Shown here in pieces: positions 1 through 64,000 of a stretch of 64,000 bases of DNA. The stretch covers positions 1-64,000 of the forward strand of contig NZ_JACJLC010000005.1 in the NCBI RefSeq assembly GCF_016901955.1, written 5' to 3'. This DNA comes from Pseudoflavonifractor phocaeensis. Its GTDB lineage: Bacteria; Bacillota; Clostridia; Oscillospirales; Oscillospiraceae. The notes beneath the pieces were generated by a model. The model was not told the DNA's origin and ran no database searches. It worked only from the letters and a program-made list of their open reading frames with translations. Position 1 is the first letter of the stretch; each line of letters begins with the position of its first letter. The position numbers were made by a program, and so were the translations under genes.

Positions 1-116
1 TTTCCAAGGCGCATGTCCTTGGAAATAACGGATTTTGATTTTATTCTGCGGCCTGCGGGCCGCAGAACTCTGCGAGGCTTCCTCTGAGTGAGGTTTTTCG
101 ACAGACTGATTTTTAT
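1..116. repeat. Palindromes downstream of the metal-transporter operon
   Basis: This short 3' flank holds two perfect hairpins and no gene. Positions 1-25 form a 9-bp stem (TTTCCAAGG / CCTTGGAAA). Positions 44-67 form a 9-bp stem (TTCTGCGGC / GCCGCAGAA). Neither is followed by a clear T run on the minus strand, so a classical intrinsic terminator for the transporter operon is not certain. They resemble the many small palindromes elsewhere in this window. Confidence 0.5.
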
Positions 117-965
117 TTACAGTCTGCTATTTCGCAGTGGGAAGGTGAGGGCGAACCACAGGGCCAGGCAGAGGGTGATGGAGGCTCCGGCGGAGGAGCT
201 CAGGTGGTAGGACAGCATGAGCCCCGCCACCCCGGCCACCAGGGCGGCAAGGATGGAGAGCAGGTGGAACTGCCGCATGTTCCGGGCCAGGTTACGGGCG
301 GCGGCGGCGGGGAGGACCAGCAGAGAGTTGATGACCAGCAGGCCCACCCAGGTCATGGACACGGTGACCACCACGGCGATGGCCATGGAGAACACCGCCT
401 CCTGCCAGAACACCTTCACCCCCCGGCTGTCCGCCAGGGCAGGGTGGACCGAGGAGAGCATGAGCCCGTTGAAGGAGCACAGCCACAGCGCCGCCACCAC
501 CAGCAGGATGACCGCCAGCAGGCCGATCTTGGCCGGCTCCACACTGAGAATGTCCCCGATGAGAAGGGAGTTGAATTTGGTGAAGCTGCCTCCGTCCAGG
601 GTGGCAATGAAGATGCCCAGGGCCACGGCGGTGGAGGAGAACACCCCGATCACCGTGTCGCTGGCCATGTTGGACCGGCGCTGGACGTAGGTGAAGAGGA
701 GGGCGAAGGCGGCGGCCAGAGCCACCGCCATCCACAGAGGGTCGGCCATGCCGCACAGGGTGCCGATGGCGATGCCGGTAAAGGCGGAGTGGCCCAGGGC
801 GTCGGAGAAGAAGCTCATCCGGTTGGTGACCACCATGGTGGACAGCAGGCCGAACAGGGGAGAGATCACCAGCACCGCCAGCAGGGCGTTTTTCATAAAG
901 TACATGGAGCCGGGGGCGGCCCACTCAAAGGGCAGCAGCTCCACCAGAGAGTACCACAATTCCAT
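117..965 (-). CDS. Metal ABC transporter permease (ZnuB/MntB family)
   Basis: This 282-residue integral membrane protein has the hydrophobic pattern of the ABC-3 permease family, which forms the transmembrane channel for Zn(II) or Mn(II) uptake. The segment with MTWVGLLVINSLLVLPAAAA is typical of the family's late helix region. It is the last gene of a three-gene minus-strand operon. Its ATG overlaps the stop of the ATPase gene by one base (TAATG), which implies translational coupling. Which metal is carried cannot be told from the permease; the His-rich binding protein suggests zinc. Confidence 0.9.
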   Translation of the reverse strand: MELWYSLVELLPFEWAAPGSMYFMKNALLAVLVISPLFGLLSTMVVTNRMSFFSDALGHSAFTGIAIGTLCGMADPLWMAVALAAAFALLFTYVQRRSNMASDTVIGVFSSTAVALGIFIATLDGGSFTKFNSLLIGDILSVEPAKIGLLAVILLVVAALWLCSFNGLMLSSVHPALADSRGVKVFWQEAVFSMAIAVVVTVSMTWVGLLVINSLLVLPAAAARNLARNMRQFHLLSILAALVAGVAGLMLSYHLSSSAGASITLCLALWFALTFPLRNSRL

Positions 966-1735
966 TACCGTCCCCCTCCTTTCCCCAGGTCCAGGTGAAA
1001 CACGGCCTGAAATTCCGGCGAGGAGAGCACCTCGGCCGGGGCGCCCACCCGGAGGATCTCGTTTTTCAGCAGCAGCACCTTGTCGGCGTACTGGTCCAGG
1101 GTGGCGAAGTCGTGGGTGGACAGGAGGATGGACAGGTCGAACCGGGTGCGGATCTCGTCCAGCATGTCCAGCAGCTGGCGCTCCCCGTCGATGTCCACCC
1201 CGGACAGGGGCTCGTCCAGCACCAGAATGTGGGGCAGGGGCTCCAGGGCCAGGGCCAGCAGCACCCGCTGAAGCTCGCCGCCGGACAGGGCGCCCATCCG
1301 CTTGTCAATGAGGGAATCCCCGTGGACCCGGGCCAGGCACTCCGCCACCCTGGCCCGCAGACGCCTGGGGGCGGGGAGGAACACCGGCCAGCGGGAGATG
1401 GCGGCAGAGAAGAAGTCGAACACGCTCACCGGGTCCCCCCGGTCAAAGCTGGGGGACTGAGGCACATAGCCGATGAGGGGCCGGGTCTTGTCGCCGCCGG
1501 CCCGCTGGAACTCGATGGTGCCGGTGTAGGGGATCTGGCCCAGGATGGTGCGGAAGAGGGAGCTCTTGCCCGCTCCGTTGGGGCCGATGAGGGCCACGAT
1601 CTCCCCGCAGTGGAGGTGGAAGGACACGTTGTGGAGCACCTCTTCATTGCCGAAGTTGACCCCCAGATCGGCCACCTTCAGGCAGCAGGACCCGGCGCAG
1701 CCCGGGCCGGTATGGCCGTGCTTGTGTACGCTCAT
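965..1735 (-). CDS. Metal ABC transporter ATP-binding protein
   Basis: This 256-residue ATPase would power the adjacent permease from the cytoplasmic side. Walker A (GPNGAGKSS) is at about residues 51-59, the signature LSGGE at 150-154, Walker B LVLDEP at 171-176, and an H-loop (STHDF) follows. The family core begins only near residue 19. The preceding extension, MSVHKHGHTGPGCAGSCC, is rich in His and Cys and could bind metal, which is unusual for this subunit. The gene overlaps the binding-protein stop by four bases (ATGA) and the permease start by one. Confidence 0.93.
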   Translation of the reverse strand: MSVHKHGHTGPGCAGSCCLKVADLGVNFGNEEVLHNVSFHLHCGEIVALIGPNGAGKSSLFRTILGQIPYTGTIEFQRAGGDKTRPLIGYVPQSPSFDRGDPVSVFDFFSAAISRWPVFLPAPRRLRARVAECLARVHGDSLIDKRMGALSGGELQRVLLALALEPLPHILVLDEPLSGVDIDGERQLLDMLDEIRTRFDLSILLSTHDFATLDQYADKVLLLKNEILRVGAPAEVLSSPEFQAVFHLDLGKGGGR

Positions 1736-2622
1736 CCCAACGCCTCCGCAATGGTGTCCATATTTTGTTCCATGGCCTCCAGATAGGGCCCCATGCCAGA
1801 GCCCTCCCCGCTCATGATCATGTCCAGCTGGGAAACGCCGCAGCCGGTCTCCCGGGAAATGGCCTGGGCGGTGGAATCGGAGCCGTTGACCTCGGTGAAG
1901 ATGGCGGGGATGTCATATTCCCCGATGAGGGAGACCATCTCCTGGATCTCGGCGGCGGAGGCCTCCGCGCCTTCCTCCTCCTCAATGGCCTTCAGCAGGT
2001 TGAGGCCGGTGGCCTGGGCGAAGTACTGGAACCCGTCGTGGAAGGTGATGAGAGGCTTGCCCGCCAGGGCCGCCAGCTTGTCCTGGTCGTACTCCAGCTC
2101 GCCTGTGGCGGCGGTCAGGTTGCCGGCATAGGCCTCACCGTGGTCCGGGTCCAGCTCCTCCAGCCCGGCATGGATGTTCTCCAGCATGACGGCGGCATTC
2201 TCATAGCTCATCCAGATATGGGGGTCGTACTCGGTGTCGTGGTCGTGGCCCTCGTGGCCCAGGGCGGGCAGCAGGTCGATCCCCTCCGAGCAGTCGATCA
2301 CCGGGGCGTCCGAGGCGGCCAGGGCGTCGTCCATAAAGTCCTCCAGCCCGGCGCCGTTCATGACGATGACGTCGGCCCCCTCAATGGCCTTCATGTCGGC
2401 CACGGTGAGGGTGTAGTCGTGGAGGCAGGAGGTCTGCTGGTTGACCAGCAGGGAGACCTCCACTCCCTCCACCCCCTGGGTGACGGCGGTGGTGAAGAGG
2501 TACACCGGGTAGGTGGTGGCCAGGACGCGGAGGGTATCGTCCTCCGCCGCCGGGGCGGCGGGCTGACCGCAGCCGGCCAGCAGCAGGGCAAGGGCGCATA
2601 CAGGCGCCAGCAGCTTTTTCAT
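1732..2622 (-). CDS. Metal ABC transporter substrate-binding lipoprotein (ZnuA-like)
   Basis: This 296-residue lipoprotein starts with a signal peptide and lipobox ending LLAGC (Cys18), so it should be anchored outside the membrane. Candidate metal ligands in family positions are His68 (CLHDY), His135 (DPHIW), His195 (FHDGF) and an acidic residue near Glu244. A short acidic, His-rich loop (GHEGHDHD) just before His135 is common in zinc-specific members. It is the first gene of the operon, with an AAGGGG-type binding site ahead of the ATG and a sigma-A promoter at 2667-2695. Zinc is the likeliest substrate; manganese is possible. Confidence 0.9.
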   Translation of the reverse strand: MKKLLAPVCALALLLAGCGQPAAPAAEDDTLRVLATTYPVYLFTTAVTQGVEGVEVSLLVNQQTSCLHDYTLTVADMKAIEGADVIVMNGAGLEDFMDDALAASDAPVIDCSEGIDLLPALGHEGHDHDTEYDPHIWMSYENAAVMLENIHAGLEELDPDHGEAYAGNLTAATGELEYDQDKLAALAGKPLITFHDGFQYFAQATGLNLLKAIEEEEGAEASAAEIQEMVSLIGEYDIPAIFTEVNGSDSTAQAISRETGCGVSQLDMIMSGEGSGMGPYLEAMEQNMDTIAEALG

Positions 2623-2666
2623 ATGGTTCCCCTTACTGTTCAGATTTCTGTGGATTGCAACTTATT

Positions 2667-2695
2667 ATTATATCGCCTTTTGCTGTTGATGTAAA
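2667..2695 (-). promoter_or_regulatory. Promoter of the metal ABC transporter operon
   Basis: Read on the minus strand, TTTACA (2695-2690) and TATAAT (2672-2667) are separated by 17 bp, about 45 bases upstream of the binding-protein start. I see no clear Zur or MntR palindrome around it. Confidence 0.6.
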
Positions 2696-2731
2696 ACATT
2701 TCTTTTGCCTCTTTGCCGCGGGCAAGGGAAG

Positions 2732-2890
2732 GGGGCCTGCCGCGGCATCGCGCGGCAGGCCCCGTTTTGTCATCCTGAGCGCAGCGAAGGATCTTTCCCG
2801 CCGGTTTGCGCGTCGGTACCGAAGATTCTTCGCCCCTCTGGGGCTCAGAATGACAGCGGAGGGCGGGCCGATGTGGGCATCGGCCCCTAC
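2732..2890. repeat. Composite repeat: terminator hairpin, 86-bp inverted repeat, variable-arm hairpin
   Basis: Three repeat modules lie end to end. A 13-bp stem (GGGGCCTGCCGCG, 2732-2744, pairing with 2751-2763) is followed by GTTTTGTC and would terminate plus-strand transcription. It runs straight into an 86-bp inverted repeat (2769-2854) with ends GTCATCCTGAGC and GCTCAGAATGAC and inner GAAGGATCTT / GAAGATTCTT. Then comes a hairpin with a 9-bp stem ending in GGCCCCTAC (2864-2890). Related copies are at 19815-19882, 27901-28023 and 57348-57469. No gene occupies 2696-2929. Confidence 0.8.
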
Positions 2891-2929
2891 ATTATTACGC
2901 AGCCGGCCCCCGGCGGGGCAAGGCCCGGA

Positions 2930-3364
2930 TCATTCCCCGGACACAATGAGCTGGGTGACGCCGTCGCTGTCCAGGTAGACGCTCTGGCAATTTCCTGCGA
3001 CAGCCCGGATGTCACCGTTTTCCTGCACGGTGGCAGCGGTGAAAAAGTCGACCCGCCACATCTCCGTGTGAGCGTCGTAGTATTCGCTGGTGGTGTTATA
3101 CTCGATGGTGCATTCGTTCCTGGCCCGTTCCACCGCCCCGTTCTGATCTTCGATGGGGAAGAGATCCACGTTGACAAATCCCGTTGTTTTCACGCCGGGG
3201 TCTCCGGCCTGGTACATGGCGGCGTCCTCTTCGTAGGAAAAGCTGGCCAGGGACTGGCCGTCCGGCTCGTTGGGGGGAGAGGGGACTGCCCCTGACTGCG
3301 GATGGCACGCCGCCAACAAACAGGCAGACGCCAGGGCCAGCAGGGAAAGGCTCCACTGTTTCAT
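2930..3364 (-). CDS. Hypothetical small lipoprotein
   Basis: This 144-residue protein has a signal peptide ending in the lipobox LLAAC (Cys20), so it is probably a membrane-anchored surface lipoprotein. A Pro/Ser-rich linker follows and then a compact domain of about 100 residues with alternating hydrophobic and polar positions (for example EMWRVDFFTAATV). I do not recognise the domain. The start has a good binding site (AAAGGAG) eight bases upstream. It lies 40 bp downstream of the TetR regulator gene on the same strand and may be cotranscribed with it. Confidence 0.75.
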   Translation of the reverse strand: MKQWSLSLLALASACLLAACHPQSGAVPSPPNEPDGQSLASFSYEEDAAMYQAGDPGVKTTGFVNVDLFPIEDQNGAVERARNECTIEYNTTSEYYDAHTEMWRVDFFTAATVQENGDIRAVAGNCQSVYLDSDGVTQLIVSGE

Positions 3365-3404
3365 CGGACACGCTCCTTTCTGAAGTTGCCTTCCTTCTAT
3401 TGCT

Positions 3405-4010
3405 TTAGACGGAACTTGATCGTTCCGGTTCCCTTTCCCGGGAGGCTTTCCCCGCCTGGGCCGGGGCGAAGAGTGCCCAGCCCTCGGCGGCCATGCGCTG
3501 GGAGACCGCCCCGATGACCGCCCGGACCTGACGGGCCCCGAAGGTGCGCCGGTGCTGCTGGTAGGCGTAGTAGGCCCCCTGGATCTGGTAGGTCAGCAGG
3601 ATGTGGAACCGGGCGTCCTCCTTGTGCTCGGGCAGCAGGCGGCAGGCCAGGGCCCGCAGCTCCCGCTCAATGGCGATGGGCAGGACGGAGGCCTGGGTGC
3701 CCGAGAAGAGGATGTCGATCAGCTCCTGCTGGGCGGAGAAGGCGTCAAAGAGCTGCTCCACAAAGCGGCCGTGGTCCTCGGTGAGCAGCTCCGGCCGGTC
3801 CAGGCTCTCCAGCACCCCCCGGATCACCTCCTGCTGGAGCTGATCGGACAGGTGGTATACGTCCCGATAGTGCAGATAAAAGGTGGCCTTGCTGATCTCC
3901 GCTCGCTGGGCCAGCTCCTTGACGGTGATCCGCTCCAGGGGCAGCCGGGCCCGCAGCTCCAGGAAGGCGGCCCGGATGGCCCGCAGGGTCTTTTTCTCTC
4001 TCAGATCCAT
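3405..4010 (-). CDS. TetR/AcrR family transcriptional regulator
   Basis: This 201-residue protein has an N-terminal TetR helix-turn-helix at about residues 10-55 (ITVKELAQRAEISKATFYLH), followed by a helical ligand-binding and dimerisation region. The binding site AAGGAGG precedes the ATG. It is divergent from the branching enzyme gene, and the shared 140-bp spacer contains an imperfect palindrome at 4100-4127 that overlaps the predicted glgB -10 box. It may therefore repress that promoter; the ligand is unknown. The Arg/Glu/Ser-rich C-terminus is not informative. Confidence 0.88.
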   Translation of the reverse strand: MDLREKKTLRAIRAAFLELRARLPLERITVKELAQRAEISKATFYLHYRDVYHLSDQLQQEVIRGVLESLDRPELLTEDHGRFVEQLFDAFSAQQELIDILFSGTQASVLPIAIERELRALACRLLPEHKEDARFHILLTYQIQGAYYAYQQHRRTFGARQVRAVIGAVSQRMAAEGWALFAPAQAGKASREREPERSSSV

Positions 4011-4074
4011 GAGATCGCCTCCTTGACGGATCTGTAAATTCGTCCAATAACAGACGGCAGGCCAAAACAGGCGC

Positions 4075-4103
4075 TGTTCCCTTGCCCCCGTTTGTGCTAT
4101 AGT
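4075..4103 (+). promoter_or_regulatory. Promoter of the branching enzyme gene
   Basis: An extended -10 (GTGCTATAGT; box 4098-4103) lies 17 bp after a weak -35 (TGTTCC, 4075-4080). The palindrome at 4100-4127 overlaps its downstream edge. Confidence 0.45.
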
Positions 4104-4127
4104 ATATTATAGTAAAATATTATACTA
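4100..4127. promoter_or_regulatory. Candidate TetR operator between tetR and glgB
   Basis: TAGTATATTATA (4100-4111) and AATATTATACTA (4116-4127) form an inverted repeat with 10 of 12 matches and a 4-bp centre. The region is strikingly AT-rich compared with its surroundings. It overlaps the predicted -10 of the rightward promoter, as expected of a repressor site. Confidence 0.45.
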
Positions 4128-4150
4128 CAGTCAAATAAAAAGGAGCCAAT

Positions 4151-5908
4151 ATGGATCACTATTCGTTTTATACCGGGACCTGCTTTGACGCCTACACCTG
4201 GCTGGGCGCCCATTTGGAGGGGGAGGGGGCGGTATTCCGCGCCTTTGCCCCGGCGGCGGCGGGGATGGAGCTGCTTCACGGGGGCAAAAGCTATCCCATG
4301 GAGCAGGTATACGACGGCAATTTTTATGAGGCGCGGGTGGAAGGGGTGGCCCCTGGTGACTGCTATCAGTTCCGGGTCCACCGCCCCGACGGGGGCTATA
4401 CCGACCACTGCGACCCCTACGGCTACGGCATGGAGCTGCGGCCGGGGCGGCAGTCGGTGGTGCGGGATCTGGCGGAGTACCAGTTCCGGGACTGGGCCTG
4501 GATGGCCGCCCGGGAGGAGCGGCTGGAGGAGCCGCTGAACATCTACGAGCTCCACCTGGGCTCCTGGCGGCGAAAGCCCGACGGGAGCTGGTACCGGTAT
4601 GACGAGCTGGCCTATCCCCTCATCGAGTACGTCCGGCAGTACGGCTACAACTATGTGGAGTTCATGCCCCTGAGCGAGCACCCCTGCGACGAGAGCTGGG
4701 GCTATCAGGTCACCGGCTTTTACGCCCCCACCAGCCGGTATGGCACCGCCCGGGAGCTGATGATCCTGGTGGACCGGCTCCACCAGGCGGGGATCGGGGT
4801 GATCCTGGACTTTGTGCCCGCCCACTTTGCCCTGGACGACTACGGCCTGGCCCGGTTCGACGGCACCGCCCTGTACGAGTACCCCAGCCGGGACGTGGAG
4901 GTCAGCGAGTGGGGGAGCCACAACTTCATGTACTCCCGGGGGGAGGTGCGCTCCTTCCTCCAGTCCTGCGCCCGGTACTGGCTGGAGGTGTTCCACTTTG
5001 ACGGCCTGCGGATGGACGCGGTGAGCCGGATCCTCTACTGGCAGGGGGACCAGGCCAGGGGGGTGAACGGGGATGGAGTGCGCTTTCTCCGGGAAATGAA
5101 CCGAGGCCTGAAAAAGCTGTGCCCCGGCTGCATCCTGGCGGCGGAGGACTCCACCAGCTTTCCCAAGGTAACTGCTCCGGCGGAGCAGGGCGGGCTGGGC
5201 TTCGACTACAAGTGGGACATGGGGTGGATGCACGACACCCTCTCCTACTTCCAGTCCCCTCCCGCGGAGCGGGCCCGGAACCCCCAGCGGCTCACCTTTT
5301 CTATGCATTACTTCTCCCAGGAGCGGTATCTCCTCCCCCTGTCTCATGACGAGGTGGTCCACGGTAAGGCTACCATTTTGCAGAAAATGCACGGGGACTA
5401 TGATGGGAAGTTCCCCCAGGCCCGGGCCTTCTACCTTTATATGATGGTTCATCCGGGAAAGAAGCTCAACTTCATGGGCAACGAGATCGGCCATTTCCGG
5501 GAGTGGGACGAGGGCCGGGAGCAGGACTGGCTGCTGTTGGACTATCCCATCCACAAGGCCTTTGCCGCCTATATGGCGGAGCTCAACCGCCTCTATCTGA
5601 CCCGTCCGGCCCTGTCTCAGTGGGATTACCGGCCGGAGGGCTTCCGCTGGCTGGACTGCGGGGAGGCCCCCTGTCTCTTCGGCCTGGAGCGGCGGTGTGG
5701 GGAGGAACGGCTGGCGGCGCTGTTCAACCTGGGGGAGGAGCCGGCGGAGTACCGGCTGCCCGCCCCGGAGGGCGGGGTGCTGCTGCTCCACACCCAGTGG
5801 GAGCGATTCGGCGGCGACCTGCCCCGGGCGTCCTGCCTCCCCGCCCGCGGGGTCTTTTCTGGGCTCCTTCCTCCCTTCTCCGGAGCCCTGTTTGCCCTGG
5901 AGGACTGA
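4151..5908 (+). CDS. glgB: 1,4-alpha-glucan branching enzyme (GH13)
   Basis: The enzyme cuts alpha-1,4-glucan chains and re-attaches them by alpha-1,6 links, in the cytoplasm. At 585 residues it is shorter than E. coli GlgB because it lacks the extra N-terminal module. An early-set domain (about 20-90) leads into the GH13 barrel. Catalytic candidates are Asp289 (FDGLRMDAV), Glu332 (LAAEDST) and Asp400 (LSHDEVVHGK), the last motif being characteristic of branching enzymes. A strong AAGGAG binding site precedes the ATG. No other glycogen genes are nearby. Confidence 0.93.
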   Translation: MDHYSFYTGTCFDAYTWLGAHLEGEGAVFRAFAPAAAGMELLHGGKSYPMEQVYDGNFYEARVEGVAPGDCYQFRVHRPDGGYTDHCDPYGYGMELRPGRQSVVRDLAEYQFRDWAWMAAREERLEEPLNIYELHLGSWRRKPDGSWYRYDELAYPLIEYVRQYGYNYVEFMPLSEHPCDESWGYQVTGFYAPTSRYGTARELMILVDRLHQAGIGVILDFVPAHFALDDYGLARFDGTALYEYPSRDVEVSEWGSHNFMYSRGEVRSFLQSCARYWLEVFHFDGLRMDAVSRILYWQGDQARGVNGDGVRFLREMNRGLKKLCPGCILAAEDSTSFPKVTAPAEQGGLGFDYKWDMGWMHDTLSYFQSPPAERARNPQRLTFSMHYFSQERYLLPLSHDEVVHGKATILQKMHGDYDGKFPQARAFYLYMMVHPGKKLNFMGNEIGHFREWDEGREQDWLLLDYPIHKAFAAYMAELNRLYLTRPALSQWDYRPEGFRWLDCGEAPCLFGLERRCGEERLAALFNLGEEPAEYRLPAPEGGVLLLHTQWERFGGDLPRASCLPARGVFSGLLPPFSGALFALED

Positions 5909-5976
5909 GGGATATTCAATTACAAATGAATATTATGTATAATACCGAAAAAATGACTGGGGATGGGCGGGGAATA

Positions 5977-6030
5977 TTCGCATATTTATGCGAACTGCCA
6001 CTTGCATTTTCCGGGCGGGTATGGTACACT
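5977..6030 (+). promoter_or_regulatory. argG promoter with upstream palindrome
   Basis: TTGCAT (6002-6007) and TACACT (6025-6030) are 17 bp apart, with an extended -10 (ATGG before the box). Seven bases upstream of the -35 is an 18-bp palindrome, TTCGCATA-TT-TATGCGAA (5977-5994). An ArgR-type regulator is the obvious candidate to bind there, but the sequence is not the classical TGAAT-N4-ATTCA box. A weaker AT-rich stretch at 5925-5940 might be a second half-site. Confidence 0.55.
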
Positions 6031-6065
6031 GTCTCCAACATAAACAAACGGAGGTCTTACATACC

Positions 6066-7286
6066 ATGTCTGACATTAAAAAAGTTGTGCTCGCCTATTC
6101 CGGCGGTTTGGATACGTCCATCATCATCCCCTGGCTGAAGGAGAACTACGGCAACCCCGAGATCATCGCCGTCTCCGGCAACGTGGGACAGGCTGACGAG
6201 CTGGAGGGCCTGGAGGAGAAGGCCATCAAGACCGGCGCCTCCAAGCTGTACGTGGAGGATCTGGTGGACGAGATGGTGGACGACGTCATCATCCCCTCCA
6301 TGCAGATGGGCGCCAAGTACGAGGACTATCTGCTGGGCACCGCCTTTGCCCGTCCCATCATTGCCAAGCGGCTGGTGGAGATCGCCAAGGCCGAGGGAGC
6401 CGACGCCATCTGCCACGGCTGCACCGGCAAGGGCAACGACCAGATCCGCTTTGAGCTGGCCATCAAGCGCTTCGCCCCCGAGATGAAGATCATCGCCCCC
6501 TGGCGTGAGTGGGACATCAAGAGCCGGGACGAGGAGATCGACTACGCCGAGGCCCACAACGTGCCCCTGAAGATTTCCCGGGAAACCAACTACTCCAAGG
6601 ACAAGAACCTGTGGCACCTGAGCCACGAGGGCCTGGACCTGGAGGACCCCGCCAGCGAGCCCCAGTACGACAAGCCCGGCTTCCTGGAGATGGGCGTGTC
6701 TCCCGTCATGGCCCCCGACGCCCCCACCTATGTGACCATCGACTTTGAGAAGGGCTGGCCCGTGGCTGTGGACGGCGAGAAGATGAAGGCCTCCGATATC
6801 ATCCGCAAGCTCAACGACCTGGGCGGCAAGAACGGCATCGGCCTGCTGGACATCGTGGAGAACCGGATGACCGGCATGAAGGACCGGGGCGTGTACGAGA
6901 CCCCCGGCGGCGCCATCCTCTACCGGGCCCACGAGGTGCTGGAGATGATCACCATCGACAAGGATACCGCCCACATGAAGAGCAAGCTGGCGGTGGACTT
7001 CGCCGACCTGGTGTACAACGGCAAGTGGTTCACCCCCCTGCGGGAGGCCCTCACCGCCTTCGCCACCGAGACCCAGAAGCACGTCACCGGCACCGTGAAG
7101 CTGAAGCTGTACAAGGGCAACATCATCACCGCCGGCGTCACCTCTCCCGACACCCTCTACTCCGAGGAGATCGTCACCTTCCAGGAGAGCGACTACAACC
7201 AGAACGATGCCACCGGCTTCATCAACCTGTGGGGCCTGCCCGACACCGTCCTCGCTCTCCGCGATCAGGGTAAGCTGAACAAATAA
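6066..7286 (+). CDS. argG: Argininosuccinate synthase
   Basis: ArgG joins citrulline and aspartate using ATP, the penultimate step of arginine synthesis. The 406-residue protein opens with the PP-loop motif AYSGGLDTS (residues 10-18) and has normal family length. I chose the ATG at 6066, which follows a GGAGG site, over an in-frame upstream ATG at 5988 that lies before the predicted transcription start. The last 14 codons are odd: they use CTC, CGC, GCT, GAT, GGT and AAA, whereas the rest of the gene strongly prefers CTG, GGC, GAC and AAG. A second, host-like copy of this tail lies downstream (7438-7520). Confidence 0.97.
7204..7243 (+). repeat. 40-bp direct repeat, left copy (inside argG)
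   Basis: These 40 bases of argG are repeated without mismatch at 7438-7477. After both copies the DNA diverges only at synonymous third positions. It has the form of a recombination core or attachment site at a gene 3' end. Confidence 0.85.
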
Positions 7287-7437
7287 GAGGCGGCGTTCTG
7301 GTCCCCGGCGAAGCCGGGACGGCGCGGGTGCGCCGTACAAGCGTTTTCGCCCCGCGAAAACCTTGGCGCAAGGGCGGATTCACTCCGCCCGCGCAAGTGA
7401 AATCAGAGGGGCCCCCGGCGGCCTTGCCGCTGGGGAG
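7287..7437. other. 151-bp remnant between the two argG 3' ends
   Basis: This segment has no gene. It holds a run of hairpins: CCGGC-GAA-GCCGG near 7300, GTTTTCGC / GCGAAAAC near 7345, and GGGCGGA / TCCGCCC near 7378. It separates the functional argG tail from the displaced one and is best read as what is left of an inserted element. No integrase, or part of one, is visible. Confidence 0.55.
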
Positions 7438-7520
7438 ACGATGCCACCGGCTTCATCAACCTGTGGGGCCTGCCCGATACTGTGCTGGCGCTGCGGGACC
7501 AGGGCAAGCTGAACAAGTAA
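7438..7520 (+). pseudogene. argG: Displaced 3' end of argG (second copy)
   Basis: The fragment repeats the last 27 codons of argG in frame, up to its own TAA. The first 40 bp match 7204-7243 exactly. The next 14 codons encode the same residues ([14 protein letters not shown]) but differ at ten third positions. This copy uses CTG, GCG, CGG, GAC, GGC and AAG like the body of argG, so it is probably the original tail, displaced by an insertion whose left end brought a replacement. It has no start and should not be expressed as a protein. Confidence 0.85.
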
Positions 7521-7532
7521 TTGAAATTTTCT

Positions 7533-7590
7533 GCGGGCGGCCGCAGGCCGCCCCTACCATCACCGTAGGGGCGACCTGTGGTCGCCCGCA
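7533..7590. repeat. Pair of variable-arm hairpins (argG-argH)
   Basis: Two hairpins face each other. The first (7533-7557) has the stem GGGCGGCC / GGCCGCCC and ends in CCCTAC. The second (7565-7590) starts GTAGGGGCG and has the stem GGGCGACC / GGTCGCCC. The same pair with the same arms occurs between argC and argJ. Confidence 0.85.
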
Positions 7591-7613
7591 ATCCAGATAG
7601 GGAGCGATTTGCT

Positions 7614-8996
7614 ATGAAACTATGGGCCGGACGGTTCCAGAAAGAGACCGACACCCTGGTCAACGACTTCAACTCATCCATCACCTTTGACGCCCGGATG
7701 TATCAGGAGGATATCGCCGGCTCCATCGCCCACGCCGCCATGCTGGGCAGGCAGGGCATCATTGAGGAGCACGAGGCCGAGAAGATCATCGAGGGCCTGA
7801 AGGTGATCCTGGCCGACATCGAGGCAGGACAGGTGGAGTTCTCCCTGGAGAACGAGGACATCCACATGAATGTTGAGACCATGCTCACCCAGCGCATCGG
7901 GGACACCGGCAAGCGGCTGCACACCGGCCGTTCCCGGAACGACCAGGTGGCGGTGGACTTCCGACTCTATGTCAAGCGGGAGATCCCCAAGATCATCAAC
8001 ATGGTGCTGGATCTGGAGAAGGTGCTCATCAAAAAGGCGGAGGCCAACCTGGAGACCGTCATGCCGGGCTACACCCACCTGCAGCGGGCCCAGCCCACCA
8101 CCTTCGCCCACTACATGATGGCCTATGCCAACATGCTCCGCCGGGACGTGACCCGGCTGGAGGACTGCCTGGAGCGGATGGACGAATGCCCCCTGGGGGC
8201 CGGCGCCCTGGCCACCTCCACCTACCCGGTGGACCGGTTCCAGACCGCAGAAGCCCTGGGCTTCAAAAAGCCCACCGGCAACTCCATGGACTCCGTGTCC
8301 GACCGGGACTTCGCCATCGAGTTCCTCTCCGCCTGCTCCATTCTCATGATGCACCTGTCCCGGTTCTCCGAGGAGATCATCCTCTGGTGCTCCTGGGAAT
8401 TCAAGTTCGTGGAGCTGGACGACGCCTACTCCACCGGCTCCTCCATCATGCCCCAGAAGAAGAACCCCGACGTGGCCGAGCTGGTCCGGGGCAAGACCGG
8501 CCGGGTGTACGGCTCCCTGGTGACCCTGCTCACCGTCATGAAGGCCCTCCCCCTGGCCTACAACAAGGACATGCAGGAGGACAAGGAGTGTGTCTTTGAC
8601 GCCATCGACACGGTAGAGATGTGCCTGCCGGTCTTTGCCGCCATGCTGGATACCCTCACCGTCCTGCCCAAGAACATGCGCAACGCCGCCTCCGGCGGCT
8701 TCATCAACGCCACCGATTGCGCCGACTACCTGACCAAGAAGGGGATGCCCTTCCGGGAGGCCTACATGATCGTGGGCCGGCTGGTCAACCTGTGCATCAA
8801 GGCCGGCGAGACCCTGGACACCCTGCCCCTGAAGGACTTCCGCTCCATCTCCAACCTGTTCGACGCCGACGTGTACCAGGCTTTGGAGCTGAAAACCTGC
8901 GTCAACGGCCGCAAGGTCTACGGCGGCCCGGCCAAGGAGGCGGTGATGCAGCAGATCGCCAACATCAAGGCCTTTGTGGAGGCGAGAGCTCAATGA
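7614..8996 (+). CDS. argH: Argininosuccinate lyase
   Basis: ArgH splits argininosuccinate into arginine and fumarate. The 460-residue protein belongs to the fumarase/aspartase superfamily and carries its signature GSSIMPQKKNPD, which contains the catalytic serine loop. Length is normal. The ATG at 7614 is preceded by GGGAG; an upstream in-frame ATG at 7578 lies inside the hairpin repeat and is rejected. The stop overlaps the argC start by four bases (ATGA), so the two are translationally coupled. Confidence 0.97.
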   Translation: MKLWAGRFQKETDTLVNDFNSSITFDARMYQEDIAGSIAHAAMLGRQGIIEEHEAEKIIEGLKVILADIEAGQVEFSLENEDIHMNVETMLTQRIGDTGKRLHTGRSRNDQVAVDFRLYVKREIPKIINMVLDLEKVLIKKAEANLETVMPGYTHLQRAQPTTFAHYMMAYANMLRRDVTRLEDCLERMDECPLGAGALATSTYPVDRFQTAEALGFKKPTGNSMDSVSDRDFAIEFLSACSILMMHLSRFSEEIILWCSWEFKFVELDDAYSTGSSIMPQKKNPDVAELVRGKTGRVYGSLVTLLTVMKALPLAYNKDMQEDKECVFDAIDTVEMCLPVFAAMLDTLTVLPKNMRNAASGGFINATDCADYLTKKGMPFREAYMIVGRLVNLCIKAGETLDTLPLKDFRSISNLFDADVYQALELKTCVNGRKVYGGPAKEAVMQQIANIKAFVEARAQ

Positions 8997-9934
8997 GCAA
9001 GCCCAAGGTTTTTATCGACGGCCAGGAGGGCACCACCGGGCTCCAGATCCATGAGCGGCTGGCGGGCCGGGAGGACATCGAGTTGCTGGTCATCGACCCT
9101 GACAAGCGAAAAGACTTGACAGAGCGGAAGCGGCTCATCAACGAGGCCGACCTGGTGTTCCTCTGCCTGCCGGACGCCGCCGCCGTGGAGGCGGTGGGGC
9201 TCATCGAGAACTCCCGCACCCGGGTCATTGACGCCTCCACCGCCCACCGCACCGCCCCAGGCTGGGTCTACGGCTTCCCGGAGCTCTATAAAGATCCGGC
9301 GCAAACCCTAGGGGCAGCAAGGTTTGTGGCCAATCCCGGCTGTCACGCCACCGGTTTTCTTTCCGCGGTGGCCCCCCTGGTATCCATGCGCATTTTGCCC
9401 AAGGACTATCCCATCACCTGCTTCTCTCTCACCGGCTATTCCGGCGGCGGAAAAAAGATGATCGCCCAGTATGAGAGCCAGGATAAAGGGGAAGAGCTTT
9501 ACAGTCCTCGGGTGTACGGCACCACCCTGAAGCACAAGCATCTGCCCGAAATGCAGCGGATCTCCGGCCTGGACAACCCGCCGGTGTTCACTCCGGTGGT
9601 GGACGACTACTACAAGGGCATGGCCACCACCGTGTTCTTCCACAACCGGTACCTGGTGGGCCAGCCCACCGCCAAGGAGCTGGGGCTCATCCTCATGACC
9701 TACTACGCCAACCAGCCCCTGATCTCGGTGGCCCCCTACAGCGAGGAGCCGGCCTACCTGGCGGCCAACACCCTGGCGGGCACCGACCGGCTGGAGCTCA
9801 CCGTCAGCGGCCACGAGGGGCAGGCTATCGTCACCGCCCGGTTCGACAACCTGGGCAAGGGGGCCTCCGGCGCGGCGGTGCAGAACATGAATTTGATGCT
9901 GGGCTTTGAGATGACAGCCGGTTTGGCGCTGTAA
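8993..9934 (+). CDS. argC: N-acetyl-gamma-glutamyl-phosphate reductase (short, type 2)
   Basis: ArgC reduces N-acetylglutamyl phosphate to the semialdehyde with NADPH. The 313-residue protein is the shorter ArgC form. It has an N-terminal nucleotide-binding motif (DGQEGTTGLQIHERL) and the catalytic Cys117 in NPGCHATGF. The start is fixed by the ATGA overlap with argH. A pair of hairpin repeats separates it from argJ, but the cluster continues on the same strand. Confidence 0.96.
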   Translation: MSKPKVFIDGQEGTTGLQIHERLAGREDIELLVIDPDKRKDLTERKRLINEADLVFLCLPDAAAVEAVGLIENSRTRVIDASTAHRTAPGWVYGFPELYKDPAQTLGAARFVANPGCHATGFLSAVAPLVSMRILPKDYPITCFSLTGYSGGGKKMIAQYESQDKGEELYSPRVYGTTLKHKHLPEMQRISGLDNPPVFTPVVDDYYKGMATTVFFHNRYLVGQPTAKELGLILMTYYANQPLISVAPYSEEPAYLAANTLAGTDRLELTVSGHEGQAIVTARFDNLGKGASGAAVQNMNLMLGFEMTAGLAL

Positions 9935-9936
9935 CG

Positions 9937-10008
9937 GCGGGCGGCCGCAGGCCGCCCCTACACATACGCCGCGCTCCCAGCCGTAGCGGCGACCTGTGGT
10001 CGCCCGCA
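9937..10008. repeat. Pair of variable-arm hairpins (argC-argJ)
   Basis: The first hairpin (9937-9961) is identical to 7533-7557. The second (9983-10008) matches 7565-7590 except for one base in the fixed flank (GTAGCGGC instead of GTAGGGGC). The pair lies inside an operon, so it may act on the transcript rather than end it. Confidence 0.85.
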
Positions 10009-10064
10009 TACCAGGGGAGCGGCCCCCATTGACCTATGATTTCATCCGATAAGGAGTGAACGAT

Positions 10065-11327
10065 ATGAAACAGATCCCCGGCGGGGTCACCGCCCCCAAA
10101 GGCTTTACCGCCTCCGGCGTCCACTGCGGCGTGAAGAAGGGGAAGGGGGACGGCAATCAGCCCCCCATGAGCAAGATGCCCGAGGTGCTGGCCGACAAAA
10201 AGGACCTGGCCCTCATCGTGTCCGAGCAGCCCTGCGTGGCGGCGGCAGTGTACACCATGAACCGGGTAAAGGCCGCCCCCCTGTACGTGACCATGGACCA
10301 CCTGGAGAACGGGGAGGCCCAGGCCATCGTGGCCAACTCGGGCAACGCCAACGCCTGCGCCCCCAACAGCCATGAGCACGCCGAGGAGATGTGCCAGCTG
10401 GCCGCCCAGGCCACCGGCCTGAAGGCCGCCGACTTCGTGGTGGCCTCCACCGGCGTCATCGGCCAGGAGCTGAACATCGCCGCCATCGCCAAGGGCCTGC
10501 CGGAGGCCGCAGCCGCCCTGTCCAAAAACGGCTCGGACGACGCGGCCAACGCCATCATGACCACCGACACCGTGAAGAAGGAGCTGTCGGTGACCTGCTC
10601 CATCGGGGGCAAGACGGTGACCATCGGGGCCATTGCCAAGGGCTCCGGCATGATCCACCCCAACATGGGCACCATGCTGTGCTTCGTCACCACCGACTGC
10701 GCCATCACCCACGAGATGCTCACCGACGCCCTCCACGAGATCGTGCCCCGCACCTTCAACCGGGTGACGGTGGACGGGGACACCTCCACCAACGACATGT
10801 GCGTGGTGCTGGCCAACGGCATGGCGGAAAACGAGCTCATCGAGTGGAAGGACGACAGCTATACCGTCTTTTACAAGACCCTCTACTATGTGTTCGAGCA
10901 GCTGGCCCGGAACATCGCCGCCGACGGCGAGGGGGCCAGCAAGCTCATCACCTGCACCGTCACCAATGCCCGCAGCGAGGAGAGCGCCGAGCGCCTCAGT
11001 AAGGCAGTGGTGGGCTCCGCTCTGGTAAAGGCCGCCATGTTCGGCTCCGACGCCAACTGGGGCCGGGTGCTGTGTGCCATGGGTTACTCCAAGGCCCCCT
11101 TCCGGCCGGAGTTCGTGGACGTGAAATTCTCCTCCGCCGTGGGAGAGATCCTGGTGTGCGAGCAGGGGGCCGGTGTGGACTTCGACGAGGAGAACGCCAA
11201 GAGCATCCTGTCCCAGGACGAGGTGGTCATCCAGGTGGACCTCCACGAGGGCGAGCATGAGGCCACCTGCTGGGGGTGCGACCTCACCTACGACTACGTG
11301 AAGATCAACGGCGACTACCGCACCTGA
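10065..11327 (+). CDS. argJ: Bifunctional ornithine acetyltransferase / N-acetylglutamate synthase
   Basis: ArgJ moves the acetyl group from N-acetylornithine to glutamate, recycling it; many members also use acetyl-CoA. The 420-residue precursor should cleave itself before Thr203 in the motif HPNMGTML (usually ATML; here Gly precedes the Thr) to give alpha and beta chains. The ATG at 10065 is eight bases after AAGGAG; an in-frame GTG at 10056 overlaps that site and is rejected. Its presence means the cluster does not need ArgA or ArgE. Confidence 0.96.
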   Translation: MKQIPGGVTAPKGFTASGVHCGVKKGKGDGNQPPMSKMPEVLADKKDLALIVSEQPCVAAAVYTMNRVKAAPLYVTMDHLENGEAQAIVANSGNANACAPNSHEHAEEMCQLAAQATGLKAADFVVASTGVIGQELNIAAIAKGLPEAAAALSKNGSDDAANAIMTTDTVKKELSVTCSIGGKTVTIGAIAKGSGMIHPNMGTMLCFVTTDCAITHEMLTDALHEIVPRTFNRVTVDGDTSTNDMCVVLANGMAENELIEWKDDSYTVFYKTLYYVFEQLARNIAADGEGASKLITCTVTNARSEESAERLSKAVVGSALVKAAMFGSDANWGRVLCAMGYSKAPFRPEFVDVKFSSAVGEILVCEQGAGVDFDEENAKSILSQDEVVIQVDLHEGEHEATCWGCDLTYDYVKINGDYRT

Positions 11328-11338
11328 TCGGAATACCG

Positions 11339-11366
11339 GCGGGCGGGTCCCGGACCCGCCCCTACG
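11339..11366. repeat. Variable-arm hairpin (argJ-argB)
   Basis: A single hairpin with stem GGGCGGGTCC / GGACCCGCCC and the fixed end CCCTACG. The arms differ from the other copies but pair perfectly. Confidence 0.85.
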
Positions 11367-11385
11367 CAATATGGAGGAGATTCCC

Positions 11386-12240
11386 GTGTCATTCAGCGAG
11401 GTGGACCGGGCCAAGGTGTTGGCCGAGGCCCTGCCCTACATTCAGAAATACTACGGCAAGACCGTGGTGGTGAAATACGGCGGCAACGCCATGATCTCCG
11501 ACGAGCTGCGCCAGGCCGTCATCTCCGACATCATCCTGCTCCATCTGGTGGGCATCCGGGTGGTGGTGGTCCACGGCGGCGGGCCGGAGATCACCGAAAT
11601 GCTGACCAAGATCGGCAAGGAGTCCAAATTCGTGGACGGCCTGCGGTACACCGATCAGGAGACCATGGACATCGTCCAGCAGGTGCTGTGCGGCAAGGTG
11701 AACAAGAACCTGGTGGCCACCCTGAACCGGATGGGCGGCCGGGCGGTGGGCCTGTGCGGCATGGACGCCGGTCTGTTCCAGGCCAAAATGCTGGACGAGA
11801 AGTACGGCCTGGTGGGGGAGATCACCGAGGTGGATCCCCGGGCGGTGGTGGACAGCCTGGAGAAGGGCTACATCCCCGTGGTGTCCACGGTAGCCCAGGG
11901 TACCGATGCCGACACCGCCTACAACATCAACGCCGACACCGCCGCCGCCAAGCTGGCGGTGGCCCTGAAGGCGGAAAAGCTGATCCTGCTCACCGACGTG
12001 CGGGGTCTGCTGATGGACCCCAAGAACGAGAATACCCTGCTGCCGGTGGTGCGCCTGTCCCAGGTGCCCGGACTGGTGCAGGACGGGGTCATCCAGGGGG
12101 GCATGATCCCCAAGGTGGAGTGCTGTGTGGAGTCGGTGCGCTCCGGGGTGGAGAACGCCGTCATCCTGGACGGCCGCATCCCCCATTCCATCCTCATCGA
12201 GCTGCTGTCCGACGAGGGCATCGGCACCATGCTGCTGTAA
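11386..12240 (+). CDS. argB: Acetylglutamate kinase
   Basis: ArgB phosphorylates N-acetylglutamate and is usually the feedback-controlled step. The protein has the amino-acid-kinase motifs KYGGNAM near the N-terminus and the substrate loop VVHGGGPEIT. I place the start at GTG 11386 because GGAGGAG (11373-11379) sits six bases upstream; the in-frame ATG at 11371 has no binding site and contains that Shine-Dalgarno sequence. This gives 284 residues. The N-terminal region before KYGG could bear on arginine regulation, but this cannot be judged here. Confidence 0.95.
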   Translation: MSFSEVDRAKVLAEALPYIQKYYGKTVVVKYGGNAMISDELRQAVISDIILLHLVGIRVVVVHGGGPEITEMLTKIGKESKFVDGLRYTDQETMDIVQQVLCGKVNKNLVATLNRMGGRAVGLCGMDAGLFQAKMLDEKYGLVGEITEVDPRAVVDSLEKGYIPVVSTVAQGTDADTAYNINADTAAAKLAVALKAEKLILLTDVRGLLMDPKNENTLLPVVRLSQVPGLVQDGVIQGGMIPKVECCVESVRSGVENAVILDGRIPHSILIELLSDEGIGTMLL

Positions 12241-12252
12241 GGAGGGGAGACT

Positions 12253-13431
12253 ATGGACCATAAGGAACTGGTGGAGCTGGACCACCAATATGTGATGCAG
12301 ACCTATGGCCGGTTCGACGTGGATATCGACCATGGCAAGGGAGCCACCCTGTACGACCTGGCGGGAAAGGAGTACATCGACTTCTCCTCAGGCATCGGAG
12401 TCAACTCCATCGGCTACGGCAATGAAAAGTGGGTAAATGCCATCACCGATCAGGCCGGCAAGCTGGGCCACATCTCCAATCTGTTCTACTCCCAGCCCTA
12501 CGCCAGGCTGGCGGAGCAGCTGTGCCGGCGCTCCGGCATGGCGGCGGCCTTTTTCGGCAACTCGGGGGCCGAGGCCAACGAGGGCATGATCAAGCTGGCC
12601 CGGAAATATTCCTTTGATAAGTACGGGAAGGGAAGGGGCACCATTATCACCCTGCGCAACTCCTTCCACGGCCGTACCCTCACCACCCTCACCGCCACCG
12701 GCCAGGACGTGTTCCACAATTACTTTTTCCCCTTTATCGATGGATTCCGGTACGCCGTGGCGGGGGACATGAGCTCCCTCCAGGAGGTAGCGGGCCACGA
12801 TGTGTGCGCCGTCATGCTGGAGCTGGTGCAGGGAGAGGGGGGCGTGCTCCCCATGGACCCGACCTACGTCCACGATCTGGCGGTGCTGTGCGCCGAGCGG
12901 GACTGGCTGCTGCTGGTGGACGAGGTGCAGACGGGTGTGGGCCGCACCGGCACCCTGTTTGCCTTCCAGCAGTACGGCATCATCCCCGACGCCGTTTCCT
13001 TTGCCAAGGGCATCGCCGGCGGCCTGCCCATGGGTGGTTTTTTGGCCAACGAGCGGTGCCGGGACGTGCTGGGCCCGGGCACCCACGCCGCCACCTTCGG
13101 CGGTAACCCCATCTGCGCTGCCGCCGCTCAGGTGGTGCTGGACACCCTGGACGAGGATACCCTGGCTCAGGTGGCCGAAAAGGGCAAGTATATCCGGGCC
13201 CGCATCGAGCACATGGGGCTGTCCAGCCTGGGGGCCACCCGGGGCCTGGGCCTGATGATCGGCGTGGAGGTCACCGGGGAGGAGAGCAACAAGGCCATGG
13301 CTGCCCGGCTCATCCGCAACGGCCTGCTGGTGCTGACGGCGGGCCAGGCCCTCCGGCTGCTGCCCCCCCTGACCATCTCCATGGCGGAGATCGACAAGGG
13401 CCTGGCTATTATGAAGGATTCCCTGCTGTAA
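12253..13431 (+). CDS. argD: Acetylornithine aminotransferase
   Basis: ArgD converts N-acetylglutamate semialdehyde to N-acetylornithine with glutamate as amino donor. The 392-residue protein is a class III PLP aminotransferase with Asp223 (LLVDEVQTG) and the PLP lysine Lys252 (SFAKGIAGG). AAGGAGGGG lies just upstream of the ATG, 12 bp after argB. Confidence 0.96.
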   Translation: MDHKELVELDHQYVMQTYGRFDVDIDHGKGATLYDLAGKEYIDFSSGIGVNSIGYGNEKWVNAITDQAGKLGHISNLFYSQPYARLAEQLCRRSGMAAAFFGNSGAEANEGMIKLARKYSFDKYGKGRGTIITLRNSFHGRTLTTLTATGQDVFHNYFFPFIDGFRYAVAGDMSSLQEVAGHDVCAVMLELVQGEGGVLPMDPTYVHDLAVLCAERDWLLLVDEVQTGVGRTGTLFAFQQYGIIPDAVSFAKGIAGGLPMGGFLANERCRDVLGPGTHAATFGGNPICAAAAQVVLDTLDEDTLAQVAEKGKYIRARIEHMGLSSLGATRGLGLMIGVEVTGEESNKAMAARLIRNGLLVLTAGQALRLLPPLTISMAEIDKGLAIMKDSLL

Positions 13432-13456
13432 AGAAGGATAACATGAGGTGAATGAA

Positions 13457-14377
13457 ATGCAAAAAGACCTGCTCAAGCTGCTGGACCTGAACAAGACCGA
13501 CATCGTCAAGATCCTGGACACTGCCGATCAACTGAAGTACAACCAGAAGCATGGCCTGACCCACCACTACCTGGAGGGTAAGACCCTGGCCATGATCTTT
13601 GAGAAGAACTCCACCCGGACCCGGGTGTCCTTCGAAGTGGGCATGTTCCAGCTGGGAGGCCACGCCCTCTTCCTCTCCGGCAAGGAGAGCCAGATCGGCC
13701 GGGGCGAGCCCATCGAGGACACCGCCCGGGTGCTCAGCCGCTACTGCGACGGCATCATGATCCGCACCTTCGGCCAGGAAGAGGTGGAGACCCTGGCCAA
13801 ATATTCCTCCATCCCCGTCATCAACGGCCTCACCGACTTCGCCCACCCCTGCCAGGTGCTGGCCGACCTCATGACCATCCGGGAGCACAAGTCCCGGCTG
13901 GAGGGCCTGAAGCTGTGCTACATCGGCGACGGCAACAACATGGCCAACTCCCTCATCGTGGGCGGCCTGAAGGTGGGTATGGAAGTAGCCGTGGCCTGCC
14001 CCGAGGGCTACGACCCCGACCCCAGGGTGCTGGACTTTGCCAACAGCTGCGGCGGCAAGTTCACCCTCTGCCGGGATCCCAAGGAGGCTGCCGCCGACGC
14101 CGACGCCCTGTTCACCGACGTGTGGGCCTCCATGGGCCAGGAGGGCGAGGCCCAGAAGCGCCGGGCGGTCTTTGAGGGGGTCTACCAGATCAACGAGGAG
14201 CTGATGAAGCTGGCCCACCCCGGCGCCATGGTGCAGCACTGCCTGCCTGCCCACCGGGGGGAGGAGATCACCGCCGACGTGTTCGAGGCCCACGCCAACG
14301 AGATCTTTGACGAGGCGGAGAACCGGCTCCATGCCCAGAAGGCTGTCATGCACCTGCTGATGGGCGGCGCGGGCTGA
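13457..14377 (+). CDS. argF: Ornithine carbamoyltransferase
   Basis: ArgF makes citrulline from ornithine and carbamoyl phosphate. The 306-residue protein shows the carbamoyl-phosphate motif STRTR, the motif HPCQ and the ornithine-side motif HCLPAHRG. The ATG at 13457 follows AGGTG by six bases; a GTG at 13448 would overlap that site. It closes the arginine cluster and is followed by a strong terminator. Direction of use (synthesis rather than deiminase catabolism) is inferred from its neighbours. Confidence 0.96.
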   Translation: MQKDLLKLLDLNKTDIVKILDTADQLKYNQKHGLTHHYLEGKTLAMIFEKNSTRTRVSFEVGMFQLGGHALFLSGKESQIGRGEPIEDTARVLSRYCDGIMIRTFGQEEVETLAKYSSIPVINGLTDFAHPCQVLADLMTIREHKSRLEGLKLCYIGDGNNMANSLIVGGLKVGMEVAVACPEGYDPDPRVLDFANSCGGKFTLCRDPKEAAADADALFTDVWASMGQEGEAQKRRAVFEGVYQINEELMKLAHPGAMVQHCLPAHRGEEITADVFEAHANEIFDEAENRLHAQKAVMHLLMGGAG

Positions 14378-14390
14378 ATAACAGAGTTAA

Positions 14391-14426
14391 GAAAAGGCTG
14401 CCGCAGGCCGGCAGCCTTTTCTTTTC
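14391..14426 (+). terminator. Intrinsic terminator of the arginine operon
   Basis: A 12-bp stem (AAAAGGCTGCCG, 14392-14403, with 14409-14420), a 5-base loop and a T-rich tail lie 14 bp after the argF stop. Confidence 0.9.
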
Positions 14427-14445
14427 CGCATTCGATGGATTTTTC

Positions 14446-14602
14446 TTGACTGAAACGCTGTTAAGTGGTATAGTATCAACGTAGTCTAAATGTACGGCCT
14501 TAACTCACATGTTTGTAGTCATCGTCGCTTCTTCAGACGATGCTCAAAATGTGGGTTTTCTTGTCATTTAGCACCAATTTTTTTGCAGGAGGTACCTTAA
14601 CT
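14446..14602 (+). promoter_or_regulatory. Cold-shock gene promoter and structured 5' leader
   Basis: TTGACT (14446-14451) and TATAGT (14469-14474) are 17 bp apart with an extended -10 (GTGG). Transcription should start near 14481, leaving a leader of about 120 bases. It contains a hairpin (CATCGTC 14520-14526 with GACGATG 14536-14542) nested in a second pairing (CTCACAT 14504-14510 with ATGTGGG 14549-14555). Long folded leaders that change with temperature are known for csp mRNAs; the same role here is inferred. Confidence 0.6.
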
Positions 14603-14815
14603 ATGTATCACGGTACTGTCAAGTGGTTCAACGAGACCAAGGGCTTCGGCTTCATCTCCAACGACGAGGGCGGCGAGGACGTGTTCGTCCACTTCTCCGC
14701 CATCGTGTGCGACGGCTTCAAGACCCTCCAGGAGGGCCAGAAGGTCACCTATGATGTGGAGCCCGACCCCAAGAACGCCGACAAGATGCGCGCTGTCAAC
14801 GTTGTGGCCGCCTGA
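14603..14815 (+). CDS. Cold-shock protein (CSD fold)
   Basis: This 70-residue protein is a typical single cold-shock domain that binds single-stranded RNA and DNA. It has RNP1 (KGFGFI) and RNP2 (VFVHFSAI) motifs. The start at 14603 is given by GCAGGAGG upstream and by normal family length; the reading frame stays open further upstream but without homology. It has its own promoter, leader and terminator, so it is monocistronic. Confidence 0.97.
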
Positions 14816-14839
14816 TCACAGGATACAAGGTACGACAAG

Positions 14840-14874
14840 CAGACCGACGGGATGCCCGCCGGTCTGTTTTTTTA
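14840..14874 (+). terminator. Terminator of the cold-shock gene
   Basis: AGACCG-A-CGGG pairs with CCCG-C-CGGTCT around a three-base loop and is followed by a run of seven T (14866-14873). Confidence 0.9.
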
Positions 14875-14900
14875 TCCCCACCCCGGTGGGCCCGGCACGG

Positions 14901-14929
14901 TTGACAAGCCGGGGAAAGAATGGTACATT
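14901..14929 (+). promoter_or_regulatory. Promoter of the fhs operon
   Basis: TTGACA (14901-14906) and TACATT (14924-14929) are 17 bp apart with an extended -10 (ATGG). The leader to 15023 has a 6-bp hairpin (CGCCGG / CCGGCG) but no riboswitch I can recognise. Confidence 0.7.
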
Positions 14930-15022
14930 GGAAGGGATCATAAGCGGAAATGGAGGAAAACGCCGGTTTGCCAGCAGGGGAGCCGGCGCATTTTCGTTGC
15001 TGCGTGGAAGAAGGAGTGAAGG

Positions 15023-16696
15023 ATGATGAGATCTGACATTGAGATCGCCCAGGCCTGTGAAATGAAGCACATCAAGGACATTGCCGCCGTGGCCGGGGTG
15101 GACGAGGACTATCTGGAGTATTACGGCAAGTACAAGGCAAAGATCGACCTGAAGCTGCTGGCCGACCGGGAGGGCAGGCCCGACGGCAAGCTGGTGCTGG
15201 TCACCGCGATCAACCCGACCCCTGCCGGAGAGGGCAAGACCACCACCACCGTGGGCCTGGCCGACGGGATGCGCAGGCTGGGCAAGAACACCGTGGTGGC
15301 TCTGCGGGAGCCCTCCCTGGGTCCGGTGTTCGGGGTGAAGGGAGGGGCCGCCGGCGGCGGCTACGCCCAGGTGGTGCCCATGGAGGACATCAACCTCCAC
15401 TTCACCGGCGACTTCCATGCCATCGGCGCGGCCAATAACCTGCTGGCCGCCATGCTGGACAACCACATTCAGCAGGGCAACGCCCTGGACATCGACGTGA
15501 AGCACATCACCTGGAAGCGGTGCGTGGACATGAACGACCGCCAGCTGCGCAACGTCATCGACGGCCTGGGGGGCCGGATGCAGGGCGTGCCCCGGGAGGA
15601 CGGCTTTGACATCACCGTAGCCAGCGAGATCATGGCGGTGCTCTGCCTGTCCAACGGTCTCATGGACCTGAAGGCCCGGCTGGGCCGGATGGTGGTGGCC
15701 TATACCCGCTCCGGCGCGCCCGTCACCGCCCACGATCTGAAGGCCGAGGGGGCCATGGCCGCCCTGCTGAAGGACGCCATCAAGCCCAACCTGGTCCAGA
15801 CCCTGGAGGGCACCCCCGCCTTTATCCACGGCGGGCCCTTCGCCAACATCGCCCACGGCTGCAACTCGGTGATGGCCACCCGTGTGGCCATGAAGATGGG
15901 GGACTACGCCATCACCGAGGCCGGTTTTGGCGCCGACCTGGGGGCGGAGAAGTTCCTGGATATCAAGTGCCGCCTGGCGGGGCTCACTCCCTCCGCCGTG
16001 GTGGTGGTGGCTACCGTCCGGGCCCTGAAGCACCACGGCGGCGTGACTAAGGCCGAGCTGGGCAGCGAGAACCTGGAGGCGCTGGAAAAGGGCCTGCCCA
16101 ACCTGCTCCGCCACGTGGAGAACATCACCACCGTGTACGGCCTGCCCTGCGTGGTGGCCATCAACCGCTTCCCCACCGACACCGAGGCCGAGCTGCGCCT
16201 GGTGGAGGACAAGTGTAAGGCCCTGGGGGTCAATGTGGCCCTCAGCGAGGTGTGGGCCAAGGGAGGCGAGGGCGGCATGGCCCTGGCCCGTGAGGTCATC
16301 CGCCTGTGCGAGGAGCCCAACCACTTCTCCTTTGCCTATGACCTGGAGGGCTCCATCGAGGACAAGCTGGCCGCCATCGTGAAAAAGGTGTACCATGGGG
16401 ACGGAGTGGTTCTGACTCCCGCCGCCAAAAAGCAGGCGGCGGAGCTTACCGCCCTGGGCTTTGGGGGGCTGCCCATCTGCATGGCAAAGACCCAGTATTC
16501 CTTCTCCGACGACCAGACCCTGCTGGGCGCTCCTGAGGGCTTCACTGTTACGGTGCGCAACCTGAAGGTGTCCGCCGGCGCAGGGTTCCTGGTGGCCCTC
16601 ACCGGCGACATCATGACCATGCCCGGCCTGCCCAAGGTGCCCGCCGCCGAAAAGGTGGACGTGGACGAGAACGGCAGGATCTCCGGACTGTTTTAA
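15023..16696 (+). CDS. fhs: Formate-tetrahydrofolate ligase
   Basis: Fhs makes 10-formyl-THF from formate, ATP and THF, supplying purine synthesis and, in acetogens, the methyl branch of the Wood-Ljungdahl pathway. The 557-residue protein has the P-loop [11 protein letters not shown] and normal family length. AAGGAG (15011-15016) precedes two adjacent ATGs (15023 and 15026); either could be used. It leads an operon with fchA and folD. Confidence 0.97.
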
Positions 16697-16709
16697 GGAG
16701 GGATCTGCC

Positions 16710-17327
16710 TTGCATACCGCGGAACAGACTTGTGGCGCTTTCCTGGACGCCCTGGCCTCCAAGGCGCCCACCCCGGGCGGCGGGGGAGCCTCCGCCCTGG
16801 CCGGGGCGGTGGGGACCGCCCTGTGTACCATGGTGGGCAACTTCACTGTGGGCAAGAAAAAATACGCTGCCGTGGAGGAGGACGTGAAAGCCCTCATGGC
16901 CCAGGCCGAGCAGGTGCGGGAAGAGCTGCTGGCTCAGGTGGACGCCGACGCCGCCGCCTTCGAGCCTCTGTCCCAGGCCTACGCCATCCCCAAGGACGAC
17001 CCCGGTCGGGGGGAGGTCATGGAACGCTGCCTGCGGGCGGCCGCCGCGCCCCCCATGACCATCCTGCGGCTTTGCTGTAAGGCGATTGACCTTCACGGCA
17101 AGATGCTGGAGAAGGGCAGCGTCATCATGCTGTCCGACGTGGGCACCGGGGCTGCTTTGTGCCGGGGCGCCCTGCTGGGAGCCGCCCTCAACGTGAAGGT
17201 GAACACCAAGAGCATGGCCGACCGGGCCTACGCCCAGGCCATGGACCAAGAGGCGGAGGCCTTGGTGGCGCAGTATACCAAGCTGGCCGATCAGGTGTAT
17301 GAGGCCGTGATGGGGAGGTTTTGCTGA
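16710..17327 (+). CDS. fchA: Methenyl-THF cyclohydrolase (cyclodeaminase family)
   Basis: This 205-residue protein belongs to the formiminotransferase-cyclodeaminase family. It has the N-terminal motif APTPGGGGASALAGA and a helical body. In clostridia, free-standing members hydrolyse 5,10-methenyl-THF to 10-formyl-THF. It starts with TTG at 16710, supported by AAGGAGGG seven bases upstream and by the position of the motif. It lies between fhs and folD and overlaps the folD start by one base. The neighbouring FolD seems to lack cyclohydrolase residues, which makes the cyclohydrolase role more likely than cyclodeaminase. Confidence 0.88.
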   Translation: MHTAEQTCGAFLDALASKAPTPGGGGASALAGAVGTALCTMVGNFTVGKKKYAAVEEDVKALMAQAEQVREELLAQVDADAAAFEPLSQAYAIPKDDPGRGEVMERCLRAAAAPPMTILRLCCKAIDLHGKMLEKGSVIMLSDVGTGAALCRGALLGAALNVKVNTKSMADRAYAQAMDQEAEALVAQYTKLADQVYEAVMGRFC

Positions 17328-18178
17328 TGGCGGAGGTTTGGAAAGGGGCTCCGGTGGCTCAGGCTCTGACGGAACGGCTGATCCTGCGGGCCCAAGCCCT
17401 TGCCGCCAGGGGAGTGATCCCTACCCTGGCCATCCTCCGGGTGGGGGAGCGGCCGGAGGACCTGTCTTATGAGCGGGGGGCCCTGAAGCGGTGCGAGAAG
17501 GTGGGGATTGCCGTAAAGCAGTTTAACCTGCCAGCGGATGCCGCCCAGGAGGCGCTGATGGAGACCATCCGCCGGATCAACGACGACCCGGCCATTCATG
17601 GCTGCCTGATGTTCCGCCCCCTGCCCGGACACATGGACGAGAAGGCGGCCTGTGCCGCTCTGGCCCCCGCCAAAGATGTGGACGGCATCACCGCCGGGTC
17701 CCTGGCGGCAGTGTTCGCCGGGGCGGGGGAAGGCTATCCACCCTGTACCGCCCAGGCCTGCATGGAGATCCTGGCCTACTACGGCTGCGATCTCACCGGA
17801 AAGCGGGTCACAGTGGTGGGCCGCAGCCTGGTGGTGGGCCGGCCTCTGGCCATGCTGCTCCTCCACAAGAACGCCACGGTCACCCTCTGCCACACCCGCA
17901 CCGCCGACCTGGCTGCTGAATGCCGTCGGGGAGAGGTGCTGGTTGCTGCCGCCGGAAAGGCCCGCGTGATTGGGGCGGACCATCTGAGCCCCGGTCAGCT
18001 GGTGCTGGATGTGGGCATCAACGTGGATGAGACCGGCAATCTGGTGGGAGATGTGGACTTTGCCGCCGCCGACGCTGTGGCTGGGGCAGTGACTCCGGTG
18101 CCTGGCGGCGTGGGAGCGGTGACCACCTCGGTGCTGGCTGCCCACGTCATCGATGCGGCGGAGAAAACCCTGAGCTGA
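17327..18178 (+). CDS. folD: Methylene-THF dehydrogenase, FolD family
   Basis: FolD oxidises 5,10-methylene-THF to methenyl-THF with NAD(P)+, and most members then hydrolyse it. The 283-residue protein keeps the Rossmann motif GRSLVVGRPLA, KDVDG (116-120) and the late motif TPVPGGVG. Two positions of the cyclohydrolase site are changed. The Lys four residues after the conserved Tyr (Tyr48) is Ala52, and the VQLPLP motif reads MFRPLP (95-100), losing the Gln. I infer it works mainly as a dehydrogenase, with FchA supplying the second activity. ATG 17327 follows GGGGAGG; an in-frame TTG at 17321 is rejected. Confidence 0.93.
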   Translation: MAEVWKGAPVAQALTERLILRAQALAARGVIPTLAILRVGERPEDLSYERGALKRCEKVGIAVKQFNLPADAAQEALMETIRRINDDPAIHGCLMFRPLPGHMDEKAACAALAPAKDVDGITAGSLAAVFAGAGEGYPPCTAQACMEILAYYGCDLTGKRVTVVGRSLVVGRPLAMLLLHKNATVTLCHTRTADLAAECRRGEVLVAAAGKARVIGADHLSPGQLVLDVGINVDETGNLVGDVDFAAADAVAGAVTPVPGGVGAVTTSVLAAHVIDAAEKTLS

Positions 18179-18187
18179 TTTTAATGG

Positions 18188-18223
18188 AAACCCCCGGGTA
18201 TGCCACGGCACACCCGGGGGTTT
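18188..18223. terminator. Convergent terminator between folD and the esterase gene
   Basis: A 12-bp stem (AAACCCCCGGGT / ACCCGGGGGTTT) sits between two convergent genes. The T runs are short, so strength is uncertain. Confidence 0.7.
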
Positions 18224-18228
18224 GATCG

Positions 18229-19173
18229 TTATAGGGTCTCCATGATGAATTTGGCTACATGCTCCATGGCCTCGTTGGCCTTTTTCATGGGGAAGGTCTG
18301 GAATACATGCCACATCTTGTCCCACACTTCCAGCCGGCAGGGCACGTTGGCTTTCAGCAGACGGTTGCGCAGCCGCACCGAATCGGACAGCAGCAGCTCG
18401 TTGGTGCCCACCTGGATCAGGGTGGGGGGGAAGCCGCTGAGGTCGGCGTAAAGGGGGGAGAGGTCGGGATCGGTAAAATCCCGGCCCCGGGCGTAAGCGT
18501 CCCGGGTGGCATGGATATAGTTGAGGGTGAGCAGGGGGTCCATATCCTCCCGCTCCTGATAGGACTTGCCGCTGGCGGTCATGTCTGTCCAGGGGGAGAA
18601 GAGGAGCAGGGCCCGGGGAAGGCGGCGGTTGGACTCCCGCAGCCGGTGGGTGAGTACCAGGGCCAGGTTGCCTCCGGCGGAGTCTCCCGCCACGATCACA
18701 TCCCGGGCGCCGTAGCCCAGATACATCAGGTAGTCCCAGGCCTTCACGGCGTCCTCCACGGCGGCGGGGTAGGGGTCCTCGGGAGCCAGGCGGTACTCAA
18801 AGCTCATGACCTGGGAACCGGTGACCTGGGCCAGCTTGGAGCCCAGGATGCGGGAATACCCCAGGTTGCCGCTGGTGTAGCCGCCGCCGTGGCAGTACAA
18901 AATGGCCTTCCGCCGGTCGTAGCCCCGCTGGGGCCGGATCCAGGCGCAGTTCATCCCTTCCAGATCGAAGGGCTCCCACATCATGCCGCTCATGGGGGCT
19001 ACCAGACGGCCCAACAGCTCCTGGCCTTTCCGTTGCTTCTCCAGGTCCTCCGGGTCCATCGCCTCAGGGGTGGTGACGCTGTGGATGGCTCTGAGAGCCC
19101 GCATGAAGGGGGCCAGTCGCTGCTTTTCCACCCGCTGCCGGGCAAGTTGCTGACGTTTGCTATGGTGCTCCAT
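18229..19173 (-). CDS. Alpha/beta hydrolase, HSL-type esterase
   Basis: This 314-residue protein is a cytoplasmic esterase of the hormone-sensitive-lipase family. It shows the oxyanion motif HGGGYTSGN and the nucleophile motif GDSAGGNLA, with a candidate Asp in LLSDSVRLRNRLL and His in KMWHVF completing the triad. The start at 19173 follows AAAGGAGGG; the longer in-frame start at 19224 would lie upstream of the predicted transcription start. Substrate is unknown. Confidence 0.9.
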   Translation of the reverse strand: MEHHSKRQQLARQRVEKQRLAPFMRALRAIHSVTTPEAMDPEDLEKQRKGQELLGRLVAPMSGMMWEPFDLEGMNCAWIRPQRGYDRRKAILYCHGGGYTSGNLGYSRILGSKLAQVTGSQVMSFEYRLAPEDPYPAAVEDAVKAWDYLMYLGYGARDVIVAGDSAGGNLALVLTHRLRESNRRLPRALLLFSPWTDMTASGKSYQEREDMDPLLTLNYIHATRDAYARGRDFTDPDLSPLYADLSGFPPTLIQVGTNELLLSDSVRLRNRLLKANVPCRLEVWDKMWHVFQTFPMKKANEAMEHVAKFIMETL

Positions 19174-19222
19174 ACGGGGCCCTCCTTTGCGGGAACCTAC
19201 TCCTGTGTGATTTGCGGGTAAC

Positions 19223-19251
19223 ATTATAGCATACTCGTGGGAGAATGAAAA
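19223..19251 (-). promoter_or_regulatory. Promoter of the esterase gene
   Basis: On the minus strand TATAAT (19228-19223), with an extended -10 (ATGC), lies 17 bp from TTTTCA (19251-19246). It supports the shorter protein start at 19173. Confidence 0.55.
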
Positions 19252-19282
19252 GACTTTGCATGGACAAGGACGGAGTGGCCGC

Positions 19283-19339
19283 TTGACGGTGGATCGGTTT
19301 TATGCTAAAGTATTTGTATACAAACTATTTGTATATAAA
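19283..19339 (+). promoter_or_regulatory. marR promoter with two palindromic operators
   Basis: TTGACG (19283-19288) and TAAAGT (19306-19311) are 17 bp apart with an extended -10. Directly downstream are TTTGTATACAAA (19313-19324, a perfect palindrome) and TTTGTATATAAA (19328-19339), with centres 15 bp apart. Both cover the transcription start, as expected for autorepression by the MarR protein encoded 20 bp further on. Confidence 0.7.
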
Positions 19340-19358
19340 CTATTAACGGAGGAAAACC

Positions 19359-19790
19359 ATGGACACATCCTTTCACTATCTCCTGGCGGCCTCGGCGGCG
19401 CTGTTCCAGAGAAAGGTCATGGCGGGGCTCAGCGATTCCGGCCTGACCGCGGGGCAGCCCAAGGTGTTGGACTACCTGGGGCTCCACGATGGCAGTATGC
19501 AGAAGGACATCGCCGCCGGGTGTCAGATCGATCCGGCTACCCTCACCGGCCTGCTGAACCGGATGGAGGAGAAGGGGCTGATCCAGCGGCGGGTCCAGCC
19601 GGAGGACCGGCGTTCCTTTCACGTGTATCTGACCGAGCAGGGGCGGGACAGGCAAAGGCTGGTGCGGCGCACGCTGGAGCAGATGGGGGACGAGGTGCTC
19701 GCCGGATTTAGCAGGGAAGAGAGGATGCGGCTGGAGGACGGGCTGTACCGGCTGTGTCAGGCTATGACAAATATGGAGGTGCTGCAATGA
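19359..19790 (+). CDS. MarR family transcriptional regulator
   Basis: This 143-residue protein has a winged helix-turn-helix (QKDIAAGCQIDPATLTGLLN followed by the wing EDRRSFHVYLT), flanked by dimerisation helices, as in MarR/SlyA. CGGAGG precedes the ATG. Two TTTGTATA palindromes in its promoter are likely its own operators. Its stop overlaps a further ATG (ATGA at 19787) that starts only a short truncated frame, so the gene it once coregulated seems lost. Ligand unknown. Confidence 0.92.
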   Translation: MDTSFHYLLAASAALFQRKVMAGLSDSGLTAGQPKVLDYLGLHDGSMQKDIAAGCQIDPATLTGLLNRMEEKGLIQRRVQPEDRRSFHVYLTEQGRDRQRLVRRTLEQMGDEVLAGFSREERMRLEDGLYRLCQAMTNMEVLQ

Positions 19791-19814
19791 GCAAGGCGGA
19801 ACTGGTACGGCGGA
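19787..19814 (+). pseudogene. Remnant of a gene cotranscribed with marR
   Basis: An ATG overlapping the marR stop (ATGA) opens a frame beginning MSKAELVRR that after nine codons runs into the repeat at 19815-19882. The coupling geometry suggests the 5' end of a lost partner gene, perhaps a transporter, replaced when the repeat arrived or by a deletion. Too little remains to identify it. Confidence 0.4.
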
Positions 19815-19882
19815 GAGATCCTTTGCTGGCGCTCAGGAGGACAAACACAGGGCCTGTTGCGGAAGCTTCCGCAACAGGCCCT
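19815..19882 (-). terminator. Half inverted repeat plus 34-bp perfect palindrome
   Basis: Bases 19815-19842 match the right half of the ~85-bp inverted repeat seen at 27901 and 57348 (GATCCTT-GC...GCTCAGGA-GAC). A perfect 34-bp palindrome (19849-19882) with the arm AGGGCCTGTTGCGGAAG follows. Read from the minus strand the hairpin comes 29 bases after the hpt stop and is followed by TGTGTTTGTCC, so it probably ends the signalling operon. Confidence 0.75.
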
Positions 19883-19910
19883 TATCACGCATTTGGAAGG
19901 AAAGAGGGGT

Positions 19911-20276
19911 TCAGGGTATTTGGGCGGCTTCCGTCACCGCGGCGACGGTTTTGTGATACTGCTCCGTCAGAGCGGGGAGCTTGTCCGCCGCGGCGGCCAG
20001 ATCGCCCCCCCGCAGGTCCTCCACCACGGCGCTGACAGCGGCCATCAGTCCGGTCATGGACAGATTACCCGCCACCCCCTTCAGGGTGTGGGCGGCATTG
20101 TAGGCCCCCTGGAGGTCCTGCCTGGCCATGGCCTCCTGAAGAAGCGCAAAGTTGGGATCCTGGGGGAACCGGAGGAGGAACTTCAGCATCAGGGCCTCGT
20201 TGTTCATGAACCGGGCCAGAACGTCCTCCACGTTGACGCCCGCTTCTTCCAATCGGGATCGTTTTCGTTCATCCAT
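19911..20276 (-). CDS. Hpt domain phosphotransfer protein
   Basis: This 121-residue protein is a stand-alone histidine phosphotransfer domain. The phosphoaccepting His63 lies in AAHTLKGVAGNL, matching the family motif HxLKGxxxN. It follows the receiver-HD-GYP gene by three bases and ends the operon. Its likely job is to pass phosphate between the receiver of the hybrid kinase and the receiver of the HD-GYP protein. Confidence 0.9.
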   Translation of the reverse strand: MDERKRSRLEEAGVNVEDVLARFMNNEALMLKFLLRFPQDPNFALLQEAMARQDLQGAYNAAHTLKGVAGNLSMTGLMAAVSAVVEDLRGGDLAAAADKLPALTEQYHKTVAAVTEAAQIP

Positions 20277-20279
20277 CGT

Positions 20280-21356
20280 TCATGCACCTCGGGTGGATTG
20301 ATAGAGTTGGGCAAGCACTGGCTCGGCCCGGACGAAATATTCCAGCAGCCGGGGGTTAAAGACGCCGCACTGGCCGTCCAGGATCATCTCCAAGGCCACG
20401 TGGTTGGGGAAGGGATCCTTGTAACAGCGTTTGCTGACCAGGGCGTCGTAAACGTCGGCCAGGGAGACGATCTGGGTCCAGATAGGAGTTTGATCCCCCA
20501 CCAGGCCGTCGGGATAGCCCCGGCCATCCCAACGCTCGTGGTGGTGGAGGGCCACATCGTAGGCATAGTGATAGGCGGAGTGGCCCCGCATCTGGGGGAT
20601 GCTGGACAAAAGCTGGGCCCCCTTGACGGTGTGGCTCTTCATGATCTCAAATTCCTCCGGGGTGAGCTTGCCCTTTTTGTTGAGGATGGCGTCAGGGATA
20701 GAGATTTTGCCCACGTCGTGGGTGATGGCGGCCACCCCGATGAGCTGGATCTCGTCCTCGGTGAGGCCCTCCCCCAGGGGGGTCTCGCTCAACAGGTAGG
20801 TGGTGATGTCCCGAATGCGCCGCACGTGCTCTCCGGACTCATCGCTGCGGAATTCGATGGCGGTGGCCAGGGCCTCCACCATCCCCACGCCCATCTCGGC
20901 CAACTGCTGGGTCTGGAGCATAAGCTGGTCCCGCTGCCGCTCCACCTCGGCGCCCAGCATCCGGCGGGCCCGGAAGAGCTCCACCACCGAATCCACCCGC
21001 CGCCGGACCACATAGGGCACTACCGGCTTGCTGATCACGTCCATGACCCCGTGCTGGTATGCGTCCCGAATGGTGGACGCCCCCGGATCGGCGGTGACCA
21101 TGAATACGGGGATCTCCTGGGTCAAACCCTGTTGGTGCATCTGCCGCAGGACCTCCATGCCGTCCATCTCAGGCATGACCACATCCAGCAACAGGGCGCA
21201 GATCCGGTCCCGCAGACGGGTCACCATTTCCAGACCCGCGCGACCGTTTTCCGCCTCCAGGATCTGATAGTCTGTCTGAAAGATGTTGGACAGGATGACA
21301 CGGTTGATCTCATCATCGTCTACAATGAGAATCGCTTCGCACTCAGGACCATTCAA
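20280..21356 (-). CDS. Response regulator with HD-GYP c-di-GMP phosphodiesterase domain
   Basis: The 358-residue protein has an N-terminal receiver (acidic pocket VDDDE, phosphoacceptor Asp58 in LLLDVVMPEMDG) and a C-terminal HD-GYP domain. The HD pair is His213-Asp214 (THDVGKISIPD), followed by a His cluster at 271-273 and GYP at 280-282 (WDGRGYPDG), so the metal site looks complete. Members usually degrade c-di-GMP. It stands in one operon with a diguanylate cyclase and a hybrid kinase, so phosphorylation may set c-di-GMP breakdown against synthesis. Confidence 0.93.
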   Translation of the reverse strand: MNGPECEAILIVDDDEINRVILSNIFQTDYQILEAENGRAGLEMVTRLRDRICALLLDVVMPEMDGMEVLRQMHQQGLTQEIPVFMVTADPGASTIRDAYQHGVMDVISKPVVPYVVRRRVDSVVELFRARRMLGAEVERQRDQLMLQTQQLAEMGVGMVEALATAIEFRSDESGEHVRRIRDITTYLLSETPLGEGLTEDEIQLIGVAAITHDVGKISIPDAILNKKGKLTPEEFEIMKSHTVKGAQLLSSIPQMRGHSAYHYAYDVALHHHERWDGRGYPDGLVGDQTPIWTQIVSLADVYDALVSKRCYKDPFPNHVALEMILDGQCGVFNPRLLEYFVRAEPVLAQLYQSTRGA

Positions 21357-21395
21357 TGTAAAGCCTCCCTTTGTGGTACTGCTGGAAATCCGGCG

Positions 21396-23930
21396 TCAAT
21401 GGGCATCCCGCTCGGCCACGCATTTCTGAATGGTCTGAGCCAGCAGAGTGAAGTCAATAGGCTTGGACACGTGAGCGTTCATACCCGCCTTGGTGGTTTT
21501 GTCGATATCCTCCGCGAAAGCATTGGCGGTCACTGCGATGATGGGTACCCAGCCCGCGTCCTCCCGGTCCAGTCCCCGGATGGCGGTGGCCGCCTGGCAG
21601 CCGTCCATCTCGGGCATCTGCATATCCATCAGAATGACGTCCACCGAATAGGGCTTGGTGGCGGCGAACACCCGTACCGCGTCCATGCCTTCGGTGGCAG
21701 CCAGCACCCGGACGCCCAGCTCCTCCAGCAGCTCGGTGAGGATCTCCCGGTTGAGATCGTTGTCCTCGGCCACCAGGATCTGCCGGCCGGTCCAGTCAAA
21801 GGGGGCCTGCCGGGGGGTGGAGGGGTGCTCTGCTGTCTCCTCAGAGGACGGCAGGGGGATAGTGACAGTAAATTTACTCCCCACGCCCAGGGTGCTCTCC
21901 ACTGAGATTTCGCCGCTGAGCTGCTGCACCAGACTTTTGACAATGGGCATACCAAGGCCGGTGCCCACGGTGGAGTGAGGGGAAAAGGAGGTTTCCCGGG
22001 AATAGGGTTCAAACAAATGTTCCAGGAAGGTTTCCGACATACCTACCCCGGTGTCCTCCACGATGATCTGATATTTGTTGAATTTCTGGAAGGCGAATTG
22101 CTTGACCTCCAGCCGGATGGTGTCTCCGGGATTGGTGTACTTGATGGCGTTGGACAGCAGGTTGTTCAGGATCTGGCTCAGCTTTTGCTGGTCGCCCAGC
22201 ACCATGGTCTGCTCCAGGTCCAGACTGGTGACCAGCTCCTTGTTTTCGTCGGTGGCCCGGACCTGGAAGATCTCCACGGTGTTGTTCAGCAGCGTCCGGA
22301 GGTCGAAGGGCTTCGCCTCCACGGTGCTCCGGCCGGCCTCCGCCCGGGAAAGCTCCAGGATATCGTTGATGAGGCCCAGCAGCTGGTCTCCGGCAAATTC
22401 GATCTTTTTGAGACTGCTGCCAACCTGGTCCAGATCTCCCTGGGCGCAGCTCTTCTTTGCCAGCTGACAGCAGCCAATAATGGCGTTGAGGGGGGTGCGC
22501 ATGTCGTGGGACATGCGGCTGAAAAAATCGGACTTGGCCCGGGTGCCCTTCTTGGCGGCCTCCAGGGCCTCCTGGAGGATGATGGTATGCTGGAGCTCCT
22601 GCCGCTTTTCGGCGTCCACGTCCCGGAAGCACAGGATCACCTCATCCGGGGCCACTTCGGGGTCATATAGGGTGCGGATGTTTACCCAACGGTATACCCC
22701 GTCGAATCGACGCTGAAAGTCGCCGCCGAAATCGGCCACACCCAGCTCCACCCGCTGGCGGATGCTCTCCAGAGAGAAGCTCTGCTGGAACTCCTGATAG
22801 GTGCTGGACTTGACCAGGGCGCAGATGGAATTCATGATCAGGGTATAGTCTCCGGAGGGGGGCAGCACTTTCTGCATGTCGTCGCTGATCTTGATGCCCT
22901 CATAGACGCCGTCCCGGAAATTGACCCGGAAGATGGCGTAGAAGGAGTCGCCGAGCATATGAGTGGTGTCGTCCGCCCGCTTCATCCGGCGGTTTTGCAG
23001 CCAGTCCCGGATGATGAGAAAGGAAAGGGTGATAAAGAGAAAGATGGATATCCCGGTCAGCAGGAGGAACACCGTGTTCTGATCCCCCATGAGAATGGTG
23101 TTGATGGGGATGGTCAGGATGACCGTCCAGCCGTTGCTCAGTTCCTGATAGTAGGCGCCTCTGGTGTCACCGGCTACCCCGGTAAAGGTGGCGTCATAGG
23201 AGGACAGAGTGCCGTCCCTGATGCGCTCCATCAGGTAATCGGCAAATTGCTGGAGGGTCTGGGGGTCTGTCTCGTAAGCGGAGATGCTGGTCAGCAGAGT
23301 GCCGTCGTGGTCGCACAGATAGTAAGAGCTGCCCTCCGGCAGGGTGCTGGCGGTATTCTGGGTGTTTTTGTTTTGGAGGAACACATCCATGGCAAAAACA
23401 TCCCCATCACGCTCCAGGGAGATGGATATGGTAAAAATCAGATTTCCCGTGATGACGTCGGAATATACGTCTCCGCAGACCGCCTGCCCATTGGCTTCCA
23501 GGGCCTGCTGATACCACAGGGTATCCTGATAGCGGTAATCTTCGTCTCCCTCCCAGGGATTGGCGGCTACGAATTCCCCCCCGATCACGGCATAGGGATC
23601 TACCAGTCCGTCGCCAATGGTATCACTCAACTTCCCAAAGTAACCGCTTAGCCACTGTTGAATATCCTCGGTGCTGCTGCCGCTGCTGGTCAGCTCGTTG
23701 ACATACTGGCTGGCCAGTATGGCGCTGTTGGTCAGGGATTTCAGGTTGAGCTCCTCTTCCACCGCATAGCTCTGTGCCAGCGCATCGCCCAGATTCTGGG
23801 CGTTTTGCAGCATCTTGGTGCGTACCAACTGCACACTGAAAATCAGCAGCAGGGCCACAACCATCATCACCAGGATGCTCAATACGGTGCGCCCGGTACC
23901 GCGGCGGGGGGACAATTTTTTGTGCTTCAT
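21396..23930 (-). CDS. Hybrid sensor histidine kinase (extracellular sensor, PAS-like, kinase, receiver)
   Basis: This 844-residue membrane protein has TM1 (about 15-37), an extracellular sensor of roughly 245 residues (Cache-like by size and pattern), TM2 (286-308), a PAS-like segment (320-440), HisKA with His475 (SHDMRTPLNAIIG), HATPase motifs (NNLLSNAIKY, DTGVGM, GTGLGM) and a C-terminal receiver with Asp769 (VILMDMQMPEMDG). The start is fixed by an ATGA overlap with the cyclase gene. Because it ends in a receiver, phosphate must leave through an Hpt protein, and one is encoded in the same operon. The stimulus is unknown. Confidence 0.95.
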   Translation of the reverse strand: MKHKKLSPRRGTGRTVLSILVMMVVALLLIFSVQLVRTKMLQNAQNLGDALAQSYAVEEELNLKSLTNSAILASQYVNELTSSGSSTEDIQQWLSGYFGKLSDTIGDGLVDPYAVIGGEFVAANPWEGDEDYRYQDTLWYQQALEANGQAVCGDVYSDVITGNLIFTISISLERDGDVFAMDVFLQNKNTQNTASTLPEGSSYYLCDHDGTLLTSISAYETDPQTLQQFADYLMERIRDGTLSSYDATFTGVAGDTRGAYYQELSNGWTVILTIPINTILMGDQNTVFLLLTGISIFLFITLSFLIIRDWLQNRRMKRADDTTHMLGDSFYAIFRVNFRDGVYEGIKISDDMQKVLPPSGDYTLIMNSICALVKSSTYQEFQQSFSLESIRQRVELGVADFGGDFQRRFDGVYRWVNIRTLYDPEVAPDEVILCFRDVDAEKRQELQHTIILQEALEAAKKGTRAKSDFFSRMSHDMRTPLNAIIGCCQLAKKSCAQGDLDQVGSSLKKIEFAGDQLLGLINDILELSRAEAGRSTVEAKPFDLRTLLNNTVEIFQVRATDENKELVTSLDLEQTMVLGDQQKLSQILNNLLSNAIKYTNPGDTIRLEVKQFAFQKFNKYQIIVEDTGVGMSETFLEHLFEPYSRETSFSPHSTVGTGLGMPIVKSLVQQLSGEISVESTLGVGSKFTVTIPLPSSEETAEHPSTPRQAPFDWTGRQILVAEDNDLNREILTELLEELGVRVLAATEGMDAVRVFAATKPYSVDVILMDMQMPEMDGCQAATAIRGLDREDAGWVPIIAVTANAFAEDIDKTTKAGMNAHVSKPIDFTLLAQTIQKCVAERDAH

Positions 23931-25264
23931 GAATGACGTACTCCCAATCCAATGTCCGGGGAAGCCTGACCTTCCTCCGAAAGATATCTGTGGGCCGGAC
24001 AACTGTCATCTTGCTTCTTCTGCTCATAGAAAAGCCGCTTCTTCTCATACATATTCTGATCCATGGCGCGGAAGAAGCCGTCCACATCCAGGGAACGGAG
24101 CTGGGTAAGGCCGATGGACATGGAGATCTGGAAGGATAGCCCGGAGGAGGCGTTGAACAGGTCCAGGCCGGCCTGGATGTCCCGCTGGATGGCCTGGATG
24201 GTAAGATCCGTGGCGTCGATGAGCAGGATCACGAACTCGTCCCCGCCATAACGGGCCACGATGCCCTGCTGGTTCACTGCCCGCAGCAGCAGCTTTCCCG
24301 TGGCCTGGAGCACAGCGTCCCCTTCGGCGTGGCCAAAGGTGTCGTTAATATACTTGAATTCGTTGATGTCCAACATAATGCCGGTACACTTGTGGCCCTT
24401 TTCCGCCTGCTTGGCCAGGTAGTCCATGTAGTGAAACAGGTAGCTCCGGTTGTACAGGGTGGTCAGGCTGTCCAGGTAGGACTCCTCATTTTGAAGGCTG
24501 ACATAGAGGGAGGTGAGGCCGATGGCGCTGGACACCCACACCAAAGCCAGACCGTAATGGAAGAACTGGATCAGGCTGCCCAGAAAAACGGGTACCAGGA
24601 AGAGCACCATGGGCATGAACAGATATTTTTCCACCCGTTTCCGGAAACGAAGGACCATGATGGCCCCAAAGGTGAGGTAGGCGTAGGTCACGGCGTAGGC
24701 CACCAGGTAGTGGGGGGTGCGGTAATAGACATTTTCAGAAGTGACGCCGAAAAAAACTGGAGTGAACAGGTTGATCAGGCTCATGAAGCAGGCGGCAAAG
24801 GCCGGGATAGCCCACTTTACATAGTATTTGCGGATCCGATCGGTATCTTCAAACAGCTTGTAGTCCACGTAGCAGACCCATAAATAGGCGAACAATGTGT
24901 CCAGAAGATAGAGAACCACATTGATGAAGATGTTGAAGGGCCGGGCGTACAAGGATTGCTTTCCGTCCACCCAGAAGGACAGGCTCTCCAGGATGCACAA
25001 CAGCATACACAGACGACACATCCAGTGGAAGATCTTGCTGTCCAGAGATACGGCCCGGACACGCTTGCGGCCACTGAACATGAGGATCAGCATCAGCATG
25101 ATTCCCACGCCATTTGCCACCAGAACAGCCGGCAGATTGATAACGCCAGATGCAACGACGGGGTTTGGCAAGGGGATACCACCTCTTTTTGCCAGGATCT
25201 CGGGGAAGCCATTTCTATCCAGAAAGTACAAAATCATTGTATCAATTCGCAGTGACAAAAGCAA
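23927..25264 (-). CDS. Membrane diguanylate cyclase (GGDEF)
   Basis: The 445-residue protein has about six or seven predicted membrane helices (residues 42-255) and a C-terminal GGDEF domain with an intact motif at 340-344 (RYGGDEFV), so it should make c-di-GMP. The RxxD inhibitory site just upstream is NQQG here, so product inhibition is probably absent. The likely start is TTG 25264, which has GGGAGA five bases upstream; an ATG at 25237 lacks a binding site. It is the first gene of the four-gene signalling operon and overlaps the kinase by four bases. Confidence 0.92.
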   Translation of the reverse strand: MLLSLRIDTMILYFLDRNGFPEILAKRGGIPLPNPVVASGVINLPAVLVANGVGIMLMLILMFSGRKRVRAVSLDSKIFHWMCRLCMLLCILESLSFWVDGKQSLYARPFNIFINVVLYLLDTLFAYLWVCYVDYKLFEDTDRIRKYYVKWAIPAFAACFMSLINLFTPVFFGVTSENVYYRTPHYLVAYAVTYAYLTFGAIMVLRFRKRVEKYLFMPMVLFLVPVFLGSLIQFFHYGLALVWVSSAIGLTSLYVSLQNEESYLDSLTTLYNRSYLFHYMDYLAKQAEKGHKCTGIMLDINEFKYINDTFGHAEGDAVLQATGKLLLRAVNQQGIVARYGGDEFVILLIDATDLTIQAIQRDIQAGLDLFNASSGLSFQISMSIGLTQLRSLDVDGFFRAMDQNMYEKKRLFYEQKKQDDSCPAHRYLSEEGQASPDIGLGVRHS

Positions 25265-25291
25265 CGGCTTCTCCCGAAAAAATCCGGAATT

Positions 25292-27523
25292 TCAAGGTGC
25301 CAAAGCCTGAAAGGCCCGCCAGGCGATGACCGCGGCCTGCTCGGCGGTCAGCACCCCCTCCGGGTCGAAGCGGCCCCCGCCCACGCCGTTGAGGATCCCG
25401 GCCTGAACGGGCCAGCCCACCTCGGGCTCCGCCCAGTGGCCGGCCATGTCGGTGAAGCTGTGGGCGCAGCCGGTAGTGTCCACCCCCAGCACCTCCGCCG
25501 TCCGGGTGAGGATGGCGGCCATCTGGCTGCGGGTGAGGGAGCCGGCGGGGTCAAAGCGGCCCCCGCCCCCGCCCTTCAGGATGCCCAGGGCGTTGGCGGC
25601 CAGGGCGTCGGGGTCGGCGGTGTCCGTAAAGGCGTCCCGATCCACCTGGGCGCCCAGCTCCGCCAGAAGTTCCTCCACCTCCCGGCCGGAGCACCGCTCC
25701 AGCAGCCGGACCACCAGCGCCGCCACCTGGCCCCGGGCGGCGGGGCTGGTGTAGGCGCCCTGGAGGGCGGCGGGGATCAGCCCGGCGTCCAGGGCGGAGG
25801 CCACCTCCCCGGCAGCCCAGGCGGAGGGCTCAGACAGGGGCAGGAAGGGGATGCTCCACTGTTTGGCGTAGGCCTCCACATACGGGCTGGCGCTGACCAG
25901 GGTGAGCCCCTGGGGCGGGGCGCCTTCCATTACGGCCACCTCCTCCGGTACGATCACCCGCTCCAGGGCGGTGCAGCCCTCAAAGGCGGTCAGGTCCAGC
26001 TCCAGCAGGGACTGGGGGAGGACCACCTCCTCCAGGGCGGTGCAGTTGAGAAAGGCCTGCTCCCGGATGACGGTGACCCCCTCTGGCACCACCAGACGCT
26101 CCAGGGCGGCGCAGCCGGACAGGGCCCGGGGTCCGACGCCTGCCGCCGTGCTGGGCAGGGCGGCGTCTCCCCAGAGCCCGCCCTCGGTGAGCAGGCCGCT
26201 GTCCACAGTGCAGCCGGCAACGGGCAGGTAGGAGCCCTCCAGGCCGGGGATATGGGTAGCGTCCATACCGGCCGCAAAATCAAAATAGTCCATCCTGCAG
26301 GGGCCTGTGGTATATTTTGCCCCGTGTTCCCAGAGATTCTGGCTGGCAAAGGTGGTGTCCATGGTCAGCCAGGCTCCGTCCACATAGGCCTCGGTCCAGG
26401 CGTGGTCCGGCTGCTGGTCGTTGCTGACCATGCGGGCGGGGATGCCCGCTGCCCGCAGCAGATCGCAGGTCAGGCGGGTGTAGCCGTCGCAGATGGTGTG
26501 CCTCCCCTCCAGGATCTCCACGGGGGAGGTGGTGAAGCCGCCGGCGTATTGCTCCAGCTCCTCCATGGACCACTGATCGTCGTAAGAGCCGGGGAACAGC
26601 TTCAGCAGCAGGTAGTGGTAATAGTCGTAGTCATACCACACGTTCTCCGCCACCCACTGGTAGATGGCCAGGGCCTTGTCCCGCTCCCCGGTGAGCCCGG
26701 CGGTGATCTCCGAGGCGGTGCTGATGATCCGGGGGTCGTCGTAGGCATAGTCCTCCGGCCGGTCCTGCAGGGGCCGGTAGACGGGCGCCAGATAGTGGAG
26801 GCGGGCGGCGGCGCTGTCCAGCGCCACGCTGTTGCGGTCAATGACCAGCTGGGGGTCCCGGGCGGCCTCCTGCTCCTGGGGGGTGAGCTCCCGGTACCAC
26901 CAGCCGTCGATCATATCGTAGTAGTAAGTGCCCGTCTGGGGGACCAGCCCCACCAGATAGGACCCGTCCACCACGGCCCCCTCCCTCAGCTCCAGCCGTC
27001 CGGAGTAGGTGGTGCCCGGGAAGATGGGGATGTAGTGGCCCTGGAGGGGGGCGTTCACCGTCAGCCGGCCCCCGGGGAGCACCGTCAGGGCGGTGGCCTG
27101 GATGTGGTCGTTGAGCACCAGATGGCCCGCCACCTCCAGATTCCCGCCGTCGTCCAGGAACCCCACCGGGGAGTTGAAGGTGAGGGTAAGGCCCGCCGGG
27201 ATGCGGATGGTGTCGCTGGGGAAGTTGAGCTGGACCCCCGGGCAGTCCACCGTGATGCCGGCGGGGGCCGGGTCGGCGGGGGAGACCACGCCGGCCTGGG
27301 TCTCCCGGACGATGGTGCCGGCGGCGTAGCGCTCCAGGGCGCCGGTGTAGTCCGCCCACACAATGCCCTGATCGCCTTCCATCAGCACCCCCAGCTTGGC
27401 GGGAGTCTGCCAGACGTCCACTGAGATGACCAGGCCGTACCCGCCGGTCTGGGCGGCGGCGGCAGGGAGGAGGGAGAGCAGCAGGAACAGGGTCAGCAGG
27501 GCGGACAGCGTTCTCCGTTTCAT
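25292..27523 (-). CDS. Secreted transglutaminase-like protein with leucine-rich and SLH repeats
   Basis: The 743-residue protein starts with a signal peptide (to about residue 25). A beta-rich region leads to a transglutaminase-like domain with the triad Cys345 (HTICDGYTR), His374 (DHAWTEAY) and Asp389 (TMDTTF). BspA-type leucine-rich repeats follow (about 480-555; pattern CTALEEVVLP), then SLH repeats (about 585 to the end) that would hold it on the cell wall. ATG 27523 is preceded by AGGAAGG. The enzyme could be a protease or a crosslinking enzyme at the surface; the substrate is unknown. Confidence 0.9.
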   Translation of the reverse strand: MKRRTLSALLTLFLLLSLLPAAAAQTGGYGLVISVDVWQTPAKLGVLMEGDQGIVWADYTGALERYAAGTIVRETQAGVVSPADPAPAGITVDCPGVQLNFPSDTIRIPAGLTLTFNSPVGFLDDGGNLEVAGHLVLNDHIQATALTVLPGGRLTVNAPLQGHYIPIFPGTTYSGRLELREGAVVDGSYLVGLVPQTGTYYYDMIDGWWYRELTPQEQEAARDPQLVIDRNSVALDSAAARLHYLAPVYRPLQDRPEDYAYDDPRIISTASEITAGLTGERDKALAIYQWVAENVWYDYDYYHYLLLKLFPGSYDDQWSMEELEQYAGGFTTSPVEILEGRHTICDGYTRLTCDLLRAAGIPARMVSNDQQPDHAWTEAYVDGAWLTMDTTFASQNLWEHGAKYTTGPCRMDYFDFAAGMDATHIPGLEGSYLPVAGCTVDSGLLTEGGLWGDAALPSTAAGVGPRALSGCAALERLVVPEGVTVIREQAFLNCTALEEVVLPQSLLELDLTAFEGCTALERVIVPEEVAVMEGAPPQGLTLVSASPYVEAYAKQWSIPFLPLSEPSAWAAGEVASALDAGLIPAALQGAYTSPAARGQVAALVVRLLERCSGREVEELLAELGAQVDRDAFTDTADPDALAANALGILKGGGGGRFDPAGSLTRSQMAAILTRTAEVLGVDTTGCAHSFTDMAGHWAEPEVGWPVQAGILNGVGGGRFDPEGVLTAEQAAVIAWRAFQALAP

Positions 27524-27628
27524 ACAGATCCTTCCTTTCTGTGGCGGGAGGGGGGTATTCAGTTTATGCCAGCTACATTGTATCAAATTTCGAAAGGATC
27601 CGCCAGAGCGGAACCAAAAAACCGGGCA

Positions 27629-28119
27629 CGCCGCAGTTCATTCTGCGGCGGGCCCTTCGTTGCGGGGCGGGAAACGGGACGCCGGGCGCACGATGTGCGC
27701 CCCTACGAAAGCGCACCGATTTGCCCGTAGGGGCGATTATCAATCGCCCGCCGGTACGGGGTGGAAAACGGAGCGGCGGGCGGCCGCAGGCCGCCCCTAC
27801 AAAGGCGGTTGAGGCCGGTCCGTAGGGCCGCCATACATGGCGGCCGCCGGTATGGGGCGGGAAACGGGACGCCGGGCCTGTTGCAAAATAGAATATGGCT
27901 GTCATTCTGAGCCCCAAGGGGGCGAAGAATCTTTCTGTGGTGGACAAACCGGAAGGGAAGATCCTTCGCTGGCGCTCAGGATGACAAAATTGGGGCCTGC
28001 TGCGTTATGTTGCAACAGGCCCCTACGGAACGGTTGTTACGCCTGTAGGGGCGGGGCTCTGTCCCCGCCCGCCCGGGAACGCGAAACGGGGCTGCTGCGA
28101 AATATCGCAGCAGCCCCGC
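27629..28119. repeat. Palindromic repeat island
   Basis: About 490 bp between two minus-strand genes hold no gene but at least nine hairpins. Variable-arm hairpins lie at 27683-27707, 27726-27754, 27776-27800, 27821-27850 and 28045-28075. Terminator-type hairpins lie at 27992-28023 and near 28089-28118, plus a Cys-Gly-rich palindrome near 27630. An 85-bp inverted repeat (ends GTCATTCTGAGC / GCTCAGGATGAC) is at 27901-27985. The segment 27663-27875 is a tandem array with a period of 94-96 bp. The hairpin at 27992-28023, read on the minus strand, is followed by AATTTTGTC and could terminate degV transcription. Confidence 0.85.
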
Positions 28120-28162
28120 AGATCCCCTTGAAAAATGCTTGGATTTCACCGCCCGGATGGGC

Positions 28163-28999
28163 TCAGTAGGCCGCGATGACCCCGCCGTCGTTGGCGTAGA
28201 CGGTGGAGATGCCGCCGGTCTCGCCGAAGAGGACCTCGGCGAACTTGCACTTTTTGCGCACCAGCTCCTTCAGCAGGAAGGCCCGGTCCAGGCAGTTGCA
28301 GTGGACCACGCACAGCCGCTTGCCCACGTGCCGGGGGTCCTGGGCCATCAGGGCGGCCATTTTCATCAGGGCCTGGCGAATGGACATGGCCTGGCCCCGC
28401 TTGCAGATCTCCCCCTCGGGGGTGGAGCCCATGAGCAGCTTGATGCGCAGGGTGCTGGTGACCAGGGCTTGGGTCCGGGTGAGCCGGCCGTTTTTCCGCA
28501 GGTTGTCCAGGTTTTCCAGGACGAAGAGGGTGTTCATCTGGCTGATATACTGGGAGGTCTCCTTCACCACCGTGTCAAAATCCTTGCCCGCCCGGGCCAG
28601 CTCCTGGAGCTTCAGGGCCACCAGCACCTCCCCGGAGGAGGCGGAGCAGGAGTTGAAGATGTGGATACGGGCGTCGGGGTGATCCTCCAGATACAGGCTG
28701 CGGCCCTGGGCGGCGGCGTTGTGGGAACCGGAGAGCATGGCCGACAGGGTGACCACATAGATGTCCTCCGCGCCGCAGTCAAAGGCCTCCATATACTGGG
28801 CGGGGGAGGGACAAGCGGACTGGGGAGCGGAGGGGGAGGCTTTCATCTTCTCCAGCAGTCCGGCCTGGTCAAAGGAGGCGTCGTCCACGATGGAGACGTC
28901 CCCCACCCGGATGGTCAGGGGCACCTTGACAAAGCATCCCTCCGCCAGCTGGGCGTGGGTCAGGTCACAGCAGCTGTCAACAATGATCTTGAAGCTCAT
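28163..28999 (-). CDS. DegV family fatty-acid-binding protein
   Basis: The 278-residue protein begins KIIVDSCCDLT, the DegV pattern, and has the fatty-acid head-group loop TLSAMLSGSHNAA. DegV/FakB proteins present fatty acids to the kinase FakA for entry into phospholipids. No fakA-like gene is nearby. Its predicted promoter is at 29050-29078 and the gene seems monocistronic. Confidence 0.9.
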   Translation of the reverse strand: MSFKIIVDSCCDLTHAQLAEGCFVKVPLTIRVGDVSIVDDASFDQAGLLEKMKASPSAPQSACPSPAQYMEAFDCGAEDIYVVTLSAMLSGSHNAAAQGRSLYLEDHPDARIHIFNSCSASSGEVLVALKLQELARAGKDFDTVVKETSQYISQMNTLFVLENLDNLRKNGRLTRTQALVTSTLRIKLLMGSTPEGEICKRGQAMSIRQALMKMAALMAQDPRHVGKRLCVVHCNCLDRAFLLKELVRKKCKFAEVLFGETGGISTVYANDGGVIAAY

Positions 29000-29049
29000 G
29001 GCAAATATCCTCGCATATGATTTTGAAAACTACATCAAAGAATGTAGCC

Positions 29050-29078
29050 ATTGTATCACGGCAGGGGGAAAAAGTAAA
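29050..29078 (-). promoter_or_regulatory. Promoter of the degV-family gene
   Basis: On the minus strand TTTACT (29078-29073) and TACAAT (29055-29050) are 17 bp apart with an extended -10 (GTGA). Confidence 0.6.
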
Positions 29079-29113
29079 GGGAAAAATGGATATCCGACCG
29101 GATTTGGCGCGCC

Positions 29114-30475
29114 TCAGCCCCAGGTAAACTTGTCAGGGGCCCCCACCAGGATGCGGGCGGAGCAGGGGGGCACCGGCAGCCAGACACGGCCGCCGTCGTT
29201 GTTGAAGATGGCGTTGCCGCCCAGCACGTCCTGGAGTACCGGCTCGTTGTGCCTGAACTCCACGTGGACCTCCTCCGGCTCCAGGTTGAGGACCACGTAA
29301 ACCCGCTGACTGTCGGTGGCCCGGCGGAACACCAGCTGCTGGTTCTTGATGAGCACATTTTCGTACTGACCCTCCTGGAGGGCGGGGAAGGCGGCCCGGA
29401 TAGCGGCCAGCTTGGACAGGTGAGCGCACAGACTCTGGTCCAGCGTTTCCATCTCCTCCAGGTCCAGGCAGGGGCGCAGGGGGGCGTCGGAGAATTTGGT
29501 ACGCTCTCCCTTCAGAGCCCACTCGCTGCCGTAGTAGATGGAGGGCACCCCGGGCATGGTGTACAGCAGGGTGTACAGGTTTTGAATGTGGTCCGGGTCC
29601 TTCAGCTTGGAGGCCAGCCGGTCCACGTCGTGGTTGTCGGCGAAGTTGTACAGGGTGATGTTCCGGTAGATCCCCCCGGGGCCGCACTGGCGGTGGAGGG
29701 AGTGGGCGATCTCAAAGTAGTTCTTGTCGTTGTGGGAGGACCACAGGCCCTTCCAGCACTCGTAGTTGGTGACACTGTCCAGCATCTCCGGGTTGGCCCA
29801 CCGGGCATAGTCCCCGTGGATGATCTCTCCCATGAGCCAGAAGTCGGGGTCCTTGCCCCGGACGAAGTTTTTCAGGGTGCGGAAGAAGTCAAAGTCCACG
29901 CAGTCGGCGGCGTCCAGCCGCAGGCCGTCGATGTGGAAGCGATCCATCCACATGGCCACCGCGTCCAGCAGGTGCTGCACCACCTCCGGGTTTTTCAGGT
30001 TGAGCTTCACCAGCTCGTAGTGGCCCTGCCAGGCGGTGTACCAGAAGGGATCCCCCATGGGGGAGGGGCCGCCGAAGTTCAGATCGTGGAACCAGCCGCA
30101 GTAGGGGGAGGCCTGGCCGTGCTCCTGCACGTCCCGGAAGGCCCAGAACCCCCGGCCCACGTGGTTGAACACCCCGTCCAGCACCACACGGATACCGTTT
30201 TCGTGGAGGGCGTCGCACAGGGCGGCGAAGGATTGGTTGTCCCCCAGCCGCCGGTCGATCTGGAAGTAGTCGGTGGTGTCATAGCCGTGCTTTACCGACT
30301 GGAACACCGGCCCCAGGTAGAGGGCGTTGATCCCCAGCTCCTTCAGGTGAGGGATCCAGTCCTTCAGCTTGTCCAGCCGGGGAACCGGGTCGCCGCCGGG
30401 GTTGTACTCCGGGGCCCCGCAGAACCCCAGGGGGTAGATGTGGTAGAACACGGACTGATTGACCCAATTGCTCAT
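29114..30475 (-). CDS. Alpha-amylase family glycoside hydrolase (GH13)
   Basis: This 453-residue protein is a cytoplasmic GH13 enzyme without a signal peptide or N-terminal carbohydrate module. The catalytic set is present: Asp188 (DGLRLDAAD), Glu217 (LMGEIIH) and Asp283 (DNHDVDRL). A short C-terminal beta domain follows. The ATG at 30475 has GGAGG eight bases upstream. A maltodextrin-hydrolysing or transglycosylating role is likely; exact specificity cannot be read. It follows trmD on the same strand by about 30 bp, so it may be read through from that operon. Confidence 0.9.
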   Translation of the reverse strand: MSNWVNQSVFYHIYPLGFCGAPEYNPGGDPVPRLDKLKDWIPHLKELGINALYLGPVFQSVKHGYDTTDYFQIDRRLGDNQSFAALCDALHENGIRVVLDGVFNHVGRGFWAFRDVQEHGQASPYCGWFHDLNFGGPSPMGDPFWYTAWQGHYELVKLNLKNPEVVQHLLDAVAMWMDRFHIDGLRLDAADCVDFDFFRTLKNFVRGKDPDFWLMGEIIHGDYARWANPEMLDSVTNYECWKGLWSSHNDKNYFEIAHSLHRQCGPGGIYRNITLYNFADNHDVDRLASKLKDPDHIQNLYTLLYTMPGVPSIYYGSEWALKGERTKFSDAPLRPCLDLEEMETLDQSLCAHLSKLAAIRAAFPALQEGQYENVLIKNQQLVFRRATDSQRVYVVLNLEPEEVHVEFRHNEPVLQDVLGGNAIFNNDGGRVWLPVPPCSARILVGAPDKFTWG

Positions 30476-30507
30476 GGTTGACTCCTCCAGTCTCAATTTA
30501 GGATGAT

Positions 30508-31248
30508 TTACGCTTCTTCTTCCAGTTCCCGCAGCAGCTTCTGGTCCTCCTTGGAGGACAGGTCCAGCTTTTCATACAGGTCGGGCCGCCGCTGACGGGT
30601 ACGGAGGATGGATTGCTTGCGCCGCCAGCGGGCGATGTTCTTGTGGTCGCCGGAGCGGAGGATGGGGGGGACCTTCCGGCCGTGCCACTCCTCGGGACGG
30701 GAGTACTGGGGGTACTCCAGCAGGCCGTTCCAGTGGCTCTCATTCTCAAAGCACTCGGGGTCGGAGAGCACCCCGGGCACCAGCCGGGCCACCGCGTCGG
30801 CCACCACCATGGCGGCCAGCTCTCCGCCGGTGAGCACGAAGTCCCCGATGGAGATCTCCTCGTCCACACACTCCTCGATAAACCGCTCGTCGATGCCCTC
30901 GTAGTGGCCGCACACCAGGATCAGGTGGTTGTAGTCGTCCCGCAGCCGCCGGGCGTGGGCCTCGGTAAAGGTGACCCCGGCGGGGGAGAGGTAGATGGTG
31001 TGGCCCGGGCCGTAGGTGTCGGTGATGTGCTTCCAGCACTGGTAAAGGGGGTCGGCCTGCATCACCGCCCCCCGGCCGCCGCCGTAGGGGTAGTCGTCCA
31101 CCTGCTTCTGCTTGTTCAGGGTGTAGTCCCGGATCTGGTGGGCCTCGATGCGGATGATGTCCCGCTCCTGGGCCCGGCCCAGAATGGACTCATTCATCAT
31201 ATCTCCCACCGTCAGATCAAAGAGGGTCATAATGTCGATCTCATACAT
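30508..31248 (-). CDS. trmD: tRNA (guanine-37-N1)-methyltransferase
   Basis: TrmD methylates G37 next to the anticodon and prevents frameshifting. The 246-residue protein has the SPOUT-knot motifs LVCGHYEGID and IGDFVLTGGELA. The ATG at 31248 overlaps the end of rimM by eight bases, the usual close coupling of this pair. The longer upstream frame is part of rimM in another frame. Confidence 0.97.
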   Translation of the reverse strand: MYEIDIMTLFDLTVGDMMNESILGRAQERDIIRIEAHQIRDYTLNKQKQVDDYPYGGGRGAVMQADPLYQCWKHITDTYGPGHTIYLSPAGVTFTEAHARRLRDDYNHLILVCGHYEGIDERFIEECVDEEISIGDFVLTGGELAAMVVADAVARLVPGVLSDPECFENESHWNGLLEYPQYSRPEEWHGRKVPPILRSGDHKNIARWRRKQSILRTRQRRPDLYEKLDLSSKEDQKLLRELEEEA

Positions 31249-31741
31249 CGGTGCGCATCCCCTCAATGAGCCGGACCCGGATATAGCCCGCCTCCACATC
31301 GGTTTTCACCAGAAACTCGTCCACGGCGGGGATCATATATTCATGCGCCCCCTTGACAACATACACCTCGTGGGCGGGAGGGGTGAGCACATCGGCCACC
31401 ACGCCCAGCTTCTCGCCGGTGGCGTCGTCGATGACCTCCAGCCCCATCAGGTCGGCGATGAAGTGGCGGCCGTCGGGCAGCTCCACCCCGGTGCGGTCGA
31501 TGAACACCGTCTTGCCCTTGACGGCCATGGCGGCGTTTACGTCGCTGACGCCCTCCAGAAAGGCCAGCACGTTGCCCTTGTGGATCCGGGCGGAGCGTAC
31601 CCGCACCGGCTTGCCGTCCAGATAGAGGGTATCAAACTGGCAGAGGAATTCCGGCGAATCGCACCAGGGGACGATCTTGACCTCCCCCTGGATGCCGTGG
31701 GTGTTGACGATCTGACCGGCCTCCAGAAATTGGTTTTTCAT
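31241..31741 (-). CDS. rimM: 16S rRNA processing protein RimM
   Basis: RimM helps mature the 30S head and binds ribosomal protein S19. The 166-residue protein has the N-terminal motif GQIVNTHGIQGEVKI and a C-terminal PRC-barrel (DLMGLEVIDD). It begins a short operon with trmD. It is separated from khpA by an intrinsic terminator, so it likely has its own promoter (a -10 TATGCT with GTGA before it lies near 31790-31795). Confidence 0.96.
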   Translation of the reverse strand: MKNQFLEAGQIVNTHGIQGEVKIVPWCDSPEFLCQFDTLYLDGKPVRVRSARIHKGNVLAFLEGVSDVNAAMAVKGKTVFIDRTGVELPDGRHFIADLMGLEVIDDATGEKLGVVADVLTPPAHEVYVVKGAHEYMIPAVDEFLVKTDVEAGYIRVRLIEGMRTDV

Positions 31742-31843
31742 AGGGTTGACCTCCTGTGGAAAACAGCCGCGACAGATCGCGGCCTTGCAGATAGCATATC
31801 ACATTTTCTGTGGCGCCGCCATACAGGACGGCCAAATTCAGGC

Positions 31844-31875
31844 AAAAAAAGCGGCGGGGATTACCCCGCCGCTTT
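31844..31875 (-). terminator. Terminator after khpA
   Basis: Directly after the khpA stop, on the minus strand, AAAGCGGCGGGG pairs with CCCCGCCGCTTT and ends in seven T. It separates ylxM-ffh-rpsP-khpA from rimM-trmD. Confidence 0.9.
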
Positions 31876-32106
31876 TTAGTCGACGATCTCGACGGAAACT
31901 CTGGTGCCCTTGCGCTGGGCCACGGAGCGCATCAGGGTGCGGATCTCCTTGGCGATGCGGCCCTGGCGGCCGATCACCTTGCCCATGTCCTCGGGGGCCA
32001 CCCGGAGCTCCAGGACAGTCTCGCTCTCGCCCGGGTACTCGGTGACAGACACTGACTCAGGGTGTTCCACCAGGTTCTGGGCGATATAGGTGAGCAGTTC
32101 CTTCAT
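31876..32106 (-). CDS. khpA: KH-domain RNA-binding protein KhpA
   Basis: This 76-residue protein is a single KH domain with the GXXG loop in GKVIGRQGRIAKEI. In Firmicutes KhpA pairs with KhpB and affects cell division, elongation and RNA stability. It follows rpsP in the standard order. Confidence 0.95.
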   Translation of the reverse strand: MKELLTYIAQNLVEHPESVSVTEYPGESETVLELRVAPEDMGKVIGRQGRIAKEIRTLMRSVAQRKGTRVSVEIVD

Positions 32107-32124
32107 GGCTGCTGTGCCCTCCTA

Positions 32125-32364
32125 TCAGATGGCGCCAGCTTTTTTCAGCAGAGCCTTCACGGTCTCAGTGGGCTGAGCGCCGGTCTTGATCCAAGCCTGA
32201 GCGCGCTCGGCGTCCACCTTGATCTCGGCGGGCTGAGCCACGGGATTGTAAGTGCCGATCTCCTCAATGAAACGGCCATCACGGGGATAGCGGGAGTCGG
32301 CCACCACGATACGGTAAAAAGGAGCCTTCTTGGCGCCCATACGACGCAGTCTGATCTTAACCAT
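32125..32364 (-). CDS. rpsP: 30S ribosomal protein S16
   Basis: The 79-residue protein begins [20 protein letters not shown], the bS16 signature. The ATG at 32364 has TGGAGGTG upstream; the frame is open further up without homology. Confidence 0.98.
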
Positions 32365-32431
32365 TCTATATTCACCTCCATGTAATTGTAAAGCATATAT
32401 GGAAGCGCGGCTGCGCGCGCTTACCAACGTG

Positions 32432-33790
32432 TCAGAAGGGTAATCCGGGCATTTTGCCCAGCTTTCCCAGCTTGCCCATTTTCCCCATCCGCTTGAGCTG
32501 CTTGCCGGAGAACTGCTTGCTCATCTGCTGCATCATCTCAAACTGCTTGAGCAGCCGGTTGATGTCCACCACTTGGGTGCCGGAGCCGGCGGCGATGCGC
32601 TTTTTCCGGCTGTTGTTCAGCAGGGAGGGGTCCTCCCGCTCAGCGGGGGTCATGGACAGGATGATGGCCTCGGTGCGGGACAGGGCGGATTCATCCACCG
32701 ACGCCCCCTCCAGGGCCTTGCCGTTGACGCCGGGGAGCATTCCGGCGATGTCGGTGAGGGAGCCCATGCTCTTGAGCTGCACCAGCTGGTCGTAAAAGTC
32801 GGCCAGGGTAAAGCGGTTTTTCCGCAGCTTTTCCTCCAGCTCAGCGGCCTTCTTGGCGTCAAAGGTCTGCTGGGCCTTCTCAATGAGGGAGAGCACGTCT
32901 CCCATGCCCAGGATGCGGGAGGCCATCCGGTCGGGATAGAAGATATCTACCTGATCCAGCTTTTCGCCCTGGCCCACGAACTTGATGGGCTTGCCGGTGA
33001 CCGCCTTGATGGAGAGGGCCGCGCCGCCCCGGGCGTCGCCGTCCAGCTTGGTAAGCATGACGCCGGTAATGTCCAGGGCCTCGTCAAAGGCCTTGGCGGC
33101 GTTTACCGCGTCCTGGCCGATCATGGCGTCCACGATGAGCAGGATCTCGGTGGGGTCGATGGCCGCCTTCATGTCGCGGAGCTGGTCCATCAGCTCCTGG
33201 TCCACATGGAGCCGGCCGGCGGTGTCGATGAACACAATGTCGTTGCCGTGGCTCTTGGCGTGCTCGATGCCCGCCCTGGCGATGTCGATGGGGTCGATCT
33301 GGCCCATCTGGAACACGGGCACGTCCACCTGGCCTCCCACCACCTCCAGCTGGGTGATGGCGGCGGGACGGAAGGTGTCGCAGGCCACCAGAAGGGGCCG
33401 CTTACCCTGTTTTTTGAGGAATCCCGCCAGCTTGGCCCCGTTGGTGGTCTTACCGGCGCCGTTGAGGCCCACCAGCATCACCACCGTGGGGGGCTTGGGG
33501 GAGATGGTCAGCTTGGTGCTCTCTCCGCCCATGAGGGCGGTGAGCTCTTCGTTGACGATCTTGACGATCATCTGGGCAGGGGTCAGGCTCTCCAGCACGT
33601 CGGAACCCACCGCCCGCTCGGTAACAGTGGCCACGAATTGCTTGACCACCTTGAAGTTCACGTCGGCCTCCAGCAGGGCCATGCGGATCTCCTTCATGGC
33701 CTCCTTCACGTCGGCCTCGGTGAGACGGCCCTTGCCCCGCAGCCGCTTGAAGGCGGCGGAGAGCTTTTCGGTCAGTCCTTCAAATGCCAT
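32432..33790 (-). CDS. ffh: Signal recognition particle protein Ffh
   Basis: Ffh (SRP54) binds signal sequences and 4.5S RNA and docks with FtsY. The 452-residue protein has the N domain, the GTPase G domain ([24 protein letters not shown]) and a methionine-rich M domain ([11 protein letters not shown]...KRMGKMGK). It starts four bases after ylxM. Confidence 0.98.
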
Positions 33791-33793
33791 GGG

Positions 33794-34162
33794 TCACTCC
33801 TGTTTCAGCTGGGTCAGGATGGCGTGGAGCTTGCCGCACTGGGTCTCCACCTCGTCGTCCTGCCAACGGGTCTCATTCCGATGGGCGATGACGGCCACCG
33901 CCTCCTCCATCTGAGAGAACTGGTCCTGCATCTTGTGGAACCGCTTGATGATGCCGGTCTTGTCCTCCAGCTCGGTGAGGATGGCCTCCGCCCGGACGAT
34001 CACGTCCCGGACGCCCTGGCGGGTAATGCCGTAGTTTTCAGCGATCTCGGCCAGGGAGAGGTCCTCATTATAATAGAGGTCGTAGAATTCCTTCTGACGG
34101 TCGGTGAGCATGTCTCCATAAAAGTCATAGAGCAGAGCCATGCGGTAGGCCTGGTTCTTCAT
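33794..34162 (-). CDS. ylxM: YlxM-type DNA-binding protein of the SRP operon
   Basis: The 122-residue protein has a sigma-70 region 4-like helix-turn-helix (LSLAEIAENYGITRQGVRDV) and matches the UPF0122/YlxM family that almost always precedes ffh. ATG 34162 follows AAGGAGGGTG. It leads the operon ylxM-ffh-rpsP-khpA from the promoter at 34230-34258. Its role is not firmly known; modulation of SRP activity has been proposed. Confidence 0.95.
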   Translation of the reverse strand: MKNQAYRMALLYDFYGDMLTDRQKEFYDLYYNEDLSLAEIAENYGITRQGVRDVIVRAEAILTELEDKTGIIKRFHKMQDQFSQMEEAVAVIAHRNETRWQDDEVETQCGKLHAILTQLKQE

Positions 34163-34229
34163 GATGCACCCTCCTTCAGCAAGTCCTTCTGTAAAGGAAG
34201 TAAAGTTTCTTAGCTTTACAACAGCAATG

Positions 34230-34258
34230 ATGATACACGATTTTCCCTCCCTTGTCAA
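34230..34258 (-). promoter_or_regulatory. Promoter of the ylxM-ffh-rpsP-khpA operon
   Basis: On the minus strand TTGACA (34258-34253) and TATCAT (34235-34230) are 17 bp apart. A small hairpin (GTAAAG / CTTTAC) lies in the leader near 34199-34219. Confidence 0.7.
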
Positions 34259-34370
34259 GAGGGTACCGGCAGAATTTTTTTGTCCGGCGGCGGCCGGCCC
34301 GTCGGGCATGCCCGCATAGTTTTCCACCCCTGGCAAAGACTATGGATACATCCAAAAAGGAGGTTAAACT

Positions 34371-35633
34371 GTGAAAGTACGCATTTTGCTGGCGGCTGCC
34401 CTGGTCGCGCTGGGGCTGGCGGCCGCCCTGCCGGCCTCGGCCCTCTTTTCCGATCCGGGAGAGAGCGACCGGGCCGATCTGAGCCTGGCCAAAAACGGTC
34501 TGGTGGGAGAGACCATGGCTTTTTCGGCCGATGATTTTGACAGTGAAGAGGGGCTGGACGCCATTGTGGTCACCAGCCTGCCCGATCCCGCTGCCGGGAC
34601 TCTTACCCTGGGGGGGCTGTTGGTGGGAGAGGGGGATGTGATCGCTCTGTCAGCGGTGGACGGTCTGCGGTTCACCCCGTCCGCCCAGCCTACGGTGCTG
34701 GAGACCGGCTTCACCTTTGCGCCGCTGTACGTGGACGGGGCCCGGGGGACGGAGTGCATGGCGGAGCTCTATCTGCTCACCCAGGCCAACGGAGCCCCGG
34801 TGGCAGAGAATCTGGAGCTCACCACCTACAAAAATGTGGCGGTCACCGACCGGTTTGCCGCCGTGGACCCGGAGGGAGACATCCTGACCTACCGGCTGGT
34901 GAAAAAGCCCGCCCGGGGGCAGGTGACCATTGGGGAGGACGGACAGTTCGTGTACACCCCCTATGAAAACAAGACGGGCAAGGATTCCTTCACCTATATT
35001 GCCATGGATACGGTGGGCAACGCCTCCGACCCGGCCACGGTGAAGGTGAAAATCGAAAAGCCGGACACCAAGGTGGCCTACGCCGATCTGGACGGCCACC
35101 CCGCCCACCGGGACGCCATCCGTCTGGCGGAGGAGGGCGTTTTCGTGGGGGAGTGCGTGGGGGAGCAGTATTTCTTTCAGCCCGATGCCTTGGTGACCCG
35201 AGGTGAGTTTTTGGCCATGGCCATGGACACGGCGGAGGTGGAGACGCTGGCGGGAGTGACCCGCACGGGCTTTGCAGACGACGAGGATATCCCCACCTGG
35301 GCCAAGCCCTATGTGTCCGCGGCGCTGATGGGCGGCCTGATCCAGGGCAGCCGGGATGAGGCCGGGCAGGTGGTGTTTCAGGCCAATGATCCCATTACCC
35401 GGGCGGAGGCGGCGGTGATGCTGGACCGGATGCTGGGGGTCACCGACGTGGACGCCGGCGCCTTCGGCCTGGCGGAGGCCCCGGTTTGGGCCGCCCAGGC
35501 GGCGGCCAACCTGACCACCTGCGGGGTGCTGGAGGGCGGCAGCCTGGGGGACAGCCTCACCCGGGCGGAGGCCGCCGGCCTGCTGCGGGCCTCCCTGGAC
35601 CTGCTGGACAGCCGGGACACCGGGTGGTTTTAA
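34371..35633 (+). CDS. Surface protein with cadherin-like/Ig domain and SLH repeats
   Basis: The 420-residue protein starts with GTG, supported by AAGGAGG eight bases upstream. It has a signal peptide ending near PASALF. Residues of about 143-225 form a cadherin/Ig-like module (DPEGDILTYRLV, GKDSFTYIAMDTVGN). The C-terminal 190 residues contain SLH-type repeats (ITRAEAAVMLDRML, LTRAEAAGLL) that would bind cell-wall polymers. It is probably a structural or adhesive surface protein; the partner is unknown. Confidence 0.88.
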   Translation: MKVRILLAAALVALGLAAALPASALFSDPGESDRADLSLAKNGLVGETMAFSADDFDSEEGLDAIVVTSLPDPAAGTLTLGGLLVGEGDVIALSAVDGLRFTPSAQPTVLETGFTFAPLYVDGARGTECMAELYLLTQANGAPVAENLELTTYKNVAVTDRFAAVDPEGDILTYRLVKKPARGQVTIGEDGQFVYTPYENKTGKDSFTYIAMDTVGNASDPATVKVKIEKPDTKVAYADLDGHPAHRDAIRLAEEGVFVGECVGEQYFFQPDALVTRGEFLAMAMDTAEVETLAGVTRTGFADDEDIPTWAKPYVSAALMGGLIQGSRDEAGQVVFQANDPITRAEAAVMLDRMLGVTDVDAGAFGLAEAPVWAAQAAANLTTCGVLEGGSLGDSLTRAEAAGLLRASLDLLDSRDTGWF

Positions 35634-35678
35634 AACAGGTGAAAGAGAGATTTTGCTGACGCCTGGGATGACAGACAG

Positions 35679-35708
35679 GGGGCCGCCGCATTTCGTGGCG
35701 GCCCCTTT
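35679..35708 (+). terminator. Terminator after the SLH/Ig protein gene
   Basis: GGGGCCGCC (35679-35687) pairs with GGCGGCCCC (35697-35705), followed by TTT. The T run is short. Confidence 0.7.
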
Positions 35709-35727
35709 GAAAAATATGGCTTGGTGG

Positions 35728-35756
35728 TTGAGTATAGAGGTAAAGCGTGCTATAAT
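35728..35756 (+). promoter_or_regulatory. Promoter of ddl-murF
   Basis: TTGAGT (35728-35733) and TATAAT (35751-35756) are 17 bp apart with an extended -10 (GTGC). Confidence 0.75.
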
Positions 35757-35806
35757 GACCTATTAGTGCGTATCATATCGTATCAAACTGCCAGCAGAGG
35801 TGTATT

Positions 35807-36856
35807 ATGAAGATCGTAGTTTTGGCCGGGGGCCTGTCCCCGGAGCGGAACGTATCCCTTTCCACCGGCACCATGGTCACCGAGGCCCTCCGGGCTCTGG
35901 GCCACCGGGCGGGGCTCATCGATATGTTTTTCGGCCTGGGAGAGGGCCGGGCAGAGGAGTCCTTCTTTGACGCTCCGGTGCCGGAATCCTTTAAAAAGAT
36001 CAGCCGGGAGGCCCCCGATCTGGCCCAGGTGCGGGCCAGCCGCCCCGGAACCAGCAAGAGCATGTTCGGCCCCGGGGTGCTGGAGCTGTGCCAGATGGCC
36101 GACCTGGTGTTTCTGGCCCTCCACGGTACCTGCGGCGAGGACGGCAAGGTCCAGGCCGCCCTGGAGCTGATGGGCATCCCCTACACCGGGGCGGGTTACC
36201 TGTCCAGCGCCATTGCCATGGATAAGGACCTGACCAAGCGGATGGTGGCCGACGTGGTGAACACCCCCGGCTGGAAGACGGTGGACTATACCGCCGACGA
36301 CATCGACAGCCTGGTGGAGCACGCCCGGCTGCCCCTGGTGGTGAAGCCGGTGGCCAGCGGGTCCTCCATCGGCGTGTCCATTGCTCATACTGCCGAGGAG
36401 CTGCGCAAATCCCTCACCGACGGTCTGGCCATGGGCGGCCGCACCGTGCTGGAGGAGTATGTCAAGGGCCGGGAGATCCAGGTGGGTATCCTGGAGGGGA
36501 AAGCCCTGCCCTCCATTGAGATCATCCCCAGGGAGGGCTTTTACGACTACGCCAACAAGTATCAGCCTGGCGCCGCACTGGAGGTCTGTCCCTCGGAGAT
36601 CCCGGCGGAGTGGGAGGAGAAGCTCCGCTCCGCCGCCCTGCGGGTGTATGAGACCCTGGGCCTCAGCGTGTACTCCCGGGCGGACTTTATCGTCACCGCC
36701 GACGGTCAGCCCTGGTTTTTGGAGATCAACACCCTGCCCGGCATGACCCCCACCAGCCTGCTGCCCCAGGAGGCCGCCGCCGTGGGTATCAGCTATAATG
36801 AGCTGTGCCAGCGCATCGTGGAGGCTTCCCTGGAGGCCAGGGCCCAGGGGAAATAA
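35807..36856 (+). CDS. ddl: D-alanine-D-alanine ligase
   Basis: Ddl joins two D-alanines with ATP for the peptidoglycan stem. The 349-residue protein is an ATP-grasp enzyme with a conserved N-terminal GGLSPERNVS, the middle motif LPLVVKPVASGSSIGVS and the late LEINTLPGMTPTSLLP. It begins a two-gene operon with murF, the next enzyme to use its product. Confidence 0.95.
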   Translation: MKIVVLAGGLSPERNVSLSTGTMVTEALRALGHRAGLIDMFFGLGEGRAEESFFDAPVPESFKKISREAPDLAQVRASRPGTSKSMFGPGVLELCQMADLVFLALHGTCGEDGKVQAALELMGIPYTGAGYLSSAIAMDKDLTKRMVADVVNTPGWKTVDYTADDIDSLVEHARLPLVVKPVASGSSIGVSIAHTAEELRKSLTDGLAMGGRTVLEEYVKGREIQVGILEGKALPSIEIIPREGFYDYANKYQPGAALEVCPSEIPAEWEEKLRSAALRVYETLGLSVYSRADFIVTADGQPWFLEINTLPGMTPTSLLPQEAAAVGISYNELCQRIVEASLEARAQGK

Positions 36857-36895
36857 GCTACCGTCCAAAAGAGAGAGATTGAAGGAGACAGTTTC

Positions 36896-38287
36896 ATGGA
36901 GCCGATGACCATTCGAGAGATCCTGGACGCCGTGGGCGGCAGCCTGCTGGGGGATTTTAGCGACGTGGATAAGACGGTTGCCCGGGTGGAGACCGACAGC
37001 CGGACCATTCACCCGGACTCCCTGTTCATTCCCCTGGTGGGGGAGCGGTTCGACGGCCACGCCTACATCAACGCCGCCCTGGAGGGAGGCGCCGTCGGCT
37101 GCTTTACCCAGCGTGAGCGGGACAGCTACCTGCCAGGTAAGTTCTATATTAAGGTAAGGTCTACCCACAGGGCCCTGCGGGATCTGGCCAAGTACTACAA
37201 GAGCAAGTTCCCTATCCCGGTGGTGGCCCTTACCGGATCGGTGGGCAAGACCACCACCAAGGACATGGTGGCGGCGGTGCTGGGGGAGAAGTACAACGTC
37301 CTCAAGACCGAGGGCAACCTGAACAACGACATCGGGGTGCCCCTTACCCTGTTCCGCCTGAAGCCGGAGCACCAGATCGCCGTGCTGGAGCTGGGTATGA
37401 ACCACGCCGGAGAGATCGACTACCTCTCCGCCATCGTGGAGCCTGACATGGTGCTCATGACCAACATCGGAGACTCCCACATCGAGCATTTCGGCTCCCG
37501 GGAGAAGATTTTGGAGGCCAAAAGCGAGATCTTCCACTCCGCCAAGCCCCACGCCCCCGCCATTATCAACGGGGACGACCCCCTGCTGAACACCCTGCCC
37601 GGCAAGCTGCCCTTTTCCTTCGTGCGGGTGGGCTCCGGGGAGGGGCTGGACTACCGGGCCATGGACCTGGAGAGCGACGGCAAGAGCCGGATCACCTGTA
37701 ACGTGAAAACACCTCACGGAACTTACCCTGTGGAGATCCCTGCCCTGGGGGACCATATGATCTATCCCACCCTGATGGCCGCCGCCGTGGGGGACTATTT
37801 TGGCCTGACCCGGGAGCAGATCGCCGCCGGGATCCTCCACTTCGCCCCCACCAAGATGCGGATGAACATCCTCACCCGGGGGGAGGGGATCACCATCCTC
37901 AACGACACCTATAACGCCAACCCACAGTCCATGCGGGCGGCGGTGCAGGTGTTGTCCAACGCCAGCGGCGACTACAAGATCGCCGTGCTGGGGGATATGT
38001 TCGAGCTGGGGCCCCTGGCTCCCGCTCTCCACGCCGGCATCGGGGAGTATTTGGGCAAGGCGGGCATCCACTGCCTGGTGGCGGTGGGGGAGCTGTCCCA
38101 GCATATTTATACTGCCGCTCAGCAGGCCGGAGTGCCGGTTTGCTGGCACTGCAAGACCAAAGAGGAGGCCAGGCCGGTGCTGGACAGTGTGGTGCGGCCC
38201 AATGCCACCATCCTGGTGAAGGCCTCCCGGGGGATGGCGCTGGAGGAGCTGGTGGAGTACCTGCTCACCATCACCAAAGAGTCGTAA
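36896..38287 (+). CDS. murF: UDP-MurNAc-tripeptide-D-Ala-D-Ala ligase
   Basis: MurF adds D-Ala-D-Ala to the UDP-MurNAc-tripeptide in the cytoplasm. The 463-residue protein has the Mur ligase P-loop ALTGSVGKTTTKDMV, the motif ELGMNHAGEI and the C-terminal domain with NDTYNANPQSMRAA. GAAGGAGA precedes the ATG. Confidence 0.97.
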   Translation: MEPMTIREILDAVGGSLLGDFSDVDKTVARVETDSRTIHPDSLFIPLVGERFDGHAYINAALEGGAVGCFTQRERDSYLPGKFYIKVRSTHRALRDLAKYYKSKFPIPVVALTGSVGKTTTKDMVAAVLGEKYNVLKTEGNLNNDIGVPLTLFRLKPEHQIAVLELGMNHAGEIDYLSAIVEPDMVLMTNIGDSHIEHFGSREKILEAKSEIFHSAKPHAPAIINGDDPLLNTLPGKLPFSFVRVGSGEGLDYRAMDLESDGKSRITCNVKTPHGTYPVEIPALGDHMIYPTLMAAAVGDYFGLTREQIAAGILHFAPTKMRMNILTRGEGITILNDTYNANPQSMRAAVQVLSNASGDYKIAVLGDMFELGPLAPALHAGIGEYLGKAGIHCLVAVGELSQHIYTAAQQAGVPVCWHCKTKEEARPVLDSVVRPNATILVKASRGMALEELVEYLLTITKES

Positions 38288-38319
38288 AAAAAGGCCTTCC
38301 CCCACAGGGGGGAAGGTCC
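38286..38319 (-). terminator. Terminator of mtnA (minus strand)
   Basis: On the minus strand GGACCTTCCCC pairs with GGGGAAGGCC around CCTGTG-like loop bases and ends in seven T (38292-38286). It lies just past the murF stop, so it may also serve murF weakly. Confidence 0.75.
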
Positions 38320-38325
38320 TGACGC

Positions 38326-38353
38326 CGTAGGGGCCGACGCCCACATCGGCCCG
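38326..38353. repeat. Variable-arm hairpin (murF-mtnA)
   Basis: It starts GTAGGGGCCGA and ends TCGGCCCG. It is the reverse complement of the copy at 2864-2890 with one difference. Confidence 0.8.
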
Positions 38354-38357
38354 TCCT

Positions 38358-39353
38358 TTATCCAAACAGCTTTTGCAGATTTTCCTGGAAGGGCGGGTAA
38401 ATGACCCCCTTCTCGGTGATGATGCCGGTGACCAGGCTGTGGGGAGTCACGTCGAAGGCGGGGTTGTACACATCCACTTCTGCCGGGGCGGTCTGTACCC
38501 CGTACAGGGTGCGCACCTCATTTTTGTCCCGCTCCTCGATGGGGATCCCGACCCCGTCTGGAATAGACAGGTCGATGGTGGAGCAGGGGAGAGCCACATA
38601 GAAGGGAACCCCGTGGAAGTGGGCGTTCACCGCCACCGAGTAGGTGCCGATCTTGTTGGCAAAATCCCCGTTGGCCGCCATCCGGTCGCAGCCCACCACC
38701 GCCAGGTCGATTTTCCCCTTGGCCATCAGGCTGGCGGCCATATTGTCGGCGATGAGGGTGGCGGGGATGTGGTCGGCCACCAGCTCATAGGCGGTGAGCC
38801 GGGCCCCCTGGAGCAGGGGACGGGTCTCATCAGCGTAAACCATATTTACTTTACCCTGCTCATGGGCTGCCCGGATGACCCCCAGGGCGGTGCCGTAGCC
38901 CCCGGTGGCCAGGGCCCCGGCGTTGCAGTGGGTGAGGATGTTGGCCCCCTCCGGCACCACGGCGGAGCCGTAAAGGCCCATCGCCTTACACATTTCCACA
39001 TCCTCCTGGTGGATGGCCACCGCCTCGGCAATGAGGGCCTCCGGGTCCCCGCCGCAGCTTTTGGCGGTTTGGGCCATCCGCTCCAGGGCCCAGAACAGGT
39101 TGACCGCCGTGGGGCGGCTGGCGGCCAGGACGGCCTTGGCCTCCTCCAGGTCCTCTCCGGCCAGGGCGGCCAGGCAGCAGGCGTAGGCGGCGGCGACCCC
39201 GATGGCGGGGGCGCCCCGCACCACCATGGTGCGTATGGCGTCTGCCACCGGACGGTAATCGGTGTAGGGCAGCCAGACCTCTTCCACCGGAAGCCTTGTC
39301 TGGTCTAATAAGTAAAGGGTTTTTCCTTCCCAACGAATGGCGTCCATAGCCAT
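38358..39353 (-). CDS. mtnA: S-methyl-5-thioribose-1-phosphate isomerase
   Basis: MtnA isomerises methylthioribose-1-phosphate in methionine salvage; relatives act on 5-deoxyribose-1-phosphate. The 331-residue protein belongs to the eIF-2B alpha/beta/delta-like family and has RGAPAIGVAAAY, the Cys-containing loop ILTHCNAGALATGGYGT and the acid motif VGCDRMAANGDFANKIGT. No other methionine-salvage gene is nearby, so the 5-deoxyribose role is an open alternative. Confidence 0.92.
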   Translation of the reverse strand: MAMDAIRWEGKTLYLLDQTRLPVEEVWLPYTDYRPVADAIRTMVVRGAPAIGVAAAYACCLAALAGEDLEEAKAVLAASRPTAVNLFWALERMAQTAKSCGGDPEALIAEAVAIHQEDVEMCKAMGLYGSAVVPEGANILTHCNAGALATGGYGTALGVIRAAHEQGKVNMVYADETRPLLQGARLTAYELVADHIPATLIADNMAASLMAKGKIDLAVVGCDRMAANGDFANKIGTYSVAVNAHFHGVPFYVALPCSTIDLSIPDGVGIPIEERDKNEVRTLYGVQTAPAEVDVYNPAFDVTPHSLVTGIITEKGVIYPPFQENLQKLFG

Positions 39354-39413
39354 GACCTCCCATCTGATTTACCACTTCAATATATCACAACCCAGGTCAG
39401 GAGTAAACAAAAG

Positions 39414-41318
39414 ATGATCGATATCGCAGTCTCGAACCTGTCTAAGGAATTCGAGGTAGGCAAGAAAATACTGGACGGCCTCACCTTCCAGATCGACCAG
39501 GGGGAGCGGGTAGGCCTGCTGGGCAGGAATGGCGCCGGCAAGACCACCCTGTTCAAGATCCTCACCGGCGAGCTGGACTGGGACGACGGCGAGGTGCGCA
39601 TCGCCCCAGGCAAAGGAGTGGGCCTCATCTCCCAGATCCCGGTCTATCCTCCGGAGTACACCGTGGCCGACGTACTGCGCACCGCCTTTGACAAGCTGCG
39701 GGCCATGGAGACCGAGATGGCTGAGCTGGCCGGGCGGATGGGAGAGGACAGCGATCCCGCTCTGCTGCGGCGGTACGACGCCCTTACCGCCGCCTACGAG
39801 GCGGGGGGCGGCTACGACACCGAGACCCAGCTCAACAAGGTGTGCAACGGCCTGGCTATTTCCCAGGACATGCGGAATCAGCTCTTTTCCTCTCTGTCCG
39901 GCGGGGAAAAGACCCGGGTGAACCTGGCCAGGCTGATTCTGGAGGACACTGATATCCTCCTGCTGGACGAGCCCACCAACCACCTGGACCTTCGGGCCAC
40001 CGAGTGGCTGGAGGAGTACCTGGACAAGTATAAAGGCACTGTCCTTGCCATCTCCCATGACCGCTGGTTTCTGGACCGGGTGGTGAAACGGGTCATCGAG
40101 ATCCAGGAGGGGAAGGCGGAGTTCTACGAGGGCAACTACTCCTTCTACGTGGTGGAAAAGGAGCGCCGGTACCAGGAAAAGCTGAAGCAGTACGAGAAGG
40201 AGCAGGCCAAGATCGAGCAGCTGGAGAAGGCCGCCGAGCAGCTGCGGGTGTGGGCCTATTCAGGCAACGACAAGACCTTCAAGCGGGCCCAGTCCATGGA
40301 AAAGCGGATCGAGCGGCTGCGCACCACCGACAAGCCCACCAGGGAACGCCGCCTGGACATCAAGTTTGGGGAGCGGGAGTTCCGGGGGGACGAGGTACTC
40401 ACCATCAAAGAGCTGAAAAAGTCCTTTGACGGCCGCACTCTCTTTGACCACGTGAATCTGGAGGTGGTGGGGGGCGAGCGCATCGCCCTGCTGGGAGACA
40501 ATGGCGCCGGAAAGTCCACCCTGCTGAAGATCCTGCTGAAGGAGGAGGAGCCAGACTCCGGAAAGCTCCGGATGGGACCAACTGTAAAGGTGGGCTACCT
40601 GCCACAGATCATCCACTTTGACAAGCCGGAGCGCAACCTGGTGGACACCATGCTCTACGCTCAGAACTGTACCACCCAGACCGCCCGCAACCGGCTGGCC
40701 GCCTTCAATTTCCGGGGAGAGGACGTGTTCAAGCCGGTGTCCGCCCTGTCCGGAGGAGAGCAGAGCCGGCTGCGGCTGTGTATGCTGATGGACGAGAAGA
40801 TCAACCTGCTGATTTTGGACGAGCCCACCAACCACCTGGACATCGCCAGCCGGGAGTGGATCGAGGACGCGGTGAGCGAGTACGAGGGCAACCTGCTCTT
40901 CGTCTCCCACGACCGCTACTTCATCAAGCAGTTTGCCACCCGGATCTGGATGCTGGAGGACGGGCACGTCACTGACTTCAAGGGCACCTTTGAGGAGTTC
41001 CGGGCAGCCCGGGAGCGGGCCAAAACCCAGGCTGCCGCCGCCCCCATCAAGGCAGAGCCGGACAAGCCCAAAAAGGAGAAGCCCCGCCGTCCCGGCGGTA
41101 CCAAGGAGCTGGAGAAGCAGGTGGCCGCCGCCGAACGGGCGGTGGCCAAGGCGGAGGAGCGGCAGTACGAGCTGTCCCTCAAGGCCGAGGAGGTGGCCTC
41201 CAATTACCTGGAGCTCCAGAAGGTGTATGATGAGCAGAAGGCTCTGGAGGATGAGATCGCCGCCCTTTATCTCCAGTGGGAGACCCTGGCGGCAGAGCTG
41301 GAAGAGGCGAAGGGATGA
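39414..41318 (+). CDS. ABC-F family ATPase
   Basis: The 634-residue soluble protein has two ATP-binding cassettes (GRNGAGKTT with LSGGEKTRVNLA, and GDNGAGKSTLL with LSGGEQSRLRL), joined by a charged linker (about 240-310). A Lys/Glu-rich coiled-coil C-terminus follows (about 550-634). It has no membrane part. ABC-F proteins act on ribosomes, rescuing stalled synthesis or, in some subgroups, protecting from antibiotics. The C-terminal coiled coil favours a Uup/YdiF-like housekeeping member; resistance cannot be inferred. Confidence 0.92.
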   Translation: MIDIAVSNLSKEFEVGKKILDGLTFQIDQGERVGLLGRNGAGKTTLFKILTGELDWDDGEVRIAPGKGVGLISQIPVYPPEYTVADVLRTAFDKLRAMETEMAELAGRMGEDSDPALLRRYDALTAAYEAGGGYDTETQLNKVCNGLAISQDMRNQLFSSLSGGEKTRVNLARLILEDTDILLLDEPTNHLDLRATEWLEEYLDKYKGTVLAISHDRWFLDRVVKRVIEIQEGKAEFYEGNYSFYVVEKERRYQEKLKQYEKEQAKIEQLEKAAEQLRVWAYSGNDKTFKRAQSMEKRIERLRTTDKPTRERRLDIKFGEREFRGDEVLTIKELKKSFDGRTLFDHVNLEVVGGERIALLGDNGAGKSTLLKILLKEEEPDSGKLRMGPTVKVGYLPQIIHFDKPERNLVDTMLYAQNCTTQTARNRLAAFNFRGEDVFKPVSALSGGEQSRLRLCMLMDEKINLLILDEPTNHLDIASREWIEDAVSEYEGNLLFVSHDRYFIKQFATRIWMLEDGHVTDFKGTFEEFRAARERAKTQAAAAPIKAEPDKPKKEKPRRPGGTKELEKQVAAAERAVAKAEERQYELSLKAEEVASNYLELQKVYDEQKALEDEIAALYLQWETLAAELEEAKG

Positions 41319-41953
41319 GAAAGAGGAGACAATACTACAAACCCTACGGCGGCAGGCGTTCCGGCCCCATTTGGCTGCTGAGCCTGCTGGCGGTGGTTTT
41401 GATTTTCGTACTGGGCTTTGTGGTGCTGCTGGGCATTGTGCTCTTTGGCAGCCGGGATCAGCTCAGCGGCCAGCCCCAGGTGATGGTGATCCTGGGCTGC
41501 AAGGTGGAGACCTGGGGCCCCTCTATTTTGTTGCAGGACCGGTTGGACAAGGCTCTGGACTATTTGGAGGACCACCCGGACCTGACCATCGTGGTGGCTG
41601 GGGGCCAGGGGGACGACGAGCACGTCAGCGAGGCCCAGTGTATGTACGACTATCTGACCGGGCACGGGGTGGACGGCGGGCAGATCCTGCTGGAGGATCA
41701 GTCCCACAACACCTGGGAGAACCTGCGCTATACCCGTGCGCTGCTGGAAGAGCAGGGAGTGGAGGCCACCGATTTCGTGGTGGTGTCCAACGGGTTCCAC
41801 CTGGCCCGGGTGCGGATGCTGTGGGAACGGGCGTGGGACGGGGAGACAACCTTGTCAACCCTGGCGGCCCCAAGCTCCCATCTGCCCTCCCGCCTGAGCA
41901 TGTACATCCGGGAACCCTTTGCGCTGGTAAAGTCATTTTTCTTTGACAGGTGA
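41315..41953 (+). CDS. DUF218 (YdcF/SanA/ElyC-like) membrane protein
   Basis: This 212-residue protein has a basic N-terminus, one membrane helix (about 18-43) and a DUF218 domain with VILGCKV, VVAGGQGDDE and LEDQSHNTWENL, the usual acidic motifs of the family. E. coli members affect envelope integrity and lipid-carrier use. Its ATG overlaps the ABC-F stop by four bases. Confidence 0.88.
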   Translation: MRKRRQYYKPYGGRRSGPIWLLSLLAVVLIFVLGFVVLLGIVLFGSRDQLSGQPQVMVILGCKVETWGPSILLQDRLDKALDYLEDHPDLTIVVAGGQGDDEHVSEAQCMYDYLTGHGVDGGQILLEDQSHNTWENLRYTRALLEEQGVEATDFVVVSNGFHLARVRMLWERAWDGETTLSTLAAPSSHLPSRLSMYIREPFALVKSFFFDR

Positions 41954-41959
41954 TAGAAT

Positions 41960-43030
41960 TTGGATATGCAGGACAAACTGAAGGCCCTGGACCTCCGGTT
42001 CGCTAACATCGAGGCCCAGCTGGGGGCGGGGGAGACCTATGGGGACCCGGCCCTGGTGGCCAAACTGAACAAGGAGCAGCGGGAGCTGGAGCCGGTGGTG
42101 ACCGCCTGGCGTGCCTACTGTAAGGCCCGACAGGACCTGGCCGGCGCCGAGGCCCTGCTGTCCGATCCGGAGCTGGGCGAGATGGCCCGGGAGGAGTTCC
42201 AGCAGGCCAAGGAGGACCTGGCTCGGTTGGAAAATGAGATCCGCATCCTGCTCCTGCCCCGGGACCCCAACGACGACAAGAACGTCATCGTGGAGATCCG
42301 GGCCGGAGTAGGAGGGGAGGAGGCTGCCTTGTTTGCCCACTCCCTCTTCCGCATGTACTCCATGTACGCCGACAGCCGCCGGTGGAAGGTGGAGGTGGAC
42401 GCCCTGAACGAGACTGAGTTGGGTGGGGTAAAGGAGATATGCTTTACCATCCAGGGAGACGGGGCTTACTCCCGCCTGAAATTTGAAAGCGGGGTCCACC
42501 GGGTCCAGCGGGTGCCCGAGACTGAGTCCGGCGGGCGCATCCACACCTCCACCGCCACGGTGGCGGTGCTGCCCGAGGTGGACGAGGTGGACTTTGAGCT
42601 CAATCCGGCGGACATCGAGATGCAGGTGTTCCGCTCCTCCGGGGCGGGAGGCCAGCACGTGAACAAGACCTCCTCCGCCGTACGGCTCATCCACAAGCCC
42701 ACCGGCACGGTGGTGGAGTGCCAGCAGGAGCGGTCCCAGTTCCAGAACCGGGACAAGGCCATGCAGATCCTCCGGTCCCGTCTGTACGAGGAAAAGGTGC
42801 GGGAGCAGGAGGAGTCCCTGACGGCGGAGCGCCGCAGTCAGGTGGGCACCGGCATGCGCAACGAGCGCATCCGTACCTACAACTTCCCCCAGGGCCGGCT
42901 CACCGACCACCGGATCGGCCTGACCCTGTACAAGCTGGAAAACGTCATGAACGGCGACCTGGACGAGATCATCGACGGCCTGATCACGGCGGATCAGGCG
43001 GAGAGATTGAAGAACAGCCGGGACGAATAA
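41960..43030 (+). CDS. prfA: Peptide chain release factor 1
   Basis: RF1 ends translation at UAA and UAG. The 356-residue protein has GGQ in [17 protein letters not shown] and the RF1 family length. The start is uncertain by two codons: TTG 41960 is seven bases after AGGTG, while ATG 41966 is 13 bases from it. I kept TTG. Confidence 0.96.
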
Positions 43031-43042
43031 GGAGGAACACCC

Positions 43043-43300
43043 ATGGAACTGATCATCCACTTCAACGCCCTGCCGGAGCACCTGACCCTGGACATGGTGC
43101 GGGCCGACCTGGCCGACCTGCTGGAGGACGACGGCTGGCTCACCGGCTCCGGGCTGAACTACCTGGAGCTGGAGCTGGAGGACGAGAAGGTCAACCCCAA
43201 GTACGGCATCCTGACCGTGAAAAACTATCTGCAAACCGCCAAATTCGCCCCCGACACCACCATCGAGCTGGCAGGCACGCCGGTGGGCATCTACGAGTAA
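43043..43300 (+). CDS. Small conserved-looking acidic protein, unknown
   Basis: An 85-residue soluble protein with a perfect AAGGAGG site eight bases upstream. The sequence (MELIIHFNALPEHLTLDMV...) is acidic, rich in Leu, Asp and Glu, and predicted as a mixed alpha/beta domain. I do not recognise a family. Third-position GC and codon use fit its neighbours. It is 12 bp from prfA and 16 bp from the next small gene, so it is very likely cotranscribed. Confidence 0.7.
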   Translation: MELIIHFNALPEHLTLDMVRADLADLLEDDGWLTGSGLNYLELELEDEKVNPKYGILTVKNYLQTAKFAPDTTIELAGTPVGIYE

Positions 43301-43316
43301 CAGGGAGGAAACGCAT

Positions 43317-43430
43317 ATGAAGACCGCCATTGGTATCCTGCACATCATCTCCGGCGCCGCCCTGCTGGCGGCGGGCATCCTTACGGTGGCTCAGCCCAAG
43401 CACTGCCGCCGCCGGTTCCGCCGGCGCTGA
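43317..43430 (+). CDS. 37-residue single-pass membrane peptide
   Basis: This short frame starts at ATG 43317 with GGGAGG eight bases upstream. It encodes a hydrophobic segment (IGILHIISGAALLAAGILTV) followed by a very basic tail (HCRRRFRRR). The pattern is that of a small inner-membrane protein with a cytoplasmic basic end. It sits 16 bp after the preceding gene and 16 bp before the Sua5-type gene. Function is unknown. Confidence 0.55.
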   Translation: MKTAIGILHIISGAALLAAGILTVAQPKHCRRRFRRR

Positions 43431-43446
43431 GAAAGAGGGGCGTTTC

Positions 43447-44460
43447 GTGCATACCCTTCGATTGAATGCCGGTCAGGTGGAGGAGGCGGCGGCCATCCTC
43501 CGCCGGGGGGGCCTGCTGGGCATCCCCACCGAGACGGTGTACGGCCTGGGGGCTAACGGCCTGGACGGTCAGGCGGTAGCTCACATCTTTGAGGCCAAGG
43601 GCCGCCCCCAGGACAACCCTCTCATCCTCCATATTCCCACGGCGGACTGGCTGGAGCGATACTGTGAGGACATCCCCGCCGCCGCCTACACGCTGGCGGA
43701 GCGGTTCTGGCCGGGGCCCCTCACCATGATTTTGAGGCACAAGCCCATCGTGCCCCGGGGGGTGACCGCCGGGCTGGACACGGTGGGGATGCGCTGCCCG
43801 GCCCACCCGGTGTGCCGGGCCATTCTCGCGGCCGCCGACCTGCCGGTGGCAGCTCCCTCGGGCAACACCTCCGGCCGGCCCAGCCCCACCAATATGGCTG
43901 ATATGCTGGAGGACATGGAGGGGAAGATCGACGGCATCGTGGACGGCGGCCCCTGCCAGGTGGGGGTGGAGTCCACCATCATCGACCTGACCGAACAGCC
44001 CCCCCGGCTGCTCCGCCCCGGCGGGGTGACCCTGGAGGAGCTGGAGGAGGTGCTGGGAGAGGTGGCGGTGGACCCGGCGGTGACCCGGCTTATGGGAGCG
44101 GGGGAGCAGCCCCGGGCCCCCGGCATGAAATACCGCCACTATGCCCCCAAAGCCCCGGTGACGGTGGTCCAGGGGGAGCCCGCCGACGGGGCCCGGTACA
44201 TCCGCCGCCACCTGGCCGACGGGGACGGCGTCATCTGCTTCAATGAGTTCGTCCCCCTCTTCGAGGGCCATCCGGTGGAGCCCATCGGCCCCAAGGACGA
44301 TCCGGCGGAGCAGGCCCGGCGGGTATTTGACGCCCTGCGGTACTTTGACGGCACCGACGTCACCCACATCTGGGCCCAGTGCCCCGACCGGTCGGGCATC
44401 GGCCTGGCGGTGGCCAACCGGCTGAACAAGGCCGCCGGGTTCCATATCGTCCAGGCGTAA
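43447..44460 (+). CDS. Threonylcarbamoyl-AMP synthase (Sua5/YwlC type)
   Basis: It makes threonylcarbamoyl-AMP from threonine, bicarbonate and ATP for the t6A37 tRNA modification. The 337-residue protein has the YrdC domain (GGLLGIPTETVYGLGANG, then APSGNTSGRPSPT) and a C-terminal Sua5 domain after a linker with PRAPGMKYRHYAPKAPV. I place the start at GTG 43447, after AGAGGGG; the open frame upstream is the small membrane gene in another frame. Confidence 0.93.
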   Translation: MHTLRLNAGQVEEAAAILRRGGLLGIPTETVYGLGANGLDGQAVAHIFEAKGRPQDNPLILHIPTADWLERYCEDIPAAAYTLAERFWPGPLTMILRHKPIVPRGVTAGLDTVGMRCPAHPVCRAILAAADLPVAAPSGNTSGRPSPTNMADMLEDMEGKIDGIVDGGPCQVGVESTIIDLTEQPPRLLRPGGVTLEELEEVLGEVAVDPAVTRLMGAGEQPRAPGMKYRHYAPKAPVTVVQGEPADGARYIRRHLADGDGVICFNEFVPLFEGHPVEPIGPKDDPAEQARRVFDALRYFDGTDVTHIWAQCPDRSGIGLAVANRLNKAAGFHIVQA

Positions 44461-44466
44461 GGCCTG

Positions 44467-44510
44467 TTTTCAGGGCCCGCCGCGGGATACCGCGACGGGC
44501 CCTGAAAAAA
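44467..44510. repeat. Two-step palindrome after the Sua5-type gene
   Basis: CAGGGCCCG (44471-44479) pairs with CGGGCCCTG (44496-44504), with an inner CGCGG / CCGCG stem. T bases precede and A bases follow it on both strands, so it is not a standard terminator. It resembles the GGGCCTG hairpin family. Confidence 0.6.
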
Positions 44511-44595
44511 TATTCTCCTGGGGTGAATGAAATGGTCCCGCTCCCTCGTATTATGGGTGAGGCCGGCGACGGCTATCTCAGATATGGAGTGATGG

Positions 44596-44868
44596 ATGAT
44601 GAATAAGATCTGGAAGGGAATGATCGCCGGGGCACTGGTACTGACCATCGGGGCCACCACCGCCTTTGCCGCCGGAGGCTGGCATCACGCCGCCAGCCGG
44701 AGCTGGAGCGGCTGCCAGGGGAGCGACTGCCAGTATGTGGACGCCGACGGCGACGGGATCTGCGACAACCGGGGAACCGGCTGCCGGTACACGGACGCCG
44801 ACGGAGACGGGGTGTGCGACTACTACGGCGCCGGTTGGGGCCATCGCGGCGGCCATCACGGCTGGTAA
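44596..44868 (+). CDS. Small secreted protein with two Asp-rich Ca-type loops
   Basis: The 90-residue protein has a signal peptide ending near TAFAAGG. Two copies of a loop follow: YVDADGDGICD and YTDADGDGVCD. These DxDxDG loops with a following Cys resemble calcium-binding loops of thrombospondin type-3 or dockerin repeats. The end is GHRGGHHGW, His-rich. ATG 44596 and 44599 are both possible. It is the first gene before an ECF sigma factor and an RsgI-like anti-sigma, whose C-terminus also ends His-rich with HHGW. It may be a target or sensor partner of that system. Confidence 0.75.
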   Translation: MMNKIWKGMIAGALVLTIGATTAFAAGGWHHAASRSWSGCQGSDCQYVDADGDGICDNRGTGCRYTDADGDGVCDYYGAGWGHRGGHHGW

Positions 44869-44907
44869 CCGATTCTGGTATCTGAGCAGAGAAGAGAGGT
44901 GGAGGAC

Positions 44908-45393
44908 ATGCGGGGGGAAGAAGAGACTGACCTGGCCATCCAGCGGTACGGGGATACCGTCCGTCGGCTGTGCATGCTCCACCTGAAAAACGAGGCGGAC
45001 AGCCAGGATATTTTCCAGACCGTCTTTCTCAAATACCTGTTGTACCGGGGAGAGTTTGAAAGCCCGGAGCACGAGAAGGCCTGGTTCATCCGGGTCACCC
45101 TCAATGCCTGTAAGGACCTGCTGAAGAGCGTGTTCCGCAGCCGTACTGTCTCTCTGGAGGAGCTCTCCCCTCAGTATGCCGCCGGGCTCACCGACGACAG
45201 CCGGGAGGTGTGGCGGGCGGCGCTGGCTCTGCCCCCCAAATACCGGGACGTGATCTACCTCCACTACTATGAGGGCTATACCGCCCCCGAACTCAGTGAA
45301 ATTTTAGGCCGTAAAGTAAATACCATTTACACAGATCTGACCCGGGCCAGGGGTAAGCTGAAAGAGATGCTGGGAGGTGAGGGGGATGGATGA
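44908..45393 (+). CDS. ECF-type RNA polymerase sigma factor
   Basis: This 161-residue protein has sigma region 2 (QDIFQTVFLKYLLYR...HEKAWFIRVTLNACKD) and region 4 (YRDVIYLHYYEGYTAPELSEILGRKVNTI). ATG 44908 is eight bases after AGAGAGG; a GTG at 44899 is too close to that site. The end overlaps the anti-sigma gene by eight bases. A possible self-recognised promoter lies upstream of the small secreted gene (44528-44552). Confidence 0.92.
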   Translation: MRGEEETDLAIQRYGDTVRRLCMLHLKNEADSQDIFQTVFLKYLLYRGEFESPEHEKAWFIRVTLNACKDLLKSVFRSRTVSLEELSPQYAAGLTDDSREVWRAALALPPKYRDVIYLHYYEGYTAPELSEILGRKVNTIYTDLTRARGKLKEMLGGEGDG

Positions 45394-46153
45394 ACGGCTG
45401 AAGGAGGCCTTTGGACAGGTCCGGGCGGAGGACAGCCTGAAAGCGGCCACCCGGGCCCGTTTGGCGGCGGCCAGAGCGGGCCGGAAGCGAAGCGCCCCCC
45501 GGTACTGGCTGGCGGCGGCGGTGGCCTGCCTGGCCCTGCTGGTGGCGGGGATCGGTGGATACCAATTCTACTTTACACCTACTACCATCCTAAGCATTGA
45601 TATCAACCCCTCCCTGGAGCTGGGGGTGAACCGCTTCGACAAGGTGGTCACCGTCCTGGGCTGGAACGAGGACGGCCAAGCCCTGGCAGACAGCCTGGAG
45701 CTGCGCTTTTTGGACTACCAGGAGGCCCTGGAAGTCCTGATCGGCTGCCGGAGCATCGCCGACCGGCTGGCCCAGGGGCAGCTGCTGTCTATCACCGTGG
45801 TAGGGGAGGACCAGGTCCAGAGCGACCGGCTGCTGGCGGGGGCGGAGGCCTGCACCGCCGGACAGGAGAACGTGCGCTGCGGCCACGGGGACGCCCAGAC
45901 TCTGGAGGAGGCCCACCACGCCGGACTGTCCATGGGCAAGTATCAGGCCTTCCTGGAGCTCCAGGCCCTGGACCCCAACGTCGCCCCGGAGGACGTGGCC
46001 GGGCTCACCATGAGGCAGATCCGGGACTGGATCGACCGGCTGGCGGGATCCCAGGGGGCGGAGGAGACTCCCGTCTCCTCGCCGGGCGGCGGATGGCAGG
46101 GGGACCATGACGGCGGCCAGGGCCACCACCACGGCTGGGATACACACGAATAG
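45386..46153 (+). CDS. Membrane anti-sigma factor, RsgI-like
   Basis: The 255-residue protein has a cytoplasmic N-terminus of about 42 residues, one membrane helix (WLAAAVACLALLVAGIGGYQ) and an outside domain that begins ILSIDINPSLELGVNRFDKV, the pattern of the RsgI family middle region. The tail is Gly/His-rich (GHHHGWDTHE). It should hold the ECF sigma factor until an outside signal is sensed; no typical zinc anti-sigma motif is seen in the N-terminus. ATG 45386 follows GGGAGG; an in-frame GTG at 45377 is rejected. Confidence 0.85.
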   Translation: MDERLKEAFGQVRAEDSLKAATRARLAAARAGRKRSAPRYWLAAAVACLALLVAGIGGYQFYFTPTTILSIDINPSLELGVNRFDKVVTVLGWNEDGQALADSLELRFLDYQEALEVLIGCRSIADRLAQGQLLSITVVGEDQVQSDRLLAGAEACTAGQENVRCGHGDAQTLEEAHHAGLSMGKYQAFLELQALDPNVAPEDVAGLTMRQIRDWIDRLAGSQGAEETPVSSPGGGWQGDHDGGQGHHHGWDTHE

Positions 46154-46156
46154 CAA

Positions 46157-46188
46157 AGAAAAAGACCGCATTGCGCGGTCTTTTTCTT
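46157..46188 (+). terminator. Terminator of the sigma/anti-sigma operon
   Basis: AAAAAGACCGC pairs with GCGGTCTTTTT around a short ATT-G loop and runs into a T-rich tail, just after the anti-sigma stop. Confidence 0.9.
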
Positions 46189-46203
46189 TGGACAGTTCTG
46201 TGG

Positions 46204-46209
46204 TATACT
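46204..46209 (+). promoter_or_regulatory. Extended -10 promoter of the small membrane gene
   Basis: TATACT preceded by TGTGG, 45 bases before the GTG start. No good -35. The same 12-base string TGTGGTATACTA occurs before coaE (46566-46577). Confidence 0.5.
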
Positions 46210-46254
46210 ATATAAGAAAGATCTCGTCGAGGCCGTTCAAGGGAGGCGATTACG

Positions 46255-46509
46255 GTGAAAAGAGTGACCTTTTCCTTCCAGGTATTCAGCGGCATTGTGC
46301 TTTTGGGCATCTGCTTCGTGCTGGGGCAGTTGACCCAAAACGGCCTGTTTCTCAACGGGGCCTGGATCCTGTACGGAGTGGCCTTTTTGATCCATCCCGT
46401 CTGGCCGGAGAGCTGGGCCTATGCCGACCCCGTCAAAATGCGGCGGGGTGCCCGGATCGGCGGCTGCCTGTGCATTCTGGTGGGGCTGCTCACCCGGTTT
46501 GGCGTGTAG
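46255..46509 (+). CDS. Small membrane protein with two helices, unknown
   Basis: The 84-residue protein starts at GTG with GGGAGG about nine bases upstream. It has two or three hydrophobic segments (FSGIVLLGICFVLGQL; AWILYGVAFLIHPVW; GGCLCILVGLLTRF). I do not recognise a family. It has its own extended -10 promoter and lies before coaE, with a separate promoter between them. Confidence 0.7.
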   Translation: MKRVTFSFQVFSGIVLLGICFVLGQLTQNGLFLNGAWILYGVAFLIHPVWPESWAYADPVKMRRGARIGGCLCILVGLLTRFGV

Positions 46510-46570
46510 TCTTGGCGGGAAGCGGAGCCTACAATTTACAAATCGCTCACACACCATTTGCCCGGTGTGG

Positions 46571-46576
46571 TATACT
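46571..46576 (+). promoter_or_regulatory. Extended -10 promoter of coaE
   Basis: TATACT preceded by TGTGG, 22 bases before the coaE start. No recognisable -35. Confidence 0.45.
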
Positions 46577-46597
46577 AGCACTCGGAGGCGAACGCCT

Positions 46598-47194
46598 ATG
46601 AAACGCATCGGCATCACCGGCCCCACCGGGGCGGGCAAAACCACCGCCCTCCACGCTCTGGCGGAGCTGGGGGCCCATATCATCGACGCCGACCAGGTGT
46701 ACCACCAGCTGCTGGCGGGCAGCGTACCCATGCGGCGGGCCCTGTTGGACCGCTTCGGCGTCTCCATCCGGGAAGCGGACGGGGAGATCGACCGGAAGGC
46801 CCTGGGGGCCATTGTCTTTGCCGACCCGAATGCCTTGTCCGATCTGAATGCCATCACCCACCGGTTTGTCGGGGATGAGATCGCCAGCCAGTCTGCCCAG
46901 GCGGAGCGGGAGGGACGGCCTGCCGTGGCCATCGACGCCATCGCCCTCATCGAAAGTGGAATAGGGGCGGAGTGCGACGCGGTGGTGGGGGTACTGGCCC
47001 CCAAGGAGGTCCGCATCCGCCGGATCATGGCCCGGGAGGGCATTTCGGAGGCCTACGCCCGTAAACGGGTGGAGGCACAGCAGGGAGACGGGTTCTATCG
47101 GATCCACTGCACCCACATTCTGGAGAACGGAGAGGGCTCCGAGGCGGAGTTCCACCGCCGGGCCCTGGCCCTGTTCCAGACCCTGATCCCATAA
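46598..47194 (+). CDS. coaE: Dephospho-CoA kinase
   Basis: CoaE adds the 3'-phosphate in the last step of CoA synthesis. The 198-residue protein begins RIGITGPTGAGKTT (P-loop) and has the DPCK motifs DADQVYHQLL and the lid region with two Arg (RIRRIMAREG). ATG 46598 follows CGGAGGCG; the frame is open upstream without homology. Confidence 0.95.
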   Translation: MKRIGITGPTGAGKTTALHALAELGAHIIDADQVYHQLLAGSVPMRRALLDRFGVSIREADGEIDRKALGAIVFADPNALSDLNAITHRFVGDEIASQSAQAEREGRPAVAIDAIALIESGIGAECDAVVGVLAPKEVRIRRIMAREGISEAYARKRVEAQQGDGFYRIHCTHILENGEGSEAEFHRRALALFQTLIP

Positions 47195-47220
47195 AAGTTT
47201 TGATACAGGAGGAGTTTCAC

Positions 47221-48627
47221 ATGGAAGAGAAACAGAAGACCCCTGGAGAGCTGCGGCGAGAGGCCCTGCTCTATCAGCCCAAGAATGGTTATGATCGCCT
47301 GTCTCCCGAGGAGGAGGCCGATCTGAACGCTTATTGCGAGGACTATAAAAAGTATCTGGATGCGGGCAAGACCGAGCGGGAGTGCGTGGACGAGACCGTC
47401 CGCCTGGCCCAGCTCCACGGCTTTGTACCCTTTACCCGGGGGATGGCCCTCAATCCCGGCGACAAGGTGTACCGGGTGAACCGGGGCAAGGCGGTGATGC
47501 TGGCCGTGGTGGGCAGCGAGCCTCTCAGCGAGGGCGTCAATATTGGAGCCGCTCACATCGACTCCCCCCGGCTGGATCTGAAGCCCAACCCCCTCTATGA
47601 GGACGCCGAGCTGGCCTTCCTCAAGACCCACTACTATGGCGGCATCCGCAAGTACCAGTGGGTGACCATCCCCCTGGAGCTCCACGGTGTGGTGGCCCTG
47701 AAGGACGGCACCAATGTGCAGGTGGCCATCGGAGCCGGGGAGGGAGACCCCCGGTTTACCATCGACGACCTGCTGCCCCACCTGGGGGTGGAGCAGTCCA
47801 AGAAGCCCCTGGGGGAGGCCATCCCCGGGGAGAGCCTGAACCTGCTCATCGGCAGCCGTCCCTTCAAGGGCGATGAGGGCTCCGACCGGGTGAAGCTGGC
47901 CATCCTGGATCTGCTCAACCAGAAGTACGGCATCGTGGAGGAGGACTTTATCTCCGCCGAGCTGTCCGCCGTGCCTGCCTTCCGGGCGGTGGACATCGGG
48001 TTTGACCGTTCCCTCATCGGTGCTTATGGCCATGATGACCGGGTGTGCGGCTTCGCTGCCCTGGCCGCCCTGTTCACGCTGGGCACTCCCCGCCGTACCG
48101 CCATCTGTATGCTGGCCGACAAGGAGGAGATCGGCTCCACCGGCGTGTCCGGTATGAAGTCCGCCGCCTTCGATACCTTTATGAGCGATCTGTGCGACGC
48201 TCAGCGGGTGCCTCTGAAGGTGTGCTATGAGAAGTCCTTCTGCCTGTCCGCCGACGTGACGGCGGCCTTTGACCCCAACTTTGCCGAGGTATATGAGAAG
48301 CGCAACAGCGCCCGGGTCAACTACGGCATGGGACTGTGCAAGTATACCGGTTCCCGGGGCAAGGGAGGGGCCTCTGATGCCTCCGCTGAGGTGGTGGCCT
48401 ATACCCGGAGGGTGCTGGACCAGGCCGGCGTGGTGTGGCAGATGGCCGAGCTGGGCAAGGTGGACGCCGGCGGCGGCGGCACCGTAGCCTGCTATATGGC
48501 TGAACGGGACATCGACACCATTGACGCCGGGGTGCCGGTGCTGTCCATGCACGCCCCCTTCGAGACGGTATCCAAGCTGGACTGCTATATGACCTATCGG
48601 GGTATGAAGGCGGTCTACGAGGCATAA
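47221..48627 (+). CDS. M18 family aminopeptidase
   Basis: This 468-residue cytoplasmic metallopeptidase removes N-terminal residues. Zinc-site motifs are present: AAHIDSPRLDLKP (first His), LADKEEIGSTG (Glu pair) and a late His in VLSMHAPFE. The ATG at 47221 follows AGGAGG; an in-frame ATT/ATA-type start further up is unnecessary. Substrate preference is unknown. Confidence 0.95.
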   Translation: MEEKQKTPGELRREALLYQPKNGYDRLSPEEEADLNAYCEDYKKYLDAGKTERECVDETVRLAQLHGFVPFTRGMALNPGDKVYRVNRGKAVMLAVVGSEPLSEGVNIGAAHIDSPRLDLKPNPLYEDAELAFLKTHYYGGIRKYQWVTIPLELHGVVALKDGTNVQVAIGAGEGDPRFTIDDLLPHLGVEQSKKPLGEAIPGESLNLLIGSRPFKGDEGSDRVKLAILDLLNQKYGIVEEDFISAELSAVPAFRAVDIGFDRSLIGAYGHDDRVCGFAALAALFTLGTPRRTAICMLADKEEIGSTGVSGMKSAAFDTFMSDLCDAQRVPLKVCYEKSFCLSADVTAAFDPNFAEVYEKRNSARVNYGMGLCKYTGSRGKGGASDASAEVVAYTRRVLDQAGVVWQMAELGKVDAGGGGTVACYMAERDIDTIDAGVPVLSMHAPFETVSKLDCYMTYRGMKAVYEA

Positions 48628-48644
48628 GCATCACATTTCTTGCA

Positions 48645-48686
48645 GGGAGAGCCTGCCGCCTGAGGGTGGCTGGCTCTCTTTTTTTA
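48645..48686 (+). terminator. Terminator of the aminopeptidase gene
   Basis: GGGAGAGCC and GGCTCTC form the stem around an inner small hairpin, followed by seven T. Confidence 0.85.
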
Positions 48687-48716
48687 CCCTTTTGCCAGGG
48701 GAACAAGACAGCTGGA

Positions 48717-48745
48717 TTGATTTTCCTGGGCGGTTGTGATATGAT
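48717..48745 (+). promoter_or_regulatory. Promoter of the stalk-domain protein gene
   Basis: TTGATT (48717-48722) and TATGAT (48740-48745) are 17 bp apart with an extended -10 (GTGA). Confidence 0.7.
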
Positions 48746-48784
48746 GTTTCGTACAGAAAATGGAATAGAAAGCGGGGTTTTACT

Positions 48785-50503
48785 ATGAAGGCAAGAAGGT
48801 ATTTATCCGCGGTCCTCTCCCTTTTGCTGTTGATCTCCTTGTTTGGCGTCTATGCCGGCCCGGCGGAGGCCGCCGGAGGAGAGATCTCCGTGTACGTGGA
48901 CGGTGAAAAGCTGGACTTTGACCAGCCGCCCATCGCCAAGAACGGCCGGACTCTGGTGCCGGTCCGGGCCATTTTTGAGGCCCTGGGCGCTACGGTGGAC
49001 TGGATCCAGGAGGAGCAGGCGGTGGTTGCCCAGCGGGGAGACGTTATGATCGTCATGGTGCTGGGAAAAGATAAGTTTGTGAAGGACACAGGTGGAGATG
49101 GCGGCGTGGTCTATGACCTGGATGTCCCGGCGGAGGCCCTCAACGGCCGCACCCTGGTGCCTATCCGCGCCGTGTCCGAGGCGCTTGACTGTAACGTGGA
49201 GTGGGACGGCGCGACCCAGACGGTGACAGTCTCCTCTGAAAAGTGGATCGACGGCTCCAACGCTGCCACAAACGGCTACATCCATAACGGGGTCCTCTAT
49301 TATTCCTTTATTTATCAGCCGTATATCTATGCCTACGACGGCGCGTCCACGCGGACCTACGCGGCGGGGGGGACCCCGCTGGGGATCGTGGTCAACCGCA
49401 ACAAGATCTACTATATCAATAAGGACAACCAGACCATCAGCGCCATCAGTCTGGCTGACGGGTCACGGGAGACTGTGTTCGCGCGCCTGAGCAAAATTTC
49501 TGATTTTTCCATCTGTGGAGATAAAATGGTGATCATCGGATATGACGGCGAGGATCAGATGGTCTATAAGCTGGATCTGGCGGAGGGGACCTCCAAGCTC
49601 CTCTACAGCCGGCCGGACGAGAATCTTCTGATCGCGGAGGACGGCAGCGAGTTTGCCCTGTGGAAGCAGTACCTCTTTGTGATCGACAGCGTGTCCCCTC
49701 TGCTCAGCGGGGAGTCCAGCTGCAAGCTGCGCATGGTGGATACAAACACCGGGGACTCCAGAGTGGTATTCGATCTGAAGGGTACGGTGACCCAGCTCAG
49801 CATCAAGGACAGCAGCTATACCCGCAGGTATAAAGGCGCTTCTGTAAAATTCGACCAGGAGAACGCCTGGTTTATGCTCCAGTTTACCCGCAGCGCCGAT
49901 ACCAGCAACTACTATGGCGCCCAGACCTATGAGGAGTATTACAAGGTCAGCCTTGCCAATGGGGCCGCTGTGGAGATCACCCAGGACCAGTTTGAGGCGG
50001 CGGAGGATAGTTCCACCGTCAAGACCGGTGAGTGGACTTATGGTGCTGATAAGAACAGGGTATACCGTACCAATCTCCAGACCGGCATTACCGAGACCCT
50101 GGTGTCTGGCGAGAATTACTACTACATCACCAACGACGGCCAGTGGGTGGTGGTCCTGCGGGCGGAAAGCAAGGGCGGGACGCCTGTTTCGACGAAGGGT
50201 TATAAGTATGCTGAGGTGTTCGTGATGGACGCTGACGGGAATCATTTCCGCTCCATCAACAGCTATTCCGACTCTACCAGCAGCTCAACACCGGTGGGCG
50301 AGGTAGACGTGGGCCAGCTGTCGGATGAGCTCTGCGCCGTCTGTGCCGGGACCGGAATGGTGACCTGTCCCTATTGCAGAGGCACCGGCGACGGCCAGCC
50401 CATCTATGTGCTGGGGATCCAGACGCCCCAGGGCTGCACTTACTGCGGCGGCACCGGCGAGCGGCTGTGCAACGGCTGCGGCGGCTCCGGCAGGAAGAAC
50501 TGA
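48785..50503 (+). CDS. Secreted stalk-domain protein with propeller-like middle and DnaJ-type Cys repeats
   Basis: The 572-residue protein has a signal peptide (to about 30). Two copper-amine-oxidase N-terminal (stalk) motifs follow (NGRTLVPVRAIFEALGATV; NGRTLVPIRAVSEALDCNV; to about 155). A middle of about 370 residues repeats short Tyr-rich units such as NKIYYINKDNQTI, like a DUF5050-type beta-propeller. The last 60 residues carry four CxxCxGxG motifs (CAVCAGTG, CPYCRGTG, CTYCGGTG, CNGCGGSG), the DnaJ zinc-finger pattern. That pattern is usually cytoplasmic, so its place in an exported protein is odd. Function is unknown. Confidence 0.88.
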   Translation: MKARRYLSAVLSLLLLISLFGVYAGPAEAAGGEISVYVDGEKLDFDQPPIAKNGRTLVPVRAIFEALGATVDWIQEEQAVVAQRGDVMIVMVLGKDKFVKDTGGDGGVVYDLDVPAEALNGRTLVPIRAVSEALDCNVEWDGATQTVTVSSEKWIDGSNAATNGYIHNGVLYYSFIYQPYIYAYDGASTRTYAAGGTPLGIVVNRNKIYYINKDNQTISAISLADGSRETVFARLSKISDFSICGDKMVIIGYDGEDQMVYKLDLAEGTSKLLYSRPDENLLIAEDGSEFALWKQYLFVIDSVSPLLSGESSCKLRMVDTNTGDSRVVFDLKGTVTQLSIKDSSYTRRYKGASVKFDQENAWFMLQFTRSADTSNYYGAQTYEEYYKVSLANGAAVEITQDQFEAAEDSSTVKTGEWTYGADKNRVYRTNLQTGITETLVSGENYYYITNDGQWVVVLRAESKGGTPVSTKGYKYAEVFVMDADGNHFRSINSYSDSTSSSTPVGEVDVGQLSDELCAVCAGTGMVTCPYCRGTGDGQPIYVLGIQTPQGCTYCGGTGERLCNGCGGSGRKN

Positions 50504-50518
50504 ACAGGTTTGATGATA

Positions 50519-50560
50519 AAAGGAGGAGAGGCAGAGCATCGTAGCTCTGCCTCTCCTTTT
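50519..50560. terminator. Bidirectional terminator between convergent genes
   Basis: AGGAGAGGCAGAGC (50524-50537) pairs perfectly with 50544-50557 over 14 bp, with TTTT after it on the plus strand and A/T-rich bases on the other side. Confidence 0.85.
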
Positions 50561-50587
50561 GCTGCGCTGATAGGGCGTGCCGCCGGG

Positions 50588-52051
50588 TCATCCGGGGGCG
50601 AGGCTGCGGCAGCGGGTCACCTCGAACCCGCCGGTGCAGATCCTGCCCTCCGCCAGAGTGCGGGCGGCGTAATCGTTGAAATGCCACCACTCCGACTCCA
50701 GAGGGGTCATGCCCGCCTGCTTGAAGTAGCCACGCAGGGCCACGGCGGGATCGTTCATGGTGTCCGCCAAGGTGGTTTGGCCGGGGCCGGTGGTGGAGGC
50801 GGCAGCCATGCTCAGCTCATGGATGGGGGTAGGCATCTCATATTCCTCCCAGACTGTGGGCGTCAAGTAGGAATACCCTCCGGTAGCTTTGATCTCGGTG
50901 GCGCTCACCTTGGCCAGACTCACGTCCACCGCAAACCCCTTCTGATGGTTGGAGTAGCCGGTGTTGATGAAGTAGGTCATGGACCAGGGGGGCGTGGTGA
51001 TCCCCGCCTTGACCTCCGAATCGGCCTCCGCCAGGGCGGTGAGGGCCTTGACTACCGCCCGCTGGGCGGCGTAGGGCCGGTAGGCCTCATAGAGGACGAG
51101 GGTATTGCCCTGGGCCAGGGCGGCCCGCTGGGCGGCGCAGATCTTTTTTGCCGTGGCGTACAGCACTGGCATCAGATACTGCTCCCGGTCGAACCGAGGG
51201 TTGTACGCCTTGCCCGAATACAGGGCCTCCCCGGTGATGCCGGGGATGGCCTTGCCGCTGCTGACATACCGGGCGGCATAGGTGTTTACCCCGTCGTATA
51301 CGATAGAGGGGACCACGTCGGGCAGGTTGATCATACAGACCCGGTGGTCCACCCAGCCTACCCCGGCGGGGGCGGATACCTTCCACCAGTTACCATTCTG
51401 GGACAGGATGGTAAAGGAGTCTCCAGGCCGGAGCACCGCCAGGGCGCCGGCGTAGGGGTCGGCGGCGGCCTGAACGGCAGACAGGTGGGTGACCTGGGCT
51501 ACCGCCTGAGCGGCGGGCGCCGTGCCGCTCTCAACCGGCGGGGGTTGGGAGGGCGTGACGGATGGCTCCGGGATGACGGCGGGAGTGGGAGCTGGTGTGG
51601 CTGTGACCGCCGGACTTGGGGTGGCGGTTGGCGTGGGCGGAATGGTCGGCGTGGGAACAGGGGTGACCGCCGGTGTGGGGGACGGGGTAGGAGTGGGCGT
51701 TGGTGTAGATGTGGGCACAGGCGTGGGGATGACTGCCCACAGCCCGGTCTCCACCGCCGCGTAGCCGGTGGCCCCGTAGAGGGGAAGCTCCAGCCCCAGG
51801 GAGGTGAGTCCGGGCAGGTCCCGGTCCAGCTTGTGATCCTCCTCCCAGACCACAGGGGTGGGTGTGGGCTCCGGCGTGGGGCTGGGACTGGGTGTGGGCC
51901 GCGCCGAGGCCGTGGGGATGGGAGAGGGTGTGGCTTCCGGCGTGGGTGTGCTCGTTGGGGATGAATCAGGCGGGGGAGTGGAGGCGCCGCAGGCGGCCAT
52001 GGTCAAGACCAGGGCGGCGGCGCACAGCAGGGACAGTCCCCGTTTCAGCAT
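50588..52051 (-). CDS. M15 D,D-peptidase-like lipoprotein with Thr-Pro linker and SH3 domain
   Basis: The 487-residue protein has a lipobox (LTMAAC, Cys21) and long Thr/Ser/Pro-rich stretches (about 22-70 and 110-170). A bacterial SH3-like segment follows (GDSFTILSQNGNWWKVSAP) and then an M15/VanX-VanY domain: YEAYRPYAAQRA, the metal motif SNHQKGFAVDV and EWWHFND. It should cut D-Ala-containing peptides at the cell surface. No VanRS-type regulators are near, so this is ordinary wall turnover rather than evidence of glycopeptide resistance. Confidence 0.9.
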   Translation of the reverse strand: MLKRGLSLLCAAALVLTMAACGASTPPPDSSPTSTPTPEATPSPIPTASARPTPSPSPTPEPTPTPVVWEEDHKLDRDLPGLTSLGLELPLYGATGYAAVETGLWAVIPTPVPTSTPTPTPTPSPTPAVTPVPTPTIPPTPTATPSPAVTATPAPTPAVIPEPSVTPSQPPPVESGTAPAAQAVAQVTHLSAVQAAADPYAGALAVLRPGDSFTILSQNGNWWKVSAPAGVGWVDHRVCMINLPDVVPSIVYDGVNTYAARYVSSGKAIPGITGEALYSGKAYNPRFDREQYLMPVLYATAKKICAAQRAALAQGNTLVLYEAYRPYAAQRAVVKALTALAEADSEVKAGITTPPWSMTYFINTGYSNHQKGFAVDVSLAKVSATEIKATGGYSYLTPTVWEEYEMPTPIHELSMAAASTTGPGQTTLADTMNDPAVALRGYFKQAGMTPLESEWWHFNDYAARTLAEGRICTGGFEVTRCRSLAPG

Positions 52052-52081
52052 GGAAAGTCATCCTCCTTTCCAGCCCTGGAC

Positions 52082-53494
52082 TCAGGCCACCAGAGCCAGA
52101 ACCCGGTTGATGACGGTAGCGGATTCCGCGCGGGAGGCCACGATGGTGGGCATCAGGTAGCCGTCGGTGCCCTGGAAGAGGCCGGCGGCGGTGGCCCGGG
52201 CGGCGGAGGCCAGCGCCCAGTCGGCGATGGCGCTGTCATCCTTGAAGCCCAGACCGCTCTTTTCAGGCAGGTTCAGGAACCGGTCCATGAGCACCATCAT
52301 CTCCTGCCGGGTGATAGGCCGGTCGGGGGAGAAGGTGGTGGAAGAGGTACCGGCCACCAGGCCCAGCTGGGCGGCCTTCTGGATGTAGCTCTGAGCCCAA
52401 TGGCCCTGGATGTCATTAAAGGTGGGAACGGCAGCCCCGGCCTGAGCCTGAGGCAGGGCGTTGGATTTTTCCAGGGCGGTGTACAGCATGGCGGTGAACT
52501 CCGCCCGGGTGGTGCCCTGGTTGGGCAGGTAGTTGTTGCCCGAGGGATGGAGTTCCACGCCCAGGTCCTTCAGCTGAGCCACCTCATACCAGGCCCAGTG
52601 ATAGGTCATATCGTCATAGGGGGAGTGGTAGTCCAGGTAGTCGAAGCCGTAGTCCAGCAGGGCGGTGCTGTCGGTGTGACGGGTGCGCTCGTTGGTGGAC
52701 TTCATGACCACGGTGATGATGCGGCGGCCATTCCGGACGGCGGTGGCGCTGAGGCAGTAGCCGGCGGCGGAGATGGTACCCGTCTTGAAGCCGTCGCACC
52801 CCTCGTACTCATAGGCCTGGTCGGTCAGCAGCTTGTTGGTGTTGGGGTACCACTTGCCGTTGAAGGTGACGCCGGTGAGCTTGGTGTAGTTCAGGACCTG
52901 GGGGAAACGCTGGATGAACTCCCGCACCAGCATGGCCTGAGAGCGGGCGGTGAGGTAGTGGACGTGGGCGCCATGGCAGTTCTTGTACTCAGCGGTCATG
53001 CCCAGCCGCTTGGCGGTCTCATTCATCCGCTGGACGAAGGCGCTCTCGCTGCCCGAGATGTACTCAGCCATAACGATACAGGAGGCGCTGGCAGAGGGGA
53101 TAAGGATGAGCCGGAGAAGCATGTCCACCGTCACCGTGCCGCCGGAGGGCAGGGGCACCGAGGCGGGGTAGTTGGAGCCGTCCCGGGATTTGCGGGCATT
53201 TTCGGCGCTGATGGGTATCTGGGTGTCCAGAGTGAGGCGGCCGGCCTCCAGCTCCTCAAAGATGATGTAGGCGGTCATGACCTTGGTCATGGAGGCGGGC
53301 ACCCGCATGGTGTCGGCGTTCTTGGCGTAGAGCAGTTCGCCGGTCTGATAGTCCATCACCACCGCGCTGGCGGCGTAGACCGAGGGCTGCTTGGGGGGAG
53401 AGGTGGCAGCCCACACAGGGGTGCTCATCAGCAGGGCCAGCAGCAGAAGCAGTGCTATGACTCGTGTGGGCAGGCGGTGCATTCTCTGGTACAT
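52082..53494 (-). CDS. S11 D-alanyl-D-alanine carboxypeptidase with SLH repeats
   Basis: The 470-residue exported protein has a signal peptide, a penicillin-binding S11 domain and C-terminal SLH repeats (about 350-470). The nucleophile motif is Ser68-MTK (PASMTKVMTAY) and KTG is at 236-238 (CDGFKTGTI). The SxN motif is altered: the aligned segment reads PSASASC, giving Ser134-Ala-Ser136 where Asn is expected. Activity may be changed. It removes the last D-Ala from stem peptides in known relatives. The ATG at 53494 follows GGAGAT, and the promoter is at 53566-53594. Confidence 0.9.
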   Translation of the reverse strand: MYQRMHRLPTRVIALLLLLALLMSTPVWAATSPPKQPSVYAASAVVMDYQTGELLYAKNADTMRVPASMTKVMTAYIIFEELEAGRLTLDTQIPISAENARKSRDGSNYPASVPLPSGGTVTVDMLLRLILIPSASASCIVMAEYISGSESAFVQRMNETAKRLGMTAEYKNCHGAHVHYLTARSQAMLVREFIQRFPQVLNYTKLTGVTFNGKWYPNTNKLLTDQAYEYEGCDGFKTGTISAAGYCLSATAVRNGRRIITVVMKSTNERTRHTDSTALLDYGFDYLDYHSPYDDMTYHWAWYEVAQLKDLGVELHPSGNNYLPNQGTTRAEFTAMLYTALEKSNALPQAQAGAAVPTFNDIQGHWAQSYIQKAAQLGLVAGTSSTTFSPDRPITRQEMMVLMDRFLNLPEKSGLGFKDDSAIADWALASAARATAAGLFQGTDGYLMPTIVASRAESATVINRVLALVA

Positions 53495-53539
53495 ACTGTC
53501 ATCTCCGATTCTGTCGGCCCTGCGGCCGGCCTGTGATGT

Positions 53540-53594
53540 GCTTCGCCGGGCGAAGCGATGTCTTTAGTATGGCATAGAACAACCGGTTTGTCAA
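53540..53594 (-). promoter_or_regulatory. Promoter and leader palindrome of the S11 carboxypeptidase gene
   Basis: On the minus strand TTGACA (53594-53589) and CATACT (53571-53566) are 17 bp apart with an extended -10 (ATGC). A 17-base palindrome GCTTCGCC-G-GGCGAAGC lies just downstream at 53540-53556 and could be an operator or a leader hairpin. Confidence 0.65.
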
Positions 53595-53653
53595 ATACCA
53601 CCAAAAAAGAACCTGAAAACCTGGGGGATTTTTTTTGGTCACCAGGAAAAGGA

Positions 53654-53683
53654 TTGGAAATATGGAGTGGCATATGCTATAAT
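53654..53683 (+). promoter_or_regulatory. Promoter of uppP
   Basis: TTGGAA (53654-53659) and TATAAT (53678-53683) are 18 bp apart with an extended -10 (ATGC). Confidence 0.7.
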
Positions 53684-53748
53684 ATCCTGTATTGGTTTGC
53701 CCGGAACTCAGACGGACGGCAAGCCTCCGATGATTGGAGGGATTTCAT

Positions 53749-54594
53749 TTGAGTTATCTGATGTCCATTCTCATGGGGATCATCCAGGGTGTGGCGGAGT
53801 TCCTGCCCATCTCCAGCTCCGGCCATCTGGCCCTGTTCCAACAGTTCTTCGGCATGGAGAATATGGAGGAAAAGTACATGTTTTTTACCGTCCTGCTCCA
53901 CTTCGGCACCCTGATCTCGGTGTGCGTGGTGTACTGGCGGGACATCGTGGATATGATCCGGGAGTTTTTCCTGGGTATTGCCGCTCTGGCGGGAAAGGAC
54001 AACGGCGCTCCGCCGCCCCCGGCCCGGCGGATGGTGATGCTCATCATCCTTGCCACTCTGCCTCTGTTTGTGATGGTATTTCTTCAGGACGCGGTGAACA
54101 CCCTGTTCTCCAACTCCATCATGGTATCCATCGCTCTGCTGTGTACCGGCTTCATCCTCTATTTCTCCGACCGGATGGCCAGAGGCCGCAAGACCGCTAA
54201 AAACGCCACCGTGGCCGACGCCCTCATCGTGGGCTGCGGCCAGGCCCTGGCGGTGATCCCCGGCCTGTCCCGCTCGGGCACCACCATCTCTGTGGGAATG
54301 CTCCGGGGCTTTGACCGGGCATTCGCCGTCCGCTTCTCCTTCCTCATGTCTCTTCCCGCCATTCTGGGGGCCAACGTGCTGGAGGTCAAGAACGCGGTGG
54401 AGGCCGGCTTCAATATGGCGGAGCTGCCCATGTATCTGGTGGGCGTGTTGGTGGCCGCTGTGGTGGGCTATTTTGCTATCCGTCTGGTCAAGAGTCTGTC
54501 CGACAAAGGCAAATTTGGTATGTTTGCCTACTACTGCTGGGCGGTGGGCCTGGGCAGCCTCATCGCCGGCGTGGTCAAGACCATTGTGGGCTGA
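53749..54594 (+). CDS. uppP: Undecaprenyl-diphosphatase (BacA/UppP)
   Basis: UppP recycles the lipid carrier of peptidoglycan by removing one phosphate from undecaprenyl diphosphate. The 281-residue membrane protein has the two family motifs, GVAEFLPISSSGHL and PGLSRSGTTIS. I place the start at TTG 53749, seven bases after GGAGGG; a TTG at 53734 would overlap that site. It is followed 36 bp later by ftsK. Confidence 0.95.
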   Translation: MSYLMSILMGIIQGVAEFLPISSSGHLALFQQFFGMENMEEKYMFFTVLLHFGTLISVCVVYWRDIVDMIREFFLGIAALAGKDNGAPPPPARRMVMLIILATLPLFVMVFLQDAVNTLFSNSIMVSIALLCTGFILYFSDRMARGRKTAKNATVADALIVGCGQALAVIPGLSRSGTTISVGMLRGFDRAFAVRFSFLMSLPAILGANVLEVKNAVEAGFNMAELPMYLVGVLVAAVVGYFAIRLVKSLSDKGKFGMFAYYCWAVGLGSLIAGVVKTIVG

Positions 54595-54630
54595 CCCGCG
54601 TCAAGTTTCCCTGGAAAGGATCTGATACCT

Positions 54631-57309
54631 ATGGCCACAGCACAAAAGAAGACCTCCGGCGGAAAGCGGACCGCTTCTTCCGGTCGGAAACCGACCGCCA
54701 AACGCGCGTCTACCGCCAACAGCCGGAGCAAAAAGTCCGCGCCCCGTCCTGTCCGGCGGGAGGTGGGGGCGGTGGTGTGCCTGCTGCTGGCCATTTTTGC
54801 CGCCCTGGGTTACTTCCACATCCAGGCCATCTTTATCGACTTTTTCTGTGGCGTGGTGAAGGGACTTATCGGCTACGGTTATCTGCTGCTGCCCCCCATG
54901 CTGCTGGTGGCCAGCGGCATCCTGGCCTTCCACCGTGGCCGTCCCGTTCAGCTGCGGGTGTGGTGCGCCCTGCTGCTGCCCGTACTGGCCGGTGGGCTGC
55001 TCCACCTGTTCCTGGCCAAGGGCGCCTACAACTGGAACCTGGATATGGTAAAGCTGCTGTGGACCCAGGGAGAAACCCTGACCAGCGGCGGCGTGGTCAG
55101 CGGGGGGCTGGCCCTGGGCCTTACCGCTGTATTCAGCAAGATCGGCGCCGGCATTATCTTCGCCATCCTGGGGATCATCCTGGTGATGGTGTGCTTCCAT
55201 ATTTCCCCCTCCGATCTGGCCGACAGCTTTCGGGAGCGTCCCCGGGTGGAATATGAGGAGGAAGAGCTGCCCGTCCCCCGTCGCCGGGTGAAGGAGGAGC
55301 GGCCCAAGGCTGTGGAAGAGCCCCGGGAGAAGCGGGCCAAGGCGGAGATCGATATCCCGGTGGATGAGGGTCCCCTGGTAGGCAAGACCAGGGAGCCCAA
55401 GCCGGTGGAGAAGAAGGAGCGGTTCTTCAACCGCAAGCCCTCGGTGCCCACTCCCGATCAGGTGCTGGCTGGGGTGAGCGGGGGGGAGGCCCCCCAGGAG
55501 GAGGAGGAGAGGGCGCAGGCCCCTGGGGAGGAGGTCCGGCCCGCCCCTCCCGAGCCCCTGGTGGAGGAGCCCGTTCAGCCCGAGCCGGAGTCTCAGCCAG
55601 CCCCCATGCCAGAGATCGTGCGGGAGCCGGCGGTGCCCGCCCCGCCCAGCAGCAAGGCCAGGCAGCGGGAGGAGGCTGCCCAGGCGGCGGCCGAGGTGGC
55701 CCAGGACATCGCCCGCAGCCTGGAGGAGGAACCGGCGGCCTACCAGTATCCCCCGGTGTCTTTGCTCACCGAGGGGGAAGGCGTATCCAGCTCCGACGTG
55801 GCCGGGGAGCTGCGGGCCAACCAGGCCCGCCTGTCCGACACCATCCGCTCCTTCGGCATCGACGCATCCATCTCCAATGTGACCCGGGGCCCCTCGGTGA
55901 CCCGGTATGAGCTGGAGCTGGACCAGGGCGTCCGTCTCAACAAGCTGACCAACCTGGCCGATGATATCGCCCTGGCGCTGGGGGCGGCCGGGGTGCGCAT
56001 TGCCCCCATCCCCAACCAGATCTCCATGGTGGGCATCGAGGTGCCCAACCGGCTGGTGTCCCCGGTGTATATCCACGACGTGATCGATTCCAAGGAGTTC
56101 CGGGACAACCCCTCCAAGGTATCCTTCGCCGTGGGTAAGGATATCGGCGGCAACAACATCGTAGGTAATATCGCCAAGCTGCCCCATCTGCTCATTGCCG
56201 GCACCACCGGTTCCGGTAAGTCGGTGTGTACCAACTCCCTCATCATTTCCCTGCTGTACAAGGCCACGCCGGAAGAAGTGCGCCTTATCATGGTGGACCC
56301 CAAGATGGTGGAGCTGGGCATTTACAACGGCATCCCCCATCTGCTCATTCCGGTGGTTACCGACCCCAAAAAGGCAGCCGGCGCTCTCCAGTGGGCGGTG
56401 GTGGAGATGATGAAGCGGTACCGTGCCTTCTCCGAGATCGGGGTCCGGGACCTGGCCAGCTACAACGCCCACGCCGCCAAGACCCTGGACATGGAGAAGA
56501 TGCCCCAGATCGTGGTGGTCATCGACGAGCTGGCCGACCTGATGCTGGTGGCCGCCAAGGAGGTGGAGGAATCCATCTGCCGGGTGGCCCAGATGGGCCG
56601 TGCCGCCGGGATGCACCTCATCATCGCCACCCAGCGGCCCTCCGCTGACGTGATCACCGGTCTGATGAAGGCCAACATCCCCAGCCGCATTGCCTTTGCC
56701 GTGGCCTCTTCGCTGGAGTCCCGTATCATCCTGGACACCACCGGCGCGGAAAAGCTGGTGGGCCGGGGCGACATGCTCTACTTCCCCCTGGGCTCCGGCA
56801 AGCCCCAGCGGGTCCAGGGCTGCCTCATCTCCGACGAGGAGGTGGCCGCCGTGGTGGGCTTCATCAAGCAGAACAGCGGCGGGGCCGAGTACGACCAGGA
56901 GATCATGCACGACATCGAAAAGCATGCCGCCGAGAAGGAGAAGGGCTCCAAGGGTGTGGGTGGCTCCGCTCCGGAAGAAGTGGGAGACGAGTACGACGAG
57001 TTGCTTCCCTCCGCCATCGAGGTGGTGGTGGAGACCGGCATGGCCTCTGTGTCCATGCTCCAGCGGCGGCTGAAGCTGGGCTATTCCCGGGCCGCCCGTC
57101 TGGTGGACCAGATGGAGGAGAAGGGCGTGGTGGGCCCCTTCGAGGGCTCCAAGCCACGGCAGCTGCTCATCACCAAGGAACAGTGGCAGGAGATGCAGTT
57201 CAAGCAGGACATGGCCGCCGGGGCCTCCGAGCCGGTGCCTGACGAGCTGGGGTTTGAAGGGGACGCGGTGCCCCAAAGCCGGGACCTGCCCCCCTTCGAT
57301 CTGGATTGA
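54631..57309 (+). CDS. ftsK: DNA translocase FtsK/SpoIIIE
   Basis: The 892-residue protein pumps chromosomal DNA through the closing septum. A basic N-terminus (about 1-45) leads to four membrane helices (to about 200), a Glu/Pro-rich linker (about 210-390), the alpha/beta motor with Walker A GTTGSGKSV and Walker B IVVVIDELADLM, and a C-terminal winged-helix gamma domain (SVSMLQRRLKLGYSRAARLVDQM). Length is typical. In a spore-forming relative it could also act as SpoIIIE; I cannot separate the two here. Confidence 0.96.
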   Translation: MATAQKKTSGGKRTASSGRKPTAKRASTANSRSKKSAPRPVRREVGAVVCLLLAIFAALGYFHIQAIFIDFFCGVVKGLIGYGYLLLPPMLLVASGILAFHRGRPVQLRVWCALLLPVLAGGLLHLFLAKGAYNWNLDMVKLLWTQGETLTSGGVVSGGLALGLTAVFSKIGAGIIFAILGIILVMVCFHISPSDLADSFRERPRVEYEEEELPVPRRRVKEERPKAVEEPREKRAKAEIDIPVDEGPLVGKTREPKPVEKKERFFNRKPSVPTPDQVLAGVSGGEAPQEEEERAQAPGEEVRPAPPEPLVEEPVQPEPESQPAPMPEIVREPAVPAPPSSKARQREEAAQAAAEVAQDIARSLEEEPAAYQYPPVSLLTEGEGVSSSDVAGELRANQARLSDTIRSFGIDASISNVTRGPSVTRYELELDQGVRLNKLTNLADDIALALGAAGVRIAPIPNQISMVGIEVPNRLVSPVYIHDVIDSKEFRDNPSKVSFAVGKDIGGNNIVGNIAKLPHLLIAGTTGSGKSVCTNSLIISLLYKATPEEVRLIMVDPKMVELGIYNGIPHLLIPVVTDPKKAAGALQWAVVEMMKRYRAFSEIGVRDLASYNAHAAKTLDMEKMPQIVVVIDELADLMLVAAKEVEESICRVAQMGRAAGMHLIIATQRPSADVITGLMKANIPSRIAFAVASSLESRIILDTTGAEKLVGRGDMLYFPLGSGKPQRVQGCLISDEEVAAVVGFIKQNSGGAEYDQEIMHDIEKHAAEKEKGSKGVGGSAPEEVGDEYDELLPSAIEVVVETGMASVSMLQRRLKLGYSRAARLVDQMEEKGVVGPFEGSKPRQLLITKEQWQEMQFKQDMAAGASEPVPDELGFEGDAVPQSRDLPPFDLD

Positions 57310-57347
57310 ATGGGATCAAAACGGGGCGGTTACAAGTGAATCCATCT

Positions 57348-57469
57348 GTCATCCTGAGCCCCGAAGGGGCGAAGGATCTTCCGGCAGCGGACCAACCGGC
57401 GGGAAAGATCCTTCGCTCTCGCTCAGGATGACAAAAATGGGGCCTGCCGCGTTTTTTGCGGCAGGCCCC
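57348..57469 (-). terminator. Composite repeat: 85-bp inverted repeat plus terminator hairpin (purD)
   Basis: The inverted repeat (57348-57432; ends GTCATCCTGAGC / GCTCAGGATGAC, inner GAAGGATCTT / AAGATCCTTC) adjoins a hairpin with a 12-bp stem (GGGGCCTGCCGC, 57439-57450, with 57458-57469). Read from purD on the minus strand, the hairpin comes 13 bases after the stop and is followed by ATTTTTGTC, a good intrinsic terminator. The same arrangement occurs at 2732-2854, 19815-19882 and 27901-28023. Confidence 0.8.
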
Positions 57470-57482
57470 ATTTGGATCATCT

Positions 57483-58739
57483 TTATACCCGCCCGATGTC
57501 GGTGCGGAAGTGCATGTCGGTGAAGTGGATGTGCTTGGCGGCGGCGTATGCCCCGTCGATGGCCTCGTCCAGGGTGTCGCCCACAGCGGTGACCCCCAGG
57601 ACCCGGCCGCCGTTGGTGACGATGTTGCCGTCGTCATCCAGCTTGGTGCCGGCATGAAAGACCACGGCGCCCTGATTGGCGGCGTCCAGTCCGGTGATGG
57701 GGTAGCCCTTTTTGTAATTCCCGGGGTAGCCTCCGCTGGCCAGAACCAGGCAGCAGGCGGCCCCCGGCTTCCACTGAATGTCGATCTGGCTCAGGGCCCC
57801 CTCCCGGCAGGCGGCGAAGATCTCCATCAGGTCGGAGTCCAGCAGGGAGAGCACCGCCTGGCACTCGGGATCGCCGAACCGGGCGTTGTACTCCACCACC
57901 TTGGGCCCCTGGGGGGTGATCATCAGGCCGAAGTAGATGACCCCCTTGAAGGGGCGGCCCTCCGCCTTCAGAGCGGCCACGGTGGGCAGGAAAATGTCCC
58001 GCATACACTGGATGGCCACGGGAGTGGTGTAGTTGGGGGAGGGGGAGATGGCCCCCATGCCGCCGGTGTTGGGGCCCTGGTTGCCGTCATAGGCCCGCTT
58101 GTGGTCCTGGGAGGAGGGCATGCACAACAGGTGCTCTCCGTCGCAGAAGGCCAGCACGGTGACCTCAGGGCCGGTCATGCACTCCTCGATGACCACCTTG
58201 GCCCCGGCCTCGCCGAAGCGGTGGTCGCCCATCATGGAGCGGACGGCCTCCTTGGCCTCCTCCACGGTCTGAGCCACGATGACCCCCTTGCCCAGGGCCA
58301 GGCCGTCGGCCTTTACCACGATGGGGGCCCCCTGGGCCTCCACATAGGCCAGGGCGGCCTCCATGTCGGTAAAGGTTTCGTACCTGGCGGTAGGGATGTT
58401 GTACTTCTTCATCAGATTTTTGGAGAAGCTCTTGCTGGCCTCAATGATGGCCGCGTCGGCGGTGGGACCGAAGGCGGGGATGCCGGCGGCCTCCATGGCG
58501 TCCACCATGCCCAGGGCCAGAGGGTCGTCGGGGGCCACCACCACAAAGTCCATGGAGCGGCTCTTGGCCCACTTCACCATGCCCTCCACGTCGGTGGCGG
58601 CGATGGGCACGCACTGGGCGATGGATTCAATGCCGCCGTTGCCGGGGGCGCAGTAAAGGCGGGTGACGTGGGGGCTCTGGGCCAGCTTCCAGCAGATGGC
58701 GTGCTCCCGCCCGCCGCCGCCTACCACGAGAACTTTCAT
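57483..58739 (-). CDS. purD: Phosphoribosylamine-glycine ligase
   Basis: PurD makes glycinamide ribonucleotide, the second step of purine synthesis. The 418-residue ATP-grasp protein starts MKVLVVGGGGREHAI and has the motifs GNQGPNTGGMG and ARFGDPECQ. It is the last gene of the purine run, separated from purH by a 240-bp hairpin-rich spacer. Confidence 0.97.
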   Translation of the reverse strand: MKVLVVGGGGREHAICWKLAQSPHVTRLYCAPGNGGIESIAQCVPIAATDVEGMVKWAKSRSMDFVVVAPDDPLALGMVDAMEAAGIPAFGPTADAAIIEASKSFSKNLMKKYNIPTARYETFTDMEAALAYVEAQGAPIVVKADGLALGKGVIVAQTVEEAKEAVRSMMGDHRFGEAGAKVVIEECMTGPEVTVLAFCDGEHLLCMPSSQDHKRAYDGNQGPNTGGMGAISPSPNYTTPVAIQCMRDIFLPTVAALKAEGRPFKGVIYFGLMITPQGPKVVEYNARFGDPECQAVLSLLDSDLMEIFAACREGALSQIDIQWKPGAACCLVLASGGYPGNYKKGYPITGLDAANQGAVVFHAGTKLDDDGNIVTNGGRVLGVTAVGDTLDEAIDGAYAAAKHIHFTDMHFRTDIGRV

Positions 58740-58767
58740 ATTCAGACCTCATTTCGTTTCCCCCGTC

Positions 58768-58973
58768 CTTTTCGCGCAGCGAAAAGTTTTTTCGCGGAGG
58801 GTGTTGCGCTCCGTGACCCCGGAGCGAAAAAATAAAATCTATGGTTGGGAGAATTCATTTCTCCCAACCATACCCCGACCCGCGCCGCGGGGCGCGAAAC
58901 CGGGGGTATCGCAGAACTGCGCCAAGATGTCTTGGCGCAGTTCTGCGTATCCAGGGGGATTGGATCCCCCTGG
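58768..58973. repeat. Cluster of hairpins between purH and purD
   Basis: At least five perfect stems are packed in 206 bp with no gene: 58768-58786 (8 bp), 58787-58832 (9-bp outer stem TTTTTTCGC / GCGAAAAAA), 58841-58871 (13 bp), 58911-58946 (17 bp, arm GCAGAACTGCGCCAAGA) and 58951-58973 (9 bp). A further GC palindrome lies at 58882-58897. None has a standard T tail, but together they must affect read-through into purD. Confidence 0.8.
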
Positions 58974-58979
58974 AATCCA

Positions 58980-60152
58980 TTAGTGGTGGAACAGCCGCAT
59001 GCCGGTAAAGGCCATGACGATGCCGTACTTGTTACAGGTGGCGATGACGTGGTCGTCCCGGATGGAGCCGCCGGGCTGAACGATATACTGCACGCCGGAT
59101 TTGCGGGCCCGCTCCACGTTGTCGCCGAAGGGGAAGAAGGCGTCGGAGCCCACGGTGACCCCGGACTGGGTGGTGATCCAGGCCTTTTTCTCCTCGGCGG
59201 TGAGTACCTCGGGTTTGACCTTGAAGGTGTTCTGCCACACTCCCTCGGCCAGCACGTCCTCGTACTCGTCGGAGATATATACGTCGATGGCGTTGTCCCG
59301 GTCGGGGCGGCGGATGCCGTCCACGAACTGGAGGCCCAGCACCTTGGGATGCTGGCGCAGCAGCCAGTTGTCCGCCTTGGAGCCCGCCAGACGGGTGCAG
59401 TGGATGCGGCTCTGCTGGCCGGCGCCCACGCCGATGGCCTGGCCGTCCTTCACGTAGCACACGGAGTTGGACTGGGTGTACTTCAGGGTAATGAGGGAGA
59501 TGAGCATATCCCGGCGGGCCGCCTCGGGCAGATCCTTGTTATCGGTGACAATGTTGTTCAGAAGGGCCTCGTTGATCTCGTAGTTGTTGCGGCCCTGCTC
59601 AAAGGTGATGCCGAACACGTCCTTGTGCTCAATGGCCTTGGGGACGTAGTTGGGGTCGATCTGCACCACGTTGTAGCCGCCCTTGCGCTTGGTTTTCAGC
59701 ACCTCCAGGGCCTCGTCGGTGTAGCCGGGGGCGATGACGCCGTCGGACACCTCCAGGGCCAGGTAGCGGGCGGTCTGCACGTCGCACACGTCGGACAGAG
59801 CGGCCCAGTCGCCGTAGGAGCACAGCCGGTCGGCTCCCCGGGCCTTCACATAGGCGCAGGCGATGGGGGAGAGGTCCATACCCTCGGCAAAGTAGATCTG
59901 CTTCTCCACGTCGGTGAGGGGGGTGCCCACGGCGGCGCCGGCGGGGGAGACGTGCTTGAAGGAGGCGGCGGCGGGCAGACCGGTGGCTTCCTTCAGCTCC
60001 TTCACCAGCTGCCAGGAATTGAGGGCGTCCAGGAAGTTGATATACCCCGGCTTGCCGTTGAGCACCCGGATGGGCAGCTGGCCCGACTCCATGAAGATGC
60101 GGGCGGGCTTTTGGTTGGGGTTACAGCCGTATTTCAGTTCCAGTTCCGTCAT
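58980..60152 (-). CDS. purH: AICAR transformylase (PurH without the cyclohydrolase domain)
   Basis: The enzyme formylates AICAR with 10-formyl-THF, the ninth step of purine synthesis. The 390-residue protein matches only the AICARFT part of PurH (for example SFKHVSPAGAAVGTPL and GSDAFFPFGDNVERA) and has no N-terminal MGS-like IMP cyclohydrolase domain, which in ordinary PurH adds over 100 residues. The missing step is supplied by the neighbouring purO gene, which ends 12 bp upstream. Confidence 0.93.
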   Translation of the reverse strand: MTELELKYGCNPNQKPARIFMESGQLPIRVLNGKPGYINFLDALNSWQLVKELKEATGLPAAASFKHVSPAGAAVGTPLTDVEKQIYFAEGMDLSPIACAYVKARGADRLCSYGDWAALSDVCDVQTARYLALEVSDGVIAPGYTDEALEVLKTKRKGGYNVVQIDPNYVPKAIEHKDVFGITFEQGRNNYEINEALLNNIVTDNKDLPEAARRDMLISLITLKYTQSNSVCYVKDGQAIGVGAGQQSRIHCTRLAGSKADNWLLRQHPKVLGLQFVDGIRRPDRDNAIDVYISDEYEDVLAEGVWQNTFKVKPEVLTAEEKKAWITTQSGVTVGSDAFFPFGDNVERARKSGVQYIVQPGGSIRDDHVIATCNKYGIVMAFTGMRLFHH

Positions 60153-60164
60153 GACGGTGCCTCC

Positions 60165-60875
60165 TTACGCTTCGTGCTTGTTGAGGATGACCGTCTCCCA
60201 GCTGCCGGTCATGATGTCGATATAGCGCACAAACAGGGAGACCTTGTTGTCCTCGTTCAGGTTGTCCCAGATCAGCTGGGCAAACTCCTGGGGGGTCTTG
60301 CTGTCGATGGCCACCTGCTCCGGCTCCCCCTCGAAGGAGGGCAGGGGGTCGCCGTCCCCCATATAGGTGTGGATGAAGTGGCCCTGGCCCGCCAGGGGGG
60401 ACTCGTAGGTGAAATAGTACCGGCGGCAGGAGGCCGGGTCCCCGTCGGCGCTCTTCAGGATGGACAGGACGTAGTCCCCCTCCTTCTTCACCAGGCCGGA
60501 GATCCGGGGGGTGTAGTTGGGCCCGTCGGGCTCGAAGGTGCGGGTGTGGAGGGCCTGGGAGAAGGTCTTGCCGGCGGCCAGCCCCTCCCGTACGGTGTCG
60601 GTCTGGTCCCCGTTGGTGACGATGGTGGAGGCGCCGAACACCCGGACGGGGTTGTAGATGATGAGGGAGGGGTCGGTCATCTTGGAGGGATCGTGGGCCT
60701 GGGTGCGGATGCCGTCGGGGGTCTCCACAAATACCCGGTTGCGGGAGTTTTCGCTGCGGCCCATGATGAAGTAGGCGATGACCGCCTTGGTGTCGTCGGC
60801 GGAGCGGCCCAGCACGATGCCCCGGCCGGGGTAGGGATTGGAACGCAGCAGTTGGGCAAGATCCAGAGTTTTCAT
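60165..60875 (-). CDS. purO: IMP cyclohydrolase, PurO type
   Basis: The 236-residue protein resembles the PurO family first known from archaea, which closes FAICAR to IMP and is unrelated to PurH. Typical segments are NPYPGRGIVLGRSADDTKAV, the run YFIMGRSENSRNR and LIIYNPVR. The ATG at 60875 is one base after the purN stop; the frame continues upstream in purN DNA without homology. Position next to the truncated PurH strongly supports the role. Confidence 0.88.
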   Translation of the reverse strand: MKTLDLAQLLRSNPYPGRGIVLGRSADDTKAVIAYFIMGRSENSRNRVFVETPDGIRTQAHDPSKMTDPSLIIYNPVRVFGASTIVTNGDQTDTVREGLAAGKTFSQALHTRTFEPDGPNYTPRISGLVKKEGDYVLSILKSADGDPASCRRYYFTYESPLAGQGHFIHTYMGDGDPLPSFEGEPEQVAIDSKTPQEFAQLIWDNLNEDNKVSLFVRYIDIMTGSWETVILNKHEA

Positions 60876-60876
60876 A

Positions 60877-61512
60877 TCACAGTTCCCCTTCCTGAATAAG
60901 TACGGTCCGCCCCTCCACCGAGAGGCGGCCTTCACAAAACAGGGAGACAGCCTTTGGCAGGATGATCCACTCGGCCTGCTCCATCACCCGGCGCTGGAGG
61001 ACCTCCGGGGTGTCCCCGGGCAGGATGTCCACCGCCTTTTGCAGCACGATGGGGCCGCCGTCGGGCTCCTCGTTGACGAAGTGGACGGTGGCGCCGGTGA
61101 CCTTCACGCCGTAGGCCAGGGCCTTTTCATGGACGTGGAGGCCGTAATAGCCCGCCCCGCAGAAGGAGGGGATGAGGGCGGGGTGGACGTTGAGGATGGC
61201 GTTGGGGTAGGCCGCTACCATCTCCTCGGTGAGGATGTGCATAAAGCCTGCCAGCACCACCAGGCCGATGTCCAGCTCCTTCAGTCTGGCTACCAGGGCC
61301 TGGGTCATGGCACGGTTGGAGTCGTATTCCTTCCGAGCCACCACATAGCCGGGGATACCCGCCTTTTGAGCCCGCTCCAGGGCGTAGGCCCCTGCCTTGG
61401 AGGAGATCACCGCGGTGATCTCCCCGTTTTTCAGCTCGCCCCGGTTCTGAGCGTCGATGAGGGCCTGGAGGTTGGTACCGCCCCCGGAGACCAGTACGGC
61501 GATCTTTGTCAT
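60877..61512 (-). CDS. purN: Phosphoribosylglycinamide formyltransferase
   Basis: PurN transfers a formyl group from 10-formyl-THF to GAR, the third step. The 211-residue protein starts IAVLVSGGGTNLQALID, has the motif GFMHILTEEMV, the catalytic set around NVHPALIPSFCG and the Asp near VNEEPDGGPI. It overlaps purM by four bases. Confidence 0.96.
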   Translation of the reverse strand: MTKIAVLVSGGGTNLQALIDAQNRGELKNGEITAVISSKAGAYALERAQKAGIPGYVVARKEYDSNRAMTQALVARLKELDIGLVVLAGFMHILTEEMVAAYPNAILNVHPALIPSFCGAGYYGLHVHEKALAYGVKVTGATVHFVNEEPDGGPIVLQKAVDILPGDTPEVLQRRVMEQAEWIILPKAVSLFCEGRLSVEGRTVLIQEGEL

Positions 61513-62552
61513 ACCAGCTCCACTCCCGCCTCGCCGGCTACCACCGAGCCGATGACATAGGCCTGCTCACCGGCCTGGTCCAGCAGCGCCATGGCCTGGT
61601 CGGCCTGACCGGCGGGGACGGCCATGATGAGGCCGATGCCCATATTGAAGGTGTTGTACATATCCCGCCGGGGGATGCCGCCCTTCTCCTCGATCAGGTC
61701 GAAAATGGGAAGACGGGGGAAGGAGTCCAGCTGGATCCGGGCGGTGAGGCCCTCGGTCATCATCCGGGGCACGTTCTCATAGAAGCCGCCGCCGGTGATG
61801 TGGCTGATGGCGTGGATGTCCACCCCGTCCTTCAGCAGGGCCTGGACGGCCTTGACGTAGATGCGGGTGGGGGTGAGCAGGGCATCGCCCAGACTCTGGC
61901 CCCCCAGCTCGGCCACCGGGGCCTTCAGGTCGGCGTGCTCTACGTCGAACACCTTGCGCACCAGGGAGAAGCCGTTGGAGTGGACGCCGGTGGAGGCCAG
62001 GCCGATGAGAGTGTCTCCCTCCGCCAGAGCCTTGCCGTCAATGATCTTCTCCTCGTCCACAATGCCTACGGAGAACCCGGCCACGTCGTAGTCCTCCTCG
62101 GGCATCATGCCGGGGTGCTCGGCGGTCTCGCCTCCCACCAGAGCGCAGCCGGCCTGACGGCAGCCCTCGGTGATACCGGAGACAATTTCGGCGATGCGGG
62201 CAGGATTATTTTTGCCACAGGCGATATAGTCCAGGAAGAACAGGGGGGAGGCTCCTCCACAGATAATGTCGTTGACGCACATAGCCACGCAGTCGATACC
62301 GATGGTGTCGTGCTTGTCCATCAGCTGGGCAAGGCGCAGCTTGGTGCCCACGCCGTCGGTGCCGGAAACCAGCACCGGGCGCTTCATACCGGACACGTCG
62401 GGAGCGAACAGGCCGCCGAAGCCGCCCAGAGTACCCATAACGCCGGGGATATAGGTGGATTCCACCATGGGGCGTATGCGCTCTACCGACTCATAGCCGG
62501 CGGTGACGTCCACACCGGCCGCGGCGTAGGATTCGGAGTGAGAGTTTTTCAT
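61509..62552 (-). CDS. purM: Phosphoribosylformylglycinamidine cyclo-ligase
   Basis: PurM closes FGAM to AIR. The 347-residue protein has the family motifs SYAAAGVDVTAG, LVSGTDGVGTKL, ALVGGETAEHPGMM and HITGGGFYENVPR. ATG 62552 lies about ten bases after GGAAAGGA; an ATG nine bases earlier is too close to that site. The purF stop is just upstream (6-bp gap). Confidence 0.96.
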   Translation of the reverse strand: MKNSHSESYAAAGVDVTAGYESVERIRPMVESTYIPGVMGTLGGFGGLFAPDVSGMKRPVLVSGTDGVGTKLRLAQLMDKHDTIGIDCVAMCVNDIICGGASPLFFLDYIACGKNNPARIAEIVSGITEGCRQAGCALVGGETAEHPGMMPEEDYDVAGFSVGIVDEEKIIDGKALAEGDTLIGLASTGVHSNGFSLVRKVFDVEHADLKAPVAELGGQSLGDALLTPTRIYVKAVQALLKDGVDIHAISHITGGGFYENVPRMMTEGLTARIQLDSFPRLPIFDLIEEKGGIPRRDMYNTFNMGIGLIMAVPAGQADQAMALLDQAGEQAYVIGSVVAGEAGVELV

Positions 62553-62557
62553 AGCGG

Positions 62558-63979
62558 TCATTCCTTTCCGGTCCAGCAATAGGTGCAGATCTTGTCCCGA
62601 TCCAGGCCGATGGCTTCCAGCAGGCCGTCCAGGGACTGGTAGCCCAGGGAATCAAAGCCCATCTCCTCGCAGATGGCCTTGAGCATGCACTGGCCCCGCT
62701 CCGTGTTGGAGTCGGCATACTCCTCCAGGTGGTTCTGGCCCTCGTCCCCCTCCAGCTCCTGGATGGTGCGGCGGGCCAGCAGCTCCATGTCGGAGTTGCT
62801 GCGGGAGAAGTTGAGGTACTTACAGCCGTACATGATGGGGGGGCAGGCCGAGCGCATGTGGACCTCCTCGGCTCCGGACTCGTAGAGGAATTCCACCGTC
62901 TCCCGGAGCTGAGTGCCCCGGACGATGGAGTCGTCCACGAAGAGCAGCTTTTTGCCCTCAATGAGCTCGGGCACGGGGATCTGCTTCATTTTGGCCACCT
63001 GGTTGCGGGCCTCCTGATTGGCGGGCATGAAGGACCGGGGCCAGGTGGGGGTGTACTTGACAAAGGGGCGGGCGAAGGGCTTGCCGCTGCGGTTGGCAAA
63101 GCCGATAGCGTGGGGCACGCCGGAGTCAGGCACCCCCGCCACATAGTCCACCTTGGGCAGCTGACCCTTGTGGATCTCGTCCCGGGCCATGATCTCTCCG
63201 TTGCGGTAGCGCATGACCTCCACATTGACCCCCTCGTAGTTGGAGTTGGGGTAGCCGTAGTAGGTCCACAGGAAGGCGCAGATCTTCATCTGATCCCCGG
63301 CGGGGGCCAGGGTTTCCCAGCCGTCGGCGGTGACCTTCACGATCTCGTTGGGGCCCAGCTCATAGGCGTCGGCGTAGCCCAGCTTGTGATAGGCGAAGGA
63401 TTCAAAGGAGACGCAGCAGCCTTCCTCATTCCGGCCGATAAGCACCGGCAGCCGGCCCAGCTTGTCCCGGGCGGCGATGATGCCGTCGGGGGTGAGCAGC
63501 AGCAGGGTACAGGAGCCGTCGATAGCCTCCTGGGCATAGCGGATGCCGGAGACCAGGTCGTCCTTCTGGTTGATGAGGGCGGCCACCAGCTCGGTGGAGT
63601 TGACCTTTCCCGAGCTCATGGCCATGAACTGGTGGCCCCGGTGGCTGAAATACCGGTCCACCAGGTCGTCGGCGTTGCGGATATGGCCCACGGTGATGAT
63701 GGCGTACATCCCCAGGTGGGAGCGCATGAGCAGGGGCTGGGGATCGGTGTCGCTGATACAGCCGATGGCGGCGTTGCCCTGGAACTCCGCCAGGTCCTTG
63801 TCGAACTTGGTGCGGAAGGGGGTGTTCTCAATGTTGTGGATCTGCCGCTGGAAGCCCCGCTGGGGATCGTACACCGCCATGCCGCCCTGCTTGGTGCCCA
63901 GGTGGGAATGGTAGTCGGTGCCGAAAAACACGTCCAGCACGCAGTCACGCTTGGAAATGGTCCCGAAGAAGCCGCCCAT
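62558..63979 (-). CDS. purF: Amidophosphoribosyltransferase (PurF) lacking the usual catalytic cysteine
   Basis: PurF makes phosphoribosylamine from PRPP and glutamine. The 473-residue protein has a glutaminase-like N-terminal half and a PRTase half with the PRPP loop FVDDSIVRGTQ. In usual PurF the processed N-terminus is Cys (MCGIVG); here it reads MGGFFGTIS, with Gly at that position and the nearest Cys at residue 13. Glutamine hydrolysis may thus be lost or altered. The C-terminus has CTYCWTG, like the iron-sulphur ligands of clostridial and Bacillus PurF. Confidence 0.88.
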   Translation of the reverse strand: MGGFFGTISKRDCVLDVFFGTDYHSHLGTKQGGMAVYDPQRGFQRQIHNIENTPFRTKFDKDLAEFQGNAAIGCISDTDPQPLLMRSHLGMYAIITVGHIRNADDLVDRYFSHRGHQFMAMSSGKVNSTELVAALINQKDDLVSGIRYAQEAIDGSCTLLLLTPDGIIAARDKLGRLPVLIGRNEEGCCVSFESFAYHKLGYADAYELGPNEIVKVTADGWETLAPAGDQMKICAFLWTYYGYPNSNYEGVNVEVMRYRNGEIMARDEIHKGQLPKVDYVAGVPDSGVPHAIGFANRSGKPFARPFVKYTPTWPRSFMPANQEARNQVAKMKQIPVPELIEGKKLLFVDDSIVRGTQLRETVEFLYESGAEEVHMRSACPPIMYGCKYLNFSRSNSDMELLARRTIQELEGDEGQNHLEEYADSNTERGQCMLKAICEEMGFDSLGYQSLDGLLEAIGLDRDKICTYCWTGKE

Positions 63980-63982
63980 ACC

Positions 63983-64000
63983 TTACTTGTCCCCCATCAG
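63983..64000 (-). CDS. 3' end of an upstream gene (partial)
   Basis: The last codons on the minus strand read LMGDK and TAA, three bases before the purF start. The tight spacing suggests the end of the preceding purine gene, but five residues do not identify it. Confidence 0.35.
   Translation of the reverse strand: MMGDK

Follow-up and report, generated by a model that had tools for sequence, protein, structure and literature searches.

A three-gene ECF sigma factor unit with an RsgI-type anti-sigma factor and a small exported protein that share Gly/His-rich tails

Introduction

What do RsgI-type anti-sigma factors without carbohydrate-binding domains sense? This question is raised by a locus in the window, that is, the whole stretch of 64,000 nucleotides from Pseudoflavonifractor phocaeensis that was analysed, where the gene of such a factor follows those of a small exported protein and an ECF sigma factor. 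The original prediction held that the exported protein and the outer domain of the anti-sigma factor, which have matching His-rich ends, may bind the same metal or each other. The module is compact and recurrent. It comprises a single promoter, a single secreted product and a short tail, and it allows ligand, sensor and output to be studied jointly.

Organization of the unit

The region 44524-46190 of the forward strand formed one apparent transcription unit of promoter, small exported protein, ECF sigma factor, anti-sigma factor (the third gene) and terminator. The following features were assigned.

44524-44552, + strand: conserved ECF-type promoter, -35 TGAATG (44524-44529), 17-bp spacer, -10 CGTATT (44547-44552), from cross-genus conservation
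44596-44868, + strand: small exported protein, 90 aa, with a signal-peptide-like start at about residues 1-26, judged by eye
44740-44766, + strand: acidic loop 1, DADGDGICD, residues 49-57, from the sequence; a number of positions fully or almost invariant across 55 relatives
44794-44820, + strand: acidic loop 2, DADGDGVCD, residues 67-75, from the sequence; several positions nearly invariant in 55 relatives
44821-44865, + strand: Gly/His-rich C-terminal tail of the small protein (YYGAGWGHRGGHHGW), from sequence and composition
44908-45393, + strand: ECF sigma factor, 161 aa from ATG 44908 (GTG 44899 is an alternative start), from Pfam and sigma70-ECF matches
45386-46153, + strand: RsgI-type membrane anti-sigma factor, 255 aa, from the RsgI_M match and an AF2 model
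45500-45574, + strand: predicted transmembrane helix, residues 39-63, from the AF2 helix
45605-45610, + strand: Asn74-Pro75, predicted self-cleavage site, from alignment to solved RsgI chains
46061-46150, + strand: low-confidence C-terminal tail of the anti-sigma factor, residues 226-255, Gly/His-rich at its end, from pLDDT and composition
46154-46190, + strand: intrinsic terminator hairpin of the unit, 16-bp stem, z -7.7 versus shuffles

The elements on which the original prediction was built were verified in the sequence. The small ORF at 44596-44868 contained two DADGDG-C loops and ended in GHRGGHHGW, and the anti-sigma factor ended in GHHHGWDTHE. The sigma gene ended at 45393 and the anti-sigma ATG lay at 45386, which gave the predicted overlap of eight bases. 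The terminator that the two genes were said to share corresponded to the single strong hairpin at 46154-46190; it was found by its stem z-score and was not picked up by a simple terminator scan. No Rfam match was obtained in the window at gathering scores.

The sigma factor matched Sigma70_r4_2 (E 7.7e-15), Sigma70_r2 (E 2.1e-8) and sigma70-ECF (E 2.1e-21). It had regions 2 and 4 only and a length within about 160-200 aa, which fitted an ECF sigma factor. It did not fit a SigI-type partner, since both Sigma70_r2 and Sigma70_r4_2 were present; the sigma partners of three RsgI loci (L222, L261 and L264) matched Sigma70_r2 and neither Sigma70_r4 nor Sigma70_r4_2.

The small exported protein

The small protein was the only match at E<=0.001 in its own 3.50-Mb genome. 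The Excalibur motif is a DxDGDGxC[D/E]-like acidic loop, and the small protein resembled Excalibur, bacterial TSP3 and EF-hand proteins in having such loops. Unlike members of those families, it stayed below every Pfam cut-off (the best match was EF-hand_1 with 12 bits against a curated 25.4) and its AF2 model had no confident fold (pLDDT 56). Among 55 aligned relatives at E<=0.01, one matched Excalibur (E 3.6e-4), one TSP3_bac and six EF-hand_1, and the Pfam scan gave no family of their own for these Cys/Asp/Gly-rich secreted proteins. The present unit offers a likely role for this group of gut-bacterial proteins. Complete disulfide pairing was not supported, as the number of cysteines was even in 48% of 77 small proteins.

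In L218, L245 and L257, the acidic loops of the small protein were lost, Cys and His were kept and the ends were His- or His/Cys-rich. The His-rich tail of the anti-sigma factor was retained in all three. On these sequences, what is common to the two proteins is the tail, more than the calcium loop. Two loop-less proteins, L245:773-1006 inside an ECF unit and L221:3087-3356 near a true SigI-RsgI pair with a His-rich tail, shared a Cys/His pattern around HYHDGVLCAGY and HTHDGVTYCGY, respectively. Exported DxDGDGxCD repeat proteins were also seen in Methanosarcinales (L158, L163, L166), Chloroflexi (L154, L165) and Hydrogenedentota (L168), with no adjoining sigma/anti-sigma pair of this kind.

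The anti-sigma factor

The anti-sigma factor matched RsgI_M (PF23750) with E 4.1e-20 and 73.2 bits against a cut-off of 25.3, and the same domain was found at E<=0.001 in 67 of 72 aligned proteins. The AF2 model built from the 72 aligned proteins had a pLDDT of 88. It contained two cytoplasmic helices, the membrane helix and a folded outside domain. Confidence was low at the end, with a block pLDDT of 77 for residues 221-230 and of 52-57 from residue 231 onward. A Foldseek search with this model gave ten matches at E<=0.001, and all of them were chains of RsgI periplasmic domains. The fold of the outside domain was that of 8t9n, 8hep, 8hdj, 8heq, 8her and 8u9o.

Asn74-Pro75 lay between strands 67-72 and 76-81 of the model. 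In five solved RsgI periplasmic domains, chains B started at profile position 77, the Pro of the Asn-Pro motif, as would be expected of self-cleaved proteins. The motif was kept in 64 of 77 relatives. It was absent from the other 13 (L013, L014, L015, L016, L017, L021 and others), most of which kept the remaining domain and the tail. The predicted self-cleavage is therefore not universal, and some units may work without it.

RsgI_N (PF12791) was absent from the window's anti-sigma factor at E<=10 and from the 72 aligned proteins at E<=0.001. The same profile did find the domain in L222 (E 2.3e-5), L261 (E 7.4e-5) and L264 (E 0.0021), which served as positive controls and were all below the curated cut-off. 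By its sequence and model, the protein would work like an RsgI, with predicted self-cleavage. We call it RsgI-type because two defining features of RsgI, the RsgI_N domain and a SigI partner, were missing.

Conservation of the unit

The three-gene unit was found in 16 of the 20 genus genomes searched, at 17 loci, and the small gene stood immediately before the sigma gene in all 17 genus loci with this anti-sigma factor. A scan of named genomes gave the same order in 67 of the best 80 of 221 confirmed loci. This count is skewed to close relatives because the 80 were the best of the confirmed matches, and it counts L111, whose sigma and anti-sigma factor share an ORF, as well as the broken ORFs of L095 and L125. 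The small gene was thus conserved beside the sigma gene in both sets, as the original prediction had required. Named records with the unit belonged to Flavonifractor, Agathobaculum, Anaerotruncus, Oscillibacter, Blautia, Faecalibacterium, other Clostridia and one member of the Coriobacteriales. The genes that flank it in the window recurred in just 12 of the best 80 named loci, all from the window's genus, and other flanks were present in 68. The three genes therefore travel as a unit.

The remaining 13 of the 80 loci comprised L141 at a contig end, six small genes from Clostridia that had no sigma gene next to them (L118, L146, L147, L153, L162, L167), three archaeal loci, two from Chloroflexi and one from Hydrogenedentota. 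The promoter was still present in L153, L167 and L141. In each of the genomes of L167 and L141, a second, complete unit was present at another site, consistent with control in trans. The genomes of L153, L118 and L146 yielded no such anti-sigma factor at E<=1e-8, and for L147 and L162 the only matches were RsgI-type ones that were weaker and had different tails.

Of 300 family genomes, 33 matched the small-protein profile, some of the weak ones by chance, and 41 matched the anti-sigma profile at E<=1e-25. For the 23 family anti-sigma factors at E<=1e-60, the profile found the small gene in 19 cases and inspection by eye added one (L218); the other three were a contig end (L204) and damaged operons (L214, L215). 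In two of the 19, L209 and L217, the small gene and the anti-sigma gene were retained and the sigma gene between them was lost. Among 398 phylum genomes there were ten anti-sigma matches at E<=1e-35, including the window's own. A small exported gene accompanied L242, L243 and L245 (loop-less in L245), and six others were without it.

Several operons (L254, L225, L255, which is also L214, L209, L217 and L215) had apparently been damaged by internal deletions that spared the promoter or the small gene and took out the sigma gene or a portion of the anti-sigma gene. They look damaged, and from draft sequence real decay is indistinguishable here from assembly collapse. In Neglectibacter sp. X58 (L111:4514-5713), sigma and anti-sigma factor formed a single ORF of 399 aa, either a natural fusion or a sequencing frameshift.

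Matching tails of the two proteins

In a set of 51 non-overlapping window ORFs, each 90 aa or longer, the anti-sigma factor had the most His (four) in its last 12 residues. The ORFs were picked length-first, so that the small gene dropped out, and some of them are not real genes. Tails were compared over 77 distinct operons. These were the 82 distinct operons without L011, L125 and L170 (truncated or at a contig edge), L075 (a near-copy) and L100 (an extra domain); L012 and L111, with overlapping or fused ORFs, stood outside the 82. The alignments covered 72 of the 77 anti-sigma factors and 55 of the 77 small proteins.

It had been predicted that the tails would be shared and would co-vary in other genomes, and in His content they did. 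The His fractions of the two tails correlated with rho 0.57 (p 7.6e-8). Independent contrasts on the sigma-factor tree gave r 0.49 (permutation p 2e-4), the partial correlation given GC was 0.49, and the correlation outside the genus was 0.60 (rho, n 62). Tail His also increased with locus GC (rho 0.39 and 0.40). It correlated with the body of the partner, with rho 0.39 between small-protein tail and anti-sigma body and 0.41 between anti-sigma tail and small-protein body, so part of the signal is lineage-wide. The His content of the sigma factor showed no such correlation with tail His.

The anti-sigma tail also followed the presence of the small gene. The last 40 residues of the anti-sigma factor had a median of four His in the 77 operons with the small gene and zero or one in 22 of 24 anti-sigma factors without it (p 1e-9; p 2.6e-5 for ECF-type factors only; relatedness uncorrected in both). 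The 24 were gathered by hand and consisted of 11 related ECF-type factors and 13 genus paralogues; the damaged operons L214, L215, L219 and L225, the contig end L204 and the true, His-rich SigI-RsgI pairs L221 and L222 were kept outside this set. Anti-sigma factors without the small gene mostly had Gln/Asn/Glu/Lys-rich, Asp-rich or PepSY-like ends, and the 13 paralogous RsgI_M anti-sigma factors of the genus genomes ended Asp-rich or PepSY-like. In L220 (L220/L253), the promoter stood directly before the sigma gene, the small gene was gone and the anti-sigma tail was lost too. The Gly/His tail persisted in anti-sigma forms of 170-172 aa that lacked the remaining C-terminal region.

Exceptions were seen. 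Eight of the 77 anti-sigma factors had no His in their last 40 residues, and L223 and L224 had three tail His despite having no small gene. The true SigI-RsgI pair L221, which had a His-rich tail, was accompanied on the opposite strand by a small exported ORF that was rich in His and Cys and had no loops. L222, also a true SigI-RsgI pair, had a strongly His-rich tail, and its 3.6-kb locus contained no small His-rich exported ORF.

Promoter and regulon

A candidate ECF promoter before the small gene had been proposed with TGAAAT at 44528-44533, a 13-bp spacer and CGTATT at 44547-44552. Both hexamers were present in the sequence, the promoter does precede the small gene and CGTATT was placed correctly. 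The -35 element, however, was off by four nucleotides, because the element conserved across genera was TGAATG with a 17-bp spacer to CGTATT. A regular expression for the proposed -35 (spacer 12-14) matched none of 82 upstream regions, and in the 82 loci the spacer was 17 bp in 73 of 74 matches. The consensus was TGAATGGATT-N12-TCGTATT.

A degenerate form of the motif, [TC][GC]AAN[GA]-N16-18-CGT[AG], was located 50-100 bp ahead of the small gene in 72 of the 79 distinct operons from other loci, compared to 2.7% of shuffled upstream regions. Among the seven operons that failed, L170 was without upstream sequence, L160 had the motif and a misplaced start, L111, L144, L148 and L149 were near matches, and L142 had none in its 125 upstream bases.

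With up to two mismatches, 16 of the 20 matches in 20 genus genomes were at this operon. The window's own site was recovered, all 16 operon-bearing genomes had a match at the operon, the four genomes without the operon had none, and the reversed motif gave no matches. Two of the four extra matches (L192, L194) were inside ORFs of the window's own genome. The second operon of one genome (G012) was found only by the other promoter pattern, which gave three matches outside operons. As further targets, L179, L185, L192 and L194 were rejected for lying within ORFs, and L188 for lying at the end of one.

In 300 family genomes at one mismatch, 19 genomes had exactly one match and none had two. Eleven of these matches fell at small-gene operons, one at the operon lacking the small gene (L220), two at related sigma/anti-sigma pairs that also lacked it (L231, L232), one at a deleted remnant (L233/L254) and three inside ORFs (L228, L235, L240), and one was unexplained (L238). 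This stringency misses many operons, the window's included.

Since 16 of the 20 genus matches were at this operon, the sigma factor probably drives little besides its own operon. We infer an autoregulated sigma factor that would recognise this promoter, with its own operon as the clear target and weaker targets possible. The sigma/anti-sigma pairs L220, L248, L251 and L252 were without the small gene and carried the same kind of promoter directly before the sigma gene. This suggested that the small gene probably joined, or left, a pair that was already autoregulated.

Proposed mechanism and alternative explanations

The reading that we favour, with belief and doubt in about equal measure, is a self-contained envelope-sensing loop of RsgI type whose sensor and secreted product would share a ligand or bind one another. 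One promoter, presumably read by the unit's own ECF sigma factor, would drive all three genes, and the anti-sigma factor would hold the sigma factor at the membrane. Judged by the fold and the site of solved relatives, the outside domain would cut itself at Asn74-Pro75 and stay folded. By analogy with RsgI, a ligand on the disordered Gly/His-rich tail could separate the halves, an intramembrane protease would then free the sigma factor, and the operon would fire. The small protein would be the main output; its DxDGDGxCD loops and matching tail suggest a binder of cations or of a cation-loaded wall polymer. The co-variation of the tails and the one joint loss of small gene and anti-sigma tail point to sensor and product binding a common ligand or each other, which would close a feedback loop.

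This scheme leans on C. thermocellum. For RsgI of that species, self-cleavage, separation of strand beta1, RseP and ClpXP are described in this order, and the C-terminal domain is described as binding the substrate to which the system responds (PMC12203970). We read the tail as the sensor because of that domain.

It is also conceivable, if unlikely, that the small protein itself is the ligand or a co-inhibitor. Its tail would bind the anti-sigma tail or the outside domain as a brake or an autoinducer, with no metal involved. The co-variation in His and the joint loss of small gene and tail in L220 agreed with this, as did the mean tail charges, +2.9 (basic) for the small protein and -2.0 (mildly acidic) for the anti-sigma factor. 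However, the charges correlated positively across loci (rho 0.34), so that charge pairing was not supported and there was no compensation, and low-complexity Gly-rich tails are in general unlikely to be specific interfaces by themselves.

We consider it rather improbable that the disordered anti-sigma tail monitors wall thickness or gaps, with the small protein as a wall-associated output and the shared His incidental. This alternative was raised mainly because the disordered region of B. subtilis RsgI has been postulated to sense wall integrity (PMC10128001). The RsgI-type domain with its low-confidence tail would suit it, and so would the other low-complexity tails of relatives without the small gene. 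However, it leaves unexplained why His-rich tails track the small gene and why His co-variation survives correction for relatedness, and the tail is short here (about 30 residues).

Compositional drift, in which the same genome writes two unconstrained low-complexity ends and the small protein would simply be made under sigma control, would account for the rise of tail His with GC, the correlated body His and the tails of L222-L224 without a small gene, but it is quite improbable given the partial correlation and contrasts that remain at 0.49, the lack of such a trend in the sigma factor, the Asp-rich or PepSY-like ends of the 13 genus paralogues and the survival of the tails in the 170-172-aa forms.

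If the matched-tail idea is true, the class of ligand would be predictable from the tail of the partner.

Comparison with known systems

The anti-sigma factor resembled RsgI of C. thermocellum (RsgI1, RsgI2, RsgI6 and RsgI9) and B. subtilis in its RsgI_M domain, fold, Asn-Pro position, single membrane helix and variable C-terminal sensor region. Unlike RsgI, it had no detected RsgI_N and a short cytoplasmic part (38 residues), and its partner was an ECF sigma factor and not SigI. A Gly/His tail replaced the carbohydrate-binding domain, and a secreted protein with a matching tail was co-encoded.

The unit also resembled ECF sigma/anti-sigma pairs of the SigV, SigM and SigW type, with regions 2 and 4 only, an overlapping anti-sigma gene and CGT in the -10 element. 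In contrast to them, its outside domain was of RsgI type, and promoter matches hardly occurred beyond its own operon at the stringency used.

Nearest in idea was the Caulobacter CaBP-SigV system, in which, according to the available part of the report, the gene of an exported EF-hand-type Ca-binding protein adjoins that of an ECF sigma factor and the two regulate each other (PMC13171946). That system has three EF-hands and separate promoters and belongs to an alphaproteobacterium, and the same part of the report mentions no RsgI-type anti-sigma factor and no matching tails (PMC13171946). A paper on chromium soil that names RsgI was irrelevant to this module, as far as its available part goes (PMC12234377).

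No publication was recognised as describing the module among the titles and abstract beginnings searched, a literature that leaves out most subscription papers. Judged by its genes and domains, the unit is a new form of RsgI-type signalling.

A second unit with matched tails

The same genome contained a separate SigI-RsgI unit (G000:C249, L261), whose anti-sigma factor matched RsgI_N (E 7.4e-5) and RsgI_M (E 2e-22) and ended in DYGPNADGVTDYEDT repeats followed by an Asp run. The next gene encoded an exported, lipoprotein-like product that carried RsgI_M and PepSY domains and again showed these repeats and an Asp run. Within L261 (G000:C249:33500-39500), this anti-sigma factor, with DYGPNADGVTDY repeats in its tail, and its neighbour lay at 1850-2845 and 3010-4269. 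The repeat was of Asp/Tyr/Gly type, DYGPNADG[V/I]TDYDDT, and the tails of the ECF unit were of Gly/His type. By inspection and without statistics, the same pairing was noted in L262 and L263 and a looser one in L264. Duplication, or common descent of the outside parts, could explain the shared tail here, because the partner shares the RsgI_M domain.

We tentatively suggest, with more doubt than confidence, that RsgI-type systems of gut Clostridia generally have matched tails, with the anti-sigma factor ending like a secreted partner whose gene lies next to its own. Sensor and product would then read the same ligand and the loop would set its level, and this genus would show the principle twice, with different chemistry.

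The RsgI of the L261-type SigI unit was present in 5 of the 20 genus genomes. Those of L265 (G000:C249) and L266 (G007:C2) were 100% identical over 317 aa, whereas the ECF-type anti-sigma factors of the two genomes were 71% identical, which suggests recent transfer or contamination.
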